Source: Chloroflexota bacterium (lineage in GTDB: Bacteria; Chloroflexota; Anaerolineae; UBA1429). Taken from it: a DNA stretch of 64,000 nt. The translations under genes were made by a program, and so were the position numbers. Below are positions 1 through 64,000 of the stretch, piece after piece. Numbering within the stretch: position 1 is the stretch's first letter; every line of letters begins with the position of its first letter. The DNA lies in assembly GCA_012729455.1 (NCBI GenBank), contig JAAYDC010000007.1:1-64000 (forward strand), given 5' to 3'. The notes below the pieces were generated by a model, which ran no database searches, was not told the origin of the DNA, and worked only from the letters and a program-made list of their open reading frames with translations.

Positions 1-1
1 A

Positions 2-175
2 AATGTTAAAAAGGTGCTCACTTATAGAGGCAATCTGGATGTCCAAGTGGTTTTTAACAAGCATATAAACCCTAAAACAAAAAACACAAAATACATCAAA
101 TTTGGACGCAGCAAGGGCAAGTATTACTGGGATAACAAGTGTTTCTTGGGATACTCTTATTTTTGTGTTCCGTAA
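2..175 (+). CDS. C-terminal fragment of an unidentified protein
   Basis: An open frame runs in from the left edge and stops at TAA 173-175, giving 57 residues with no start inside the window. The residues are Lys-, Asn- and Tyr-rich (for example YIKFGRSKGKYYWDNK), and the DNA is clearly lower in GC than the rest of the window. I do not recognise a family. A transposase or other mobile-element protein is possible from the composition, but nothing in the sequence proves it. It could also be a chance frame in AT-rich DNA. Confidence 0.3.
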   Translation, partial: NVKKVLTYRGNLDVQVVFNKHINPKTKNTKYIKFGRSKGKYYWDNKCFLGYSYFCVP

Positions 176-661
176 AACCTTCATTATCACCTGTCCTCAT
201 GCTATCCTGTACGCACACGATATAAATGATACGAGATGCCATGCAGACATTGACAAGCCTTTGCTTGAACGGTGCCTGCGTTCGAAATCGTTGCACGGTG
301 CTTGCCGAATATTAACACCTGCCTCGAGAGCGAGGAAGCGCAGGGGGAGCTAATAAAGACATAAAAACGGTAACCGCTACCGAGAAAAGAATAAAACAAG
401 GAGCAGCCAGTATATGCTGTTCCCTGCGCGCGTAGCGCTTGGAATATCAGCCAGCTTTAACATTCGTTCCAAACAGGGATAAATGTTCCTCATCTACACA
501 TTGCGAACGCCCTGTTTCAGTTTTCGTGGTCCTCTGGGTGTCGGCTCTGGACGTTTGATTACTCTGTTACGGAAGTGCATTCCCTCGAGTTTCTCAAAAC
601 AGACAAATAACCCGAACCCGTCTCCAATAGTGAAGATTTGGTTCGGATTATAAAGGTTTGG
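176..661. other. Low-GC intergenic stretch, no gene seen
   Basis: Nearly 500 bases hold only short frames without ribosome binding sites or family resemblance. The longer minus-strand frame that starts further right crosses the tRNA-Arg gene and is a shadow. Base composition is noticeably more AT-rich than downstream. No terminal inverted repeats or target duplications can be paired within the window. Confidence 0.6.
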
Positions 662-735
662 TGCCCCAGGGCGGAGTCGAACCACCGGCACAAGGTTTAG
701 GAAACCTCTGCTCTGTCCATCTGAGCTACTGGGGC
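662..735 (-). tRNA. tRNA-Arg (anticodon CCT)
   Basis: Read on the minus strand this folds into a full cloverleaf of 74 bases. The 7-bp acceptor stem is GCCCCAG/CTGGGGC with discriminator A at 662. The anticodon stem GAGGT/ACCTT holds the loop TTCCTAA, so the anticodon is CCT (reads AGG). The T arm is GGTGG-TTCGACT-CCGCC. CCA is not encoded. The 3' end faces the low-GC left edge of the window. Confidence 0.96.
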
Positions 736-746
736 AAGCGCAATCG

Positions 747-775
747 ATTATAATACAAGCAAGATGGTGAGGCAA
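747..775 (-). promoter_or_regulatory. Promoter of tRNA-Arg
   Basis: On the minus strand, TTGCCT (770-775) is followed after 17 bases by TATAAT (747-752), about 12 bases before the tRNA 5' end. ATTATAAT here is self-complementary, so it also offers a -10 to the plus-strand gene at 764, which would then have almost no leader. Confidence 0.65.
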
Positions 776-1906
776 TCTGCTCCCCCGAACCTGGCACGCA
801 GCCTGCGCCGCATCCTGCGCGGTGCTGTTTTGGTGTGGCTGACGTGGATGCTCAGCCTGATGCCCGGCCGGCTCGTCGTGGTGGGCCCGACGCAAACGGT
901 CGTCACCCGCAATCCCAAGGTGGGCGTGCACACCCGCCTGACCGACGAAGTCGAGCCCTGGAAGGTCCAGCGCACCCTGCAGATGGTGCGCGAGATGGGA
1001 AGCCCCTGGGTGGTCGAGTACTTTCCGTGGGCTTATTACGAGCCCGCCCCAGGGCGCTACGAATGGTCGCACGCCGACCTGGTGGTGGAGCATGCCGTTG
1101 CGCAAGGCCTGACGGTAATCGCGCGCATCGACATGGTGCCCGAGTGGGCGCGCCCCTCCGAGACCACCGACCGCTACCTAGCGCCCGAAAACTATGCCGA
1201 TTATGCGCGCTTTATCGAGGTGTTTGTGACCCATTTTCGAGGGCGCGTGCGCTATGTGGTCATCTGGAACGAGCCCAACCTGGCGTTCGAGTGGGGTTAC
1301 CGACCGCCCGATCCGGCTGCCTATGCCGAGCTCCTAAAGCAGGCTTATCAGGCGGCCAAGCGCGCCGACCCGTCTATCCGCGTGTTGGCAGCCGGCCTGG
1401 CGCCGACCATCGCCCCGCCGGGTGATCCTTTTGGCTACAACGATCTGCTCTACCTCGACGAGCTCCTGCGCGCCGGTGCCGGTGCGTATATGGACGGTCT
1501 GGCGGCGCACGCCTATGGCATGACCTTTCCGCATGACGACCCGCCAGCCCCCGACATGGTCAATTTCAGACGCGTCGAGCTGCTGCATGAGGTGATGCTG
1601 CGCCATGGTCTCGCTGACAAGCCCGTTTATATCACCGAGGGCGGTTGGAACGACAACCCGCGCTGGACGCGCGCGGTGCGCCCATACCAGCGCATCGCCT
1701 ATACCATCGGCGCCTATGAGCAGGCGCGCGCTTGGGGATGGTGTGAGGCCGTCTGTCTGTGGGCGTTTCGCTTCCCCTGGCTGCAGAATACCTATGCCGA
1801 CGGCTATTCGTTCGTCTCGCCAGCGTTTATCCCCAAGCCGATCTACGAAGAGGTCAGCCGCTACAGCGCTGGGAAGCCGTTTGAGTATCTAGAGGAGCTG
1901 CCATGA
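764..1906 (+). CDS. Secreted or membrane-anchored glycoside hydrolase of clan A type
   Basis: The 380-residue protein has an N-terminal Arg-rich segment and one hydrophobic stretch (about residues 21-42), then a TIM-barrel glycosidase-like domain. WNEPN near residue 169 is the typical acid/base motif, and YITEGGWND near residue 291 carries the likely nucleophile Glu. The spacing and the WxxxE-type strands fit the GH5/GH39 (clan A) group, but I cannot assign the sugar. The ATG at 764 has no Shine-Dalgarno and lies about 10 bases after TATAAT (749-754), so the mRNA may be leaderless. Its stop overlaps the ATG of the next gene by 4 bases, so the two are co-translated. Confidence 0.8.
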   Translation: MVRQSAPPNLARSLRRILRGAVLVWLTWMLSLMPGRLVVVGPTQTVVTRNPKVGVHTRLTDEVEPWKVQRTLQMVREMGSPWVVEYFPWAYYEPAPGRYEWSHADLVVEHAVAQGLTVIARIDMVPEWARPSETTDRYLAPENYADYARFIEVFVTHFRGRVRYVVIWNEPNLAFEWGYRPPDPAAYAELLKQAYQAAKRADPSIRVLAAGLAPTIAPPGDPFGYNDLLYLDELLRAGAGAYMDGLAAHAYGMTFPHDDPPAPDMVNFRRVELLHEVMLRHGLADKPVYITEGGWNDNPRWTRAVRPYQRIAYTIGAYEQARAWGWCEAVCLWAFRFPWLQNTYADGYSFVSPAFIPKPIYEEVSRYSAGKPFEYLEELP

Positions 1907-2706
1907 CACGCGGGCTGCAGCGTTACGCCTGGCTGATCGTCGCCGGCGTCCTGTTTCTGGCGGCAGCAATCTGGCTGGTGATGCGCCTGAGCACAGGTTC
2001 CGGCGACGCTGTCTGGCGGCGGATCCAATCCACCCGCGTGGTGCGCGTGGGTGTCGATGCTACCTATCCGCCCTACGAAGACACCGCCCTTGACGGCTCG
2101 TTGCAGGGCTATGATATCGACCTGGCCAACGCCATTGTTCGGCAATGGGGGGCTGACTTGTCTGTGCAGTTTGTCATGATCCATTTCGATGGTCTGTATG
2201 GGGCGCTGCAGAGCGATACCTGCGACCTGGTGATCTCGGCAGTGCCCTATGACGAAACCATGACCGAGGATGTGCGTTATTCGCAGCCCTATCTGCATAC
2301 CGGGCAGGTGCTGCTGACGGCGCAGGGCAGCCCGATCAACTCGTGGCGCGGGCTTGATGAACACAGCGTAGCGGTGGAGCTGGGCAGCGAGGCACACATG
2401 GCGCTGCGCCAGCTGGCGCGCGATACTGGCCAGCAGGTCACGATCATCTACGAGCGTGAGCCGGCCCAGGCCCTAGAGGTGTTATTATCTGGTCGGGTCG
2501 AGGCTCTGGTGGCGGATAGCACCAGCGCGGCTGCCTGGCAGAGGGCGCATCCCGAGCTTATCGCGGTTGATGAGCTGCTCAATCCTGTGGCGCTGGCGGT
2601 GGTAACCCGGCACGAGGCTTCTGAGACGATGGCCGAGGTCAACAGAGCCCTCGAGGATCTGCGTAATGCGGGCACCCTGCAGGCGCTGCATGACAAGTGG
2701 TTTTGA
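1903..2706 (+). CDS. Extracellular solute-binding protein, amino-acid (family 3) type
   Basis: The 267-residue protein starts with a signal or anchor segment (YAWLIVAGVLFLAAAIWLVM), then the family 3 fold: VVRVGVDATYPPYE, GYDIDLANAI, and DLVISAVPYDETMTEDVRYSQPY, a close match to the PROSITE-type SBP_bac_3 signature region. The end, LRNAGTLQALHDKWF, is also typical. No Cys lipobox is seen, so it is probably membrane-tethered by the N-terminal helix. No ABC permease or ATPase gene follows. It overlaps the upstream glycosidase gene by ATGA, an odd pairing for an amino-acid binder, so the ligand is uncertain. Confidence 0.85.
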   Translation: MTRGLQRYAWLIVAGVLFLAAAIWLVMRLSTGSGDAVWRRIQSTRVVRVGVDATYPPYEDTALDGSLQGYDIDLANAIVRQWGADLSVQFVMIHFDGLYGALQSDTCDLVISAVPYDETMTEDVRYSQPYLHTGQVLLTAQGSPINSWRGLDEHSVAVELGSEAHMALRQLARDTGQQVTIIYEREPAQALEVLLSGRVEALVADSTSAAAWQRAHPELIAVDELLNPVALAVVTRHEASETMAEVNRALEDLRNAGTLQALHDKWF

Positions 2707-2731
2707 CGCTGCCATATGCCTATGCTAGCAT
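2703..2731 (+). promoter_or_regulatory. Promoter of the acetyltransferase gene
   Basis: TTGACG (2703-2708) and TAGCAT (2726-2731) are separated by 17 bases and overlap the stop region of the preceding gene. Transcription would begin near 2738, just ahead of the GNAT coding region. Confidence 0.5.
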
Positions 2732-2763
2732 CGCCTGCACAACCTTAGGATTGGAAAATCACT

Positions 2764-3237
2764 TTGCCAGGCATTACGCTCCATAAACGAGCCATGGACC
2801 TCAAGCGCGACTACCCCAAACTCTTGACGATGCAAAAACAGAGCTATCAGATCAACTTTCCTGGCAGCGAACTCGAAGAGATCTGGTTTCGCAGCGCGCT
2901 CGAGATGGCCAAGTACGATGGCTCTGTCACGATCTATGAATCCGGCCAGGCGCTGGTGGGTTGGTTATGGCTGACGGATGTCAGCGATGAGGCGCTGCAT
3001 ATCCGCCATATTCAGGTCAATCAGGCTTACTGGGGCAGGGGCATCGGGCGCTGGCTGGTGGAGCAGGCGATCGCAGCCGCCAGGGAGATGCACAAGCAGG
3101 CGGTTACGCTCAACGTGACCAAGAGCAACCTGCGGGCAATGGCTCTCTACCACCGCATGGGATTTCGCACCGATCATGACTACGGCGAGCGCCTGGCGAT
3201 GCGCCTGGAACTGCCCATAGAGCCGAATACAGGTTGA
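2764..3237 (+). CDS. GNAT-family N-acetyltransferase
   Basis: This is a protein of up to 157 residues. Its C-terminal half has the acetyl-CoA-binding motif A region HIQVNQAYWGRGIGRWLVEQAIAAA (GRGIG loop) and the motif B region NVTKSNLRAMALYHRMGF. It uses a TTG start at 2764 behind AGGATTGGA. An internal ATG at 2794 is an alternative but lacks a Shine-Dalgarno. The substrate cannot be told from sequence. It converges on the small S4 gene. Confidence 0.85.
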   Translation: MPGITLHKRAMDLKRDYPKLLTMQKQSYQINFPGSELEEIWFRSALEMAKYDGSVTIYESGQALVGWLWLTDVSDEALHIRHIQVNQAYWGRGIGRWLVEQAIAAAREMHKQAVTLNVTKSNLRAMALYHRMGFRTDHDYGERLAMRLELPIEPNTG

Positions 3238-3243
3238 GCTCGC

Positions 3244-3438
3244 TCAGTCGACGGTGGCACTGACGCCCTGGTAGCAGACGACGTCGCCTTTATACAGCTT
3301 TTTACTGCGGCGCACTTCGACCTCGCCGTTCAGGGTCACCTGCCCGGATTGGATCACGACCTTGGCCTCACCGCCGGTCTGTACCATGCCGGCACGCTTC
3401 ATGAACTGGTCGAGGCGAATCGGCTCCCGCTCTGTCAT
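3244..3438 (-). CDS. Small S4-domain RNA-binding protein (YaaA/RlbA-like)
   Basis: This is a 64-residue protein consisting almost only of an S4 fold: IRLDQFMKRAGMVQTGGEAKVVIQSGQVTLNGEVEVRRSKKLYKGDVV. Stand-alone S4 proteins of this size bind structured RNA such as rRNA or tRNA. I chose the ATG at 3438 because a -10-like TATACT (3467-3472) lies just upstream, leaving the longer frame without a leader. The gene diverges from the UroD-like gene at 3514, whose own TATAAT is at 3469-3474. Confidence 0.8.
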   Translation of the reverse strand: MTEREPIRLDQFMKRAGMVQTGGEAKVVIQSGQVTLNGEVEVRRSKKLYKGDVVCYQGVSATVD

Positions 3439-3513
3439 GGATCGCTTTCTCACTGTGTGGATCGCCAGTATAATACCAAACAATCCGCATTACCAGATGC
3501 TGTGGGGTGTGCC

Positions 3514-4572
3514 ATGCCGCGTGAATCGATGACCCCTCTGGAGCGCTGGCAGGCTGTGCTGCAGCGCCGCGTGCCCGACCGCGTGCCGATGGATTACTGG
3601 GCCACCAGCGAGACGCACAACAAACTCAAGCGCCATTTGGGGATCGCTGACGACCGTGAATTGTTTGCCAGGCTGCACATTGATACGCCCCTCAATGTCG
3701 ACGGCCGTTTTATCGGGCCGCAGCCGCCCGCCGACACCGACATCTACGGCATTCGCCATCGCGACGTGGCTTACGAGGATGGCACCTACCGCGAGGCGGT
3801 CTCGCATCCGCTGGCGCAATATACGAGCATCGCCGAGATCGAGGCCAACTACAGCTGGCCATCAGCAGACTGGTGGGATTACGCCTACCTGCCGGCACTT
3901 GTCGATAAGAATCCTGACCGGCCAGTGCGCGGCGGCGGTTCAGAGCCCTTTTTGCTCTACAAGAACCTGCGCGGCCAGGAACAGGCTTTTATAGACCTCG
4001 TCGATAACCCCGAGATCGTCCATTATTGCCTCGACAAGCTCTTTGAGCTGGCTTACCAGAACACGCTGCGTATCTACGAGGCCCTGCCGGGGCGCGTGCA
4101 CATCAGCTATGTGGCTGAAGATATGGGCAGCCAGGAAGGGTTAATGTTCTCGCCCGTCCAGATTCATGAGTTTCTGCTGCCGAGGATGCGCCGCATGATC
4201 GAGCTGGCTCATCAGGCTGGTGTGACAGTGTTTCATCACAGCGATGGCGCCATCACCAAAATCCTGCCCGATATGATCGCAGCTGGCATCGACGTGCTCA
4301 ACCCGATCCAATGGCGCAGTCAGGGCATGGAGCGCGAGAGACTCAAGGCCAACTTTGGCGACCAGCTCATCTTTCATGGCGCGGTGGATAACCAGTTTAC
4401 CCTGCCCTTTGGGACGCCCGCAGACGTGCGTCAGGAGGTGGCCGATAACCTGCGTATCCTGGGGGCAGGCGGCGGCTATATCCTGGCGCCGTGTCATAAT
4501 ATTCAGGCTGTCAGCCCGGCTGAGAACATCGTAGCGATGTATGAGGCCGGCTACGAGCTGGGTTGGAGCTAG
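3514..4572 (+). CDS. Uroporphyrinogen-decarboxylase-family protein (methyltransferase-like)
   Basis: This 352-residue protein opens with TPLERWQAVLQRRVPDRVPMDYW, a typical start of the UroD/MtaA superfamily. FHHSDGAI (His and Asp near the metal site), GADxxNPIQ-like IDVLNPIQW, and LAPCHNIQAVSPAENIVAMYEA near the end carry the His/Cys residues used for zinc by MtaA/MtbA-type methyltransferases. No other haem-synthesis gene is nearby, so a catabolic or methyl-transfer role is more likely than haem synthesis (inference). The ATG at 3514 fits the family N-terminus. The longer frame upstream has no homology. purO follows 9 bases downstream. Confidence 0.85.
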   Translation: MPRESMTPLERWQAVLQRRVPDRVPMDYWATSETHNKLKRHLGIADDRELFARLHIDTPLNVDGRFIGPQPPADTDIYGIRHRDVAYEDGTYREAVSHPLAQYTSIAEIEANYSWPSADWWDYAYLPALVDKNPDRPVRGGGSEPFLLYKNLRGQEQAFIDLVDNPEIVHYCLDKLFELAYQNTLRIYEALPGRVHISYVAEDMGSQEGLMFSPVQIHEFLLPRMRRMIELAHQAGVTVFHHSDGAITKILPDMIAAGIDVLNPIQWRSQGMERERLKANFGDQLIFHGAVDNQFTLPFGTPADVRQEVADNLRILGAGGGYILAPCHNIQAVSPAENIVAMYEAGYELGWS

Positions 4573-4581
4573 GAGGTTAGC

Positions 4582-5193
4582 ATGTACATCGGCAGATTCG
4601 TGGTGGCTGGCCGTACGGCTGGCGGTCACTCTTTTATCGGATACCGCGTGTCGTCGCGCTCGTTCCCCAACCGCATCATCCGCACCTACCCCGAGCGTGC
4701 GGCCGTGCTGCCTACCCAGGATGCGCCTCCCACCGACAACCCCTATATCGCCTATAACTGCTATCGGCAGCTGGCGAATATGACGGTGATCGGTAATGGC
4801 AGCCAGGTCGACCCGATCAGCGAGCGCCTGCAGGCCGGTTACCCGCCGCGCGATGCGCTGGCCCAGACTCTCCTAGCGCTCGATTACGAGCACGACGCTC
4901 TCAACACGCCGCGCATCGCAGCCGTGCTGGATGGTGCCGGCCAACAAGCCTGGTTCGGCTTTGTCGGAGCCGACAAGCTCTACAGCCGCGTGCTGCCGTT
5001 AGAGCCCGGCCAGGCCTGGCTGATCGCCACCTATGAACTCACCGAGCCGACGCCGATCCATCTGCCGGGTGAGCACGCCGAAGAGCTGGCCGACGCGCTG
5101 ATGCAGTGCGAATATGATCTGCCCGTAGCAGGCATGGCCGTAGTGTGGAATGGTGGGCAGTTTGCCGTTGCGGCACGTTCGGTGGCGGTATAA
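4582..5193 (+). CDS. purO: IMP cyclohydrolase, archaeal type
   Basis: The 203 residues match the PurO family (IMP_cyclohyd), which closes the purine ring from FAICAR to IMP: MYIGRFVVAGRTAGG, YRVSSRSFPNRIIRTY, NPYIAYNCYR, and the central VIGNGSQVDPISERL. PurO was first described in archaea. Most bacteria use the unrelated C-terminal/N-terminal fusion PurH instead. A Shine-Dalgarno (GGAGG) precedes the ATG. It probably shares a transcript with the UroD-like gene. No other purine gene is in the window. Confidence 0.85.
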   Translation: MYIGRFVVAGRTAGGHSFIGYRVSSRSFPNRIIRTYPERAAVLPTQDAPPTDNPYIAYNCYRQLANMTVIGNGSQVDPISERLQAGYPPRDALAQTLLALDYEHDALNTPRIAAVLDGAGQQAWFGFVGADKLYSRVLPLEPGQAWLIATYELTEPTPIHLPGEHAEELADALMQCEYDLPVAGMAVVWNGGQFAVAARSVAV

Positions 5194-5246
5194 ACCACCT
5201 GGAATTTAGTTTAACGAATCGCTTTGCTGATGTGCGGTTAGTCGAA

Positions 5247-5273
5247 TGCTATATTGCTGTATAGCAGTATTTT
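5247..5273 (+). terminator. Weak terminator-like hairpin after purO
   Basis: TGCTATA (5247-5253) pairs with TATAGCA (5260-5266) around a 6-base loop and is followed by GTATTTT. The stem is AT-rich and the T run is short, so this is only a candidate. Confidence 0.35.
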
Positions 5274-5286
5274 GGCTGTCTGTGCG

Positions 5287-5315
5287 TTGACGCTTCAGGG
5301 TGGCTGGTATACAAT
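5287..5315 (+). promoter_or_regulatory. Promoter of the carboxypeptidase operon
   Basis: TTGACG (5287-5292), 17 bases, TACAAT (5310-5315). This places the transcript start near 5322 and supports the GTG at 5345 over upstream starts for the following gene. Confidence 0.65.
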
Positions 5316-5344
5316 TGAGTCTCCACATTCGCGAGAGCAGTTCC

Positions 5345-6442
5345 GTGCGCAAAGCGTTTTTAATCATTATGGCAATTCTATGCCTGTGCACAATGGGCTT
5401 TAGTCCGCCGTTCCTGAGCGGTTCGGACCTGGCCGACCGTGCAATCTATCCGGAACAGCTGCGCGCCATCAAAAAAGTGCCTATTCCAGTGCCCGCTGCC
5501 AGCGCTACCATCATGGTTGATCTGGTGACCGGGCGCATCCTCTACGCAAACAACGAGCACGAACGCCGCTCGCCGGCTAGTATCACCAAGCTGGTAACAG
5601 CCGTCGTGGCCCTAGAGCATGGCGACCTGAACCAGATAGTCACCGTCATGCCGGTGGATCTGGCAGCCACCAGCCGCGGCAGCCTGGCCAATGGAGAGAA
5701 CCTCACCATGCAGCAGCTCCTGGGCATGATGCTGGTCTGTTCGGATAACGCCGCCGCCAGCGCTGTGGCGCGCACCCTTTCCGGCGGTGACGACTATGAA
5801 GTCTTTGTGGGCTGGATGAACGAAGTGGTCGCGCGTTGGGGCCTGCAGGATACTCACTTTATGAATCCGCACGGACTGGATCAAGAAGGCCACTATTCGA
5901 GCGCTTACGACCTGGCGATTATCGCACGCAATGCCATGTTGGTGTCCTTTATAGCCGATAGCGTCAAGTTGACGGATGTCAACATCGCCGGACACCAAAT
6001 CCCCACCACCAACGAGCTGTTGCGTTCCTATAACGGCCTGGTGGGCGTCAAGACGGGTACTACCGACGCAGCCGGCGAGAGCCTGGCGGCAATGGCGGTG
6101 CGCCCGCAAGGCCAGGTGCTGACGGTGCTCTTGAACAGCCCCGACCGTTTTGGCGAGACCACGCTCCTGATGGATTATTACTATGCCAACTTTTATGGCT
6201 ATGAGCTCAAGCTGACCGATAACCAGCTCAACCGTTACCAGGATGCCGACGGCGCCTGGCACACCCTCTACATCCGCGACGCCTATACCGACCTGCTGAC
6301 GCCTACCAGCCTCAACCAGATGCACCTGTATCGCCGGCTGGATGAGACTCCTACCAACCCGCAGCCCGACGTGGCGGTGGGTGCCCTCGAGGTCTACCGC
6401 GGGCACGAGCTGGTTACCTCTGTACCGCTGTATGCGCGTTGA
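5345..6442 (+). CDS. D-alanyl-D-alanine carboxypeptidase (penicillin-binding protein, DacA family)
   Basis: The 365-residue exported serine peptidase trims peptidoglycan stem peptides. An N-terminal signal (VRKAFLIIMAILCLCTMGF) is followed by the three penicillin-binding motifs: SITK at residues 79-82, SDN at 133-135 and KTG at 236-238. The usual C-terminal amphipathic anchor is not obvious. The GTG start at 5345 is chosen because the promoter ends at 5315 and GAGAG lies just before it. The stop overlaps the start of the pseudouridine synthase gene, so it heads a co-transcribed run through cmk and the DUF512 gene. Confidence 0.9.
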   Translation: MRKAFLIIMAILCLCTMGFSPPFLSGSDLADRAIYPEQLRAIKKVPIPVPAASATIMVDLVTGRILYANNEHERRSPASITKLVTAVVALEHGDLNQIVTVMPVDLAATSRGSLANGENLTMQQLLGMMLVCSDNAAASAVARTLSGGDDYEVFVGWMNEVVARWGLQDTHFMNPHGLDQEGHYSSAYDLAIIARNAMLVSFIADSVKLTDVNIAGHQIPTTNELLRSYNGLVGVKTGTTDAAGESLAAMAVRPQGQVLTVLLNSPDRFGETTLLMDYYYANFYGYELKLTDNQLNRYQDADGAWHTLYIRDAYTDLLTPTSLNQMHLYRRLDETPTNPQPDVAVGALEVYRGHELVTSVPLYAR

Positions 6443-7328
6443 GATTCCTCCCGAAGGCGGCGAACGCCTGCAAAAGGTGTTGGCGCGCGCTGGTGTGGCT
6501 TCGCGGCGTGCCTGCGAAGAGCTGATCACCGCCGGTAGGGTGACGGTCAATGGCCGGGTGGTTACCCAGCTGGGCACCAAAGTGGATGCCCTGGTCGATA
6601 GTCTGGCGGTGGACGGCAAGCCTGTCGATGCCAACCGCCAGTCCAGCTACTATATCCTCTACAAACCGCGCGGCTATATCACCTCAGCCGATGACCCCGA
6701 GGGACGCCGGCAGGCTTCTGACCTGGTACCCGGCGACGAACGCCTCAACTCGGTGGGCCGGCTGGATATGGATAGCGAGGGCCTGCTCTTGTTCACCAAC
6801 GATGGCGCACTGGCGCTGCGCCTGACTCATCCGCGCTACCAGCACGAAAAGGAATACCTGGTGCTTTGTGATGCCCCCGTCGCCCCGGCAGAGCTGCGTC
6901 AGATGGCGCAGGGAATCATGCTGGAGGGCGAAACGAGTCCCTGCCGTGCGGTGGTGCGCACTTTGCCGCCCGAGACCGAGTGGCTGGGGCAGGCTGCCGG
7001 TGCGGCACAGGGGTGGCTTTCGTTCACCATGCGCCAGGGCCGCAAGCGCCAGATTCGCCGTATGCTAGAGTACTTTGGGCACCATGTCTTCCGCCTGGTG
7101 CGAATTCGCATCGGCAAGCTGAGGCTTGGCACGCTCAGACCGGGGCAGGGACGTTTCCTCAGACCAGCTGAGATACATGCCCTGCGTGCCTCAGCCCGGC
7201 TGGAGCAGCCGGCCGCATCCGCACCACCAGCCAGCAGGAGAAAACAACAGAGTGAAGCGTATAACGATCGCAATCGACGGTCCGGCGGCCTCGGGCAAAA
7301 GCACAGTCGGCGGAGCCCTCGCAACTGA
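6432..7328 (+). CDS. Ribosomal large/small subunit pseudouridine synthase (RsuA/RluB/RluE/RluF family)
   Basis: The 298-residue protein has an N-terminal S4 domain (RLQKVLARAGVASRRACEELITAGRVTVNG) and the catalytic domain with GRLDMDSEGLLLFTNDG, where the Asp of GRLD is the nucleophile that isomerises uridine in rRNA. RQIRRM near the end is also typical. The ATG at 6432 lies inside the end of the carboxypeptidase gene and aligns with the family start. The last 25 or so residues overlap the start of cmk in another frame and look unconserved. Confidence 0.9.
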   Translation: MRVEIPPEGGERLQKVLARAGVASRRACEELITAGRVTVNGRVVTQLGTKVDALVDSLAVDGKPVDANRQSSYYILYKPRGYITSADDPEGRRQASDLVPGDERLNSVGRLDMDSEGLLLFTNDGALALRLTHPRYQHEKEYLVLCDAPVAPAELRQMAQGIMLEGETSPCRAVVRTLPPETEWLGQAAGAAQGWLSFTMRQGRKRQIRRMLEYFGHHVFRLVRIRIGKLRLGTLRPGQGRFLRPAEIHALRASARLEQPAASAPPASRRKQQSEAYNDRNRRSGGLGQKHSRRSPRN

Positions 7329-7947
7329 GCTGGGATATATCTATTTCGACACCGGCGTGATGTATCGCGCCGTCACCTGGGCGGCGCTTGACCGCGGCAT
7401 CGCCATCGCCGACGAGGCGGCCGTAACGCGGCTCTCTGAAGTGCTGCATATCGAGGTCTTGCCGCCCGATCGTGACGACGGCCGTCAGTATACCGTCCTT
7501 GCGGATGGTACCGACGTTACCTGGTTGATCCGCGAACCCGCCGTGAACGCGCATGTGTCTCCGGTTTCGGCCTATGCGGGTGTGCGTCAGGCGCTATTGG
7601 CTGCCCAGCGGCGCATCGGCAGCCAGGGGGGCGTGGTGATGGTCGGGCGCGATATCGGCAGCGTGATTCTGCCGGAGGCCGAGTTAAAGATCTACCTGGA
7701 TGCCTCGCTGGAGGAGCGCTGCCGACGCCGTTACCAGGAAGCCCGCCAACGTGGGATCGATGTTTCGCTCGAGGATGTACACCGCGACCTGACCCAGCGC
7801 GACAAGATCGATTCTGGCCGCAGTGTAGCGCCGCTCGTGATCGCCAGCGATGCGGTGGTGATCGATACCACCGCGCTCACTGTGGAGCAGGTAGTAGCCC
7901 AGATCGTGCGCCTGGCCGCTGCCCGCAGTGCCTGTACGCCCTGCTGA
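7252..7947 (+). CDS. cmk: Cytidylate kinase
   Basis: This 231-residue enzyme phosphorylates (d)CMP with ATP. ITIAIDGPAASGKSTVGGALA is the P-loop, YFDTGVMYRAVTW the substrate-binding region and GRDIGSVILPEAELKIYLDAS the NMP-binding core. RRRYQEARQRG and RDKIDSGRSVAPL complete the family pattern. The start is a GTG at 7252 behind AGGAG. It begins inside the 3' end of the pseudouridine synthase gene and abuts the DUF512 gene (stop and ATG overlap). Confidence 0.95.
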   Translation: MKRITIAIDGPAASGKSTVGGALATELGYIYFDTGVMYRAVTWAALDRGIAIADEAAVTRLSEVLHIEVLPPDRDDGRQYTVLADGTDVTWLIREPAVNAHVSPVSAYAGVRQALLAAQRRIGSQGGVVMVGRDIGSVILPEAELKIYLDASLEERCRRRYQEARQRGIDVSLEDVHRDLTQRDKIDSGRSVAPLVIASDAVVIDTTALTVEQVVAQIVRLAAARSACTPC

Positions 7948-9260
7948 TGCCAAGCCGAGAGGCGCCGCGTGGCATCGTAGCATCGGTTGCGCCTGCCAGT
8001 CTGGCGGAGGCTGCCGGCGTGCACGCCGGCGATGCCCTGCTGGCGATCAACGCGCAGCCTCTGCGCGACCTGATCGATTACCAGTATTTTAGTGCTGACG
8101 AGGCGCTCACGCTGACGCTTGAGCGCGACGGACAGACCTTTACCGTGGATATCCAGCGTACCTATGGCGCTGAACTGGGCATCACCTTTGCCGATGTCGT
8201 CTTTGACGGTATGCGCATGTGCCGCAACCGCTGCCCGTTTTGCTTTGTCGACCAGATGCCCAGGGGCTTGCGCAAATCGCTCTACCTGCACGACGATGAC
8301 TACCGCTACTCGTTCCTCCTCGGCAACTATGTGACACTCACCAACCTGCGCGCCGAGGACTGGCAGCGTATTCGCGACCAGCACCTGACTCCCTTGTATC
8401 TTTCGGTGCACGCTGCCGACCTGGAGGTGCGCCGCCGGATGCTCGGTAATCCGCGTGCCGAGGATGTGGTGGAGCAGATCCATCACCTTGCCGAGATCGG
8501 CGTGAGTGTGCATGCCCAGGTGGTGATCTGCCCGGGGGTTAACGATGGCGCGGTGCTGAGCGATACCATTACGCGCATGGCGGATCTGTTCCCCTGTGTG
8601 CAATCGCTGGCGCTGGTGCCGGTGGGATTGACGAGTTATGCGAGGCCGGGCCTGACCGGCGTGACGCCCGAGGGTGCCCGGGAGATCCTGCGCGAGGTGC
8701 GCGCCTGGCACCGCCGGCTGCGCGAACCCTTTGGCTGTACCTGGCTGTACCCTTCTGACGAGCTCTACCTGCTGGCAGATAAGCGCGTGCCCGCAGCTTA
8801 TTTTTACGACGATGATTCCCAGTGGCAAAACGGCGTGGGGATGCTGCGCTGGCTGCTGGATGACTGGGCGAGCGCCAAACGGCGCGGCTTGGGCGTCAGC
8901 CGCTACCGCAAGATCACGCTGGCCAGCGGTGCGTTGATTGTCCCGACCCTCGCGCGCCTGGCCAAGGAATTAGCCGCACGCATGCAGTGCATGGTGCAGG
9001 TCGTAGCGGTGCCCAACCGCCTGTTTGGCGAGAGCGTCACCGTGGCGGGCCTGCTCAGCGCAGAGGACGTGCGCTCAGCGCTGGCTGGCAGCGACTTGGG
9101 CCAGGCTCTGTTTCTGCCCGACGTGATGTTTTCACAGGATGACCTGACGCTGGACGATCAGCGCCTGGAGGATATCTCCAAAGCGCTGGGTATTCCGGTA
9201 TTCCGCGCGGCAGCTTTCAGCGATATCGTCCGCCAGATCAGCGTTGCTGCACGTCCATAA
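7947..9260 (+). CDS. PDZ-linked radical-SAM-like protein of the DUF512 family
   Basis: The 437-residue protein has an N-terminal PDZ-like segment (GIVASVAPASLAEAAGVHAGDALLAINAQPL), then CRNRCPFCFVDQMPRG with the CxxxCxxC cluster motif near residues 92-99, a radical-SAM-like barrel, and the C-terminal DUF512 region. These proteins are widespread in Clostridia, Cyanobacteria and Chloroflexi and often sit near cmk or der. Their reaction is not established to my knowledge. The ATG overlaps the cmk stop. Confidence 0.88.
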   Translation: MPSREAPRGIVASVAPASLAEAAGVHAGDALLAINAQPLRDLIDYQYFSADEALTLTLERDGQTFTVDIQRTYGAELGITFADVVFDGMRMCRNRCPFCFVDQMPRGLRKSLYLHDDDYRYSFLLGNYVTLTNLRAEDWQRIRDQHLTPLYLSVHAADLEVRRRMLGNPRAEDVVEQIHHLAEIGVSVHAQVVICPGVNDGAVLSDTITRMADLFPCVQSLALVPVGLTSYARPGLTGVTPEGAREILREVRAWHRRLREPFGCTWLYPSDELYLLADKRVPAAYFYDDDSQWQNGVGMLRWLLDDWASAKRRGLGVSRYRKITLASGALIVPTLARLAKELAARMQCMVQVVAVPNRLFGESVTVAGLLSAEDVRSALAGSDLGQALFLPDVMFSQDDLTLDDQRLEDISKALGIPVFRAAAFSDIVRQISVAARP

Positions 9261-9342
9261 GGCGCCGTTCGCCCTCGAGCGTGTGGATATCGGTTGCGTC
9301 TTGGCTGACCTCGAGCACCCCCAGGTATTTGCCGATCAGTTG
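9238..9342 (-). pseudogene. Remnant of a PAS-type domain gene (DUF438-like)
   Basis: A 34-codon minus-strand frame reads YLGVLEVSQDATDIHTLEGERRLMD, which resembles the end of the PAS domain found in DUF438/PAS sensor proteins (GVxEVTxDVTDIxxLEGERRLLD). It is cut by a stop directly upstream. A separate short frame beginning at 9380 (MELIDRIKLAELDN) lies in another phase. Its 3' end overlaps the DUF512 gene. I read this as a decayed gene tail. The resemblance is from memory and the piece is short. Confidence 0.4.
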
Positions 9343-9460
9343 TCAAGTTCGGCTAGCTTTATGCGGTCAATCAGCTCCATAGGAGGCACTCTTTTTGTGA
9401 TTGTGACCTCCAGTGTAAAATACTTGAATATGACCTCGGTTACATCGGCTGGGAGATAAC

Positions 9461-9643
9461 GTGAGGCGCGCATTGAGCATGGGGCGCGAGCTGTTGCTGC
9501 GGGTTGGGATCAGCAGTATCTTTGCCATCGCCGCTTTGGTGTTCTTCAGGGCAGGTTACTGGGTTTTGGCAATACCGGCAATTGCAGCTCTGCTCGTTGT
9601 GATCAAGTGGAAGCTCGCTGGTGCTGATGATGATCTGTCTTAG
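9461..9643 (+). CDS. Small two-helix membrane protein of unknown function
   Basis: The 60-residue protein has two predicted membrane helices: ISSIFAIAALVFF and YWVLAIPAIAALLVVI, with a charged Asp-rich tail. A GTG start at 9461 follows GGGAG at good spacing; ATG 9479 is an alternative. No family recognised. It stands between the DUF512 gene and a secreted protein on the same strand. Confidence 0.55.
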   Translation: MRRALSMGRELLLRVGISSIFAIAALVFFRAGYWVLAIPAIAALLVVIKWKLAGADDDLS

Positions 9644-9664
9644 TGTTTGTAATGGGGGAGTAGT

Positions 9665-10555
9665 ATGTTATGGTCACGGCCTGGCAGAGGGAGACCCTCC
9701 CTGCTGCAAGTCTCGTTCGTGTTCGTCCTCGCTTTTGGTCTGACCGTTCTCGCGCTGGTTTGGTTTGGCGCAGAACCCAATTCCGTCGTTGACGCACAGG
9801 ATGCCGTGCTGGCTGGGCCGCACGAGCTCTACCTGCCGGTAACATTCCGGCAACCGACACCGACTCCGACCAGCACGCCTACACCGGAGCCGTTGCCGCC
9901 CACGGGCTGGACATACGAGTCGATCGCGGTGGCCCCCTACCTGGCGCCAGACCGCATCGATTATCTACACGCCGACTGGAACCTCGAGCTGCGCGGATGG
10001 GCCCCAACGAGCGCCTATCTGGGGTTGGTCCACTACTCGGGTGATACGGATGCAAATGCCCCGCTCCTGAAGGCACTGTTCAGCCCGCAACGCCAGCCGG
10101 TTATTACAGCCGTCTATCAGGTGTACAACTGGAACTGGGGCGTCTCGCCCGATCCGGGTACGCGCGGCTCACTCATTACCGCCTGGCCAGTCACGCTGAT
10201 GCAGCTCCAGGCCAGTTATGGCGAACTAGTCTATCTGCCCTATCGTGCGCCGGATATCTACCAGAATCGCTTGCAAGCCCAAGTGCTGTATGCCACCGAC
10301 GACCAGATCGCGTTCACGTATACCCGCGACGGCACAGTGGCGAACGGCTATACGGTGCACATTACCAACATCTATGTTGATCCGAACCTGGTGTCTCTCT
10401 ACCAGCAAAACAACGCTGCCGGGCGCCACTATTTGCCGGCGTTAGCCAATGGCCAGGCTATCGGGCGTGCCAAGGCAGGCGGGATTCTGGTGGCGATCCG
10501 CGACCGCGGCTCGTTCATGGATCCGCGCTCTAACAAAGACTGGTGGAGATACTAG
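9665..10555 (+). CDS. Exported protein with Thr/Pro linker, function unknown
   Basis: The 296-residue protein has a hydrophobic export segment (VSFVFVLAFGLTVLALVWFG) followed by a PTPTPTSTPTPEP linker near residues 65-78, typical of surface proteins in Chloroflexi. The globular part (to the end, SFMDPRSNKDWWRY) contains no motif I recognise. The linker suggests the folded domain is held outside the membrane. GGGGGAG precedes the ATG. It converges on the next gene with a 4-base overlap. Confidence 0.75.
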   Translation: MLWSRPGRGRPSLLQVSFVFVLAFGLTVLALVWFGAEPNSVVDAQDAVLAGPHELYLPVTFRQPTPTPTSTPTPEPLPPTGWTYESIAVAPYLAPDRIDYLHADWNLELRGWAPTSAYLGLVHYSGDTDANAPLLKALFSPQRQPVITAVYQVYNWNWGVSPDPGTRGSLITAWPVTLMQLQASYGELVYLPYRAPDIYQNRLQAQVLYATDDQIAFTYTRDGTVANGYTVHITNIYVDPNLVSLYQQNNAAGRHYLPALANGQAIGRAKAGGILVAIRDRGSFMDPRSNKDWWRY

Positions 10556-11163
10556 AGCAGCCTTTCCTGCTGCACCGGCTCAGCCAGACCGCGGTAGTTA
10601 TCATAAAGCAGGGTGATATCCGCGGCTTGGGCCGCCTGCTGGGCGCGTTCGCCCATGGCAGTTTCCTCGGCGTAGGCCATCACCACCAGATATAGCAGGC
10701 TCTGGGAGTAACACGACCGCAGGCTGGCGAGCTGCTGCAGGCTGCTCTCAAGCCTGGCTGAGGGGCCGCTGCCATAGCGCACGGCCGCCGCCAGCGAAAG
10801 CACCCCCAGGCCGCGTTGTTCGGGCTGGTGCTGCACGGTATCGGGGATCAGCAGGCTGATATTGATAACTATAGAGCGCGCCGTTTTGGCACCCTCGGGT
10901 CTGAGCGCGACGCTGTAACCCTGGTGCACTGCGTGGGCAGGCAGCCCATGGCGCGGCAGCTCTTCGCGCAAGATACCTGCCAGGAGCGACTGCAGATCGG
11001 CTTCGGTGAGCCAGGCGCGCGGGTTGGCGCGGCAAAAATCGTGAAAACGTTTAACGCAGTAGCGAAAGAAGGCGTCCAGAGCAACTGCCTCCGGCCAGGC
11101 GCGGGTAAAGGGGCTAGTAGTAAACTGCGCAACTGAGGTCTCAAACGGCGGGAGGTTACTCAT
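10552..11163 (-). CDS. Hypothetical protein, about 203 residues
   Basis: A soluble protein without signal or membrane segment. It has an N-terminal helical part (FFRYCVKRFHDFCRANPRAWLTEADLQSLLAGILREELPRHGL) and a middle segment ending in IVINISLLIPD, a hydrophobic beta strand. No known family recognised. It has its own excellent promoter, and AAAGGA lies before the ATG at 11163. It is divergent from the glycosyltransferase gene. Confidence 0.65.
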   Translation of the reverse strand: MSNLPPFETSVAQFTTSPFTRAWPEAVALDAFFRYCVKRFHDFCRANPRAWLTEADLQSLLAGILREELPRHGLPAHAVHQGYSVALRPEGAKTARSIVINISLLIPDTVQHQPEQRGLGVLSLAAAVRYGSGPSARLESSLQQLASLRSCYSQSLLYLVVMAYAEETAMGERAQQAAQAADITLLYDNYRGLAEPVQQERLL

Positions 11164-11222
11164 CAAATGAGTCCTTTCGTCGGATGGCTGCGATGCCCGT
11201 GGATTGCCAATTTGCTAAGCTG

Positions 11223-11250
11223 ATTATAAACTGCGCGGTGATGAAGTCAA
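11223..11250 (-). promoter_or_regulatory. Promoter of the hypothetical gene ending at 10552
   Basis: On the minus strand TTGACT (11245-11250), 16 bases, TATAAT (11223-11228). Confidence 0.7.
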
Positions 11251-11269
11251 CACACAGCACTGAGAACCG

Positions 11270-12451
11270 ATGAGAATCACCTTTGTGGGGACCTTTGGGA
11301 TGGCGCCCAAGAGCACCATGCGGGTGCGCGCCCTGCCCTTGGCACAGGCGCTCAGTGCACGCGGGCACGAGCTCAGAATCGTGATGCCGCCCTGGCAACT
11401 CGAGAACCGCGCCGCCCGCTGGATGGAAGGCGATGTCGCATGCGAGTATGTGCCCATCTCGCGCTTTCCGCTGTTCGGCTATCTGCTTACCTCTTGGAGG
11501 CTCTTACGCAGCGCCCTGCGCGGCAAGCCCGATGTGATTCACTTTTTCAAGCCCAAGGCGTTGGCCGGCTTGGCCGCCTGGATGGCCTGGCATTATCAAC
11601 GGTTGGGCGGGCGCGTGCGCCTGGTGGTGGATGAAGACGACTGGGAGGGCTATGGAGGCTGGAACGACGCCGGAGCCTACCCGAGGTTAGCCAAAGCCCT
11701 GTTTGCCTGGCAGGAGCGCTGGGGATTAATCCATAACGATGCCCTGACAGTCGCCAGCCGCGCCCTCGAGACCATCGCGCTCAGCCACGGTGTGCCGCCA
11801 ACGCGCATCCGCTATCTGCCCAACGGGGCTGCTGAGCGGCCTGCCGAGGGTAACCTGCGCGCAAAGCTGGGTCTGGGCGATGCGCCGGTGGTGCTTTTGT
11901 ACACCCGCTTCACCGAGTTTGATCCGGAGCGCCTGGTGCTGCTCTGGCAGGCTATTCGTACAGAGATCCCGCAAGCCAGGCTGCTGATCGTAGGCACTGC
12001 CCTGACGAGTGCGCTGCGCGAGCGCATCGACCAGACGTTGGCGCACTTTCCGGCCGAAGAGGTGCTGAGGCTGGGATGGGTGCCGTTGGAGCAGGTGGGG
12101 CTCTGCCTGGCGATCGCCGATGTGGCCATCTTCCCGACCGATGATACCCTGATCAACCGCTGTAAGTGCTCGGTCAAGCTGACGGACCTTTTGGGGGCGG
12201 GCGTGGCGGTGGTGGCTGATGCGGTCGGCCAGAACCGCGAATATATCCTGGATGGCGAAACCGGACTGCTGGTTCCGCCCGGCGATGCGCTCGCCATGGC
12301 CCAGCGGGTCTCGGCGCTCCTGCTAAACCCGCAGCGTGCGCGCGAGCTGGGCGCCGCGGCGCGCTCGCGTATGCGCCATCACTTTACTTGGGAGCGTCTC
12401 GCGCAGGTTGCGCTCTCAGCCTATGAGCTCGCTACACCAACATCGCCGTAA
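11270..12451 (+). CDS. Glycosyltransferase, GT4-like (GT-B fold)
   Basis: The 393-residue protein begins MRITFVGTFGMAPKSTMRVRALPLAQALSARGHELRIV, the usual N-terminal Rossmann lobe of GT-B enzymes. The C-terminal lobe holds VRLGWVPLEQVGLCLAIADVAIFPTDDTLINRCKCSVKLTDLLGAGVAVVADAVGQNREYI, where the Lys-Leu-Asp stretch replaces the common EAMACG region. It transfers sugar from an activated donor; acceptor and donor cannot be inferred. Its 3' end overlaps scpA on the other strand by 31 bases. Confidence 0.85.
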   Translation: MRITFVGTFGMAPKSTMRVRALPLAQALSARGHELRIVMPPWQLENRAARWMEGDVACEYVPISRFPLFGYLLTSWRLLRSALRGKPDVIHFFKPKALAGLAAWMAWHYQRLGGRVRLVVDEDDWEGYGGWNDAGAYPRLAKALFAWQERWGLIHNDALTVASRALETIALSHGVPPTRIRYLPNGAAERPAEGNLRAKLGLGDAPVVLLYTRFTEFDPERLVLLWQAIRTEIPQARLLIVGTALTSALRERIDQTLAHFPAEEVLRLGWVPLEQVGLCLAIADVAIFPTDDTLINRCKCSVKLTDLLGAGVAVVADAVGQNREYILDGETGLLVPPGDALAMAQRVSALLLNPQRARELGAAARSRMRHHFTWERLAQVALSAYELATPTSP

Positions 12452-13215
12452 CCTTCCAGGGTGGGATCGATATGCTCTGCATCGGGGTCGGGCTCGCGCG
12501 TTGCCAGGGTGATCTCGCCGAACAAGTCTTTTTGTTCCACATAGATGCGCTGCTGCTTGACCAGCTCGAGCATCGCCAAAAAGAGCACGATCACTTCCAG
12601 CCGTGAAGAGGCATTGTGAAATGCGCAGTCCATCGAGGCTGTTCCGCTGCGGCTGAGCAGCCCCAGAATGGTGTTGATGCAGTCGCTGATAAAGACCTGC
12701 ACCGGCTGCACCACTGCATCTACCGATTCCAGCACGGGTTGCTCGGAGGCGGCCTTGACGAGGGCCTGCACCAGGCATTCTGGGTCGAGTGATCCCAGCA
12801 TCAGACGGGCAGCCGGGCGCGGAGCCGGCGCCAGTCGCAAATAGGTATGCCAGCCGCGCTTTTCCAGACTGCGCAGCTGTTCGGCGGTCTGTTTAAAGCG
12901 CTTGTACTCGGCCAGCTGTTGAGCAAGCTGTTCGCCGGTTTCGTCAGCTTCATCCGCCATCTCGCTTACTGGTGGGGGCAACAGTGAGCGCGACTTGATC
13001 ACCAGCAGCTTGGCGGCTACTACCAGGAAATCCGCCAGGTTTTCGGCGCTGGTGTGCTCCAGCTGGGCGAGGTAATCCAAATACTGGTTGGTCACCAGTG
13101 CCAGCGAGATACGCGTGATCTCGAGCTCCTGGCGTTCGATCAGGCGCAGCAGCAGGTCGAGCGGGCCCTCAAAGGCTTCCAGCGTGACGCGGTAGGGGCT
13201 GATGGCTTTCGACAT
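12421..13215 (-). CDS. scpA: Segregation and condensation protein A
   Basis: The 264-residue kleisin subunit of the SMC-ScpAB complex helps compact and separate chromosomes. The N-terminal region YRVTLEAFEGPLDLLLRLIERQELEITRISLALVTNQYLDYLAQLE and AENLADFLVVAAKLLVIKSRSLLP are signature, and the C-terminal winged-helix segment VIVLFLAMLELVKQQRIYVEQ binds SMC. I chose the ATG at 13215; upstream codons in this frame are a shadow of cinA. scpB is not next to it. It is last in the dprA-manC-cinA run. Confidence 0.93.
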   Translation of the reverse strand: MSKAISPYRVTLEAFEGPLDLLLRLIERQELEITRISLALVTNQYLDYLAQLEHTSAENLADFLVVAAKLLVIKSRSLLPPPVSEMADEADETGEQLAQQLAEYKRFKQTAEQLRSLEKRGWHTYLRLAPAPRPAARLMLGSLDPECLVQALVKAASEQPVLESVDAVVQPVQVFISDCINTILGLLSRSGTASMDCAFHNASSRLEVIVLFLAMLELVKQQRIYVEQKDLFGEITLATREPDPDAEHIDPTLEGYGDVGVASS

Positions 13216-13223
13216 GCCGGCCG

Positions 13224-14450
13224 CTACACCTGGGGCAGCCCGAGCAGATAACGGCGCAGCAGGTCGCCGGCATAATGCAGGAGCCAGCCGGCAGCAGTGC
13301 CTCCGCTGCGGCTGCGCCGCGGGATGCCCTGCACCACCCCATCTGCCGTGGCTACTGCCATATAGAGCATGGACGGCTCTTCGCCGGCAGGCGTCTGGCT
13401 GCCCGTTACGGCCAGCCCAAGATCGGCGCCGAACCAGGCGCGCACGGCGAGTGCTGCAGCGTCGCACTCGGCTTGGCTGGAACTCAGCGTCAGGTCGAGT
13501 GCCATCCCGTCGCGCATGTGTGCCTGGAAGGGCGGCACCAGCACCAGCGAGCCGACCAGGCTGCCAGTATCCTCCTGCGCCTCCAACAGCCAGCTCGAGA
13601 GGCGCCCTTTACTGGGGATTTCACAGGTCGCCAGGCTCAACCCACGCTCGCCCAACAGGCGCTGCAGAACCAGCGGCAGAGTTTCCTGGTCGGTGCCAAA
13701 GACCCAATCGCCGATGCGCTCGCGTAGCCTGACTTCGACGGGCGCGATCAGCCTGTCTGCCAGCGCCGGGTCATCGGCTTTGGCTGTGATGCGCACATCC
13801 GTTTGGCCGGCATGTGCGGCTGTGCCCACAGTGGGGTTGTCGCTGGTCATCAGGTCGGTAATCAGATCGGCCAGGGCAGATTCGCCGATGCAGCAGGTGC
13901 GCAGTACGCGGCTCTTGATCACCTCGTGCAAGCCAAAGCGCTCGCGCAGCATCGGCAAGACGGTGTTCTGCATCAGGTATTTCATCTCAAAAGGCACGCC
14001 CGGCAGGCTCACCAGGAGGTGCCCATTGCGTTCGATGGCAAAGCAGGGTGCCGTGCCAACGGGGTTACGCAGCACCAGCGCGCCGCGCGGGATCATGGCC
14101 TGCTTTATATTGTTGGCCGTCATCACCAGGCCGCGCTGGGTGAAAAAGGCGTCGATCTCGCTCAGCAGGTCCTGGTCGAGCTCGAGCTCGGCGTCGCAGG
14201 CGGCTGCGGCAGCCTCGCGCGTCCAGTCATCCACAGTCGGCCCCAACCCGCCGGTGGTGATGACCACCTCGGAGCGTCCCAGGCAGGTGCGCAGTACCTC
14301 GGCGATGCGCGCCGGGTTATCGCCGACAGTATGGGTGTAAAAGAGGTTGAGCCCCAGCCAGCTCAGTTGCCGGGCAATCCACGAGGCATTGGTATCGACG
14401 ATATCGCCAAGCAAGAGTTCGGTGCCAATGGTTACAACTTCGGCCTGCAT
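13224..14450 (-). CDS. cinA: CinA-like protein with a degenerate C-terminal amidase domain
   Basis: The 408-residue protein has an N-terminal MoCF/COG1058 domain: AEVVTIGTELLLGDIVDTNASW and VVITTGGLGPTVDD, associated with ADP-ribose pyrophosphatase activity in CinA. The C-terminal NMN-deamidase (PncC-like) domain normally carries ESCTGG. Here residues 277-282 read EIPSKG, so the Ser-Cys-Thr of that motif is lost. The start at 14450 follows TAGGAG. It sits between manC and scpA, 8 bases from each, so it is co-transcribed with dprA; a cinA-dprA link is common in competence contexts. Confidence 0.9.
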   Translation of the reverse strand: MQAEVVTIGTELLLGDIVDTNASWIARQLSWLGLNLFYTHTVGDNPARIAEVLRTCLGRSEVVITTGGLGPTVDDWTREAAAAACDAELELDQDLLSEIDAFFTQRGLVMTANNIKQAMIPRGALVLRNPVGTAPCFAIERNGHLLVSLPGVPFEMKYLMQNTVLPMLRERFGLHEVIKSRVLRTCCIGESALADLITDLMTSDNPTVGTAAHAGQTDVRITAKADDPALADRLIAPVEVRLRERIGDWVFGTDQETLPLVLQRLLGERGLSLATCEIPSKGRLSSWLLEAQEDTGSLVGSLVLVPPFQAHMRDGMALDLTLSSSQAECDAAALAVRAWFGADLGLAVTGSQTPAGEEPSMLYMAVATADGVVQGIPRRSRSGGTAAGWLLHYAGDLLRRYLLGLPQV

Positions 14451-14457
14451 GATGCTC

Positions 14458-15549
14458 CTAGAGGAAGCGCTCGCGTTGTTGGGCCTTGAGCAGCTTGACC
14501 AAGTCACTGACCTGCTGAGCGCGCTCCGACGGCATCACCAGCACGGCGTCGCCGGTATCCACCACGATCATGCCCTCCAACCCGATGGTGGCCACCAGGC
14601 GGTCGCGGCTGTAGACCAGGCAGTTGTGCGAATCGATCGCCAGGTGCTCACCGCCGCCGGTGGAGACGTTGCCGGCCTCGTCCTTGGCCAGCACCTCGTA
14701 GAGCGATGCCCAGCTGCCGATGTCGCTCCAGCCCAAGTCGCACGAGACTACCGCGGCGCCTTGGACGCGCTCCATGATACCTTCGTCGATGGTGTTGCGC
14801 GGGATCGCCTCCCACAGTGTCAGCACCTCGCTGGGCGAGGCGCTGCGCGCCTCGGCTTCGACTATGCTGGCCAACAGGGAAGCCGTTTCGGGCAGGTGCT
14901 GGGCAAAGGCCGCCAAGATTGTATCCAGCATCCAGCAAAAATAGCCGGTATTCCAGTCGTAAAGCCCGCTGGCGACAAAACGCTCGGCGGTTGCCAGGTC
15001 GGGCTTTTCCTTGAATTCTTTGAGCTCATAGACGGGCAATAACTCGTCTTCAAGCAATGCCCCCCGCTCGATGTAGCCATAGCCCGTCTCCGGGCTGCTC
15101 GGCTGCACGCCGATCGTCACCAGGCGACCGCTGCGGGCGGTTTTAATCGCGGCACGCAGGGCTTTCAGGAATACCTCCGGTCGGCTGACCAGGTGGTCGG
15201 CATGCAGTGAGAGCATCACCGCATCGCCGCTCAGGCGGCTGCGCAACCTCGCGGCGGCAAGCCCGAGAGCCGGCGCTGTGCCGCGCGCTGAGGGCTCTAC
15301 CAGGATGTTGCCGCGCGGCAGCTCTGGCAGGTGCGCGGTAATCAACTCGACGCGGGAAGGATCCGTCAGGATCAGGATATGTTCGAGCGGAATGAGCGGC
15401 AAGACACGGTCGATGGTGCCTTGGATCATCGAACGCTGGCCGGCGAGCGTCAGCACCTGTTTGGGGCTGCTCTGGCGGCTGAGCGGCCACAGGCGCGTAC
15501 CGCTGCCGCCCGCCAGGATGCACAGATAGACGTTTTTCTCAGAGGTCAT
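14458..15549 (-). CDS. manC: Mannose-1-phosphate guanylyltransferase
   Basis: The 363-residue nucleotidyltransferase makes GDP-mannose. ILAGGSGTRLWPLSRQSSPKQVL is the diagnostic N-terminal pyrophosphorylase signature. GYGYIERG, ELKEFKEKPD and YDWNTGYFCW follow in the usual order. The isomerase (cupin) domain of the bifunctional form is absent. The ATG overlaps the dprA stop by 4 bases (ATGA). GDP-mannose would feed glycosyltransferases, perhaps including the one at 11270 (inference). Confidence 0.92.
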   Translation of the reverse strand: MTSEKNVYLCILAGGSGTRLWPLSRQSSPKQVLTLAGQRSMIQGTIDRVLPLIPLEHILILTDPSRVELITAHLPELPRGNILVEPSARGTAPALGLAAARLRSRLSGDAVMLSLHADHLVSRPEVFLKALRAAIKTARSGRLVTIGVQPSSPETGYGYIERGALLEDELLPVYELKEFKEKPDLATAERFVASGLYDWNTGYFCWMLDTILAAFAQHLPETASLLASIVEAEARSASPSEVLTLWEAIPRNTIDEGIMERVQGAAVVSCDLGWSDIGSWASLYEVLAKDEAGNVSTGGGEHLAIDSHNCLVYSRDRLVATIGLEGMIVVDTGDAVLVMPSERAQQVSDLVKLLKAQQRERFL

Positions 15550-16652
15550 AGCGCTCCTTGATGTAGGGTTGACCCGATTACATAACGGGCGTTATCGGCG
15601 CGCCGCACACTGCCCTTTAACTCCATCACCACCAGGGTTGAGACGACTTCGGCAGTCGGCAGCCTGGTCTCGCGCACAATGTCATCGATGTGCAGCGGTT
15701 CGGGTCCCAGCGCGTTGGCAATCAGGCGCTCGGTTGGCGTATCGGGGATCACCTCACGCGCCGCTTCCTGTTGCATGACCATGTTCAGGTTCAGGTCGCC
15801 GAGGATATCCTCGATGCTGCACACCATTTTAGCTTCGCCGTTGGCGATCGCCTGGTTAGCGCCGGCACTGGCGCGGTTAAAGATCGAGCCTGGTACAGCA
15901 AACAGGTCGCGCCCCTGCTCGTTGGCGTATTTCAGGGTGATGAGCGCACCGCTCCCGAGGCCTGCCTCCGTTACGACCGTGCCGAGAGCCAGCCCACTGA
16001 TGATGCGGTTGCGTGGCGGAAAGTTGTTCGCTTCGGGCTTGGTGCCCAGCGGGTAATCCGAGATGAGCGCCCCCTGGCTGGTAATGCGCTCGGCCAGGGC
16101 ACGATGACTGGCAGGGTAGATGTAATCCAGCCCGCAGCCGAGTACGGCCAATGTGCGGCCGCCGGCTTCCAGCGCGGTTTCATGCGCCACGCCGTCGATC
16201 CCCAGCGCCAGACCGGAGACGATCGTGACCTGGTTGCGGGCCAGCTCGTAGGTGAGTTTGCGGGTCACGTCTTTGCCATAGCTGGTGGGGGTACGCGTGC
16301 CCACGATCGCTACAGCCAGCTCGTCGGCGATCTCCAGTGAGCCGCGCACATACAACAGGGGTGGAGGCTGGTCGCTGTGCTTTAGCAGCTCGGGATAATC
16401 CGGGCTATCCCAGCAGACCAGGTGGATGCCGGCGCGCTCGACGCGCTCCATCTGGGCATCCAGGTCGATCTCGGCGCGCACTGCCACGAGCTTTTCGATG
16501 GCATCGGCGCTCAACTGTGCGGCACGCAGCTGAGCGCGATCAGCATGCCAGGCTGTCTCGATATCTCCAAAGTAGTTCAGCAGGTTGCGCAGCCGCACCG
16601 GGCCGATGCGCGGAACACGGTTAAAGCCGAGCCAGTAGCGCATTTGGTTCAT
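15546..16652 (-). CDS. dprA: DNA-processing protein A
   Basis: The 368-residue protein delivers incoming single-stranded DNA to RecA in transformation. The N-terminal HhH/SAM-like part (LGFNRVPRIGPVRLRNLLNYFGD) is followed by the Rossmann core: VAIVGTRTPTSYGKDV, IVSGLALGIDGVAHETALEAGGRTLAVLGCGLDYIYPASHRAL and FPPRNRIISGLA. The C-terminal winged helix ends near VMELKGSVRRADNARYV. I set the start at ATG 16652 because the family begins here and a terminator lies just upstream. Confidence 0.94.
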   Translation of the reverse strand: MNQMRYWLGFNRVPRIGPVRLRNLLNYFGDIETAWHADRAQLRAAQLSADAIEKLVAVRAEIDLDAQMERVERAGIHLVCWDSPDYPELLKHSDQPPPLLYVRGSLEIADELAVAIVGTRTPTSYGKDVTRKLTYELARNQVTIVSGLALGIDGVAHETALEAGGRTLAVLGCGLDYIYPASHRALAERITSQGALISDYPLGTKPEANNFPPRNRIISGLALGTVVTEAGLGSGALITLKYANEQGRDLFAVPGSIFNRASAGANQAIANGEAKMVCSIEDILGDLNLNMVMQQEAAREVIPDTPTERLIANALGPEPLHIDDIVRETRLPTAEVVSTLVVMELKGSVRRADNARYVIGSTLHQGAL

Positions 16653-16700
16653 GCCAACATGATACTCTGAATTGCGGTTTGCTGAAAGAGTGGGTGACGC

Positions 16701-16734
16701 AAAAAAGCGGGCGATGCTTACGCAGCATCGCCCG
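16701..16734 (-). terminator. Rho-independent terminator after khpA
   Basis: A 10-bp perfect stem (CGGGCGATGC with GCATCGCCCG, 16708-16717 and 16725-16734) around a 7-base loop is followed on the minus strand by TTTTTT. It ends the ffh-rpsP-khpA transcript. Confidence 0.9.
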
Positions 16735-16750
16735 TGGATGAGCAAAACGG

Positions 16751-16981
16751 TTAGATGATTTCCAGAATGACGCGCTTGTTGCCTCGCGCCGAGCTGGCGA
16801 CACGCAGCACCGAACGCATGGCGTTGGCTACGCGTCCGCGGCGGCCGATCACCCAACCCTTGTCGGCCGGGTCGACACTGAGCTCGAGGACGGTCGCATC
16901 GCTGCCGCGCAGCTGGTTGACCTTGACCGCGTCCGGATGATCGACGAGCCCTTTGGCCATGAATTCAACCAGTTCTCGCAT
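16751..16981 (-). CDS. khpA: KH-domain RNA-binding protein KhpA
   Basis: This is a 76-residue single KH domain: LVDHPDAVKVNQ, LELSVDPADKGWVIGRRGRVANAMRSVLRVA. The GRRGR loop is the RNA-binding GxxG equivalent. KhpA proteins pair with KhpB/Jag and sit behind rpsP in many bacteria, as here (7 bases after rpsP). The terminator at 16701-16734 follows. Confidence 0.93.
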   Translation of the reverse strand: MRELVEFMAKGLVDHPDAVKVNQLRGSDATVLELSVDPADKGWVIGRRGRVANAMRSVLRVASSARGNKRVILEII

Positions 16982-16988
16982 ATCGCTC

Positions 16989-17264
16989 CTAGGCTTTCGG
17001 TGCCGTCTTGGAGGCCAGATGCTTTTCCCAGATACCGTTCGACCTGAGCATGCGCGCTACCGGTTCGCTGGGCTGTGCTCCGGTGCCGAGCCAGTAGAGG
17101 ACACGGTCTTCGGCCATGGTCACAGCCGGTGGGTCGACCTGCGGGTTGTAGGATCCCACGATCTCGAGAAAACGGCCATCGCGGGCGCTGCGCTGGTCTG
17201 CCACGATGATGCGGTAGCTGCGCTGCTTGCGCTGCCCCACCTGGGCTAAACGAATTCTAACCAT
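16989..17264 (-). CDS. rpsP: 30S ribosomal protein S16
   Basis: This is a 91-residue S16: VRIRLAQVGQRKQRSYRIIVADQRSARDGRFLEIVGSYNPQ is the family N-terminus. It lies between ffh and khpA in a classical ffh-rpsP-khpA order; rimM and trmD, which often follow, are not present. Confidence 0.97.
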   Translation of the reverse strand: MVRIRLAQVGQRKQRSYRIIVADQRSARDGRFLEIVGSYNPQVDPPAVTMAEDRVLYWLGTGAQPSEPVARMLRSNGIWEKHLASKTAPKA

Positions 17265-17325
17265 TTCTATTCCTTCTTCGCACGTGAGTACGGTCAGCTA
17301 TTATACATCAAAACCACGAATTAGC

Positions 17326-18648
17326 CTAACGGAACATTGAGAGCAATCCGCGCCCTTTTTTGCCCTGCATCTGCTTCATCATGGTCTGCATATCGTTAAA
17401 CTGACGTAGCAGCTGGTTGACCTGCTGCACACTGGTGCCGCTGCCGCGCGCGATCCTGCGACGGCGGTTTGCGTTGATTACCTTGGGATTGCGGCGTTCT
17501 TCGGGCGTCATCGAATAGACGATCGCCTCGCTGACTTTGATAGCCGCGTCGGTGGCCTCTTCGGGTATCTGCCTGCTCACCTGCTGCATGCCCGGGATCA
17601 TCCCCAGAATATCGCCGAGCGAACCCATCTTGCGCACTGCCTGGAGCTGCTCGATCAGGTCTTCTAGCGTAAAAGACGCCTTGCGGAGCTTTTGCTCCAT
17701 CTTGCGCGCCTGTTCTTCGCTAAACGATTCTTCGGCACGCTCGATCAGAGTCAGCACGTCGCCCATGCCCAGGATGCGCGAGGCCAGCCGGTCGGGGTAA
17801 AATACCTCCATGTCGGAGAGTTTTTCGCCCACGCCCATGAACTTGATTGGTACGCCGGTGACGGCGCGGATCGAGAGCGCCGCGCCACCGCGCGCATCGC
17901 CGTCGACCTTGGTCAGCACCAGTCCCGTCAGGTTGACACGGCGATGGAATTCCTCAGCCACCGCCACGGCTTCCTGGCCGGTCATGGCATCCACAATCAG
18001 GAGCGTCTCCTGCGGGTGCACGGCGGCCTTGATTGCCTCGAGCTCCTGCATCATGCGGTCGTCGAGCTGCAAGCGGCCGGCGGTATCCAGCAAGACCACC
18101 GAATAGGCCTCGCGGCGGGCGCGCTTGACGGCATTCTCGGCGATCTGGGCGGGTGCGACCTGGTCGCCATCGGAATGGACGGGGATGTCAATCTGCCTGC
18201 CGAGGGTTTCCAGCTGGGTGATAGCTGCCGGCCGGTAGATATCGGCCGCTACTAGCAACGGCCGTTGGCCCGCCTTGCGCAGGTGCAGCGCCAGTTTGGC
18301 GGCCATGGTGGTCTTGCCGGTGCCCTGCAGGCCGACCAGCATAATCACCGCCGGCGGATGCCCCGAGAGGTCCAGGCGTACCGCTTTGCCCAGGGTGTTG
18401 ACAAGCTCGTCGTTGACGATCTTGATCACCATCTGGGCCGGCGTCAGCGACGCCATCACATCCGAACCGATCGAGCGCTCGCGCACCCGCGCGGTGAAAT
18501 CTTTGACGACCTTGTAGTTCACGTCGGCTTCGAGCAGCGCTAGGCGCACCTCGCGCATCGCCTCGGTGACGTCAGCCTCTGTCAGACGGCCCTTGCTGGA
18601 GAGTTTATGAAATACGGCTTGCAGTTTGTCGGAAAGTGACTCGAACAT
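17326..18648 (-). CDS. ffh: Signal recognition particle protein Ffh
   Basis: The 440-residue SRP GTPase targets nascent membrane proteins. In order are the N domain, the G domain (GLQGTGKTTMAAKLA G1, DTAGRLQLDD G3, TKVDGDARGGAA G4) and the Met-rich M domain from about residue 300, ending QMQGKKGRGLLSMFR. It is first gene of the rpsP-khpA operon, with 61 bases to rpsP. Confidence 0.97.
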   Translation of the reverse strand: MFESLSDKLQAVFHKLSSKGRLTEADVTEAMREVRLALLEADVNYKVVKDFTARVRERSIGSDVMASLTPAQMVIKIVNDELVNTLGKAVRLDLSGHPPAVIMLVGLQGTGKTTMAAKLALHLRKAGQRPLLVAADIYRPAAITQLETLGRQIDIPVHSDGDQVAPAQIAENAVKRARREAYSVVLLDTAGRLQLDDRMMQELEAIKAAVHPQETLLIVDAMTGQEAVAVAEEFHRRVNLTGLVLTKVDGDARGGAALSIRAVTGVPIKFMGVGEKLSDMEVFYPDRLASRILGMGDVLTLIERAEESFSEEQARKMEQKLRKASFTLEDLIEQLQAVRKMGSLGDILGMIPGMQQVSRQIPEEATDAAIKVSEAIVYSMTPEERRNPKVINANRRRRIARGSGTSVQQVNQLLRQFNDMQTMMKQMQGKKGRGLLSMFR

Positions 18649-18691
18649 GCTATCCTTGTCGGGGACAACGATCCCTGTGGTACATTGGTTA

Positions 18692-19915
18692 CTATGACGA
18701 GGTCAGCTGAGAGACGCGCGGCACACAGGTGTGAATAAACAACTCATGGAAGACGTTTAGTTCGGGCTCATCTTCGGGCACGAGCGTGACGCCCAGCTTC
18801 CAGGTGACGCTGCCCTGTACCAGCTGCATGGTGGGGCGCCACTCGCGTGGGATGGTAATGGCAAAGGGATAGGCCTGCGGCTCCAACCCGCGATAGTTGA
18901 TCGAGTTCATTAGGTTGACTTCGCCTTCCAGCCAATAATAGGTGGTGCCTTCGCCGCCGGGCACGCGCTGCCCGCGAAAAACGCCTTTGGCGGCATCCCA
19001 TTCGACCACATACACCCGCCGGTTATCGCCTTCGGGCGTGTTTTCAATGCGCAGGAGCACCATACGCAGCTCTTCGGCAAAAAAGTTCACCAGCGGCCGT
19101 ACACTCACCTGGCCCTGCACCACCTCGCCTTCGGCATAGACGGCGCGTGGCAGCGTGAGACTCAGCTGCGCCAGCGGGGAAGTGGCCACTTCGCTGTATT
19201 CGGCTTCCGGCGTCAACGCCACCGGCTGCGATTCAACCAGCAGATCAAAGTTGGTTTCGAGCGGATCCTCGTTTTCTAACAGCAGACTGGCGTGCAGAGA
19301 CCATTTGACGATGCACAAATATCCGTGATGCGACGGTATCCCGCTGGCAGGCAGCGGTACCTCAAACGCAAAGCCCTGTACCGACCCGCGGCGCAGCTCG
19401 CCCGGCGGTACCACGTCGACCTGCTGCTGGTAGAGCTGCTCGCTGGAACGCTCCAGCTTGGCGCCTTCATCTGCGTCGGCTGCCGGCGCGTGCGAGAAGT
19501 ATCCCTGGCACAGGAGTGTGATACGCCCGCCCTTGCTGCGCAGGGGCATATGACTCTGCAGGAGCACCTGGCCAGAGACGGTGTCGCCCAGCATATAGCG
19601 GCTGTGGGGTTGGTCGAGCAGGATCTCGAGCCTACCGGTGCCCGCGCTGGAGCCCACAAAGCGTTCCAGCAGGCTGCCGATCAACCAGCCGAGGATGATT
19701 CCCAAAAGAAACCCCGTGACGGCGCCCACCAGCAAACCGAGAAATCCATGGCGCATAAACCCGAGGTATCCGCCCGCCAACATGATGATCACCGCTGCAG
19801 TAACGGTACCGAGCAGGACCTGCACTCTGGCCGTGGCTGGCATTGCTCTGAAAACCGGGATGCGGTCGATAATCTTGTTTAGTTGGATAGTGGGCGGGGC
19901 GGACTTTTTTGCCAT
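18692..19915 (-). CDS. Membrane protein with arrestin-like beta domains, function unknown
   Basis: The 407-residue protein has two hydrophobic segments, about residues 33-53 and 57-83 (Gly-rich, FLGLLVGAVTGFLLGIILGWLIG). A large beta-rich cytoplasmic or exported part follows: LLDQPHSRYMLGDTVSGQVLLQS, RGGRI-like KGGRITLLCQGYF, and AVYAEGEVVQGQVSVRP, which repeat the pattern of arrestin-N/arrestin-C folds (GD-V-G-V). The fold call is inference. The ATG at 19915 follows AGGAGAG and the promoter at 19967-19994. It stands alone between ffh and tRNA-Pro. Confidence 0.7.
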   Translation of the reverse strand: MAKKSAPPTIQLNKIIDRIPVFRAMPATARVQVLLGTVTAAVIIMLAGGYLGFMRHGFLGLLVGAVTGFLLGIILGWLIGSLLERFVGSSAGTGRLEILLDQPHSRYMLGDTVSGQVLLQSHMPLRSKGGRITLLCQGYFSHAPAADADEGAKLERSSEQLYQQQVDVVPPGELRRGSVQGFAFEVPLPASGIPSHHGYLCIVKWSLHASLLLENEDPLETNFDLLVESQPVALTPEAEYSEVATSPLAQLSLTLPRAVYAEGEVVQGQVSVRPLVNFFAEELRMVLLRIENTPEGDNRRVYVVEWDAAKGVFRGQRVPGGEGTTYYWLEGEVNLMNSINYRGLEPQAYPFAITIPREWRPTMQLVQGSVTWKLGVTLVPEDEPELNVFHELFIHTCVPRVSQLTSS

Positions 19916-19966
19916 CGCGCTCTCCTGTTGTGTGTGCCGTTCGGCGGCAGATGCCCGCCACGATCC

Positions 19967-19994
19967 ATTATAGCGCTGCAAGAGCACGAGGCAA
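19967..19994 (-). promoter_or_regulatory. Promoter of the arrestin-like membrane protein
   Basis: On the minus strand TTGCCT (19989-19994), 16 bases, TATAAT (19967-19972). Confidence 0.6.
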
Positions 19995-20016
19995 ACCTCC
20001 CCAGCCGGGGGTGCAT

Positions 20017-20045
20017 TTGCACAGGCTCTCCAACGGTGCTATCAT
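20017..20045 (+). promoter_or_regulatory. Promoter of tRNA-Pro
   Basis: TTGCAC (20017-20022), 17 bases, TATCAT (20040-20045), ending 9 bases before the tRNA. Confidence 0.65.
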
Positions 20046-20054
20046 CTATGTGTC

Positions 20055-20128
20055 CGGGGCGTAGCGCAGCCAGGTAGCGCACTTGAATGGGGTTCAAGTG
20101 GCCGGACGTTCAAATCGTCTCGCCCCGA
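20055..20128 (+). tRNA. tRNA-Pro (anticodon GGG)
   Basis: A 74-base cloverleaf: acceptor CGGGGCG/CGCCCCG, anticodon stem CTTGA/TCAAG with loop ATGGGGT (anticodon GGG, reads CCC and CCU) and discriminator A. CCA is not encoded. Own promoter upstream and terminator downstream. Confidence 0.96.
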
Positions 20129-20132
20129 CACA

Positions 20133-20160
20133 CGCCAGCCCAAAAGGGCTGGCGTTTTGT
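20133..20160 (+). terminator. Terminator of tRNA-Pro
   Basis: A 9-bp perfect stem (CGCCAGCCC, loop AAAA, GGGCTGGCG) followed by TTTTGTTT. Confidence 0.92.
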
Positions 20161-20171
20161 TTACCCTCGCG

Positions 20172-20200
20172 TTGACGTTCCCTTTTGAGCGTGTTAATGT
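20172..20200 (+). promoter_or_regulatory. Promoter of the epimerase-GH2 pair
   Basis: TTGACG (20172-20177), 17 bases, TAATGT (20195-20200), about 27 bases before the ATG at 20227. AAGGAG follows as ribosome binding site. Confidence 0.6.
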
Positions 20201-20226
20201 GCCCGCATAGTTCAAGGAGCACAAGC

Positions 20227-21204
20227 ATGCATATCGTAGTGATCGGTGCCAGCGGGCACGTTGGTTCGTACCTTGTGCCGCGTCTGGTGCGGCTGGGGCA
20301 TCGTGTGACGGCCGTCAGCCGCGGTAAGCGGCAGCCGTATCATCGTGACGGTGCCTGGGAGCAGGTGTGGAGCGTCACGCTCGACCGTACCGTGCTCGAC
20401 GAGGCCGGCACCTTTGGCAGTGAAATCGCCGCGTTGGCACCTGATGTGGTTATCGACCTGATCTGCTTTACGCGCGCGAGCGCCGAACAGCTCGTGAAAG
20501 CACTGCAGGGCAGCTGTGAGCATCTGCTGGTGTGCGGCACGATCTGGATCCATGGCTGCTCGCGCGAGGTGCCCACCCGTGAGGAAGATGCACGCGATCC
20601 CTTTGGCGATTATGGCGTCAACAAGCTGGCGATGGAAGAGTACCTGCTGCGCCAGTCCAGCATCGGCGGAGTGCCCGCCACGGTAATCCATCCGGGGCAC
20701 ATTGTGGGGCCGGGCTGGATCCCGCTCAATCCGCAGGGCCATTTTAACCCGCGGGTATTCACCCAGATTGCCGCCGGAGAGGAACTGGTGTTGCCCAACT
20801 GGGGGCTAGAGACGGTTCATCATGTGCATGCCGACGACGTAGCCGGCTTGTTCGAGGCCGCCCTGGTGCAGCGCGCTGCCAGCTTTCATCAGGCGTTCCA
20901 CGCTGTTTCGCCGGCCGCCCTGACGCTGCGCGGCTATGCTGAGGCCATGTACAGCTGGTTCGGACAGCCCGCCAATCTGAGGTACGCGCCCTTTGAAGCG
21001 TTCCGTGCCGAAGTGACCGCCGACGAAGCGGAAGCCACCTACGATCACATTGCACACAGCCCCAACTGCAGCATGGTCAAGGCCGAGCGCCTGCTCGGGT
21101 TCCGCCCGTGCTACAGCTCGCTCGAGGCGGTCCGTGAGGCCGTCACATGGTTGATCGCACATGGCCAGGTAAGTCTGCCCAACCCATCAGCACAAGGAAA
21201 GTGA
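20227..21204 (+). CDS. NAD-dependent epimerase/dehydratase family protein
   Basis: The 325-residue extended SDR protein starts MHIVVIGASGHVGSYLVPRLVRLGHRVTAVSRG, the GxxGxxG dinucleotide fold. The active-site region YGVNKLAMEEYL contains the YxxxK pair, and HVHADDVAGLFEAAL is typical of sugar-nucleotide epimerases. A GT-like IWIHG replaces the usual catalytic Ser/Thr strand. Upstream in-frame codons lack homology, so the ATG at 20227 behind AAGGAG is used. The GH2 gene follows after one base, suggesting a joint role in carbohydrate use. Confidence 0.85.
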   Translation: MHIVVIGASGHVGSYLVPRLVRLGHRVTAVSRGKRQPYHRDGAWEQVWSVTLDRTVLDEAGTFGSEIAALAPDVVIDLICFTRASAEQLVKALQGSCEHLLVCGTIWIHGCSREVPTREEDARDPFGDYGVNKLAMEEYLLRQSSIGGVPATVIHPGHIVGPGWIPLNPQGHFNPRVFTQIAAGEELVLPNWGLETVHHVHADDVAGLFEAALVQRAASFHQAFHAVSPAALTLRGYAEAMYSWFGQPANLRYAPFEAFRAEVTADEAEATYDHIAHSPNCSMVKAERLLGFRPCYSSLEAVREAVTWLIAHGQVSLPNPSAQGK

Positions 21205-21205
21205 C

Positions 21206-23182
21206 ATGCAAATCGATCTCACCAAGCACGCCTGGACTCTGCAGGGCTGGTTGCCCAACACCTGGGCATGGACAGCCACCCAAAGTGCGGCCGATCTGCG
21301 CCGCTACCAGTGCACTCCCGAGGTGTCGGCTGTAGTACCTGGTTCGGTGCAGGATGACCTGCTGGCTGCCGGCTTGCTGCCCGATTGGCACGTGGCACAA
21401 AACAGCCTGCAATGCGAATGGGTCGAGCATCGCCACTGGGAATACGCCACAAAAGTCGAGTTGCCGGCCGATTGGTCCGGAAAAAAGGCGATCCTGCACG
21501 CCGAGGGGCTGGATTACGCCGGTTATGTGTTGGTGGATGGCGCCGAGGTTGCCCAATTCAGCGGCAGCCACCATCCCCACGAGTTTGACATGACCAGCGC
21601 CCTGGCAGATGGCGGGGTGCATAGACTGTCGATCATCTTTACTGAGGCGCCGCACGAGCAGCCACAGATCGGCTATACCTCGCGCTCGCGTTATTTCAAG
21701 TCGCGCTTTAATTATGGCTGGGATTGGTGCGTGCGGCTGGTGCCGCTGGGCATCTGGGACAAGTTATGGCTGCTGGCTGAGGGCGATGTGCGCCTGAATG
21801 CCTGTCTGCCGCAAACTGACTATTGCACCGCCCAAGGGGTCGGCTCGCTCAGCCTGCGCATGCAGGTTACCAGCCAGCTGGCACAGACCCTGACCTGCCG
21901 GGTGACGTTGAGCAGGGATGGCGAGACGGTCCACACCCAGGCTTACCCTTGCGCTTATGGCGTCGGCCTGAACGAGACGACTCTGCCGGTCAGCACAGAG
22001 CTGGCGGTCGAGCCCTGGTGGCCGGTTGGCATGGGTGCCCAACCGCTCTACGAGCTGGCGGTGGCGCTGGAAGATGCCTCCGGCGCGGTGCTAGATACCT
22101 GGCAGGGGCGGGTAGGCTTCCGCTCTATCCATTGGGAGCCCTGTGAGGGTGCCCCGGCTAACGCCGAGCCGTGGATTTGTGTCGTTAACGATGTGCCGCT
22201 CTTTTTGCAGGGCGCCAACTGGGTGCCGATCCGCATGACCTATGGCAGTGTGACGGACGACATGTATCCGCCCCTTCTGGATACTTACGCCGACTTGGGC
22301 TTTAACCTGCTGCGCGTCTGGGGCGGCGGTATCCTCGAAAAGCGGGCCTTTTTCGAAGGCTGTGACGAGCGCGGCCTCCTGGTATGGCAGGAATTCCCGC
22401 TTTCATCCAGCGGTATCGAGAATGTGCCGCCAGATGATGCCGAGGCCATGAAAAGCCTCGCCGAGATCGTGCGCTCCTATATCTGGCGGCGTGGTGCGCA
22501 CCCCTCGCTGCTGTGCTGGTGCGGTGGAAATGAGCTGTTTTATGATAAAGACCTCACCAAGCCCAAACCGGTGGATGCCAACCATCCCTGCATTGCCCTC
22601 ATGGCGGGCCTGAGCGCCGAGCTGGCGCCGAAAACACGCTTTTTGCCGTCTTCGCCTTCCGGGCCGGCGATGTGGTTCGATGCCTCTCTCGCCGGGCAAG
22701 GCTTGCACCACGATGTGCACGGCCCTTGGGCGGTGCCGCACGACATGGACGAGTGGCGCGCCTATTGGGACGCGCAGGATGCCCTGTTCGTCTCAGAGGT
22801 GGGTGTGCCAGCTTGTTCGCCGGCGGCGATGCTGATCAAGTACTCGGGTGGGATGGACCCCTGGCCGCCTACCGAGGATAACCCTTACTGGCTGTATCGC
22901 GCGCCCTGGTGGATCGAGTGGGAGCAGCTGCGCGGGCGCTACGGCTTTAGCCTCGAGGTGCCCGAACTGGAGCGCTTTGTGGAGGCTTCGCAGGAGGTGC
23001 AAGCCGAGGCACTCTCCTACCTGGTGGCAAGCTGCAAGGCGCGTTTTCCGCGCTGCGGCGGGGTGATGCTCTGGCACGGGCATGACATCTTCCCGTGTCC
23101 ATCCAACAACTCGGTGATCGATTTTGACGGTGTGCCCAAGCCGGCCGCTTTGGCACTGCGCAAAATTTTCAAGGGAGAGTGA
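21206..23182 (+). CDS. Glycoside hydrolase family 2 protein, beta-mannosidase-like
   Basis: The 658-residue protein has the GH2 domain order: jelly-roll (residues about 1-180, with VPGSVQDDLLAAGLLPD and YATKVELPADWSGKKAILHAEGLDYAGYVLVDG), an Ig-like domain, then a TIM barrel with NLLRVWGGGILEKRAFFEGCDERGLLVWQEFP. WCGGNEL near residue 442 holds the acid/base Glu and SEVGVPA near 530 the nucleophile, both intact. RVWGGG and FPLSSS point to mannosidases. It lacks the C-terminal extra domains of full-length enzymes (800-900 residues). No signal peptide, so it should act on imported oligosaccharides. Confidence 0.9.
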   Translation: MQIDLTKHAWTLQGWLPNTWAWTATQSAADLRRYQCTPEVSAVVPGSVQDDLLAAGLLPDWHVAQNSLQCEWVEHRHWEYATKVELPADWSGKKAILHAEGLDYAGYVLVDGAEVAQFSGSHHPHEFDMTSALADGGVHRLSIIFTEAPHEQPQIGYTSRSRYFKSRFNYGWDWCVRLVPLGIWDKLWLLAEGDVRLNACLPQTDYCTAQGVGSLSLRMQVTSQLAQTLTCRVTLSRDGETVHTQAYPCAYGVGLNETTLPVSTELAVEPWWPVGMGAQPLYELAVALEDASGAVLDTWQGRVGFRSIHWEPCEGAPANAEPWICVVNDVPLFLQGANWVPIRMTYGSVTDDMYPPLLDTYADLGFNLLRVWGGGILEKRAFFEGCDERGLLVWQEFPLSSSGIENVPPDDAEAMKSLAEIVRSYIWRRGAHPSLLCWCGGNELFYDKDLTKPKPVDANHPCIALMAGLSAELAPKTRFLPSSPSGPAMWFDASLAGQGLHHDVHGPWAVPHDMDEWRAYWDAQDALFVSEVGVPACSPAAMLIKYSGGMDPWPPTEDNPYWLYRAPWWIEWEQLRGRYGFSLEVPELERFVEASQEVQAEALSYLVASCKARFPRCGGVMLWHGHDIFPCPSNNSVIDFDGVPKPAALALRKIFKGE

Positions 23183-23188
23183 TAAAGA

Positions 23189-23216
23189 CGCCGCGGGGGA
23201 ATATTCCCCCGCGGCG
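23189..23216. terminator. Bidirectional terminator, 28-base perfect palindrome
   Basis: CGCCGCGGGGGAAT is followed directly by its exact reverse complement. It lies between the convergent GH2 and dehydrogenase genes. The T runs on either side are poor (CTTTGT on plus, CTTTAT on minus), so it may work as a strong stem with weak tail. Confidence 0.7.
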
Positions 23217-23224
23217 ACCTTTGT

Positions 23225-24301
23225 CTATGCCCAGGGCTGCGTCTCGGTGGTAACCGGCGCGCCCGTGCTGAGGGCTTGCTCGATCATTAGGTCGAGGTAG
23301 CGATCTTGGCAGGCTTGTTCCAGCGGGTAGGGCTCGTCCTTGCCAGTGCGCACATAGTTGCCCATTTTGTCGAGTACGGTGGCGATGGCAATCTCTTCGT
23401 CTGTGAGCACCCCCGGCACGAACGGGTTGCGATAGTACCATGTGCCGTTGCCCGAATATCCCTTCAGGTAGTTGCCCTCCAGGTTACCCTCAGCGCCGGC
23501 TACCTCGCGCTGCAGCGCAAAACGCTGCGAGGTGCAGAAATCCTGCAGGTAACTGACCTGCAGATCAGTCAGCTCGCCGCGTTCACCGCGCAGCAAAAGG
23601 CGTTGGGCGCGTACCCACGAGAAATACTGATCACCGGTAAAATCATAGATCCCGAGCTTGTCGCCGAAATCGAGCCAGGCGATCACCTGCGAGGATACGG
23701 TACGCTGCTCGGTTGTCGGCGGGCCGTCGCGCCCGGGTCCGCCGATCAGAGGCGCGTCGTGGCACATGGCGGTGATGCGGGCGTTCTCATAGCCGACCCC
23801 CAAAAAGTGGCGAATCAATGACATGCCGTGATAACCGTGGCATACCGAGACCTGCGCCTCATCCACTGTACCCAACAGCCCGCTGGTAACTACTGCCAGG
23901 CGTGCCGCATGGTGCGGCTGGTAGATGTATTGTTCAGCCACCTGAATGCGCGCCCCCGCCCTGGCCAGCGCTGCCAGCTTTATCAGGCGCTCCAGATCGG
24001 GCGCCGGCGGCGTCTCGGAGAGCACCGCGATGCCCTTGGCCGCCAGCTCCTCAATCAGTTCTGGGTTTGGTTCCCAGGCCACGCAGGTAACGATGAACTC
24101 GGGCTGCGCCGCGCGATAGAGCTCATCCAGGCTGGCATAGACGGGTACCTGCCAGCGTGCGCGCATGGCCTCGGCTTTGGCCGGGTTGCGCATCACCATA
24201 CCATCCAGCACAAACCGATCAGGCAGGGCTCGCGCAATCCGCAGGTAGAACTCGGCGCGCCATCCGCCGCCGATGATGCCGAAATGGATCGCTTTGCTCA
24301 T
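23225..24301 (-). CDS. Gfo/Idh/MocA-family oxidoreductase
   Basis: The 358-residue NAD(P)-dependent sugar or polyol dehydrogenase. The N-terminal Rossmann segment HFGIIGGGWRAEFYLRIARALPDRFVLDGMVMRNPAKAE is followed by AKGIAVLSETPPAPDLERLIKLAALARAGARIQVAEQY. ETPP replaces the common EKPLA, so the Lys used as catalytic or binding residue in many members is missing; the substrate-side QY and the later HGYHG region remain. It is third gene of the enolase-superfamily operon, 9 bases behind its paralogue. Confidence 0.85.
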   Translation of the reverse strand: MSKAIHFGIIGGGWRAEFYLRIARALPDRFVLDGMVMRNPAKAEAMRARWQVPVYASLDELYRAAQPEFIVTCVAWEPNPELIEELAAKGIAVLSETPPAPDLERLIKLAALARAGARIQVAEQYIYQPHHAARLAVVTSGLLGTVDEAQVSVCHGYHGMSLIRHFLGVGYENARITAMCHDAPLIGGPGRDGPPTTEQRTVSSQVIAWLDFGDKLGIYDFTGDQYFSWVRAQRLLLRGERGELTDLQVSYLQDFCTSQRFALQREVAGAEGNLEGNYLKGYSGNGTWYYRNPFVPGVLTDEEIAIATVLDKMGNYVRTGKDEPYPLEQACQDRYLDLMIEQALSTGAPVTTETQPWA

Positions 24302-24310
24302 GGTACACTC

Positions 24311-25372
24311 CTATAGCTTGCGGCCATCGCGCCCACCGCCCGAGCCGCTGTAGGGCTTGCCGGGCTGCCAGTCGTTAGGGGCAGGTGGTGTAAAGGTCTC
24401 TAAAGGCAGCAGTACCTGGCAGTGGTGTTCGGCTGCCAGATAGGCGGCTTCGACCAGCTCCAGCGCTCGCAGCGAGCTCTCGGCGATGCTGTAATCCAGC
24501 TTGCCGCTCTCGGCCTGCTCGATTATGCCCTCGAGGTGACGCTGATGGGCACCCTCCGCATAGGGCTGCGGCACGATCTCGCTGCCGTTAGGATGCTGGG
24601 CGTTGGTCAGCAGGTAGCAGTTCTCATAGGCATAGAACTCGATCGTCCCGCGAGTGCCTATCAGCCGAAAGATAAAGTCCTTGCCGGGGCGCATGATGTG
24701 CACATCGTCGCCGGTCTGCATCACCATGCGCACGCCTGCATGGGTCTCGACCATAGTGACAGCAGTGGTCTCGACCTGCATGCTGTCGCGGTAGGTGCGC
24801 ATGGTATCGTCGATGGCGCACATCACCCACTTGGCCGGATCATCCGGCACCAGGTTCACGAACAGGTTCAGCCAATGGATGCCGGCATTCATGATGTCCC
24901 AGCGGTGGCATTCCATCTCGACCAGTTCAAGAGTACCGATCTCACCGCCACGCACGCGCGCGATGATCTCTTCGACATGCTTTTGTTTCAACATACCGTG
25001 CGGTACGGCCATGGGGATGCCGGCAGCCTTGACGGCTTCCAGGATCTCGCGCCCGGCGACATAGGTATCGCCCAAAGGCTTTTCGCACAGGATGCCCACC
25101 AGCGGCAGCTTTAACGCTTCCAGCACCACTTCGCGATGGGTGGGTGGAAAGGTCGAGACGCATACCACGTCGGTAGGGCATGCACGGAAAAGCTCGTTAT
25201 GGTTGGCAAACAGCTCTATCTCGGGATGCAGCGCATGCAGCTCACCGCGTACATCGGCCTTTAGATCGGCCATGGCTTTGAGCTCAAAGCGCGGAGAAGC
25301 GCTCAGGGCGCTCATGCTCAGGCGGCCGCCCATCCCGCCGCCGATCACACTGCCGGTATAGACGCGCATCAT
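24311..25372 (-). CDS. Gfo/Idh/MocA-family oxidoreductase
   Basis: The 353-residue paralogue of the neighbouring dehydrogenase, but with the canonical motif: GSVIGGGMGGRLSMSALSA for NAD(P), CVSTFPPTHREVVLEAL, and GILCEKPLGD (EKP). The middle part HRWDIMNAGIHWLNLFVNL holds the DxxxH-type active-site pattern. Start at ATG 25372 behind TAGGAGG, with 5 bases to the upstream gene. A dehydrogenase pair next to an acid-sugar dehydratase suggests oxidation of a sugar to a lactone or keto form. Confidence 0.88.
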   Translation of the reverse strand: MMRVYTGSVIGGGMGGRLSMSALSASPRFELKAMADLKADVRGELHALHPEIELFANHNELFRACPTDVVCVSTFPPTHREVVLEALKLPLVGILCEKPLGDTYVAGREILEAVKAAGIPMAVPHGMLKQKHVEEIIARVRGGEIGTLELVEMECHRWDIMNAGIHWLNLFVNLVPDDPAKWVMCAIDDTMRTYRDSMQVETTAVTMVETHAGVRMVMQTGDDVHIMRPGKDFIFRLIGTRGTIEFYAYENCYLLTNAQHPNGSEIVPQPYAEGAHQRHLEGIIEQAESGKLDYSIAESSLRALELVEAAYLAAEHHCQVLLPLETFTPPAPNDWQPGKPYSGSGGGRDGRKL

Positions 25373-25377
25373 GCCTC

Positions 25378-26484
25378 CTAGACGATCATCACAGCCTGTT
25401 TTCCCAGGGCTTCCCAATCCGGGTGGGGGCCCATGCCCGGCACATCCGGCACCGTCAGGTAGCCCTCTTTGATCGCCAGGGCGCCGAGGTTCTTTAACCC
25501 CTTAATCTGCTCGGTGTCGATCACCAGCTGTTCGTAATAGTCGTTGTTGGGGATGGCCGCGCACAGCTGGGCGTTGCCCCATGACATGCCGTGGATCTGG
25601 CAGCGCATGCCAAAGGATTCTGCCAGGTGCGCCACTTTGATGCCGCCCGTCAGCCCGCCCTTGAAGCCGACCTCGGAGCGCACCATGTCGAGGGCGCGCA
25701 TCTGGATCCAAGTGGCTGCGTTCCAGTGGGCGCCGTCGGGCGTCTCAGCCCCAAGGATAGGGATATCCAGCGCGTGGCATAGCTCAGCATAGCTGACCAG
25801 GTCAAATTCGCGCATCGGCTCTTCCAGCCATAAAAAGCCCAGGTCTTCGAGGATACGCCCGAATTTCAGCGAGGTGACATAATCCCATCCGGCAGAGCCG
25901 TCAAACATCAGGTCCGCATCCGGTCCGCACCACTTGCGCAGGTTTTTAGAGAGTTCAGCATCGGCCTTCGGGTCGCCCCAGGCGTGCAGCTTGAAGGCGA
26001 AAAAGCCCTCATCGATGCACTCTTTGATGTGGCGCTCGTACTCGTCCATCGTCTCCCAGGTGACGGTGGAGGCATAGGCCGGCACACGCGGGTTGTTGCC
26101 GCCCAGCATTTTGTAGATCGGCATGTTGGCCGCCTGCGACTTGATATCCCAGCAGGCGATGTCGATGACCCCCAGGTCGTAAACCTGGAACTCTTCAATG
26201 CGATCGAGCTCCCACATGCGGTGCCAGAGGTCTTCCGTCATAGTGGGGTCGGCGCCGATAAAGGCGCTCTTTAAGCGGCGCTGTACAATATCAGCCAGGC
26301 GTGGGCCGCGTCCGCCGGCAACGCCGATGTAACCCTCGTCGGTATCGACTCGCAGGATACCGCTGTACGAGGTGCCGCCCGGCGGGGTGCCGTCGCCGTT
26401 GCCCGGCAAACCGGTGCGCCAACGAAAGCGCGGCTGACCCGCGATGTGAGGAACAACATAACAGCGGATGTCGGTAATACGCAT
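25378..26484 (-). CDS. Enolase-superfamily protein, mandelate racemase/acid-sugar dehydratase subgroup
   Basis: The 368-residue protein has the capping domain (MRITDIRCYVVPHI, LRVDTDEGYIGVAGGRGP) and the (beta/alpha)7 barrel. FKLHAWGD gives the KxH pair. Mg ligands are Asp in LMFDGSAGW, Glu in FLWLEEPM and Glu in LGAETPDG. QIHGMSWGNAQL carries the His of the His-Asp dyad. This set is typical of the mandelate-racemase subgroup that dehydrates sugar acids; the exact substrate is open. It heads the minus-strand operon with two dehydrogenases. Confidence 0.9.
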   Translation of the reverse strand: MRITDIRCYVVPHIAGQPRFRWRTGLPGNGDGTPPGGTSYSGILRVDTDEGYIGVAGGRGPRLADIVQRRLKSAFIGADPTMTEDLWHRMWELDRIEEFQVYDLGVIDIACWDIKSQAANMPIYKMLGGNNPRVPAYASTVTWETMDEYERHIKECIDEGFFAFKLHAWGDPKADAELSKNLRKWCGPDADLMFDGSAGWDYVTSLKFGRILEDLGFLWLEEPMREFDLVSYAELCHALDIPILGAETPDGAHWNAATWIQMRALDMVRSEVGFKGGLTGGIKVAHLAESFGMRCQIHGMSWGNAQLCAAIPNNDYYEQLVIDTEQIKGLKNLGALAIKEGYLTVPDVPGMGPHPDWEALGKQAVMIV

Positions 26485-26513
26485 GGTGCCTCCCACCAAC
26501 CCTAGTTGGCGGG

Positions 26514-26543
26514 ATTATACCCGGGTAAGCTTGCTTTGAGCAA
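26514..26543 (-). promoter_or_regulatory. Promoter of the acid-sugar dehydratase operon
   Basis: On the minus strand TTGCTC (26538-26543), 18 bases, TATAAT (26514-26519). The -35 sits in one arm of a small hairpin (GCTTGCT/AGCAAGC, 26529-26545) just behind the CDF gene, which may also help end that transcript. Confidence 0.55.
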
Positions 26544-26546
26544 GCG

Positions 26547-27479
26547 TCAGGCGGCGGAGGAATCGGGTGCGGGCGGTTCGTCCTCGGGCTCGACATGCAC
26601 ATAGGCATGCTCGATGCCCTCGATCTGCTCGACGGCATGGCAAACTGCCTCCGAGACGTTGTGCACTTCTGTTAGATGTACATCGCCATCCATGTTGATG
26701 TGCAGATCAGCGCGCACTTCTGGCCCGACATGCTCGAGGATCACACGGTGCACGTTGCGCACGCCTGGCACGGATAAGGCAGTCTCCAGCACCTTCTGGG
26801 CCAGCTCGGGAGAGCCGGCACGTCCTGTAACATAGCCGGTGGATTCCTTGACGACCAGATACACACCGCGAAAGATCCACAGCGATACGAGCAAAGCGCC
26901 GATCGGGTCGGCGGCGCTGAACACACGGCTCAGCAGCATACCCACCAGGGCGACGGCGGAAGAGATAACATCCGAGAGGTTGTCACGCGCACTGGCTAAG
27001 AGGGCAGGGCTGTTGGCGCGTTGGCCTATGTTCCGCACATAGGCATACATACCGCCTTTGATCAGCAGCACCACCAGGGGTGTAAAGTAAGCATACAGGC
27101 TGGTGATGGGTTGTGGACCCGTCTGCAGTCGCTCGATGCCGGCGCGCACCGCGCTGATGCCAGCCACCGACATACCCGCACCGATCAGAAAGCCCACCAG
27201 CGCCTCATAACGGCGATGCCCGTGGGGGTGACACTCGTCGGCCGGTTTGAGCGCTAGCAGCAAGCCAAGCGCCATGACCAGGCTATAAAAGACGTCACCA
27301 GCCGAGTTAAACATATCAGCCAACAGGGCTGTACTGCCGCTGGAGCGCGCCGACAAGGCCTTGAGGGCAACCAGAGCCAGGTTGCCCACCATGGTCAGCA
27401 GGATGGCATGCAGATAGAGCCTGCGAATATGGGCAGGGATCTTGTCGCTATCAACCCGTTGAACTTCATGCAGTAACAC
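26547..27479 (-). CDS. Cation diffusion facilitator, probably manganese type
   Basis: The 310-residue protein has six membrane helices and a C-terminal cytosolic metal-binding domain (VRNVHRVILEHVGPEVRADLHINMDGDV, NVSEAVCHAVE). Helix 2 carries N58xxxD62 (ADMFNSAGD) and helix 5 carries D166xxxD170 (ARDNLSD). Zinc members use HxxxD or DxxxD with HxxxD, whereas N/DxxxD with DxxxD is known for manganese transporters. A His-rich HPHGH loop lies at 84-88. GTG 27479 is chosen because the overlapping divergent promoter lies at 27522-27550, upstream codons are not conserved, and GGAG precedes it. Confidence 0.85.
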   Translation of the reverse strand: MLLHEVQRVDSDKIPAHIRRLYLHAILLTMVGNLALVALKALSARSSGSTALLADMFNSAGDVFYSLVMALGLLLALKPADECHPHGHRRYEALVGFLIGAGMSVAGISAVRAGIERLQTGPQPITSLYAYFTPLVVLLIKGGMYAYVRNIGQRANSPALLASARDNLSDVISSAVALVGMLLSRVFSAADPIGALLVSLWIFRGVYLVVKESTGYVTGRAGSPELAQKVLETALSVPGVRNVHRVILEHVGPEVRADLHINMDGDVHLTEVHNVSEAVCHAVEQIEGIEHAYVHVEPEDEPPAPDSSAA

Positions 27480-27521
27480 GCTCGCCCCCGAAACTCTCCT
27501 GAACCAGACAAACAGACTATC

Positions 27522-27563
27522 AGTGTAGATAACTTGACATATTCTGTCAAGAAACAGTATGAA
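27522..27563. promoter_or_regulatory. Overlapping divergent promoters with a palindrome
   Basis: Plus strand: TTGACA (27534-27539), 18 bases, TATGAA (27558-27563), for malQ. Minus strand: TTGACA (27545-27550), 17 bases, TACACT (27522-27527), for the CDF gene. The two -35 boxes form the inverted repeat TTGACA-TATTC-TGTCAA. Confidence 0.7.
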
Positions 27564-27620
27564 TTGACCCATCTGCTTCGCTGTGATATTATCCGCACCA
27601 TCCCTTGACAGGAGTAGAGT

Positions 27621-29162
27621 ATGGCAGCCTCTCGCCGATGCGGCATCCTGTGTCACCCCACCTCGCTCCCTTCGGATTATGGCATTGGTGATCTGGGCAG
27701 TGGAGCGGAACAGTTTATCGCCTACCTGGAATCCGCCGGACAGACCATCTGGCAGGTACTGCCACTGGGACCGACTGGTTATGGCGATTCGCCGTACCAG
27801 CCGTTTTCAGCTTTTGCCGGTAACCATCTGTTGATCAGCCCAGAACTGTTGGCTGCCGATGGGCTGCTCACTCAATCCGAGCTCGAGGGTGCTCGCGTCG
27901 CGCCGGGCGGGCGCATCGATTATGGTACCCTCATCGTCAGTAGAACGGCGCTGCTGCAGCGCTCGTACGAGCGTTTCCTGGCGTCATCGTCCAACTGGGA
28001 GCTCCTGGACGACTTTCGCGAGGCCAACCGCGCCTGGCTGGACGACTATGCCCTCTTTATGGCGCTCAAGGCGCGCTTTGAACTGACCAGCTGGCACACC
28101 TGGCCGCGCGAGATCGCCCTGCGCAAGCCGGCAGCCATGGCTGGTTGGTGCTCTGAGGTGATCGAGCAGATTTCTTTCCATCGCTATCTGCAGCTGCAGT
28201 TTCATCGCCAGTGGCAGCGTGTGCGCGAGCTGGCGCGCAATGCTGGCATCAGCCTGATCGGCGATATGCCGATCTTTGTCGGCCACGACAGTGCCGATGT
28301 GTGGGCACATCGCGAACTCTTTCAGCTGGATGAAGCCGGCATGCCGCGTGCGGTTGCCGGCGTGCCGCCCGATGCGTTTAGTCCCACTGGCCAACTGTGG
28401 GGCAATCCGCTGTACGACTGGGCGCAGCTGGCCAGGACGGACTATGCCTGGTGGGTAGCGCGTCTGCAGCATGCCCTTGCGCTGGTCGATGAGGTACGGC
28501 TGGACCATTTCCGCGGGTTTGCCGGTTATTGGCAAGTCCCTGCCGGCGACCCGACCGCCGAGGGCGGCCGTTGGGTCAAGGGGCCCGGTGCAGCCTTTTT
28601 CGCCAGCGTGCGGGAGCAGTTGGGGGCGCTGCCGATCATTGCTGAGGATCTGGGGCTGATCAGTGCGGATGTGATCGCTCTGCGCCAGGAACTGGGGTTG
28701 CCGGGCATGCGCGTGCTGCAGTTTGCCTTTGATTCCGACGCCGCTAATGAGCATCTGCCGCATAACTGGGAGCGCGACTTGGTGACCTATACCGGCACGC
28801 ACGATAACAATACCACCCTGGGATGGTATGCTGCGGCCAGCCCTGCCATGCGCTCACGCGTGCGAGCCTATGTGGGCGATGTGGCGCAGATGAACTGGGC
28901 ATTCATCCGCCTGGCGCTCAACTCGGTGGCTGATACGGTGGTGATCCCCTTGCAGGATGTGCTCGGCTTGGGCGCCGAGGCACGCCTCAATACCCCGGGT
29001 AATCCGGGCGGCAATTGGCAGTGGCGCTGCGAAGCGGCACAGCTGACGCCCGATTCGGTCGCCAGGCTGGCGAGTATGTCGCAGGCGGCCAACCGCAGCC
29101 ACGCGCCTGGCCAGGCACCGGCCGTCAACGAGCCGGCTGTGCTGGATTACGCTGTCGAATAG
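27621..29162 (+). CDS. malQ: 4-alpha-glucanotransferase (amylomaltase, GH77)
   Basis: The 513-residue enzyme moves alpha-1,4-glucan segments between maltodextrins. RRCGILCHPTSLPSDYGIGDLG and QTIWQVLPLGPTGYGDSPYQPFSAFAGN are the typical N-terminus. LVDEVRLDHFRGFAGYW holds the nucleophile Asp, IIAEDLGLISADV the acid/base Glu, and TYTGTHDNNTTLGWY the third Asp. GGAG precedes the ATG. It stands alone, with no other maltose or glycogen gene in the window, and converges on the SDR gene. Confidence 0.96.
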   Translation: MAASRRCGILCHPTSLPSDYGIGDLGSGAEQFIAYLESAGQTIWQVLPLGPTGYGDSPYQPFSAFAGNHLLISPELLAADGLLTQSELEGARVAPGGRIDYGTLIVSRTALLQRSYERFLASSSNWELLDDFREANRAWLDDYALFMALKARFELTSWHTWPREIALRKPAAMAGWCSEVIEQISFHRYLQLQFHRQWQRVRELARNAGISLIGDMPIFVGHDSADVWAHRELFQLDEAGMPRAVAGVPPDAFSPTGQLWGNPLYDWAQLARTDYAWWVARLQHALALVDEVRLDHFRGFAGYWQVPAGDPTAEGGRWVKGPGAAFFASVREQLGALPIIAEDLGLISADVIALRQELGLPGMRVLQFAFDSDAANEHLPHNWERDLVTYTGTHDNNTTLGWYAAASPAMRSRVRAYVGDVAQMNWAFIRLALNSVADTVVIPLQDVLGLGAEARLNTPGNPGGNWQWRCEAAQLTPDSVARLASMSQAANRSHAPGQAPAVNEPAVLDYAVE

Positions 29163-29165
29163 GGG

Positions 29166-29888
29166 TTACTCGCTGAACCAGGGAGTCCCGCCCGCGCGCC
29201 GGATGTTGACCTGGTCGATCACAGCGTTACCGCGCTGGGCAGCCAGCATCAGGACGACTTCCGCCACTTCCTCCGGACGAATCAGTCCGCTTCGATCCAG
29301 ATCGGGGCGCGCCTGGCTCGCCATGCCCGTATCTACTCCGCCCGGACAGACGATCTGCACGCGGACGCCCGCCGGCAGGACCTCCTGCGCCAGAACCTTG
29401 GTCATGCCCAGCAGGGCATGCTTTGAGGCGCTGTAAATCCCTTGATTGACATAACCCTTAACCGCCACGACCGAGGCAATGTTGATAATCGTCCCGCTGT
29501 GCTGGGGCACCATCAGCCGCAGCGCCTCGCGGCAGCAGAGAAAAGGCGTGCGCACGTTGATCGTCATAACGCGATCCCAATCGGCGCTGGTAGCTTCTGC
29601 CAACGGCCCAAAAACACCGATGCCGGCGCAGTTCACCAGGATATCCAACCGCTGCAGAGACCCAAAGACGCGCTGAATTTCGTCCTCCTGAGCCAGATCG
29701 GCCGGCAAGACGACCGCCTGACCGCCTGCAGCCACGATCTCGTCGCGCACCTGTATAAGGCGGTCTTTGGAACGCGCCGTCAGGACCAGGCTTGCGCCAT
29801 TGGCTGCAAGCGTGCGCGCGATTGCGGCGCCAATGCCGCGGCTGGCGCCGGTTACCAGTGCGATGCGGTTATCTAGGCGGGTGGACAT
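29166..29888 (-). CDS. Short-chain dehydrogenase/reductase
   Basis: The 240-residue classical SDR: IALVTGASRGIGAAIARTLA (TGxxxGIG), NCAGIG (NxAG), NIASVVAVKG (catalytic Ser) and YSASKHALLG (YxxxK). The substrate is not inferable. The ATG at 29888 follows GGAGG. It begins 2 bases after cbiO and is the last gene of the nickel/cobalt operon, though its link to metal uptake is unclear. Confidence 0.9.
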   Translation of the reverse strand: MSTRLDNRIALVTGASRGIGAAIARTLAANGASLVLTARSKDRLIQVRDEIVAAGGQAVVLPADLAQEDEIQRVFGSLQRLDILVNCAGIGVFGPLAEATSADWDRVMTINVRTPFLCCREALRLMVPQHSGTIINIASVVAVKGYVNQGIYSASKHALLGMTKVLAQEVLPAGVRVQIVCPGGVDTGMASQARPDLDRSGLIRPEEVAEVVLMLAAQRGNAVIDQVNIRRAGGTPWFSE

Positions 29889-29890
29889 GA

Positions 29891-30682
29891 TCAACCTCCG
29901 TGGGTCTGGTAAAGTGCTTTGGTGGGGTGCTGATGCATCAGGTTGCACGCGTGCAGGAGTGCATGGTCGGCAAGGATGTCGTCCGGGCTGCCGATTGCGG
30001 CGATGCGATGGTCCTCGCCAAAGACCAGGCAATCGGTTGCCACTTGCTGGAGGATCGATAGGTCGTGGGTAGCGATCACGATCGTCTCGCCCAGCGCGTG
30101 GCGCTGGCGGATAAACCCCACCAGCCAGCTCTGGCTGCGCGGATCCAGCCCCGCGGTCGGTTCATCCAGCAGCCACACCTGCGGCTCAAGGGTCAGCACG
30201 CTGGCGATCGAGACGCGCTTTTTCTCTCCGCCCGAGAGGTGATGCGGCGGCCGGTCGGCCAGCTTGGTCACTTCGAGGGCTTGCATGGCCTGCTCCACGC
30301 GCTGCATCACCTCGGCATCGCTCAAGCCCAGCTGCAGCGGGGCAAAAGCGACCTCGTCGAGCACCGACGCGCTGAAAAGCTGCACGTTGGGATCCTGAAA
30401 GACAAAGCCTACCTGCCGGCGAAAGGCATAGTTAAAGTCATCGCTGGCGAATGCCTTTTCGCTGAGGGCATCACCGCAAAAGCGCAGGCTGCCAAAGGTG
30501 GCATAGTAAAGGCCATCCAGCAGTTTGAGCAGGGTGCTCTTGCCGGAACCGTTGGCGCCCAGCACCGCCCAACACTCGCCGCGCCGTACCGACCAGGTGA
30601 TCTCCTGTAAAGCGGTCGTACCGCCGGGATAATCGAACCCGACGCTCTCCAGCTCGTATACGAGTTCAGCGGAATCATCCAC
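29891..30682 (-). CDS. cbiO: Energy-coupling factor transporter ATPase, cobalt/nickel type
   Basis: The 263-residue ABC ATPase: GANGSGKSTLLKLL (Walker A near residue 39), Q-loop GFVFQDPNVQLFS, LSGGEKKRVSIASVL (signature) and WLLDEPTAGLDP (Walker B), then ATHD (H-loop). It energises the NikMN-CbiQ transporter with a cytoplasmic ATPase dimer. The GTG start at 30682 is 5 bases after the cbiQ stop and is where conservation begins (YELESVGFDYPGG). Confidence 0.93.
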   Translation of the reverse strand: MDDSAELVYELESVGFDYPGGTTALQEITWSVRRGECWAVLGANGSGKSTLLKLLDGLYYATFGSLRFCGDALSEKAFASDDFNYAFRRQVGFVFQDPNVQLFSASVLDEVAFAPLQLGLSDAEVMQRVEQAMQALEVTKLADRPPHHLSGGEKKRVSIASVLTLEPQVWLLDEPTAGLDPRSQSWLVGFIRQRHALGETIVIATHDLSILQQVATDCLVFGEDHRIAAIGSPDDILADHALLHACNLMHQHPTKALYQTHGG

Positions 30683-30687
30683 GCCCG

Positions 30688-31494
30688 TTATCTTCCCATC
30701 CACAAAGCCAGGGTGCACCCAACCAAGAGCCCGACACCCCATACCAGATCAAGCCACTGCAGACGACCGCGCTGCAAGGTGCGCGCCCGGCCGCTAAAGC
30801 CGCGCGAACGCATCGCCAGGTAGACCTCACCCGACATGTCCAGCGAACGTGCCAGCAGGGTGCCCGCCAGAGCGCCTTGGACCTGGCGCTGTTTGCTGGC
30901 TGACAGGGGCCCAACGCTGCGGCTGAGGCGTGCGGTGAGCATGTCGTTGGTGAGCTCCAAGAGGGTATAAATATAGCGGTAGGTCATGCCCAGAGCAAGT
31001 AGCAAGACATCCGGCATGCCTAGGCGAGCGAGGGCGTGCAAGAGGTCATGCCAGCGCGTGGTAAGCGCCAGAAGGATGGCGCTGGAAGCCGAGGTGCCCA
31101 CCCGCAGGTACAGGAGCGTGACACTGCGCAAACCCGTGGCGCTGATCGCCAAACCCCCGGTCAGCCTGTAGAGGGTGGGACCGGGGGTGATGAACAGGGC
31201 AGGTACGCCGATCAACGCCGCAACCAGCGGAATACCCAGCCAAAAGCGAGCCAGGGTTCTCACGCGGATGCGCGAGGCGGCTGCAAGCGGCAAAATCGCT
31301 GCGTAGAGGAACACCAGCACCACCGGCTGGTGCACCAGGTTGGCCGTCAGCACCAGGGCCAGCACGCTCAGGAGTTTGGTGCGCGCGTCAAGGCGCTGGA
31401 ACAGGCCTCCCTGACGCGCGGTCGTCTCGGCGGCTAGCGAGAATGCCAGGCTGGCGCTGACGGTACGGGCTGTCTTAGCCAGCGCGTTCTTCAT
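30688..31494 (-). CDS. cbiQ: Energy-coupling factor transporter transmembrane protein CbiQ
   Basis: The 268-residue T-component that links the substrate-binding membrane protein to the ATPase. It has several hydrophobic helices (VLALVLTANLVHQPVVLVFLYAAILPLAAA, VLLLALGMTYRYIYTLLEL) and the conserved cytosolic Ala-Arg-Gly region MRSRGFSGRAR near the end. It overlaps the end of the upstream nikMN gene by 20 bases. Confidence 0.92.
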   Translation of the reverse strand: MKNALAKTARTVSASLAFSLAAETTARQGGLFQRLDARTKLLSVLALVLTANLVHQPVVLVFLYAAILPLAAASRIRVRTLARFWLGIPLVAALIGVPALFITPGPTLYRLTGGLAISATGLRSVTLLYLRVGTSASSAILLALTTRWHDLLHALARLGMPDVLLLALGMTYRYIYTLLELTNDMLTARLSRSVGPLSASKQRQVQGALAGTLLARSLDMSGEVYLAMRSRGFSGRARTLQRGRLQWLDLVWGVGLLVGCTLALWMGR

Positions 31495-32575
31495 TCACCG
31501 ACTTGCGCACCACCAGTTTAGAGATCAGCCAGATTACCAGCACTGTCAGGCCTGTCCCCACGATCGCCGAGAGCCAGTAGCTGATGTTTACGTTGCACAG
31601 CGCGGGGATGTCATAATCCGGGATGGGTGCGCCCCACAGGCTGCCCAGTCGCTCAAGCCCGGCTGGTATAAAGTCCAGTCCCAGCTCGCTCAGCTCGTGG
31701 GCACCCCATTCGCCCCAAGCAGTGCCAGGTGCAAGCAGGCCGACCGGTACGATGATGATCAGGGCCGCCAGGGCGATCCACAAGCCTGTCAGGCGCCCGG
31801 CTGCTGCACCAGAAGGTGCTGGCGCTGCCTGGCTCGTCAGCAGAGCAGGGCGCGCGCTCCACAGATAGCCCAGGATAGCTACCGTCAACAAGGCTTCGAC
31901 CGGGCAGGCTACCGCCAGGTGCGGGATCATCATAGCTGGGATAGCCACCGAGAGCGGATAGGGGGCATATAGGGGGGTGCCCGCTGCATCGGTATACAGG
32001 GCAGGCTGGATGCCGAACAGGAAGGCGGTCAGTAAAGCCGCCACTGCCAGGCTCACATAGCCCGCTACCGCTCCCCCCACCAGACTGCGCACGCGCTGCG
32101 GCTCTCCCGCACCAACGATGGCACGATAGATAGCGTCCGCCACATAAGGCATTGCTACAGCCATGGTAAAGCAGTTGGCTCCGATCGCCAGGATACCGCC
32201 ATCGCCAAAGACGAGGGCCTGGATGATCAGGGCGATCGACACCGCAATCGTAGCGACGCCCGGCCCCAGCACGATGCCGGCAATCGCGGCGCCCACGGCG
32301 TGGCCGGTGGTCCCGCCAGGAAGCGGCACGTTAAACATCATGATAATGAACGAAAAGGCCGCCATCAGTGCCACCAGGGGAATGGTCTGGGCATTGACCC
32401 GCGCACGCAGGTCACGTACGCCTTTGATCCAAAAGGGCAGCACCAGGGCAAACAGGATCGCCGAGGTTACCGGGCTCAGGTAGCCATCCGGGATGTGCAG
32501 GCCCGTAGTGGCCAGCACAATCCCCAGCGCCGCGAAATAGGCGACCATCCACTTTTCCATGCGTAGCTTTCTCAT
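31475..32575 (-). CDS. Nickel/cobalt ECF transporter substrate component, CbiM-like with fused C-terminal NikN-like region
   Basis: The 366-residue membrane protein. The N-terminal TGLHIPDGYLSPVTSAILFALVLPFW is the CbiM/NikM start (His-rich end after Met processing, HIPDGY), followed by NVPLPGGTTGHAVGAAIAGIVLGP. The C-terminal 100 residues add two helices with LDFIPAGLERLG and a final helix, like NikN/PDGLE proteins, so NikM and NikN parts are one chain. Nickel is favoured over cobalt for such NikMN fusions, but this is inference. ATG 32575 follows AAAGGAG. Confidence 0.87.
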   Translation of the reverse strand: MRKLRMEKWMVAYFAALGIVLATTGLHIPDGYLSPVTSAILFALVLPFWIKGVRDLRARVNAQTIPLVALMAAFSFIIMMFNVPLPGGTTGHAVGAAIAGIVLGPGVATIAVSIALIIQALVFGDGGILAIGANCFTMAVAMPYVADAIYRAIVGAGEPQRVRSLVGGAVAGYVSLAVAALLTAFLFGIQPALYTDAAGTPLYAPYPLSVAIPAMMIPHLAVACPVEALLTVAILGYLWSARPALLTSQAAPAPSGAAAGRLTGLWIALAALIIIVPVGLLAPGTAWGEWGAHELSELGLDFIPAGLERLGSLWGAPIPDYDIPALCNVNISYWLSAIVGTGLTVLVIWLISKLVVRKSVNEERAG

Positions 32576-32603
32576 CTCTTCTCCTTTGCTTGTGTGGTCG
32601 TTG

Positions 32604-33050
32604 CTATGCACTGGCAGCAGACTGCTGCTCAGAACACGTGTGGCAAATCCCGGGCAGGACGAGGTGCTCGCTGCGCAGGATAAAGCGATGGCTGCCAAGC
32701 AGTTCGGCGGCAACCGTATCCAGCGTCTGCAGGTCGATAGTCTGTAGCTTTCCACAACGCTGGCACTGCAGATGAGCGTGTGGCTGGTGGATGGTCAGGA
32801 GTTCGTAACGGCGCTCGTTGTTGGGGCCGTTATAGCTCGAGACCAGATCGAGGGACTCGAATAGATCGAGCGAGCGATAGACGGTGGAGAGGTCAACAGC
32901 CGGGCTCAGGCTGGCGACCTGCTGCAGGATCTCTTCGGCGGTGGCGCCGGCGGGCAGGTCGTGCAGCACGCGCAGCACCATCTCGCGCTGCGGGGTCATG
33001 CGCATGTTGCGCTGGCGCAATTCGGCTGCCAGACGATCTTCACAACACAT
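32604..33050 (-). CDS. Fur-family metalloregulator
   Basis: The 148-residue repressor: winged-helix MRMTPQREMVLRVLHDLPAGATAEEILQQV and LSTVYRSLDLFESLDLV, then HQPHAHLQCQRCGKLQTIDLQTL and ICHTCSEQ with two CxxC structural-zinc pairs. It is first gene of the nikMN-cbiQ-cbiO operon, and an inverted repeat lies over its promoter, so it likely controls that operon in response to nickel, cobalt or related metal (inference). ATG 33050 is preferred over GTG 33056 because GGAGG is then 10 bases away. Confidence 0.9.
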   Translation of the reverse strand: MCCEDRLAAELRQRNMRMTPQREMVLRVLHDLPAGATAEEILQQVASLSPAVDLSTVYRSLDLFESLDLVSSYNGPNNERRYELLTIHQPHAHLQCQRCGKLQTIDLQTLDTVAAELLGSHRFILRSEHLVLPGICHTCSEQQSAASA

Positions 33051-33082
33051 GGGCACTAGCCTCCGGACGGGTGAGCTGCCCC

Positions 33083-33113
33083 ATTATATTACTATTGCTA
33101 ACAATTGCAATAG
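33083..33113 (-). promoter_or_regulatory. Promoter and inverted-repeat operator of the Fur-nikMN operon
   Basis: On the minus strand TTGCAA (33105-33110), 16 bases, TATAAT (33083-33088). CTATTGC (33092-33098) and GCAATAG (33107-33113) form a 7-bp inverted repeat with 8-base spacer that covers the -35 box and spacer, where a repressor would block polymerase. TTGC...GCAA ends recall Nur/Fur boxes, but the spacing is not exact. Confidence 0.6.
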
Positions 33114-33144
33114 CTAATGTTTGTGATAACCGGCTTTAATCTGG

Positions 33145-33173
33145 TTGACCCAATAGCTTGTGCGTGGTACAAT
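33145..33173 (+). promoter_or_regulatory. Promoter of the CarD gene
   Basis: TTGACC (33145-33150), 17 bases, TACAAT (33168-33173), leaving an 80-base leader before the ATG at 33253. Confidence 0.7.
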
Positions 33174-33252
33174 TAGGGATACCAGCACGGGCCCGCTCGG
33201 GTTCAAGTCGAACGCGCTGGAGCGGGTATCCGTGAGACAGGAGGCCCCAAGG

Positions 33253-33750
33253 ATGTATCCCGTTGGCAGTAAAGTTGTGCACCCTTGTTACGGCGCAGGG
33301 ACGATCACCAAGATCCAGGAAAAAGAGGTGCATGAAGAGACCCGCCGTTATTATGTGATCTATACCATCAACCGCCCAATGGAACTGATGGTGGCGGTGG
33401 AGAACGCCGAATCTACAGGATTACGCACAATCGGCACCCAGGAAGAGCTCAGGCAGGTCCTGGCAGAGGGTGCCACCTTGCCCGGCGAGGACGAAATCAA
33501 TACCGACCTGCGTGCCCGCCAGAACGAGATGCGTGAATGGTTGAAATCGGGTAACTTTGACCAGGTGGTCAATGTGGTACGCCAGCTCTTTTTCCTCAAT
33601 TCGCGCCGTCCGCTTGGCTCGGTTGATCGCCAGCTGTTCGACCAGGGCAAAGAGCTGCTGGCTGGTGAGCTGGCCCTTTCTTCAGATGGTAACCTGGCGT
33701 CGGCTATGCACGAGATCGAAGGCGTGCTGGCCGAGATGGTTGCCGAATAA
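33253..33750 (+). CDS. CarD-like transcription factor
   Basis: The 165-residue protein: VGSKVVHPCYGAGTITKIQEKEV is the N-terminal CarD/TRCF RNA-polymerase-interaction domain, YYVIYTINRPMELMVAVENAESTGLR continues it, and a helical C-terminal domain binds DNA next to the -10 element. CarD homologues stabilise open complexes in Actinobacteria and Thermus. ATG 33253 follows AAGGA. The PHP gene starts 29 bases later. Confidence 0.9.
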   Translation: MYPVGSKVVHPCYGAGTITKIQEKEVHEETRRYYVIYTINRPMELMVAVENAESTGLRTIGTQEELRQVLAEGATLPGEDEINTDLRARQNEMREWLKSGNFDQVVNVVRQLFFLNSRRPLGSVDRQLFDQGKELLAGELALSSDGNLASAMHEIEGVLAEMVAE

Positions 33751-33779
33751 TAATCCCACTCAGACCGTCGGAGGCATGC

Positions 33780-35132
33780 ATGGATTCGCAAGCGCTTTCA
33801 CTCGAGCTGACTGATCTTGATCCGGCGGTACGCCGCCACGCACTACAGAAACTGGCTCAGGCGCTCGAATCCGGCGAGATACAACTCGGCGATGCCGGAC
33901 AGCTTTTGAACCTGCATTGCCACACGTGCTATTCGTACAATGCCTATGGCCACACCCCGACGTCGCTGGCTTGGCTGGCGCGTGAACAGGGCTGGCATGC
34001 CCTGGCCACCGTCGATTTCGATGTCCTGGATGCCGTTACCGAAACCCTCGACGCCTGCGACACATTGGGTGTACGCGGCGGGGCGGGGCTTGAAACCCGG
34101 GTCTTTGTGCCAGAATTCGCCGACCGTGAGATGAACTCTCCGGGCGAACCGGGCATCTGCTACTTTGTAGGAGTTGGGTTCACCAGCCCACAGGCGCCCA
34201 CGCAGGCGCAAACCGTGCTCGATGAAATGCGTCGTTCGGCCGCGCGCCGCAACCGCGAGATGACCACTCGCATCAATGCTTTTACCGCGCCGGTGACGGT
34301 GGATTATGACCGCGACGTGCTGCCGCAGACGCCTTCAGGCAATGCCACCGAACGGCATATGCTGGTGGCCTATGATGCCGCCGCCCGCAAGGTATACCCC
34401 AAACGCTCCGATATGCTGGCTTTTTGGACGGAAAAGTTAAAGACCGATGTGGCAACCGTGGATGCTGCCCTCGGCAACGCTCCCAGTCCCAACGAGCTCT
34501 TGCGTGCCAAACTGATGAAGCACGGCGGGGTGGGATATGTGCAGCCCGATGGCGAGAGCTTTCCCAGGTTGGCTGAGGTGAGCGCCATGATCACAGCCTG
34601 CGGGGCGCTGCCGACCTATGCCTGGTTGGATGGCACCAGCGCCGGCGAACAGGCGATTGAGGGACTCTTGCAGGTCATGCTGGCGCAGGGTGTGGTGGGG
34701 CTGACGGCTATCCCTGAGCGCAACTGGAACTATAGCGACGCTGCCAAGCGCGCCAAATACGCCACCAACCTCGACGCCATCATGGCACTGGCGGCTGCTT
34801 ACGATCTGCCTGTCTTTATCGGCACCGAGATGAATAAAGCCGGTCAACCTCTAGTCGATGATATCGTGGGCGTGCCAGAGTTGGTTGCCCATCGGGAGGC
34901 CTTTACCGCCGGCGCCGACATTCTCTACGGACATACCGTGCTGCAACGCGCCCTCGGGCAAGGCTATACGAGTGCCTGGGCTGTAGGCCAGTTGCCCAAA
35001 CGCGCCGCACGCAACGCGTTTTTCCGGCAGGTCGGCCGGCTGGTAGCTCCGGGGCAGAGCGTTATCGAACGCCTGCACGCCGAGCTGCGCGGCCTGAGCT
35101 CAGTGGAGATCCTGGCGCACCTGGGCGCCTGA
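33780..35132 (+). CDS. PHP-domain metal-dependent hydrolase, function unknown
   Basis: The 450-residue protein has a PHP-type start NLHCHTCYSYNAYGHTPTSLAWLAREQGWHALATVDFDVL (HxH metal motif near residues 45-47), and FIGTEMNKAGQPLVDD near the end. A preceding 40-residue helical part (VRRHALQKLAQALESG) is unusual for the family. The length between the metal motifs is larger than for DNA polymerase or HisK phosphatase domains. The substrate is not known. Confidence 0.75.
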   Translation: MDSQALSLELTDLDPAVRRHALQKLAQALESGEIQLGDAGQLLNLHCHTCYSYNAYGHTPTSLAWLAREQGWHALATVDFDVLDAVTETLDACDTLGVRGGAGLETRVFVPEFADREMNSPGEPGICYFVGVGFTSPQAPTQAQTVLDEMRRSAARRNREMTTRINAFTAPVTVDYDRDVLPQTPSGNATERHMLVAYDAAARKVYPKRSDMLAFWTEKLKTDVATVDAALGNAPSPNELLRAKLMKHGGVGYVQPDGESFPRLAEVSAMITACGALPTYAWLDGTSAGEQAIEGLLQVMLAQGVVGLTAIPERNWNYSDAAKRAKYATNLDAIMALAAAYDLPVFIGTEMNKAGQPLVDDIVGVPELVAHREAFTAGADILYGHTVLQRALGQGYTSAWAVGQLPKRAARNAFFRQVGRLVAPGQSVIERLHAELRGLSSVEILAHLGA

Positions 35133-35198
35133 CACATCAAGCTCGCAACACCGATCGACATGCGGCGTATAGGGTGCAGCATTGGCGTGAGGTAGGCT

Positions 35199-35825
35199 GT
35201 GTCTGAGATATTTGATCTCCTCCGTAAAAAGGTCGAAGGAATACTCGGCTCAATCAATGCGGCTGGCGGTTTGCGCGGTACGATTGAGGCGCTGCGTCGC
35301 CAGATGGCGGAATCTGACCGCAAGCGCGCCATGGTGCGTGCTCAGGCCGAGGTTGGGCGGCTGAACGAGCAGGTCAACGAGATGGTTCACGCTGTCGGCC
35401 TGCAGGTGGTCTCGATGCAGGAAGCGGGCACGCTCAATGTCCCGCAGTTCCAGCCCCTGTGCGAACGTATCACCGAGCTAAAGGCGGCTATCAACACGCA
35501 CGAGGCTGAGCTGGAGCGCCTGATCGCCGAAGAAAAAGCCGCCGAGTTGGCCCGTCAACAGGCCAAAGAAGCAGCGGCAGCTGCCGCTGCTTCCGAAAAG
35601 CAGGCACCGGCCAGCCCAGCCGCCGCACCGGTTTCTGCGGCCAGCGGTATGTGCCGGCACTGCGGTAGCGCGCTGCAGCCCGGGGCTGCTTTTTGTGCTT
35701 TTTGCGCCACGCCGGTCAATGACCCGTCGGTTCCGCCGTCGCCGGCTAGCCGTTTTTGTGCCAACTGCGGTGCAGTGCTGCGCCCCAGGGCATGCTTTTG
35801 TGCCAAGTGCGGCACAACCGTCTAG
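35199..35825 (+). CDS. Coiled-coil protein with two C-terminal zinc ribbons
   Basis: The 208-residue protein: a helical part (about residues 10-125, rich in Arg, Glu, Ala) with coiled-coil character, an Ala/Pro-rich linker, then CRHCGSALQPGAAFCAFC and CANCGAVLRPRACFCAKC. Each ribbon has two CxxC pairs. GTG start at 35199. No enzymatic domain seen; such proteins often serve as adaptors. It precedes the thymidylate-kinase-like pair but has its own spacing and no shared promoter. Confidence 0.75.
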   Translation: MSEIFDLLRKKVEGILGSINAAGGLRGTIEALRRQMAESDRKRAMVRAQAEVGRLNEQVNEMVHAVGLQVVSMQEAGTLNVPQFQPLCERITELKAAINTHEAELERLIAEEKAAELARQQAKEAAAAAAASEKQAPASPAAAPVSAASGMCRHCGSALQPGAAFCAFCATPVNDPSVPPSPASRFCANCGAVLRPRACFCAKCGTTV

Positions 35826-35877
35826 GGGGCGCCTGGTATCGGCATCCTAGCGCGCGGGCTGTTTACGCGGGTTGAAC

Positions 35878-35905
35878 TTGACCAGTTCATTTGGCAATAT
35901 AGAAT
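35878..35905 (+). promoter_or_regulatory. Promoter of the thymidylate-kinase-like pair
   Basis: TTGACC (35878-35883), 16 bases, TAGAAT (35900-35905), 32 bases before the ATG at 35938. Confidence 0.6.
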
Positions 35906-35937
35906 AGCTGCCAGCCAACAGATTGGGAGGGATCGTT

Positions 35938-36699
35938 ATGGCCAAGCTCTATACCGGCGAACAACTGCCGGGCAGGCTCTTTGTGGTCGAGGGCATCGAT
36001 GGTTCTGGCAAGAGCACGCAGTTGGACCTGCTGCGCAAATGGCTGGTTGCCACGGGTTACTGTATCGCCTTTAGCGAATGGAACAGCTCAGCCCTGGTGA
36101 GATCGACCACCAAACGCGGTAAAAAGCGCCAGCTGCTGACCCCCACCACCTTTAGTCTGATCCACGCCGTCGACTTTATGCACCGATTGCAGCAGCAGGT
36201 CATCCCGGCACTCAAGGCCGGTGCGATCGTCATGGCCGACCGTTACATCTATACCGCCTTTGCGCGAGACAGCGCCCGCGGAGTCGACCCCAAGTGGGTG
36301 CGCACGGTGTATGCCTATGCGCCGATCCCCACGGTGGCAATGTATTTCCGGGTGCCGCTGGATGAGTCGCTGCGGCGCATCATCACCGGCCGCCCGTCAC
36401 TGAAATACTATGAAGCAGGTATGGACCTCGGCCTTTCGGATGACAGCCTGGAGAGCTATCGTATCTTCCAGGGGCGCATCCAGCGCGAATACGAGCAGCT
36501 CGTTACCGAATATGGGCTGGTGGTGGTGGATGCTACCTTGCCGATTGTCAACCAGCAGGATATTGTGAGGAGCCTCATCCGCCCGCACCTCGAGGGCGCC
36601 CTGCGAGCTGAATCCAACGCCTGGCGCAATGTGCTCTCGACGCAGCATCTATCGGGCCGTTACCTGGAGAGCCTTGACCATGGGAGGGAAGCAGAATGA
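35938..36699 (+). CDS. Thymidylate-kinase-like P-loop kinase, first of a pair
   Basis: The 253-residue P-loop kinase of the dTMP kinase family, longer than typical Tmk (about 210). LFVVEGIDGSGKSTQLDLLRKWL holds an intact P-loop (K25, S26, T27), and MADRYIYTAFARDSARG the DR motif of the family. The region around ITGRPSLKYYEAGMDLGLS takes the place of the Tmk LID. FSLIHAVDFMHRLQQQVIPALKAG is a family-like helix. GGGAGG precedes the ATG. It overlaps the following paralogue by ATGA, so the two are co-translated. Confidence 0.8.
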   Translation: MAKLYTGEQLPGRLFVVEGIDGSGKSTQLDLLRKWLVATGYCIAFSEWNSSALVRSTTKRGKKRQLLTPTTFSLIHAVDFMHRLQQQVIPALKAGAIVMADRYIYTAFARDSARGVDPKWVRTVYAYAPIPTVAMYFRVPLDESLRRIITGRPSLKYYEAGMDLGLSDDSLESYRIFQGRIQREYEQLVTEYGLVVVDATLPIVNQQDIVRSLIRPHLEGALRAESNAWRNVLSTQHLSGRYLESLDHGREAE

Positions 36700-37397
36700 A
36701 AGTAAGCTTTTATGGCCAGGCGCTACCCAAGATCACCGAAAAGGAATACCCCGGCAAGCTGATCGTCATGGAGGGTCCGGATGGCGTCGGCCGTTCGACG
36801 CAGATTGCTCTGTTACGCGAATACCTGGAAGCTTCCGGCTATGCAGTATCCTCCACCGGCCTGAAGCGCTCCGAGCTGGCAGCGCAGGGCATCGAAGAGG
36901 CCAAAAAGGGACACACCATGGACCCGATCACCATGGGCTTGTTTTACGCGGCCGATTTCGCCGACCGCCTCGAGCGTGAGATCATACCGGCCCTGCGCGC
37001 TGGTTTTGTGGTGTTGACCGACCGCTACATCTATTCGCTGATCGCGCGCGCCGAAGTGCGCGGCGTCAATCCGCAGTGGATCCGGGAGATCTATGGTTTT
37101 GCGCTGGTGCCCTCGGCGATCATGTATCTGCGCTGTGACCTCGATCACCTCGTCCCCAGGGTGCTGAACGCGCGCGGCTTCGACTACTGGGAATCTGGTA
37201 TGGATTACATGGGCTACAGCGACTTTTACCAGAGCTATCTGGCGTACCAGCAGCGTATGCTGAGCAAGTTTGCCGCGCTGGGCAAAGAGTTTGGTTTCAT
37301 CGATATCGACGCCAACGGCAGCATCGAAGAGGTCTTTAGCCAGCTTCGTCAGGCCGTCGAAGCCTGCGTCAGCGACTTACGGCCTACCGTCAGCTGA
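36696..37397 (+). CDS. Thymidylate-kinase-like protein with altered P-loop, second of a pair
   Basis: The 233-residue paralogue of the preceding gene. It keeps the same plan: LIVMEGPDGVGRSTQIALLREYLEASGY, LFYAADFADRLEREIIPALRAGFVVLTDRYIYSLIARAEVRG, and a conserved CDLDHLVPRVLNARGFDYWESGMDYMGYS. In the P-loop, Arg33 replaces the invariant Lys (GPDGVGRST), so ATP binding or catalysis may be weak. It probably acts with its partner as a heteromer or regulatory subunit (inference). A terminator follows at 37414. Confidence 0.75.
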   Translation: MKVSFYGQALPKITEKEYPGKLIVMEGPDGVGRSTQIALLREYLEASGYAVSSTGLKRSELAAQGIEEAKKGHTMDPITMGLFYAADFADRLEREIIPALRAGFVVLTDRYIYSLIARAEVRGVNPQWIREIYGFALVPSAIMYLRCDLDHLVPRVLNARGFDYWESGMDYMGYSDFYQSYLAYQQRMLSKFAALGKEFGFIDIDANGSIEEVFSQLRQAVEACVSDLRPTVS

Positions 37398-37413
37398 GCG
37401 CTAGCGCAACTCG

Positions 37414-37445
37414 ACAGCCGGTCTTTACAGGCCGGCTGTTTTTAT
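37414..37445 (+). terminator. Terminator of the kinase pair
   Basis: ACAGCCGG (37414-37421) pairs with CCGGCTGT (37432-37439) around a 10-base loop, followed by TTTTATT. It overlaps the end of the convergent zinc-ribbon gene. Confidence 0.85.
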
Positions 37446-37831
37446 TCCAGGTCGCCGCCCGAATCGTCGTCGGCGTCGATACCCATATCGCCCAAGTCGC
37501 GCTCAATGCGCTCGGGGTCGTCGCCGGCTTCAAGGCGGCTGATCACCTCGTTGGCCTCGGGCCCCAGCAGGTCACCGCTTTCTTCGTTCATGCGGCGCAT
37601 CATACGCCCCAGGGCGCGCGAATCATTTTCATCCACGTCATCGAGCGGGCTTTCGCCAACATCGGCAGCAGCATCACCGCGCAATGCCACCACGCGCGAT
37701 ATGAGCCGGCGCGCGTCTTGACTGCCGCAGTGCGGGCACAGCGGGTGTTGTTCGCTGACGGAGCGAATGCTGCGGTGGAAAATGTTAAAGCGCCGGCGAC
37801 AAGCCATGCAGCGGTACTCATAGATCGGCAT
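37442..37831 (-). CDS. FmdB-type zinc-ribbon protein with acidic tail
   Basis: The 129-residue protein: MPIYEYRCMACRRRFNIFHRSIRSVSEQHPLCPHCGSQDARRL is an FmdB/CxxC-CxxC zinc ribbon. The tail is Asp/Glu-rich (DDVDENDSRAL, DADDDSGGDLE). FmdB-like proteins are proposed as regulatory or folding partners; the exact role is not known. ATG 37831 matches the family start. It shares a 95-base divergent region with the UroD-like gene at 37927. Confidence 0.85.
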   Translation of the reverse strand: MPIYEYRCMACRRRFNIFHRSIRSVSEQHPLCPHCGSQDARRLISRVVALRGDAAADVGESPLDDVDENDSRALGRMMRRMNEESGDLLGPEANEVISRLEAGDDPERIERDLGDMGIDADDDSGGDLE

Positions 37832-37926
37832 ATATGAACCCCTGTGCACATTGTATCATAGTGTCTGAGGCTAGACGAACCTCCAGGCATCGGTTATGAT
37901 GAAGCAAAGACCCTACAGGAGCAGCT

Positions 37927-39060
37927 ATGAACGAGCTTGAGCGCTTTATCGCCTGCATGGAGTATCAATCTGCCGACAGCCGCCCCAACCATGAATTGGG
38001 GGTGTGGCCGCAGACGGTGGTTCGTTGGGAAAAAGAGGCGCCGGCTGCCATCGCTGATATGCACTGGAACTGGTTTTACGACGAGTCCACTATCGCGCTC
38101 GATCGGCGCGATTATATCCCCATGAACTATGGCTTTATCCCGCGCTACGAGCACCAGCTGATCGAGGAAACCGACGAGTATGAGGTCATCCGGGATACCA
38201 ACGGCATCCTGCGCAAGGCGCTCAAAGAGGGTACTGTCAGCGGCGTGCGCATGTCGATGGACCAGTACCTGGCTTTTCCGATCGAAAAACCCGAGGATGT
38301 GCCCGATGTGGTGCGCCGGCTGGATCCCTACGCGCCTGGTCGCGCGCCAGAAGACCTTGACGAGCGCATCCAAGTCTGGAACCAGCGAGATTATCCCCTG
38401 GTGCTGGGACGCAACTGCGATGCCAACGGCTTTTACTGGCGTGCGCGCGAGCTGCTGGGCACCGAGAACCTCTCGCTGGCCTGGTACGATTATCCCGAGA
38501 TGATGCACGAGCTGATGGAGATGTATGCCCACCTGATCATCGAGACCAGTCGGCCAGTGCTGGAAAAGACGCCCGTCGAGTACTTTGCCTTCAACGAGGA
38601 CCTCTCGATGAAGACGGGACCGCTGCTCAGCCCGGCAACCTATCGCGAGTTTATCTTTCCGCGTCTGCGGCGCGTGATCGACTTTTTAAAGAGCCATGGC
38701 GTGCGATATGTGGCGCTGGATACCGACGGCAACCCGACTGTGCTGGTGAGCATGTTCATGGATGCTGGTGTGGATGTGCTCTGGCCGCTCGAGCGCGCCT
38801 CCGAAATCGACCCCGTACAGGTGCGCAAGCAGTTCGGGCGCAGCTTGCGGCTGTGGGGCGGAGTCGATAAAAGGGTGCTGGCGCGCGACAAGGAGGCGAT
38901 CCGCAAGCACCTGCTCGAGTTGGCGCCGCTGGTTGAAGAGGGCGGTTATATTCCCACCGTCGATCATACTGTGCCACCCGACATCTCATGGGATAACTTT
39001 CGCTACTATATCGACGCCAAGCGTATGGTGCTAGCCGGTGAAGCCGGCAAACTAGCCTGA
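37927..39060 (+). CDS. Uroporphyrinogen-decarboxylase-like protein, divergent
   Basis: The 377-residue protein has the UroD-superfamily barrel but a distant sequence: FAFNEDLSMKTGPLLSPATYREFIFPRLRRVIDFLKSHG, ALDTDGNPTVLVSMFMDAGVDVLWPLERASE and VDHTVPPDISWDNFRYYIDAKR near the end. The HxD of the zinc site in methyltransferase members reads LDTDGN here, so the metal site differs from the other two UroD-like proteins in this window. It opens a run with a nucleoside hydrolase 10 bases later. Confidence 0.82.
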   Translation: MNELERFIACMEYQSADSRPNHELGVWPQTVVRWEKEAPAAIADMHWNWFYDESTIALDRRDYIPMNYGFIPRYEHQLIEETDEYEVIRDTNGILRKALKEGTVSGVRMSMDQYLAFPIEKPEDVPDVVRRLDPYAPGRAPEDLDERIQVWNQRDYPLVLGRNCDANGFYWRARELLGTENLSLAWYDYPEMMHELMEMYAHLIIETSRPVLEKTPVEYFAFNEDLSMKTGPLLSPATYREFIFPRLRRVIDFLKSHGVRYVALDTDGNPTVLVSMFMDAGVDVLWPLERASEIDPVQVRKQFGRSLRLWGGVDKRVLARDKEAIRKHLLELAPLVEEGGYIPTVDHTVPPDISWDNFRYYIDAKRMVLAGEAGKLA

Positions 39061-39070
39061 AAGGAGCTGT

Positions 39071-40000
39071 ATGGCGAAAAAACTGATCCTGGATACCGAC
39101 ATCGGCGATGACATTGATGATGCTCTGGCACTTGGCCTGGTACTGAGCGCCCCCGAACTGGAACTGGTAGGCCTCACGACGGTGTTTAAAAACACGCACG
39201 CCCGCTCGCGTCAGGCACGCACCGTGCTGCTCTCAGCCGGCCACGACGATATCCCCGTGGCACAGGGCTGCGGGGCGGTCATGTCGGTGCGGCGCTCCTA
39301 TGGCTTTGATCCGCGCCAGGCCCTGCTGGAAGGCGAGCTGCCCAACCAGGATGCCTCAGCCCTGAGCGACGCCGAATTGCCGCCGCAGGACAAGCGCCAC
39401 GCCGCCGATTTCATCATCGATACCCTGATGCAGGGCAGCGGCGATATTACTGTTGCGACCATCGGCGCTATGACCAACCTGGCGATGGCAATGACCCTTG
39501 AGCCGCGCATCCTCGCCAAGATTCCCGAGGTGGTGATCATGGCGGGCTGTTTTAACGCACACGTCAGTGAGTGGAACATCATGTGCGACCCAATAGCCGC
39601 GGCGATCGTGTGCGAGAGCGGAGTGCCGCTGCGCATTATCCCGCTGGATGTCACCATGCAGGTCCAATTCCGCCAGAGCGACATGGATGCCTTGCGTGTC
39701 TCCAAACGTCCGCTGGCGCAGAGGCTGCTGAGTGCCATCGAAGCCTGGAGGCAGCACAGCGGATGGGCTGACCGCGTGGATGGCCTGCCTGTGATGCACG
39801 ACCCGCTGGCGATCGCCACCATGATCGATGACTCGCTGGTAACCTGGCGTACCGGCAAGGTGAGCATTGAGCTGAACGGTGAACACAGCTATGGCTATAC
39901 CCTCTTCCAGGAGGACCCGGCTGGGCATCACCGCTATGCCAATACGGTGGTGCCGCAAAAGGCGTTGGATCTGTGGATCCAGCGCGTCGCGGCTGACTAG
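39071..40000 (+). CDS. Inosine/uridine-preferring nucleoside hydrolase
   Basis: The 309-residue protein splits ribonucleosides into base and ribose. The N-terminal LILDTDIGDDIDDALALGL has the calcium-binding DxDxxxDD motif. VTIATIGAMTNLAMAM-like TVATIGAMTNLAMAMTLEPRI and EWNIMCDPIAAAIVCESG (NxxxDPxAA) follow, and MHDPLAIATMID supplies the C-terminal Asp/His. AAGGAG precedes the ATG at 39071. It lies between a UroD-like protein and a NIF3-like protein. Confidence 0.92.
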   Translation: MAKKLILDTDIGDDIDDALALGLVLSAPELELVGLTTVFKNTHARSRQARTVLLSAGHDDIPVAQGCGAVMSVRRSYGFDPRQALLEGELPNQDASALSDAELPPQDKRHAADFIIDTLMQGSGDITVATIGAMTNLAMAMTLEPRILAKIPEVVIMAGCFNAHVSEWNIMCDPIAAAIVCESGVPLRIIPLDVTMQVQFRQSDMDALRVSKRPLAQRLLSAIEAWRQHSGWADRVDGLPVMHDPLAIATMIDDSLVTWRTGKVSIELNGEHSYGYTLFQEDPAGHHRYANTVVPQKALDLWIQRVAAD

Positions 40001-40006
40001 CAGCTC

Positions 40007-40807
40007 ATGATCACCACCAACGGTATCATTGCGCTTGTCGAGCGCCTCTCGGGCTATCCGCTGCGTGGCGATGAGGGCATCCAGCACGGCGATGGCAGCA
40101 CATCGGTCGAAAAGGTGCTGCTGACTTGGATGGCCACGGCGGATGCCATCCGCCACGCCGGCGAGAACGGCTGCCAGCTGGTGATCGCCCATGAGAGTCT
40201 GTACTTTCCGTATGATGCCTATGTGCGCAGCGACGCCCCGGCCGGCTGGCAGGATTGGGAGATCAATCGCCGCCGGCGCGAGCTGCTCGATCGCTACAAC
40301 CTGGTGCTGGCGCGCATTCATGGTTCGCTGGATACCATTACCATCTTTGACGACTTTGCCGCGCTGCTGGGCTTGAGCAAGCCGGTCATTGAGCGCGATG
40401 ACTATATCAAGATTTACGAGATCACGCCGCGCCCGTTGGGGCAGCTCCTGCAGGAAGCCGCTGCGAGCGTTGGTATGGACGTGGTGCGCTATACCGCGCC
40501 CCAGGGCTTGGACCAGATCGTGCACCGCGTGGGGCTGCCGTGGGGCGGGCTGGGGTTGTTTGTCAACTGCAGCTACCAGAAGCGCATCATTGAGCTGGGC
40601 TGCGATGTGATGATCGGCGGAGAGAGCGACAGCTATGGCCTGCACTTTGGCAGCGAGCTGGGAGTGCCCTTTATCGAGCTGGGCCATGAGCGCTCCGAAA
40701 ACCCCGGCATCGCGCGCTTTGTGATGGTATTGGAAGAACACCTGTTCGGTCTGGAGGCCGAGTACTATGACTGCCAGCCTGCCTTTGACTATTGGGTCAA
40801 GCCCTAG
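40007..40807 (+). CDS. NIF3/GTP-cyclohydrolase I type 2-like protein
   Basis: The 266-residue protein resembles the NIF3 dinuclear-metal family: CQLVIAHESLYFPYD (H near residue 67, AHES replaces the AHHP), DRYNLVLARIHGSLDTITIFDDFAALLGL (HxxxD-like) and FIELGHERSENPGI (GHxxSE). The metal-binding His/Glu pattern is kept in variant form. The role of the family is not settled. Its end overlaps topA on the other strand by 4 bases. Confidence 0.75.
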   Translation: MITTNGIIALVERLSGYPLRGDEGIQHGDGSTSVEKVLLTWMATADAIRHAGENGCQLVIAHESLYFPYDAYVRSDAPAGWQDWEINRRRRELLDRYNLVLARIHGSLDTITIFDDFAALLGLSKPVIERDDYIKIYEITPRPLGQLLQEAAASVGMDVVRYTAPQGLDQIVHRVGLPWGGLGLFVNCSYQKRIIELGCDVMIGGESDSYGLHFGSELGVPFIELGHERSENPGIARFVMVLEEHLFGLEAEYYDCQPAFDYWVKP

Positions 40808-43155
40808 TCCGCGAGCGGGGTGATCCCCAGCTTTTTCTGGGAATAGTTCACCTTACAATCCGGGCAGCGGTAGTAGGGACCATACTTGCCGGCGCGCGAT
40901 TCCATCGTCGCGCGCTGGCACTGCGGGCAAGCCACCTCGACGAGGGGCGCGGGCGTGCTTTTGCGCGGTGTACGCGCTTTCTTTAACCCCAGTTTAGCCA
41001 GCGAGTAGTTGGTTTTGCACGCTGCGCAATGGAGGTATTCGCCAAAACGCCCCTTGCGCGGATCCAGGGCTCCCTGGCACACCGGACACTGGGCGGATGC
41101 CGCCACCTGCTTGATGTGAGCGCTCAGGATTGCGCGCGTGTTTTTGCAGGTCGGATAGTTCTCGCAGCCGAGGAACTTGCTGCGTCCCTTGGTCAGCACT
41201 TTCATGCGCCCGCCGCACAGCTCGCAGCTTTCACCCTCGGCATAGGTCGGCTCAGCCTGCTCGCCGGCGATGGTGGGCAGGTTGCGCGTGTAACGGCACT
41301 TGGGGTATCCGCTGCACGAGAGAAAGCGCCCGGCATCGCTCAGGCGGATCTGCAGCTGTTTGCCGCAGATCGGGCAGCGCTCCTGCTGCAGTTCGGATGG
41401 CAGATCCACCCACAGAGCACGTTCGAGCGCCTCGGACACCTCTGCGCGCGCCTGCTCAAGGCTTGCCGAAAAGGGTCCATAAAAGCCATCCAGCATGCTG
41501 CGGTACGTGAGCGATCCGTCGGCTACCTGGTCGAGTTCGATCTCCATCTCGGCGGTATAGCGGATATCCATGATCTCGCTAAAAGCCGCCACCAGGGTAT
41601 CACACACCACAAAGCCGATGTCGCTGGGCTTGAGCCGGCCGCGCTCTTTGACGACATAGCCGCGATCCTGAATCACGCCGATGATCGAGGCATAGGTCGA
41701 AGGGCGCCCCACGCCGTGACGCTCCAGCACGCGGATGAGCAACGATTCGCTGTAGCGTGGCGGCGGCTCGGTAAAATGCTGGGCGCTATGTAGGTCGCGC
41801 AGGTCGAGCAGTTCGCCCGCGCGCACTTGCGGCAGGGCCACATCGGCTTCTTCCTCTTCGTCCTCACGGGCTTCGCTATAGACCGCCTTGTAACCTGGAA
41901 AGGTCAGTGTGGCGCCTGATGCGCGCAGTAGGTAGTCGTCGCCGGCCGCGATGTCGATGCTCGACGTAGCATAAAGCGTGGCACTCATCTGGCTGGCCAT
42001 AAAGCGCCGCCAGATCAGCTCGTACAGCGCCAGCTGCGGCTTGCTCAGGTAGGGTGCCACCGCCTCGGGCGTACGGCGCGGGTCGGTAGGGCGGATAGCC
42101 TCGTGGGCTTCCTGTGCGTTGGCGACTTTGGTACGAAAAGAGGGCGGTTTGGCTGGCATATACTTGGTGCCCCAACGCTGAGCGATCAAAGCACGCGCCT
42201 GCTGCTGGGCTTCCTTTGCCACCTGGGTCGAATCGGTGCGCATATAGGTGATCAGCCCGGTATGCTCAGCACCCAGTTGGATGCCCTCGTAGAGCTGCTG
42301 GGCGGTGCGCATGGTCTGACGTGGCGCCGAATGCAGCTTGTGGGCGGCTTCAGCTTGCAGGGTGCTGGTGATAAAGGGCGGCGGCGGATTGGCGCGACGT
42401 GTGCCATTTTCCTGCGAGAGCACGCGGTAGGTGGCTGCGCGCAGGTCATCCAGCACAGCATCGGTGGCTTCTTGAGTGTGCAGTTCCGGCTCGCTGCCGC
42501 GGATCGCGACCAGCCGCGCAGTAAACTGCTCGTAGGCGCCTTCGCGGCGCTGCAGGTCGGCTGTAACGGTCCAGTACTCGGTGGCAACAAAGCGCATGAT
42601 CTCGCGCTCGCGCTCGACCACCAGCCTCAGTGCTACGGATTGCACCCTGCCTGCCGAAAGGGTGTGCTGACCGTAGCCTTTGGCGGCGCGGTTGAGAAGT
42701 GGGCTGATCTGGTAACCCACCAGACGGTCGAGCACGCGGCGGGCCTGTTGGGCATCGATCAGGTCGCGATCGAGCTCGCGCGGGTTGGCGATCGCCTCGC
42801 GCACGGCATCGGCCGTCACCTGGTGAAAGCTGACCCGAGCGGTCTTGGCAGGGTCGCAGCCGGTAGCCTGGACGACATGCCAGGCGATCGCCTCTCCCTC
42901 GCGGTCGGGGTCGGTGGCCAGGTAAACCTGGCTGGAGCTGGCGCAATCGCGGCGCAGCTCATCGATTACTTTGGTTTTATCAGCCGAGATGACATATTCG
43001 GGCACATAGCCCGCCTCAATATCGAGGCCAAGGCCCTTTTTGGGCAGGTCACGTACGTGCCCGATCGACGCCTTGACGCGATAGTCGCTGCCGAGATAGT
43101 GGGCGATCGTCTTGGCTTTGGCCGGCGATTCGACGATCACCAGTTTCTTAGTCAT
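40804..43155 (-). CDS. topA: DNA topoisomerase I (type IA)
   Basis: The 783-residue enzyme relaxes negative supercoils. The TOPRIM domain KKLVIVESPAKAKTIAHYLG and YLATDPDREGEAIAWHV (DxD Mg site) are followed by the core with GLITYMRTDS, whose Tyr near residue 303 attacks DNA. After about residue 575 come four zinc ribbons (CPICG...CSGYPKC, CELCG...CENYPTC, CPVCQ...CAAC, CPQCQ...CPDC). The last two have CxxC pairs in shortened form. It lies 3 bases behind aldehyde:ferredoxin oxidoreductase, so it should share that transcript. Confidence 0.96.
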   Translation of the reverse strand: MTKKLVIVESPAKAKTIAHYLGSDYRVKASIGHVRDLPKKGLGLDIEAGYVPEYVISADKTKVIDELRRDCASSSQVYLATDPDREGEAIAWHVVQATGCDPAKTARVSFHQVTADAVREAIANPRELDRDLIDAQQARRVLDRLVGYQISPLLNRAAKGYGQHTLSAGRVQSVALRLVVEREREIMRFVATEYWTVTADLQRREGAYEQFTARLVAIRGSEPELHTQEATDAVLDDLRAATYRVLSQENGTRRANPPPPFITSTLQAEAAHKLHSAPRQTMRTAQQLYEGIQLGAEHTGLITYMRTDSTQVAKEAQQQARALIAQRWGTKYMPAKPPSFRTKVANAQEAHEAIRPTDPRRTPEAVAPYLSKPQLALYELIWRRFMASQMSATLYATSSIDIAAGDDYLLRASGATLTFPGYKAVYSEAREDEEEEADVALPQVRAGELLDLRDLHSAQHFTEPPPRYSESLLIRVLERHGVGRPSTYASIIGVIQDRGYVVKERGRLKPSDIGFVVCDTLVAAFSEIMDIRYTAEMEIELDQVADGSLTYRSMLDGFYGPFSASLEQARAEVSEALERALWVDLPSELQQERCPICGKQLQIRLSDAGRFLSCSGYPKCRYTRNLPTIAGEQAEPTYAEGESCELCGGRMKVLTKGRSKFLGCENYPTCKNTRAILSAHIKQVAASAQCPVCQGALDPRKGRFGEYLHCAACKTNYSLAKLGLKKARTPRKSTPAPLVEVACPQCQRATMESRAGKYGPYYRCPDCKVNYSQKKLGITPLAD

Positions 43156-43158
43156 GGG

Positions 43159-45048
43159 CTAAACGAGCCAATCCAGGTCGAGCTGCTTTAAACGCGCCGG
43201 CGTGGGCACGCCGTTTTCGTCCCAGCCGGCCAACTCATAATAAAGCTCACGCGCTTCTAGGAATTCCTCGCGAGTCACGGCCACCCCATCCGTGGTTCCG
43301 CCCGTCAGCGGGATAAAGGCTTTGGGCGGCAGGGCATCATCCGCCGCGGTAAAGCCCTCGCGCACATTAAAAACGCGCATCATATTCAGTCGGCGCTGCC
43401 CGATCAGCATCAGCTCGTGCAGCGAGATCTCCCAGCCTGTTACAGCCTGCACCGCTTCAACCAGCTGGTTCATGCTGTAGAGTTGCCACGAGGGTCCCCA
43501 CACAAACTGGCAGGTGCCCAGGCAATCCAGCAGGGAATAGGCATATTCGGTGGTAAGCGCGAACTTGTCGGCCGAGAGGTCGCGCGCCGGCACCGGCGAG
43601 ATCAGCCCCATTTGCGACTGGCGCGCCAGGGTAGTCTTGCCCGTCTCGGGGGTATAGTTGGGGTCGTGGTCGTGCGACATATGGTCGGCACCGAACGGGT
43701 TAACAGCATAGATTAGCGCCAATGAGCGCTTGGCCTGCATCACGTGAGCCGGGAATTCCTGCCCCTTGCAGTGTACTGTCAGCTCGACGGCGGCCGGGCC
43801 GATCTGTTCAGCAGCGCGCGCCACCCCCTCGCCCAGCAGGCGCCCAAAGCCCTCGCGTTTGGCGATCTGCTCGGTGAGCGCCACCATCGCTTCGGCATTG
43901 CCAAAGTTGAGTTCCAGCCCGTCGGTATCGGCCGTGGTGATGAGTCCCTGCTCGTAGCAATCCATAGCAAAGGCTACAGACGCACCGGCCGAGATGGTAT
44001 CCAGACCATATTTGTTGCAGATCTCGTTGGCCTTGGAGACCGCGGCCAGGTTGCCGACCCCGCAATACGAGCCGGACGAGGCGACTGTCTCGTATTCCGG
44101 GCCGCCATAGTATGGGTCGACTTCGTACTCGCTCTTGGTCTCGACCACCCGCTTGCAGCGCACGATGCAGCCGTAGCAGGTATCGCGCTCTTTCAGGATC
44201 GTGTCCGTCATGGTCTGGCCGTTGAGATTGTACCACTTCTCAAAGACCCCGCTCGACCAGTTGTGGGTGGGCAGCGCGCCGATATCCTGCAAGCCTCCGA
44301 TGCCGTTGGGTGTTCCGTTGAAGTACATGCCATATACGCCGCTGCTTTCAAAGTTGTCGCGCCCCCAACGTGCCATGTCGATCATCTTTTGGCGATCGGC
44401 CAGCTGCGGTGGGCGGTCGGCGCCCTGTTTACCGCGTACGGCGATGGCTTTCAAGTTCTTGCTGCCCATCACGGCGCCCATGCCGGTGCGTCCGCAGGCA
44501 CGCGTGCTCATATTAAGGATACCGGCATAACGCACCAGCTGTTCGCCTGCCGGGCCGATCTGCAGCACCCGGATGCGTTTATCGCCGTGGACTTGACGGA
44601 TATATTTTTCGGCTTTGCCCGTGACCTTGCCCCAGATCGGGGCGGCATCCAATAGCTCAACCTGGTCGTTGTGTAGCCACAGATATACTGGTTTGGGGGC
44701 TTTGCCACGTAGGATGATGGCATCATAACCGGTGAACTTGAACTCGGCAGGCCCAAAACCGCCGCCCTGGGCATCGCCGATGGCGCCCGTCAGGGGCGAC
44801 TTGGCATTTGCCATCACGCGCGAAAATCCGCTGGCCGGTGCACCCGTCAGGATGCCCACCGAGATGACCAGGATATTCTCGGGGCCGAGTGGATCCACGC
44901 CAGCCGGCAGCTCCTTTAAGAGGTAGGCGAGTGCCAGGGCGCTGCCGCTCACATAGGTGCGGTAGAACGATTCGGGCGGTTCTTGTACGGTAATATTCGA
45001 GGTGGTGAGGTCGATGTCGAGGATGCGGCCATTGTATCCGTAGGGCAT
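43159..45048 (-). CDS. Aldehyde:ferredoxin oxidoreductase, tungstopterin type
   Basis: The 629-residue enzyme oxidises aldehydes to acids with ferredoxin and needs tungsten or molybdenum pterin. MPYGYNGRILDIDLTTSNITVQEPPESFYRTYVSGSALALAYLLKE is the AOR N-terminus. RACGRTGMGAVMGSKNLKAIAVRG binds the pterin, and CYGCIVRC (residues about 289-296) with the distal Cys of LLDCLGTCQ near 508 ligates the 4Fe-4S cluster. No small subunit is nearby. Such an oxygen-sensitive enzyme points to an anaerobe. GGAGG precedes the start. Confidence 0.95.
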   Translation of the reverse strand: MPYGYNGRILDIDLTTSNITVQEPPESFYRTYVSGSALALAYLLKELPAGVDPLGPENILVISVGILTGAPASGFSRVMANAKSPLTGAIGDAQGGGFGPAEFKFTGYDAIILRGKAPKPVYLWLHNDQVELLDAAPIWGKVTGKAEKYIRQVHGDKRIRVLQIGPAGEQLVRYAGILNMSTRACGRTGMGAVMGSKNLKAIAVRGKQGADRPPQLADRQKMIDMARWGRDNFESSGVYGMYFNGTPNGIGGLQDIGALPTHNWSSGVFEKWYNLNGQTMTDTILKERDTCYGCIVRCKRVVETKSEYEVDPYYGGPEYETVASSGSYCGVGNLAAVSKANEICNKYGLDTISAGASVAFAMDCYEQGLITTADTDGLELNFGNAEAMVALTEQIAKREGFGRLLGEGVARAAEQIGPAAVELTVHCKGQEFPAHVMQAKRSLALIYAVNPFGADHMSHDHDPNYTPETGKTTLARQSQMGLISPVPARDLSADKFALTTEYAYSLLDCLGTCQFVWGPSWQLYSMNQLVEAVQAVTGWEISLHELMLIGQRRLNMMRVFNVREGFTAADDALPPKAFIPLTGGTTDGVAVTREEFLEARELYYELAGWDENGVPTPARLKQLDLDWLV

Positions 45049-45079
45049 CTGGTGACCTCCTGAGCTATCAACCGACGCG

Positions 45080-45122
45080 ACTGTACAGTGTCTATCATAA
45101 TATAAGGTTTGACAGAGTTCAA
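45080..45122 (-). promoter_or_regulatory. Promoter of the AOR-topA operon with palindrome at +1
   Basis: On the minus strand TTGAAC (45117-45122), 17 bases, TATGAT (45094-45099). The perfect 10-base palindrome ACTGTACAGT (45080-45089) lies just downstream over the expected transcript start, a typical repressor site. Confidence 0.6.
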
Positions 45123-45181
45123 GATGCGCAAATGGGCATGTTCGAGTATCATAGACCTAACCGATATTAGGGAGTTGAGCC

Positions 45182-46198
45182 ATGACGATGACATCGCGCG
45201 AACGGGTGCGCCGCACATTGCGTTTCGAAGGCGTCGATCGGCCGGCTCGCGACGTATGGCTGCTGCCGGCCGCCCTTTTCGGCCGCGAAGCCGAATTGCG
45301 CGCGCTGCTGGCGCAATACCCCAGCGATTTCGGCGCCACCGGCTTTCGCGACCCGATCGACGAATCACCCATCTATCAGCCCGGCGAATGGGTCGATGTG
45401 TGGGGCTCTGGCTGGCTGAATATCCAGGCCGGCATGATCGGCGAGGTCAAGTATCCGGCTATCGCCGACTGGTCGCAGCTGGCCAGTTGGAAACCGCCGG
45501 TCGAGTATCTGGGGGTGGGCTTTGAAGAAGTCAACCGCACCGTCGCCAGCCACGACAAATTCACCATCCTGGGCTGCCCGCGCCCCTGGGAGCGCTACCA
45601 GTTTGTGCGCGGCTCCGAGAATGCTTACCGCGACCTGGCGTGGGGCGCCGCCGAGACCGACGTGCTGCTGGGGATCATCCACGATTATTACATGCGCCAC
45701 CTCGAGTACATCGTCAAAACGGATGTGGATGCTGTTTCCTTTATGGATGACTGGGGTTCGGAAAGGGCGCTGCTGATCTCGCCCAGAATGTGGGTGCACT
45801 ATTTCAAGCCGCTCTACAAGGATTACTGCGACCTGGCCAAGGCGCACGGTAAATTCGTGTTCATGCATTCGGATGGCTATATCATGGATCTTTACCCGCA
45901 CCTGATCGAGCTCGGCGTGGATGCCATCAACTCGCAGCTTTTTACCATGCCCATCGAAGAGATCGGCCAGCGCTACCGCGGACGCATCACCTTCTGGGGC
46001 GAGCTCGACCGCCAGCACATCCTGCCCTTTGGCACTCCCGAAGACGTGCATGCGGCCGTAGCGCGCGTGCGGCGTGCCCTGGGGGATGTCGAAGGCGGCG
46101 TGATCGGTCAGGCCGAGTTTAACAAAGGCTACCCGATGGAAAACATACGCGCCTTTTTCGAATCCTGGTGGGGTGCCCCCGAAGAGGCAGGTGCCTGA
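45182..46198 (+). CDS. Uroporphyrinogen-decarboxylase-family protein
   Basis: The 338-residue protein opens with TSRERVRRTLRFEGVDRPARDVWLLPAAL, the family N-terminus. FMHSDGYIMDLYPHLIELGVDAINSQLFTM holds the HSDG metal-site segment. RITFWGELDRQHILPFGTPEDVHAAVARVR follows as in the first UroD-like protein (HGAVDNQFTLPFGTP). The Cys near the end is missing (QAEFNKGYPMENI), unlike 3514-4572. No corrinoid protein gene is nearby. It is followed without gap by the LOG gene (shared base at 46198). Confidence 0.85.
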   Translation: MTMTSRERVRRTLRFEGVDRPARDVWLLPAALFGREAELRALLAQYPSDFGATGFRDPIDESPIYQPGEWVDVWGSGWLNIQAGMIGEVKYPAIADWSQLASWKPPVEYLGVGFEEVNRTVASHDKFTILGCPRPWERYQFVRGSENAYRDLAWGAAETDVLLGIIHDYYMRHLEYIVKTDVDAVSFMDDWGSERALLISPRMWVHYFKPLYKDYCDLAKAHGKFVFMHSDGYIMDLYPHLIELGVDAINSQLFTMPIEEIGQRYRGRITFWGELDRQHILPFGTPEDVHAAVARVRRALGDVEGGVIGQAEFNKGYPMENIRAFFESWWGAPEEAGA

Positions 46199-46764
46199 TG
46201 CGCGTGTGTGTCTATTGTTCCTCAAGCTCGGCAGTGCCCGCTGTTTACCTGGAGACTGCCAGCCAGGTTGGCACACTGCTGGCGAACCGCGGGCACGAGC
46301 TGGTCTTTGGTGCCGGCAATGTAGGCCTGATGGGCGCCGTGGCGGATGCCATGCACGCTGCCGGCGGCCGCATGGTCGGGGTGATTCCGAGGCGCCTCTA
46401 TGAGCGCAAGCTTGCGCACTCGGACATCGACGAGCTGATAGTGACGGAAACCATGGCCGAGCGCAAGGCCGAGATGGAACGCCGCGCTGAGGCCTTTCTG
46501 GTACTGCCGGGTGGTATTGGTACCCTAGAGGAGCTGGTGCAGGTAATGACCCTGCGCCAGCTGGCTTATCTGGAGCAGCCGATCGTGATGCTCAACACGG
46601 CGGGATTCTACAGCCTGCTGCTGGAGCATCTGCAGCGGCTGGTGGACGAGGCCTTTATGCGCGCCGAGTTCCTGGATCTGTGCGTGGTAGCCGATATGCC
46701 GGCTGAAGCGATTGAGTTGATCGAGCATCCCCGCGAACTGGTGATGCCCGAAAAGTGGTTCTAA
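46198..46764 (+). CDS. LOG-family nucleoside-monophosphate phosphoribohydrolase
   Basis: The 188-residue protein: MRVCVYCSSSSAVPAVYLETASQVGTLLANRGHELVFGAGNVGLMGAVADA, and FLVLPGGIGTLEELVQVMTLRQLAYLEQPIVMLN with the PGGxGTxxE motif. Family members hydrolyse (cytokinin) nucleoside monophosphates to base and ribose phosphate; they were long named lysine decarboxylase-like. ATG 46198 overlaps the preceding stop. It converges with murJ. Confidence 0.92.
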   Translation: MRVCVYCSSSSAVPAVYLETASQVGTLLANRGHELVFGAGNVGLMGAVADAMHAAGGRMVGVIPRRLYERKLAHSDIDELIVTETMAERKAEMERRAEAFLVLPGGIGTLEELVQVMTLRQLAYLEQPIVMLNTAGFYSLLLEHLQRLVDEAFMRAEFLDLCVVADMPAEAIELIEHPRELVMPEKWF

Positions 46765-48389
46765 GCGGCGCGACGCAGGCGCTGGCGCACCACCCGCACT
46801 AGGCTGGCGATCTCGCCGATTTTTAGCCAGTTCGCAGCCGCCAGGTAGCCCGCGCCTGCCGCGGCGAGCGCCACCCCGAGCATCGCCAGACGCACCAGGT
46901 ATCCGCCGCCCACGGGGAGCCGCTGCAGCAGCTGATAGCTGCCCCAACCCAGTACCGCTACGGCAAGCGAGGCCAACAACGAGCGCCAGCCGGCATCCAG
47001 TAACCGCAGGTCGCGCAGGCCGCTAAAGCGGCGAGCAAAGGCTGCCAGCATGATCAGGGCATGTCCCGTCAACTGGGCGGCGTTGGCCGCCACCAGGCCA
47101 AGGTATCCCCAATGAAAGACAAAGGCCAGGAGCGGACCTACCGCCAGATAGATCAGCACCCCCAGGACGCCCACCACCACCGGCGTTTTGGTGTCTTTTT
47201 GGGCATAAAAGGCATACACCAGCAGGAGGTCAATCGCCGAAAAGGGCATGCCGATCAGATAGAGATAGAGAGCATTCAGGCTGGCTTGGGTATCCGCCGG
47301 GTTAAAGGCGCCGTGTTCAAAAATCGCCTGGATCAACGGGCGCCCCAGTACCAGCAGGCCTACTGCGGCTGGGATGATCAGCACCATGGTCATGCGCACG
47401 CCCAGGCCAAAAACGTGCTTGAATTTATCCAGCTCGGTGCGCGCGTCGAGGCGCGACAGGCTGGGCAGAACCGCCAGGGCGATCGCCATCGAGACCAGCC
47501 CAAGGGGCAGCTGGATTAAAAAAGTGGCCTTGTTCATCCAGGTGATCGCTTCGACCGCGGTGCGCGAGGCCAAGTTGCGGTCGATGATGATACCGGCATT
47601 GCTGATCACCACCGAAAGCACCACCGGCGCATACAGCTTGAGGATGCGGCTGACAGCCGGGTTGCGCCAGTCAAACACCAGCCGCAGTTTGGTGCCCTTG
47701 AGCCCGGGCAGCTGCATCAGCAGTTGGGTACCAGAGGCGGCCAGCATCGAGATGCTCAAACTCTCGATGCCAAATTGGCTGGCGAACAGGAGCACCGCTA
47801 CGATCATGCCCAGGTTGTGAGCGGGTGCTCCCATCGATGGGTAGACGAACTTTTTCCGGGCATAATGATAGGCTTGGATGATGCCCGAGATGCCATAAAT
47901 CAGGATGGAGGGCACGATCAGGCGCGTCAGGCGCGTGGCAGTGGCCAAAAGGCTGTCGTCAAAGCCGCCCACCAGCACGGGTGTGATGTATGGGGCGGTC
48001 AGTTCGAGGAGGATCACCACACCGCCCAGCACCACCAGGGCCATCGTGAGCAGAGTCGAGAGGATATGGTCGAGTTCTGCCTGGCGGTCGTCGGCGGCAT
48101 ATTCTGAGAGCACCGGCACCAGCGCAGCACTGAGCATGCCGCCCACCAGCAGCTCATAGACCATCTTGGGCACGCCCGAGACGGCGTCAAAGGCGCTGGT
48201 GGCACCCGATACACCAAAAATGCCCGAGACAACTGCCTCGCGCACCAGGCCCAGCAGACGGCTGGCAACGTTGCCGATCGAATTGATGCTGGCCGAATGC
48301 ACCAGCTCGCGGGCTTGGCTGGGCTGGCCAGAGGGCTGCGGTTCGCCCACGCCCTCTGGCGACTGTTCGTTCCTAGTGTCGCTATCCAC
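46761..48389 (-). CDS. murJ: Lipid II flippase MurJ
   Basis: The 542-residue membrane protein moves lipid II across the membrane. There are about 14 helices; SINSIGNVASRLLGLVREAVVSGIFG is the N-terminal signature and GISGIIQAYHYARKKFVYPSMGAPAHNLG is typical. The cytosolic first 28 residues are polar. It follows the aminotransferase gene after 41 bases on the same strand; a link in function is not clear. Confidence 0.93.
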   Translation of the reverse strand: MDSDTRNEQSPEGVGEPQPSGQPSQARELVHSASINSIGNVASRLLGLVREAVVSGIFGVSGATSAFDAVSGVPKMVYELLVGGMLSAALVPVLSEYAADDRQAELDHILSTLLTMALVVLGGVVILLELTAPYITPVLVGGFDDSLLATATRLTRLIVPSILIYGISGIIQAYHYARKKFVYPSMGAPAHNLGMIVAVLLFASQFGIESLSISMLAASGTQLLMQLPGLKGTKLRLVFDWRNPAVSRILKLYAPVVLSVVISNAGIIIDRNLASRTAVEAITWMNKATFLIQLPLGLVSMAIALAVLPSLSRLDARTELDKFKHVFGLGVRMTMVLIIPAAVGLLVLGRPLIQAIFEHGAFNPADTQASLNALYLYLIGMPFSAIDLLLVYAFYAQKDTKTPVVVGVLGVLIYLAVGPLLAFVFHWGYLGLVAANAAQLTGHALIMLAAFARRFSGLRDLRLLDAGWRSLLASLAVAVLGWGSYQLLQRLPVGGGYLVRLAMLGVALAAAGAGYLAAANWLKIGEIASLVRVVRQRLRRAA

Positions 48390-48430
48390 CGTGGCGCCTC
48401 AGGCCAACTGCGGCGGGCAGCGCTTGCGCA

Positions 48431-49507
48431 TCAGCGGCCAAGGATTTTACCCAGGGCTGCACACACTTCATCGATCTCCTGGTCGTTGACCCAGCCCATA
48501 TGGCCAATGCGGATTACTTCAACCCCCGGCGCCTTGCTGGCCCCGCCGATGATGTCGTATTTGGTACGTAGTTCGTCAAGCACCTTGCTGGCCTTGAACC
48601 CCTCGGGCAGGTTGGCAGCTGTGACGGTGTTGGAATAGTGCGCCGGGTCGGCAAAAAGGGTCAATCCGAGGTTGAGCATCCCCTGGCGGCAATACTCGCC
48701 GATGTGCTGGTGGCGGGCGAGTACGTTCTCGCGCCCCTCAGCCATCATCATCCTGAGCCCTTCGTGCAGACCATACAACGCTGCCACGTTGGGGGTGGCG
48801 GGTGTCTGATATTTTTCGCCGTACTTGCGCGCGTCGCCCATATCAAAGTAAAAACGCGGCATTTTGGCACTCGCATAGGCATTCCACGCTCTTTGGCTAA
48901 AGCAGATCATCGACAGGCCCGGAGGGGCCATCCAGGCTTTCTGTGAGCCGCTTACCACCACGTCCAAGCCCCAGGCATCGGTGGCCAGGCGGATGGCGCC
49001 CATCCCGCTGATACCATCCACCAGGATGAGCGGGCTCGGGTCGGAGGCGGCATGGATCACCTTGGCAAGTGCTTCGACATCGTTGGTCACACCGCTGGAG
49101 GTTTCGTTCTGGGTCAGCAAGACGGCTTTGAAGGGCCCTTCGGCGGCCAGCTTTTCGGCAACCATTGCCGGGTCGGCAGCCTGACCCAATGGGGAGGAGA
49201 GGCGCGTGACATTCGCGCCATAGGCCTCAGCGATCTCGGCAAAGCGGTTACCAAAGACACCGATCGTAACTGCTAGCACCTTGTCGCCCGGCGAAAGGGT
49301 ATTCACAATCGCCGCTTCCATACCGCCCGTCCCCGATGACGTCAGGATGTAGACATCATTGTCTGTCTCGTAGAAAACGCGCAACCATTCGCTTGTTTCA
49401 CGCAACAGCGCCTCAAATTCTGGGCCGCGATGGTTGATCATCTGTTGACCAACGGCAGCAATGACCTGCGGCGGCAGAGGCGTGGGACCGGGGATACGCA
49501 AGTTCAT
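48431..49507 (-). CDS. Pyridoxal-phosphate aminotransferase, class V (alanine/serine-glyoxylate type)
   Basis: The 358-residue enzyme: MNLRIPGPTPLPPQVIAAVGQQMINHRGPEF is the class V start of serine-pyruvate/alanine-glyoxylate aminotransferases. VYILTSSGTGGMEAAIVN binds the cofactor phosphate, LVDGISGMGAIRLATDAWGLDVVVSGSQKAWMAPPGLS holds the PLP Lys in SQKAW. ATG 49507 with AAGGAG is used; upstream codons are non-conserved. Its promoter lies at 49538-49566. Confidence 0.92.
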   Translation of the reverse strand: MNLRIPGPTPLPPQVIAAVGQQMINHRGPEFEALLRETSEWLRVFYETDNDVYILTSSGTGGMEAAIVNTLSPGDKVLAVTIGVFGNRFAEIAEAYGANVTRLSSPLGQAADPAMVAEKLAAEGPFKAVLLTQNETSSGVTNDVEALAKVIHAASDPSPLILVDGISGMGAIRLATDAWGLDVVVSGSQKAWMAPPGLSMICFSQRAWNAYASAKMPRFYFDMGDARKYGEKYQTPATPNVAALYGLHEGLRMMMAEGRENVLARHQHIGEYCRQGMLNLGLTLFADPAHYSNTVTAANLPEGFKASKVLDELRTKYDIIGGASKAPGVEVIRIGHMGWVNDQEIDEVCAALGKILGR

Positions 49508-49537
49508 AAGTTCTCCTTTTCGGCACGGTGTCCCGCC

Positions 49538-49566
49538 ATTATACCGGCCAAAGGGCACCCTGTCGA
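49538..49566 (-). promoter_or_regulatory. Promoter of the aminotransferase-murJ transcript
   Basis: On the minus strand TCGACA (49561-49566), 17 bases, TATAAT (49538-49543). The divergent mutL has a -10-like TACAAT just before its GGGAGG site. Confidence 0.6.
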
Positions 49567-49620
49567 ATGCAGAATCTCTGGCTGTCGGCAGCTTGTGGTA
49601 CAATGCTGTGGGAGGGATAT

Positions 49621-51342
49621 ATGACGATTCGTCTTTTAGCGCCCGATGTATCTGCCAAAATTGCCGCCGGTGAAGTCATCGAGCGGCCAGCTTCGGTTGC
49701 CAAGGAACTGCTGGAGAACGCCATCGATGCCGGCGCCAGCGAGATCAGCTTGGAGATTGCCCAAGGTGGGCGGGCGCTCATCCGTATCATCGATAACGGC
49801 TGCGGCATCGCCCCCGACGAGGCGGTGACCGCTTTTGCGCGTCACGCCACCAGCAAGCTCTGTTCGGCGGATGATCTCTACCGTATCCAGACACTCGGGT
49901 TCCGCGGCGAAGCGCTGGCGAGCATCGCCTCCGTTTCACAACTGACCATGCTGACGCGCACAGCCAGCGAACCTCTCGGTACACTGCTGCGCTATGAAGG
50001 CGGTGAACTGGTGCGCCACGAGCCCTCCGGCTGCGCCGTCGGCACCAGCATTACGGTGGAGAACCTGTTCTATAACATGCCGGCACGCCTGCGCTTTTTA
50101 CGTTCTGATACCACTGAGGCAGGCCACATCGCGCGGCTGATAATGTCGTACGCGCTGGCATTTCCGGATAAGCGCCTGACACTGATCAACAATGGCCGCC
50201 AAACACTGGCAACCCTTGGCACCGGCCAGCTTTATGACGCGCTTACCTCGGTCTATGGCCTGGAAACCGCCGAACAGACGATGCCGATCGAGGCTGAAGT
50301 GGGTGCAGACGTGCATCTCTCCGGCTATATCGGCTACCCTTCATTGCAGCGTGCTAACCGTGCTGACCTGATCTTTTTTGTCAACCGCCGCTGGGTGACG
50401 GATAGCGCGCTCTCATTTGCCGTGATCGAGGCTTATCGCACGTTGCTGCCCAACGGGCGGTATCCGCTTGCGGTGCTGATGATCGACCTGCCGCCGGATG
50501 ATGTGGATGTTAACATTCACCCCACCAAACGCGAGGTGCGCTTCCGTCGCGGACGCGAGCTGTTTGGTATTGTGCAGCGCACGGTGCGCGCCAACCTGAT
50601 GTCACTGCACAGTCTGCCGGCGGTCGAGACGATCGAGGCGCCCGTGCCAACCTTTGGCAGCCCGCGCCGCAGCCAAAGTGTATGGAGCACGCCGGCGGAG
50701 ACTGTATCCCAGCCGGAAGATGCGCCGCGCGTGCCGCAGCCGCAGTGGCAGGAACTGGCCGACGCGGCCGGGAGATTGCCGATGCTGCGCGTGCTCGGAC
50801 AGTTGGCACAAACCTTTATCATTGCCGAGGGCCCCGGCGGCCTGTACCTGATCGACCAGCACGCCGCTGCCGAACGCATCCGCTATGAAGAGCTGCGCGA
50901 GCGCCACACTACGCAGCTGCTCACCCAGGAGCTGCTGGATCCGCTGCCGCTTACCTTTAGCGCTTCTCAGATCGCCCTGCTGGAGGGGCATCTAGAGGAG
51001 TTGGCTGAGTTTGGCATCGAGCTGGAGCCGTTCGGGGCTGATTCCATGCTGGTGCGGCGCATCCCCGTCCACATGCTGCACCAAGAGTTGCAGCCGGCGC
51101 TGCTCGAGATGCTGGACGAGGCTGAGCGGCAGGGCAGCAGCTTTTCGTGGCAAGAGCAGGCTTTGATCACGCTTTCTTGTCACACGGCTGTGCGCGCCGG
51201 CAGCCTGCTGAGCCTGGACGAGATGCGCGCGCTGGTGCGCCAGCTTGAGCTGACCGACCTGCCGCATAGTTGCCCGCATGGCCGCCCGACGATGGTGCAC
51301 CTTTCGCAGGCGCAGCTCGAGCGCGAATTTGCCCGCCGTTAG
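49621..51342 (+). CDS. mutL: DNA mismatch repair protein MutL
   Basis: The 573-residue protein has the GHKL ATPase: KELLENAIDAGASEI, IDNGCGI, RHATSKL and LGFRGEALASI. The C-terminal endonuclease-type domain has DQHAAAERIRYE (the DQHA-x2-E-x4-E metal motif), SCHTAVRAG and CPHGRPTM. So it should nick DNA by itself, which fits a MutH-less bacterium. ATG 49621 follows GGGAGG. mutS is not in the window. Confidence 0.96.
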   Translation: MTIRLLAPDVSAKIAAGEVIERPASVAKELLENAIDAGASEISLEIAQGGRALIRIIDNGCGIAPDEAVTAFARHATSKLCSADDLYRIQTLGFRGEALASIASVSQLTMLTRTASEPLGTLLRYEGGELVRHEPSGCAVGTSITVENLFYNMPARLRFLRSDTTEAGHIARLIMSYALAFPDKRLTLINNGRQTLATLGTGQLYDALTSVYGLETAEQTMPIEAEVGADVHLSGYIGYPSLQRANRADLIFFVNRRWVTDSALSFAVIEAYRTLLPNGRYPLAVLMIDLPPDDVDVNIHPTKREVRFRRGRELFGIVQRTVRANLMSLHSLPAVETIEAPVPTFGSPRRSQSVWSTPAETVSQPEDAPRVPQPQWQELADAAGRLPMLRVLGQLAQTFIIAEGPGGLYLIDQHAAAERIRYEELRERHTTQLLTQELLDPLPLTFSASQIALLEGHLEELAEFGIELEPFGADSMLVRRIPVHMLHQELQPALLEMLDEAERQGSSFSWQEQALITLSCHTAVRAGSLLSLDEMRALVRQLELTDLPHSCPHGRPTMVHLSQAQLEREFARR

Positions 51343-51348
51343 CGCGAA

Positions 51349-51377
51349 TTGACACCCCTACCCGGTATGACTATCAT
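51349..51377 (+). promoter_or_regulatory. Promoter of csoR with candidate operator
   Basis: TTGACA (51349-51354), 17 bases, TATCAT (51372-51377). Within the spacer is TACCCGGTA (51359-51367), a near-palindrome with C/G tracts like CsoR sites, so autoregulation is plausible. Confidence 0.6.
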
Positions 51378-51406
51378 ATAGCCACTTACACGGTAAGAGA
51401 GGCAGG

Positions 51407-51688
51407 ATGGAATCCCAGACTGTGTTGCCCGAATCGATCCAGGGACGGCTGAAACGCGTCGAAGGGCAGATCCGCGGTATCCAAAAGATGATCGATGAAA
51501 ACCGCGACTGCGAGTCGATCGTGACCCAGCTGATGGCGGCACGCGCTGCGCTCGACAAGGCCAGCTTGTTGATTATCACTCAGCATGTGCGCCAGTGCCT
51601 GGTCTCGCCCGAAGGCAGTGAGCCGGCTAACATGGAGCGCGTGATGCGCTTTTTATTGCGGCTCGCACCCGGCAGCGAATCCGAATAG
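51407..51688 (+). CDS. csoR: CsoR-type copper-sensing repressor
   Basis: The 93-residue all-helical repressor: RLKRVEGQIRGIQKMIDENRDCESIVTQLMAARAALDKASLLIITQHVRQCL. C35, H60 and C64 match the Cys-His-Cys copper site of CsoR, arguing for Cu(I) rather than RcnR-type nickel sensing. No copper pump or chaperone gene is adjacent. Behind it starts the T-box promoter of trpB2. It has its own promoter with a candidate operator. Confidence 0.88.
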   Translation: MESQTVLPESIQGRLKRVEGQIRGIQKMIDENRDCESIVTQLMAARAALDKASLLIITQHVRQCLVSPEGSEPANMERVMRFLLRLAPGSESE

Positions 51689-51693
51689 GCATC

Positions 51694-51722
51694 TTGACAA
51701 GCCGCAGGGCGTATGCTATTGT
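51694..51722 (+). promoter_or_regulatory. Promoter of the trpB2 leader
   Basis: TTGACA (51694-51699), 17 bases, TATTGT (51717-51722); transcription should start near 51729, at the beginning of the T-box leader. Confidence 0.75.
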
Positions 51723-51734
51723 AGCGACAATCAA

Positions 51735-52042
51735 ATCGCACAGGCGTTGATCGAGAAGAGTAACCGCTCAGACGATGCGTAGAGAGCCGGGGTCAGGTGA
51801 AAGCCCGGTGCAGACGAGGATGGTGAATGGGCTCGGGAGCTATGCAGCCGAAATCAAGTAGGCTGTGTCGGGGTCACCTCCGTTAAATGGGTGAGGGTAT
51901 CGGATGCACAATCCCGTACCCGTAAAGTGAAGCTGGCTGGATAACTCGCCTCACGGCGGGTTTTTTAATCCAGCGGCTTAATGTGGGTGGTACCGCGGAT
52001 GCCAGGGCATTCGTCCCAGTGAGGACGAACGCCCTGTTTTTT
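51735..52042 (+). promoter_or_regulatory. T-box riboswitch, tryptophan-type specifier
   Basis: A leader that senses uncharged tRNA. Stem I has GCGTAG before AGAGAG and closes with CTATGC; the specifier region reads GGTGAA-TGG-GCTCGGGAG with UGG (Trp) at 51828-51830. The T-box sequence GGGTGGTACCGCGG lies at 51985-51998. The terminator is a strong stem (52003-52036) followed by TTTTTT. Upstream of the T-box another hairpin (ACTCGCC/GGCGGGT, 51944-51961) is directly followed by T6. Control of trpB2 by tryptophan is consistent. Confidence 0.93.
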
Positions 52043-52101
52043 ATCCCGTCGTCCGGCGAGCGTGGTGTGTTGTGTGTTCAAATTGTTCAGGGAGGAAGAT
52101 C

Positions 52102-53466
52102 ATGATCGAGCAATCCAGGTACCATCTTTCTGAAAACGATATACCCAGGCAGTGGTACAACATCCAGGCCGACCTGCCGGTGCCCTTACCGCCGGTATTC
52201 AGCCCGGTGACGTTAAAGCCAGTGACCCTGGACGACCTGTCACCGATATTCCCAAAATCGCTGATCGGACAGGAGATCAGCCTAGAGCGCTACATCGACA
52301 TCCCGCCAGAGGTTCTCGAGATCCTCGGCATGTGGAGGCCGACCCCGCTGGTGCGTGCTCACCGCCTCGAGCGCGCCCTCGGCACACCCGCCAAGATCTT
52401 TTTCAAGAACGAATCCGTCAGCCCGGTGGGCAGCCACAAACCCAACACTGCCGTGGCACAAGCCTTTTATAACAAGATCGAGGGAACCCAGCGCCTCGCC
52501 ACCGAGACGGGTGCCGGGCAGTGGGGCGCCGCCCTGGCGATGGCCTGCAAGGCATTCGAGATGGCCTGCAAGATCTATATGGTGCGCGTATCGTACGACA
52601 GCAAACCCTACCGCCGGTCGCTGATGCGCATGTTTGGTGCCGACGTGGTGGCCAGCCCCTCGATGGATACTGCCTCGGGGCGCGCGATCCTGGCTGAGAA
52701 CCCTAATTACCCCGGAGCTCTCGGCATCGCCATCTCGGAGGCTGTCGACGACGTGCTCACCACGGGCAACTCGAAATACTCGCTCGGTTCGGTGCTCAAC
52801 CACGTGCTCTTGCATCAGACGGTCATTGGCCAGGAAGCCATCAAGCAACTCGATATGGCCGGTGAAGAGGCCGATGTGGTGATCGGCTGCGTGGGCGGCG
52901 GCTCTAACTTTGGCGGGATCGCGCTGCCCTTTATGCGCATGAATCTCAAGGAAGGTGGAAAGATCCGCTGCATCGGGGTCGAGCCCTCGGCCTGCCCGAC
53001 GATGACCAAGGGCAGCTATGCCTTTGACTATGGCGATACGGCCAAGATGGCGCCGGTGCTCAAGATGAAGACCCTCGGACACGACTTTATGCCGCCCAGC
53101 ATTCACGCTGGCGGGCTGCGCTACCACGGCATGTCGCCGATCCTCTCGGCGCTCTACGAGCAGAATCTGATCGAGGCGTGCGCCTACGGCCAAAAGCAGG
53201 TCTTTGAGGCCGCCACGCTCTTTGCGCAGACTGAGGGCATCGTGCCGGCGCCTGAATCGGCGCACGCCATTCGTGCTGCCATCGATGAAGCCAACGACGC
53301 TACAGCAAAGGGCGACCATCGCGTGATCGTCTTCTGCCTGAGCGGGCATGGCTTCCTTGACCTGGGGGCTTATGACAAGTATATGGATGGCGAGCTGGAG
53401 GATTACGACTATCCCGAAGAGCTGATCACCGAGGCACTCGAAAGGCTTCCACAGGTCGCTGAGTAA
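52102..53466 (+). CDS. trpB: Tryptophan synthase beta chain, TrpB2 type
   Basis: The 454-residue PLP enzyme joins indole and serine to tryptophan. The N-terminal extension ([20 protein letters not shown]) and [45 protein letters not shown] are TrpB2 features; Lys in SHKPN (near residue 113) binds [11 protein letters not shown] and [11 protein letters not shown] follow. No trpA or other trp gene is near, so it may use free indole or salvage. GGAGG precedes ATG 52102. The T-box lies directly upstream. Confidence 0.94.
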
Positions 53467-53480
53467 CTCTTACGCACAAA

Positions 53481-53513
53481 CAGGCGCCGCACGAACTCGT
53501 GCGGCGCCTGTTG

Positions 53514-53515
<2 letters not shown>
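53481..53515. terminator. Terminator between trpB2 and folC
   Basis: A 14-bp perfect stem (53481-53494 with 53497-53510), followed by TTGTTAG on plus and TTTGTG on minus. It can serve both convergent genes; T tails are modest. Confidence 0.8.
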
Positions 53516-57227
<3,712 letters not shown>

Positions 57228-57234
57228 GCAACGC

Positions 57235-58113
57235 ATGCAGATTTCCCCGCTGCGCCGCCGCGCCGGCGTGTTGATCATCCTGGCCGTGTTGATGTGTCTG
57301 ACGGGTTGCCAACGCCTCTTTGACCCGCTGACAGACTCTGCCAGGCCCGCTGAACCCACCACTGCACCGGTGAACGTGGTACGGGTTGTCACGAGCTGGG
57401 CGGCTCTACCACTGGTCGAATCGTTGCGCGTGGCTTATATCGATAAGCACCCAACCACGCTGGTGCAAATCGAGGCGATCGAATCGCGCCTGGCCAACGA
57501 CCTGCTGCAGCGCGGCGATGCTGACATCGCCTTTAGCATCGACGATACCACCGGCGGCTCGATCACGGAGACCATCGCCCTAGCACCCCGGGATCAGCGC
57601 CAGCGTGTTGCGGCTGATGTCATGGTAATAGCCGTATCCGTCAATACGCCCATCACCAATGTCTCCACTGCCCAGCTGCGCGATCTATATGCCGGACGCA
57701 TCCAAACCTGGGATGTGCTGGGAGGAGAGGCAGTGCGGGTCGAATTTGTCAGCCGCGAGGCGGGCTCGGCAGAGCGCGGTCTGTTCGACCTGGCAGTGAT
57801 GCAGGGCGAGTCCCTTTCCACGGCTGCGGTGGTGCTGCCCAGCGACGCGGCTGTGCGCGACTATCTCGTCAGCCACCCGGGGGCACTGGGGTACCTTTCG
57901 GCCGCCTATGTCGATGCGCGTATCAAGGTGGTGGCATTGGATGGCTACACCCCCGACCCGCGGGTCATGACGGCTGGCTACTATCCGCTGGAGCGCACTA
58001 TCTCGGTCGAGCTGGGGCCGAATGCCCCGCAGGCTGCGCGCGAATTCTACGAGCTGGCCATCAGCTCGCAAGGCTGCCGCATCGCGACCGAGAGATACAT
58101 CTGCCGGCGCTAG
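57235..58113 (+). CDS. Phosphate-binding-like lipoprotein (PstS family)
   Basis: The 292-residue lipoprotein: signal with lipobox VLMCLTGCQ (Cys near residue 23), then a family 12-type binding fold: VVTSWAALPLVESLRVAYIDKH, DIAFSID, VNTPITNVSTAQLRDLYAGRIQTWDVLGGEAVRVEFVSREAGSAERGLF (a PstS-like hinge) and HPGALGYLSAAYVD. The typical TGSGTS phosphate loop is replaced (SREAGS). No pst permease genes follow, so phosphate is only one option. Confidence 0.82.
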   Translation: MQISPLRRRAGVLIILAVLMCLTGCQRLFDPLTDSARPAEPTTAPVNVVRVVTSWAALPLVESLRVAYIDKHPTTLVQIEAIESRLANDLLQRGDADIAFSIDDTTGGSITETIALAPRDQRQRVAADVMVIAVSVNTPITNVSTAQLRDLYAGRIQTWDVLGGEAVRVEFVSREAGSAERGLFDLAVMQGESLSTAAVVLPSDAAVRDYLVSHPGALGYLSAAYVDARIKVVALDGYTPDPRVMTAGYYPLERTISVELGPNAPQAAREFYELAISSQGCRIATERYICRR

Positions 58114-58114
58114 C

Positions 58115-58738
58115 CTAGATAAACGGGTTCGAGACCTTCTCATCACCGATCGAGGTGCTACCGCCGTGACCGGGATAGACAACCGTGTCGGCCGGCAGGC
58201 TAAAGAGCCGCTCGCTGATCGAGCGAATCAGCTGGGCGTGGTCGCTGCCCGGAAAGTCGGTGCGGCCGATCCCGCGCTGGAAGAGAGTATCGCCGGTAAA
58301 GACGACCCCTTGCACCGCATCGTACAGACAGATGCCGCCCGGTGAATGTCCGGGTGTGGCGATCACCTGCAGTTCGCACTCGCCAAAGGGGATGATGTCG
58401 CCATCCATCAGGCGATTATCTGCCCAGATGCGCGGCAGCTTGATGCCGAACAGGGCCTGAAAGTAGTCGGGCGGGGTGGCGAGGGAAGGGCCATCGTTAC
58501 GATGGATGAGAATGGGAGCCTTGGTTTCCTTTTTTATCGCTTCGGCTGCGCCGATGTGGTCGTAATGAAAGTGGGTCAGGATGATCCACACCAGCTCCAA
58601 ACGGCGTGTGCGCAGAGTCTCCAGCAGTGCTTCGGGCTCGTCGCCTGGGTCGATGAGCACCGCCTCGCGCGTCTCGGCGCACCAGCAGATATAGGCGTTG
58701 GCCTGGATCGGCCCTACGGCTTTACGTAATACCTTCAT
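58115..58738 (-). CDS. Metallo-beta-lactamase-fold hydrolase (glyoxalase II-like)
   Basis: The 207-residue protein: AYICWCAETREAVLIDPGDEP, THFHYDHIGAAEAIKK (HxHxDH zinc motif), ATPGHSPGGICLYD (second His), VFTGDTLFQRGIGRTDFPGSD (Asp) and VYPGHGGSTSIGDEK (last His). The layout matches stand-alone glyoxalase II-like hydrolases. The ATG at 58738 follows GGGGG. It is divergent from proS and converges on the phosphate-binding-like gene. Confidence 0.92.
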   Translation of the reverse strand: MKVLRKAVGPIQANAYICWCAETREAVLIDPGDEPEALLETLRTRRLELVWIILTHFHYDHIGAAEAIKKETKAPILIHRNDGPSLATPPDYFQALFGIKLPRIWADNRLMDGDIIPFGECELQVIATPGHSPGGICLYDAVQGVVFTGDTLFQRGIGRTDFPGSDHAQLIRSISERLFSLPADTVVYPGHGGSTSIGDEKVSNPFI

Positions 58739-58794
58739 TTTGCCCCCGAACATGCAGCTGCAGCTATGCTAGCGCGAGTCACGGCGGCGTCAAG

Positions 58795-58822
58795 TTGCCC
58801 TGAGGGCACGGATGCCTATACT
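58795..58822 (+). promoter_or_regulatory. Promoter of proS
   Basis: TTGCCC (58795-58800), 16 bases, TATACT (58817-58822), followed by GGGAGG before ATG 58850. Confidence 0.6.
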
Positions 58823-58849
58823 TTATCCATCCAAGCGGGAGGTTGTTGC

Positions 58850-60553
58850 ATGCGTTTTTCTACGATGTTTGGACGTACCTGGCGTGAGATTCCCTCCGAG
58901 GCTGAGACAGAGAGTCATCGCCTGTCGCTGCGCGCGGCGCTTGTGCGTCAGATCGCGGCCGGTATCTATGCCTACCTGCCATTGGGGTGGCGGGTATTGC
59001 GCAAGATCACGCAGATCATGCGCGAAGAGATGGACGCCGTCGACGGCCAGGAGATCTCGATGCCAGTGGTGCAGCCCGCTGAACTGTGGCGTGCTTCCGG
59101 CCGTTACGACGCGCCGGCACCCGGGCCAGCTCTCTTACGCTTTAAAGACCGCGGTGATCACGATATGGTGCTGGGCATGACCCATGAAGAGGTTGTCACA
59201 GCCCTCGCCCGGCAGGAGATCAACTCATACCGCCAGCTGCCGCTGATGGTGTACCAAATCCAGACCAAGTTCCGCGATGAGCCGCGTGCCAGAGGCGGGT
59301 TGATTCGCGTGCGCGAATTTGTCATGAAAGATGGCTACAGCTTTCACGCCGATACCAACAGCCTGGACACCTACTTTGAGCGTATTCATCAGGCTTACCT
59401 GAACGTCTTTGCGCGCTGCGGTGTGCAGGTCTTTGCGGTCGAGGCGGATTCGGGCATTTTTGGCGGATCGCAATCCTACGAGTTCATGGTGTTGTCTTCG
59501 ATTGGCGAAGACACCCTTGTTACCTGTGCGGCATGCGGTTATGCCGCCAACGCCGAAAAGGCCACCTTCGTCAAGGGCGAGGCGGCCAAGGGCGACCTGC
59601 TGCCGATCGAAAAGGTGGCTACGCCCGGCGCCAGCACTATCCAGGCCGTTGCAGCAATGGTGGGGGTGCCGACACGCCAGACGCTCAAGGCCGTCTTTAT
59701 GAGCGACCTTGAAGGGCAGGTGATCTTTGCGCTCATCCGCGGCGACCTGGAAGTGAACATGACCAAGCTTTCCAACGCCCTGGGCGGTGTCGAGCTGCAC
59801 GCCTCAACCACTGACGAGCTCAAGGCTGCCGGCATCGTGCCCGGCTTTGCCTCACCGGTCGGTGTTCAAAACGTGCGGGTCATTGCCGATGAATCAATCA
59901 CTACCGGCACTAATTTCGTAGCCGGCGCCAACGAACCGGGCTTTCACCTGAAAAACGTCAACTACCCGCGCGACTTTACAGCCGAGCAGGTTACAGATAT
60001 CGCTCTGGCACAGGATGACGACCCCTGCCCCAACTGCGGGCAACCGCTGCGCACATCGCGCGGCATCGAGGCCGGACACATCTTTAAGCTGGGCACCAAA
60101 TACTCGAGCGCTATGGAAGCCACCTTCCTGGATAGCGACGGCACCGCCAAGCCGTTGGTGATGGGCTGTTATGGGATGGGCACTGGCCGGTTGCTGGCCT
60201 GCATCATCGAACAAAACTATGACGAACGCGGCATTATCTGGCCGACCAGTGTGGCGCCCTTCCAGGTGCACCTGGTCTCGCTGGGTACCAACAACCCGCA
60301 GGTGGTCGAGGCAGCCGAAGTGCTCTACCAGGAGCTGCTGGACGGCGGTTTTGATGTGCTGTATGACGACCGTGCTGAGAGCGCAGGAGTCAAGTTCAAT
60401 GATGCCGACCTGATCGGCATCCCTGTTCGCATCACCATCAGCAAGCGCACCATCGAGGCAAATAGCGTTGAATGCAAGCTGCGCCGCGGAGAGAGCGTCG
60501 AGCTGGTTGAGCGCGCTCAACTGGCAGGCTGGATCCGCCAGGCATTGGCATAG
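58850..60553 (+). CDS. proS: Prolyl-tRNA synthetase, bacterial type
   Basis: The 567-residue class II synthetase. Motif 1 region AGIYAYLPLGWRVLRKITQIMREEMD, motif 2 FRDEPRARGGLIRVREFVMKDGYSFH, then the YbaK-like insertion domain (about residues 230-385: VATPGASTIQAVAAMVGVPTRQTLKAVFM) that edits Ala-tRNA, and motif 3 GCYGMGTGRLLACIIEQ. The C-terminal anticodon domain ends near VELVERAQLAGWI. ATG 58850 matches the family start. It is followed by paaK after 12 bases. Confidence 0.96.
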   Translation: MRFSTMFGRTWREIPSEAETESHRLSLRAALVRQIAAGIYAYLPLGWRVLRKITQIMREEMDAVDGQEISMPVVQPAELWRASGRYDAPAPGPALLRFKDRGDHDMVLGMTHEEVVTALARQEINSYRQLPLMVYQIQTKFRDEPRARGGLIRVREFVMKDGYSFHADTNSLDTYFERIHQAYLNVFARCGVQVFAVEADSGIFGGSQSYEFMVLSSIGEDTLVTCAACGYAANAEKATFVKGEAAKGDLLPIEKVATPGASTIQAVAAMVGVPTRQTLKAVFMSDLEGQVIFALIRGDLEVNMTKLSNALGGVELHASTTDELKAAGIVPGFASPVGVQNVRVIADESITTGTNFVAGANEPGFHLKNVNYPRDFTAEQVTDIALAQDDDPCPNCGQPLRTSRGIEAGHIFKLGTKYSSAMEATFLDSDGTAKPLVMGCYGMGTGRLLACIIEQNYDERGIIWPTSVAPFQVHLVSLGTNNPQVVEAAEVLYQELLDGGFDVLYDDRAESAGVKFNDADLIGIPVRITISKRTIEANSVECKLRRGESVELVERAQLAGWIRQALA

Positions 60554-60565
60554 AAGCGAGGTTAC

Positions 60566-61876
60566 ATGTGGAATTCTCAGGCTGAAGCGATCTCGCGCGA
60601 CGCCCTAGCAGAGCTGCAGCTGCACCAGCTGCAGAGGTTGCTGCGGCGTCTGACGCGGGTGCCGTTTTATAAAAATGCGCTGGCTGAAGCGGGCATCAGG
60701 GCAAGGGATATCACCAGCCTGGATGACCTGACTCATCTGCCGTTCACCCGGAAAACCGACCTGCGCGACCATTACCCTTTTGGCTTGCTGGCCACCCCAC
60801 TGGAAGATACGGTACGCGTGCACGGCTCGAGTGGCACTACCGGCAGACTGACGGTGGTGGCCTATACCAAGCGTGACCTTCGCACCTGGTCGGAGGTGAT
60901 GGCACGCACCCTGGCAGCCGGCGGAGTAACGCGGCGCGATGTGGTGCATGTGGCTTACGGTTATGGGCTCTTTACCGGCGGACTGGGTGTCCATTACGGC
61001 GTCGAGCGCATCGGCGCGACGGTGGTGCCCGCCTCGGGCGGCAACACCCTGCGGCAGATTGCGCTCATCAGGGATTTCGGCGCCACGGTGTTATGCTCGA
61101 CGCCCTCCTTTGCGCTCTACCTTGCCGAGGCCTCGGCCGAAGTTGGCGTCGATCTGTACGCCCTGGCGCTCAAAACCGGCTTTTTCGGTGCCGAGCCCTG
61201 GACGGAAGCGATGCGCAGCGAGATCGAACGCAAGCTCGGCATCCGTGCCTATGATATCTATGGCCTGAGCGAGGTGATCGGCCCGGGCGTGAGTTATGAG
61301 TGCGACCAGCACGCCGGTTTACACATCAACGAAGATGTCTTTTTGCCGGAAGTGATTAACCCCGCCACCGGAGAACCCCTGCCGGATGGCGTAAAAGGCG
61401 AGCTGGTCTTTACTACTCTCACCAAACAGGCCCTGCCGCTCTTGCGCTACCGCACCGGCGATATCACCGCGCTGAACCATGAGACATGCAAGTGCGGGCG
61501 CACCACCGTGCGCATGAACAAGGTCAGCGGCCGCACCGACGACATGCTCATCATCCGCGGGGTGAACGTGTTCCCCTCGCAGATCGAAGAAGCCCTCCTG
61601 CACGTGCCGGGCGTTTCGCCGAACTATATGATCATCGTCGACCGCGCCAAGAACATCCTGGATACTCTAGAAGTGTGGGTTGAGGTCGATGCCGAAGCCT
61701 TTAGCGACAAACTCGGGCGCCTGGCCGACCTGCAGCGCGCTGCCGAACGTCACCTTTACGAGATCATTGGCATCAATGCCTATATAAAACTGGTCGAGCC
61801 TAACACCATCGCGCGCAGCGAGGGCAAGGCAAAGCGTGTGGTCGACCGACGCGACGTCTACCAGATCAAGGGCTGA
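60566..61876 (+). CDS. Phenylacetate-CoA ligase family protein
   Basis: The 436-residue adenylate-forming enzyme: [21 protein letters not shown] (AMP-binding loop), [76 protein letters not shown], and the C-terminal [24 protein letters not shown]. It makes aryl-CoA thioesters from aromatic acids. In anaerobes such genes often sit with an ACT-domain gene and the indolepyruvate oxidoreductase genes; the ACT gene is here, ior genes are not. A collapsed copy follows 1 base after its stop. Confidence 0.93.
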
Positions 61877-61877
61877 C

Positions 61878-62159
61878 GTGTACTGGGATCCAGCCGCCGA
61901 AACCATGTCCCGCAGCGACCTGGCACCGCTCCAGCTAGAGTGCCTGCGCGACCGTGTGCGCTATGCACGGGTGCCGCTCTTTACCGCGCTCACCAACGAG
62001 GCGCTGCCGGTGATCCGTTATCGAACCGACGACATTGGCAGCTTGCGCGCCCTGCAGACGCATGTCGAGCGTGAAATCCGCGATGTGCTGGGGATACAGA
62101 CATCCGTCAAACTGGTAGAGCCGAACCGGATCGAACGCACCACAAGTCGGTGCGGGTGA
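61878..62159 (+). pseudogene. Collapsed paaK copy, in-frame with two internal deletions
   Basis: The frame of 93 residues joins three paaK pieces: N-terminal YWDPAAETMSRSDLAPLQLECLRDRVRYARVPLF, then TALTNEALPVIRYRTDDIGSL (from the middle of the paaK enzyme), then RALQTHVEREIRDVLGIQTSVKLVEPNRIERT (its C-terminus). Both AMP-binding motifs are gone, so it cannot be a ligase. It reads openly from GTG 61878 and is followed by an ACT gene at the place where a second paaK would be. Gene decay of a tandem copy is the simplest reading. Confidence 0.8.
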
Positions 62160-62191
62160 TTGATCGGCGTCAGCTGTAGCAAGGAGACAAG

Positions 62192-62617
62192 ATGAAGGTC
62201 ACACAGGTATCTGCCTTTCTCGAAAACCGTCCGGGACGCCTGCTGTTTTTGCTGAATGTGCTGGCGGATGCAGGGGTCAATATCGTCGCGCACAACATCG
62301 TGGATGCCTCGGATTTTGGTATTGTGCACCTGATCGTTAAAGATGCCGAGCAAGCTCTCAAGGTACTGCGCGAGGCTGGTCTGACCTGTTCATCCAGTGA
62401 AGTGCTGCTGATTACTATTCCCGATAGACCGGGGGTGCTGGTGCGCGAGGTGCTCACGCCCCTGGCAGAAGCGGGCATCAACATCGAGTACAGCTATGCC
62501 TATGCCGCACCGCAGACTCACGATGCGCGCATCGTATTAAAGGTCAACGACCTGCCGAGGGCGTGCGATATCCTGGCTCAGTTCGAGTGCCCGGAGGCGA
62601 AACCGAGCCAGGGTTAA
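62192..62617 (+). CDS. Tandem ACT-domain amino-acid-binding protein
   Basis: The 141-residue protein has two ACT domains: QVSAFLENRPGRLLFLLNVLADAGVNIVAHNIVDASDFGIVHLIVKD and LLITIPDRPGVLVREVLTPLAEAGINIEYSYAYAAPQTHDARIVLKVND. Stand-alone ACT pairs bind amino acids and are frequently co-encoded with paaK. It follows the paaK remnant; AAGGAG precedes the ATG. Confidence 0.9.
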   Translation: MKVTQVSAFLENRPGRLLFLLNVLADAGVNIVAHNIVDASDFGIVHLIVKDAEQALKVLREAGLTCSSSEVLLITIPDRPGVLVREVLTPLAEAGINIEYSYAYAAPQTHDARIVLKVNDLPRACDILAQFECPEAKPSQG

Positions 62618-62625
62618 CTGAGTGC

Positions 62626-63663
62626 CTATTCCTCAGGCTCGTATGTGGGGGTCGGCAACTCCGGGACCTGCTGGAGCAAGCTAACATAACGCGTCTTGGC
62701 GATCGCGTAGAGCTGCTGGTTGAACTGGGCTTGAGCCAGCTCGCTGCAAAGGGTGAAATCGGCCAGAGCCTCGAGGCGCTTGCCCTGCAACTCATAGATG
62801 CCGCCGCGGATAAAGTAAGCGCGTGCGTTATCCTTATTGATGCTTAACAGCTCTTCGACAGTCTGGCTGGCCAGGTCGATCTCGCCCATGTTGTAATAAG
62901 CCTGGCCCAGCGCCTCCAGAACAGCCTCGCGCTTGCCCATAATGCGTTCGGCAGCCGCTTCCATCTCCTTGGCCTCTTCGATCCGCTCCTTGATGGTATA
63001 GAGTGCCGCCAGATTGACCTGCGGATCAGCGTTGGCATAAACCGGCGCCATGGTCTGCGGGGTGCCCTTGTAATCCGGGGTGGGGGAGATACGCTTTTCG
63101 GGCGGAGTGAGGGTGGCAGCCTGCTCGTATTCGACGATGGCGGCATCCAGGTCGCCGTTCATCACATAAACGTCCGCAGCGGTAATGTGGTCGAGTGCTT
63201 CAGCGAACTCTTTAGGTGGGCCGGCAAAGCGGTCAAACAGCACATAGGCGATCACGAGCACGCCGATGACTGCCGCGGCGCTGATCAGCGATGTAGTAAG
63301 GCGCTTGCGGTCACGCGCGGCTTGGGCAATGTCGATATAGTACCACCAGCGCTCTTCGGCAGGCTGTTCGGCGCGCCGTACAGCCTCGAAGCCGCCGCTG
63401 GCACGCAGTTCTCTGTTGAACTTTTTTGCCGAGCGAGCCAGCAGAGCATCCGCCGATTCTAGGCGTGTTAATTCGGCGCGGATATCCACACGATCGCTCT
63501 GCAACTTTTCGACCAGCGCCTCCAGCTCGTCGCGCTGGCGAAAGGTCTCGAGGGCTGCTTCGCCCTTGCCATTTGGGTTGGCCACCCCGATCTCGTACTT
63601 GCGCAGCAAGTCGCGCAGCTGCATGGCTGAAGAGCCGGTGGCGTACGACTGTGACATGGACAT
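62626..63663 (-). CDS. Membrane-anchored TPR protein
   Basis: The 345-residue protein: an N-terminal cytoplasmic helical part (LEALVEKLQSDRVDIRAELTRLESADALLARSAKKFNREL), one membrane helix near residues 125-145 (TTSLISAAAVIGVLVIAYVLF), then an outer part with TPR repeats (AAIVEYEQAATLTPP, LEALGQAYYNMGEIDLASQTVEELLSINKDNARAYFIRGGIYELQGKRLEALADFTLC). ATG 63663 follows AAAGGAG. A second TPR gene lies upstream on the same strand. Confidence 0.8.
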   Translation of the reverse strand: MSMSQSYATGSSAMQLRDLLRKYEIGVANPNGKGEAALETFRQRDELEALVEKLQSDRVDIRAELTRLESADALLARSAKKFNRELRASGGFEAVRRAEQPAEERWWYYIDIAQAARDRKRLTTSLISAAAVIGVLVIAYVLFDRFAGPPKEFAEALDHITAADVYVMNGDLDAAIVEYEQAATLTPPEKRISPTPDYKGTPQTMAPVYANADPQVNLAALYTIKERIEEAKEMEAAAERIMGKREAVLEALGQAYYNMGEIDLASQTVEELLSINKDNARAYFIRGGIYELQGKRLEALADFTLCSELAQAQFNQQLYAIAKTRYVSLLQQVPELPTPTYEPEE

Positions 63664-63684
63664 TCCCGCATCTCCTTTAAGCAC

Positions 63685-63717
63685 TACGCGCCGGCTGACT
63701 CAAGCAGCCGGCGCGTA
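63685..63717 (-). repeat. Intergenic hairpin between two TPR genes
   Basis: A 13-bp perfect stem (63685-63697 with 63705-63717) around a 7-base loop, with no T run on either strand. It could be an mRNA stabilising or processing element between the two TPR genes. Confidence 0.6.
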
Positions 63718-63739
63718 CGGGTCCGCATTTTTGGTGGAC

Positions 63740-64000
63740 CTAGTTGCCCGTCTGAACTGTTTTCTTTAAAAAGTTCAGACGTAGCAACGATTCGTCATAT
63801 ATCTTTTTCAGGCCGCTTGCCTGGGCGAGCTCGGCCGCTTTGGTATAGTCGTCAAAGGCTTCCTGGGCTTTGCCAGTGGCTTCATAGATGGCGGCGCGTG
63901 CGAAATAGCCTTCGGTGTATTTGGGCGAGTTGCTCACCAGGATCGTGAGGGTTTCGATCGCCTTGTCGGGCTCACCTGCTACGCGGTAGGCTTCTCCCAG
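63740..64000 (-). CDS. TPR-repeat protein, truncated by window edge
   Basis: The 86 visible C-terminal residues are open to the edge: LGEAYRVAGEPDKAIETLTILVSNSPKYTEGYFARAAIYEATGKAQEAFDDYTKAAELAQASGLKKIYDES, with at least two TPR helix pairs. The start lies to the right of the window. It probably precedes the membrane TPR gene in one transcript. GKAQEAFDDYTKA matches the repeat style of the next gene. Confidence 0.8.
   Translation of the reverse strand: MGEAYRVAGEPDKAIETLTILVSNSPKYTEGYFARAAIYEATGKAQEAFDDYTKAAELAQASGLKKIYDESLLRLNFLKKTVQTGN

Follow-up and report, generated by a model that had tools for sequence, protein, structure and literature searches.

A putative terminator and a predicted competing helix nested in Stem III of tryptophan T-box leaders suggest two serial antitermination decisions on one RNA

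A tryptophan T-box leader upstream of a trpB2 gene in a bacterium of the Chloroflexota probably makes two antitermination decisions in series, both served by the same tRNA sensor formed by Stem I and Stem II. Comparison of related leaders shows that a terminator nested in Stem III (T1) is conserved, that a predicted competing helix (AT1) and T1 exclude each other, and that the strands of the predicted helix co-vary. From this we infer termination at T1, pairing of the tRNA end with a UGGC beside AT1, a hand-over of that end to the ordinary T-box, and possibly discrimination between charged and uncharged tRNA at the first step. The pattern, read from the RNA sequences, suggests that the tryptophan supply may be checked twice on one RNA.

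Results

The leader in the window

The window, the whole 64-kb stretch of DNA analysed here, contains a single match to the Rfam T-box model RF00230, which scored 106.4 bits (E = 1.7e-22; gathering score 93) and identifies the leader as a T-box riboswitch. Its specifier, a Trp codon, fits the TrpB-like gene downstream, the product of which scored 715.6 bits against NF009057 (cut-off 366) and 634.8 bits against TIGR01415 (cut-off 518.85). With a final terminator (T2) also found, the tryptophan T-box leader with the usual T-box and terminator described in the initial annotation was borne out. The features are collected in Table 1. The promoter-like site is a consensus match only (10 of 12 positions; 1 site found against 0.8 expected). 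Directly 5′ of it lies a small ORF (51407-51688) resembling the metal- and formaldehyde-sensing repressors RicR, RcnR and FrmR, with scores under all family cut-offs. The linker hairpin recurs as GGTATCGGA...TCCYGTACC in many trpB2 leaders. The source genome has 8 T-box matches, of which 7 cores were recovered by script; the nested hairpin was found only in the core from the window.

Table 1. Features of the tryptophan T-box leader and its surroundings, as positions in the window
Feature	Position	Strand	Basis
Sigma-70-like promoter, TTGACA-17-TATTGT, with TG before the second hexamer	51694-51722	+	consensus scan
T-box leader	51738-52021	+	RF00230
Specifier TGG (Trp)	51828-51830	+	GAA-TGG in specifier loop
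F-box CCGTTA, stem IIA/B	51880-51885	+	RF00230 match, sequence
Linker hairpin GGGTA...TACCC between stem IIA/B and Stem III	51895-51921	+	sequence; similar hairpins in many relatives, by eye
Purine motif RRRxG (AAGUG) 5′ of Stem III; its GUG doubles as the start of AT1	51925-51929	+	sequence; motif as in section 5.2 of PMC7583486
AT1 5′ strand GUGAAGC (predicted)	51927-51933	+	pairs with 51948-51954, 6 of 7, A-C mismatch 51931/51950
UGGC complementary to the tRNA-Trp end GCCA; candidate second acceptor-end site	51934-51937	+	sequence, conservation
Stem III, predicted to close around T1 once RNA polymerase is past	51930-51979	+	fold, -26.6 kcal/mol
Enclosing stem GCTGGAT / ATCCAGC	51936-51942 / 51968-51974	+	sequence
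T1, putative nested terminator: 8-bp stem, loop TCAC, T6	51943-51966	+	-11.1 kcal/mol; conservation
T1 hairpin AACTCGCC-TCAC-GGCGGGTT	51943-51962; T6 51961-51966	+	sequence
AT1 3′ strand GCCUCAC (predicted), overlapping T1 5′ arm and loop	51948-51954	+	sequence, pairing
T-box sequence GGGTGGTACCGCGG	51985-51998; UGGU 51988-51991	+	RF00230 match, sequence
T2, final terminator with T6	52003-52042	+	-22.2 kcal/mol
trpB2, TrpB-like PLP enzyme, 454 aa	52102-53466	+	NF009057, TIGR01415

T1 is conserved among trpB2 leaders

The initial annotation had also placed a hairpin followed by T6 inside the GCTGGAT/ATCCAGC stem, as a possible additional point of termination or pausing. The hairpin is present, with its left end at 51943 rather than 51944, one base off, and folding of the complete leader places it within Stem III in the minimum-energy structure. 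In the Rfam alignment, 31 bases of Stem III are an insert that corresponds to it. Taken alone, a pattern scan does not reach significance: its 2 terminator-like sites within 2.2 kb compare with 1.1 (sd 1.1) in shuffled sequence. T1 is taken to be real because of its conservation.

Orthologues of trpB2 were collected from 150 genomes of the class (most probably Anaerolineae, the label of many of the closest named Chloroflexota MAGs), of which 121 matched, from the family of the source genome (15 genomes, 13 with a match), and from the best 80 loci on contigs of named genomes. Of the leaders at these 157 loci, 77 were distinct and had both a T-box core and an F-box. A hairpin with U-tract between F-box and T-box was recognised by a first script in 57 of these, and in 61 when longer loops were allowed and the CUGGY motif was included; with one more identified by eye (L102), T1 is present in 62 of 77. 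Within the family it was found in 11 of the 12 readable leaders, including that of the window, and was absent from L071; the thirteenth locus (L069) was too short to read. The trpB2 leader (L184) of Leptolinea tardivitalis YMTK-2, a cultured member of the Anaerolineae, also carries T1. The T1 stems differ widely in sequence, with paired changes, while the loop stays UCA-like. Many T1 hairpins share the tail TTTTTTGTTT with the final terminator, and the U-tract is poor in a few (L045, L068). T1 is dispensable, because it is missing from the other 15 leaders, in which the Stem III helices are different and mostly short.

The comparison of orthologous leaders that the initial annotation had proposed as a check thus revealed a conserved hairpin and not a mere variant of Stem III. 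The putative extra termination point is well supported by this conservation, by the retained U-tract and by the paired changes in the stem; what the initial annotation overlooked is a predicted competing helix with a UGGY beside it, so that T1 would belong to a second terminator/antiterminator pair and not be a simple additional stop.

A genomic repeat, or a standard terminator of this genome, was considered as the source of the hairpin. With at most 2 mismatches allowed, CCGCCNTCACGGCGG occurred 64 times per strand, against 57 and 49 in the reversed control, so that it does not form a repeat family.

A predicted helix competing with T1

Directly 5′ of the UGGY lie seven bases, in most leaders GUGAGGC, that can pair with the last part of the T1 5′ arm together with the T1 loop (for example GCC-A-UCAC). 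The helix that they would form, AT1, shares bases with T1, so that the two are mutually exclusive; the first strand of AT1 is also common to Stem III. Other strands of the leader were inspected by eye for long complementarity that could release T1; AT1 was the candidate that held up. A pseudoknot of the loop with GUGA on an intact T1 was rejected: it would leave no linker to join the pairs of the loop to the 3′ arm, and by reasoning only it looks sterically impossible; in many leaders, moreover, the last C of the loop is already paired within T1.

For the analysis of AT1 pairing, the set was enlarged by searching the class for CTGGY at a fitting distance 5′ of a T-box, which matched at least 200 of 396 genomes, and 100 regions were fetched. 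The resulting total of 349 loci yielded 245 distinct T-box-like cores, of which 157 had T1 and the motif. Because these sequences were selected for CTGGY, they were used for AT1 pairing and not for the conservation of UGGY. Pairs in the nested element were counted by script, as a MAFFT alignment sets the two stem registers out of step.

Among 98 distinct strand combinations, all seven AT1 pairs can form in 52 and six of seven in 45 (at least six in 97 of 98), with at most one bulged base. Searching for the best register favours pairing, hence the use of shuffle controls. The mean pairing score was 6.230 for strands of the same leader, compared to 6.102 (sd 0.027) when one strand was redealt among the leaders, and none of 3000 shuffles did as well; with a scrambled strand, the mean was 5.60. 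An earlier and weaker test on 61 leaders, based on duplex energies, gave -6.60 against -6.29 (sd 0.135), with 60 of 5000 shuffles as good. Relatives share both strands, and related leaders are not independent. We therefore matched leaders into 56 disjoint pairs, each as similar as possible but with different first strands, and exchanged strands within them: pairing became worse in 28 pairs, better in 2 and stayed the same in 26 (34, 4 and 18 with weighted pairs). One of the 2 contrary pairs involves the leader of the window.

The comparison shows that the strands of the predicted AT1 helix change together. The commonest form is GUGAGGC with GCC(R)UCAC, and matched departures from it include GUGAAAC/GUUUCAC (L227), GUGGGGC/GUCCCAC (L269, L344), GUGAAGC/GCU(A)UCAC (L108) and GUGAGAC/GUUUCAC (L270); even the odd first strand GUAACGC (L056) forms six of seven pairs with GUGUUUC. 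For L336 and L098, which form the closest pair, GGC or GAC occurs in the first strand, and GC or GU at the corresponding site of the second; the C in the second strand of L336 costs one T1 pair while fitting AT1. AT1 is weak alone: its median is -3.35 kcal/mol, that of T1 is -12.15 kcal/mol, and in 97 of the 98 combinations T1 has the greater stability. In the minimum-energy fold of the stretch, the outer pairs of AT1 are present in 72 of 98 and absent in 26. The AT1 of the window, which has one A-C mismatch, is predicted at -3.4 kcal/mol.

UGGY beside AT1 and the end of tRNA-Trp

In the trpB2 set, collected without regard to the motif, a UGGY stands directly 3′ of the first AT1 strand in all 61 leaders whose T1 was found by script (TGGC in 58, TGGT in 3). 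At the foot of Stem III, these leaders read RRxUR...CUGGY, with U at x and CUGGY in 61 of 61. In the 15 leaders without T1, x is U in 4 by eye, and CUGGY or UUGGY is found at this position only in L060 and L106. The purine motif itself, with x free, is presented as a general T-box feature in section 5.2 of PMC7583486.

The tRNA-Trp gene of the genome (L225, 363-437) has G as discriminator base and does not encode the CCA end, which is therefore added later; the tRNA would end in GCCA, to which the nested UGGC is complementary with no mismatch. The bulge of the ordinary T-box, UGGU, fits UGGN and is complementary to the same end, with a U-G pair at the discriminator. Each base of the nested UGGY is, however, also predicted to be paired within Stem III in 127 to 145 of 155 leaders, so that the invariance of UGGY cannot by itself establish tRNA pairing; some of the conservation of UGGY, and of the first AT1 strand, is accounted for by Stem III. 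AT1 has neither the ACC half of a T-box bulge nor an A2 helix, and the standard discriminator therefore cannot form there.

Genes downstream and distribution

The nearest downstream match of the 157 leaders with T1 in the enlarged set was trpB2 in 73, trpE in 51 and trpS in 28, and 5 had none in the sequence examined. The queries were TrpB2, TrpS, which scored above its family cut-off, and TrpE, represented by a partial frame with 340 bits against a cut-off of 693. Of the 157, a structural specifier pattern assigned TGG to 51 and a different triplet to 25 while giving no call for 81, and was replaced by a string search. Every one of the 152 full-length T1 leaders has AATGG or AACTGG in its upstream part, compared with 20 of 83 other T-box-like cores; this plain string match is weaker than a structural specifier call. 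The script flagged a hairpin in 3 of 63 full-length cores without a Trp-type specifier (L006, L243, L263), none of them T1-like on inspection. An F-box was present in only 36 of these 63 cores, so that many of the 63 are not T-boxes, and no T1 was recognised in the 36.

Outside the class, the search for CTGGY, a gap and a T-box was applied to 345 genomes from the phylum's other classes, and no T1-like hairpin with U-tract was seen by eye among the 64 matches listed, a search that nested units without CTGGY would escape. Within the family, a second tryptophan T-box (L012 of genome G006), before trpS, lacks the nested terminator, so that T1 comes and goes between leaders.

Discussion

We propose the following sequence of events. 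In the first decision, the two AT1 strands would pair to form an antiterminator. If they did not, the second strand would be captured by T1, and transcription would end about 230 nt into the leader. Pairing of the nested UGGC with the GCCA end of a tRNA-Trp held on Stem I and Stem II would stabilise AT1. Once polymerase was beyond the U-tract, Stem III would displace AT1 and leave T1 harmless in its tip. The tRNA end would then shift to the UGGU in the bulge of the regular T-box, after which the antiterminator and T2 would compete as usual.

By the time polymerase reaches the end of T6, the RNA should already be outside the enzyme as far as about 51954, exactly where the second AT1 strand ends, so that AT1 could form before T1 is complete. 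AT1 is so much weaker than T1 that something must favour it if the gene is to be expressed, and tRNA already bound by Stem I and Stem II is the obvious candidate. In its broader form, our proposal is that the design is class-wide for tryptophan genes (trpB2, trpE and trpS) rather than a local duplication, and that the 3′ end of a single tRNA-Trp is read twice in one round of transcription, at a mini-antiterminator, built from strands that Stem III takes up afterwards, and then at the T-box bulge, with a hand-over between them. We advance this broader form tentatively, its chances being a little under even.

Part of the evidence would also fit other accounts. T1 may genuinely terminate or pause transcription early but without regulation, reducing leak or giving time for tRNA binding, with AT1 incidental. 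The conserved U-tract, the greater stability of T1 in nearly all strand combinations and the absence of the outer AT1 pairs from about a quarter of the minimum-energy folds are all consistent with this account. We consider it unlikely, since the AT1 strands co-vary in leaders with unlike stems, the loop stays UCA-like while the stem around it is replaced, which a bare terminator does not need, and a strong terminator of that kind would block the gene. That the hairpin does nothing but lengthen an ordinary Stem III, with a structural U-run, is very improbable: in the window it does stack into one long Stem III, but the U-tract persists through changes of stem and flanks, Stem III is short in trpB2 leaders that lack the hairpin, and loop and AT1 strands are conserved.

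T1 and AT1 may also form a second decision that is not read by the tRNA end, the balance being shifted by tRNA binding to Stem I and Stem II, or by protein binding at either the UCAC loop or UGGC. The pairing of UGGY within Stem III and the lack of ACC and an A2 helix in AT1, which precludes a standard discriminator, are in keeping with such a decision. Against it stands the invariance of UGG in the unselected set, with a fourth base that is only C or T, as pairing with G73 requires, and we regard it as having a low probability.

In 2008 Vitreschak et al. (RNA 14:717) reportedly described T-boxes of a new structural class, in which terminator-antiterminator elements are duplicated. The leaders studied here, with one sensor followed by two putative terminator-antiterminator units, of which T1 and AT1 have comparative support, may resemble that class. 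In them, the first unit is nested in Stem III and has UGGY without a full T-box sequence. GGGTGGTACCGCGG occurs once in the leader of the window, and the nested unit lacks the full T-box sequence that we assume for each unit of the duplicated class.

Tandem T-boxes, such as those of Bacillota trp and thrS leaders, are described in PMC12452182 as repeating sensor and expression platform. The present leaders resemble them in the proposed two serial decisions on the same tRNA species, but have a single sensor. They also share the parts listed for class I (transcriptional) T-boxes of RF00230 in PMC7583486 (Stem I with specifier, stem II, IIA/B, RRRxG-Stem III-AA, T-box bulge and terminator/antiterminator); unlike those, their Stem III holds a terminator, a predicted competing helix of its own and a second UGGY. 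T-boxes of trpE and a trpB-like gene are given in PMC2494555 for Dehalococcoides, of another class of the phylum. A literature search on nested or successive T-box terminators and on Anaerolineae T-boxes returned nothing relevant. The two-terminator design itself would be of a known kind; its nesting in Stem III and an antiterminator with UGGY only are the parts that we found in no searchable paper.

If the proposal is correct, two serial terminators under one sensor would give a sharper and tighter response to tryptophan shortage without the duplication of the sensor seen in tandem T-boxes. Stem III, which PMC7583486 counts among the elements of the discriminator for aminoacylation, would gain a second role in time, its 5′ strand acting first as an antiterminator. 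The order of tRNA contacts during transcription would become testable on a natural RNA.

tRNA-Ala genes within other T-box leaders

Six further T-box leaders (L350-L355, from genomes G084, G015, G733, G504, G539 and G462) carry a specifier of the Leu type, read by eye as GAA-CTC, and 2 of the 6 scored above the Rfam T-box cut-off. A literature search on a tRNA gene within a T-box returned no match. In all 6 fetched regions, ARAGORN detected a complete tRNA-Ala(GGC) gene in the Stem III loop, for example at 371-444 in L353, where the leader spans 201-508. Downstream, the start of leuS was recognised by eye in L351, L352 and L354, and in L353 and L355 from partial frames that match TIGR00396 without reaching the cut-off for the whole protein. 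The matches listed suggest the arrangement in 13 genomes.
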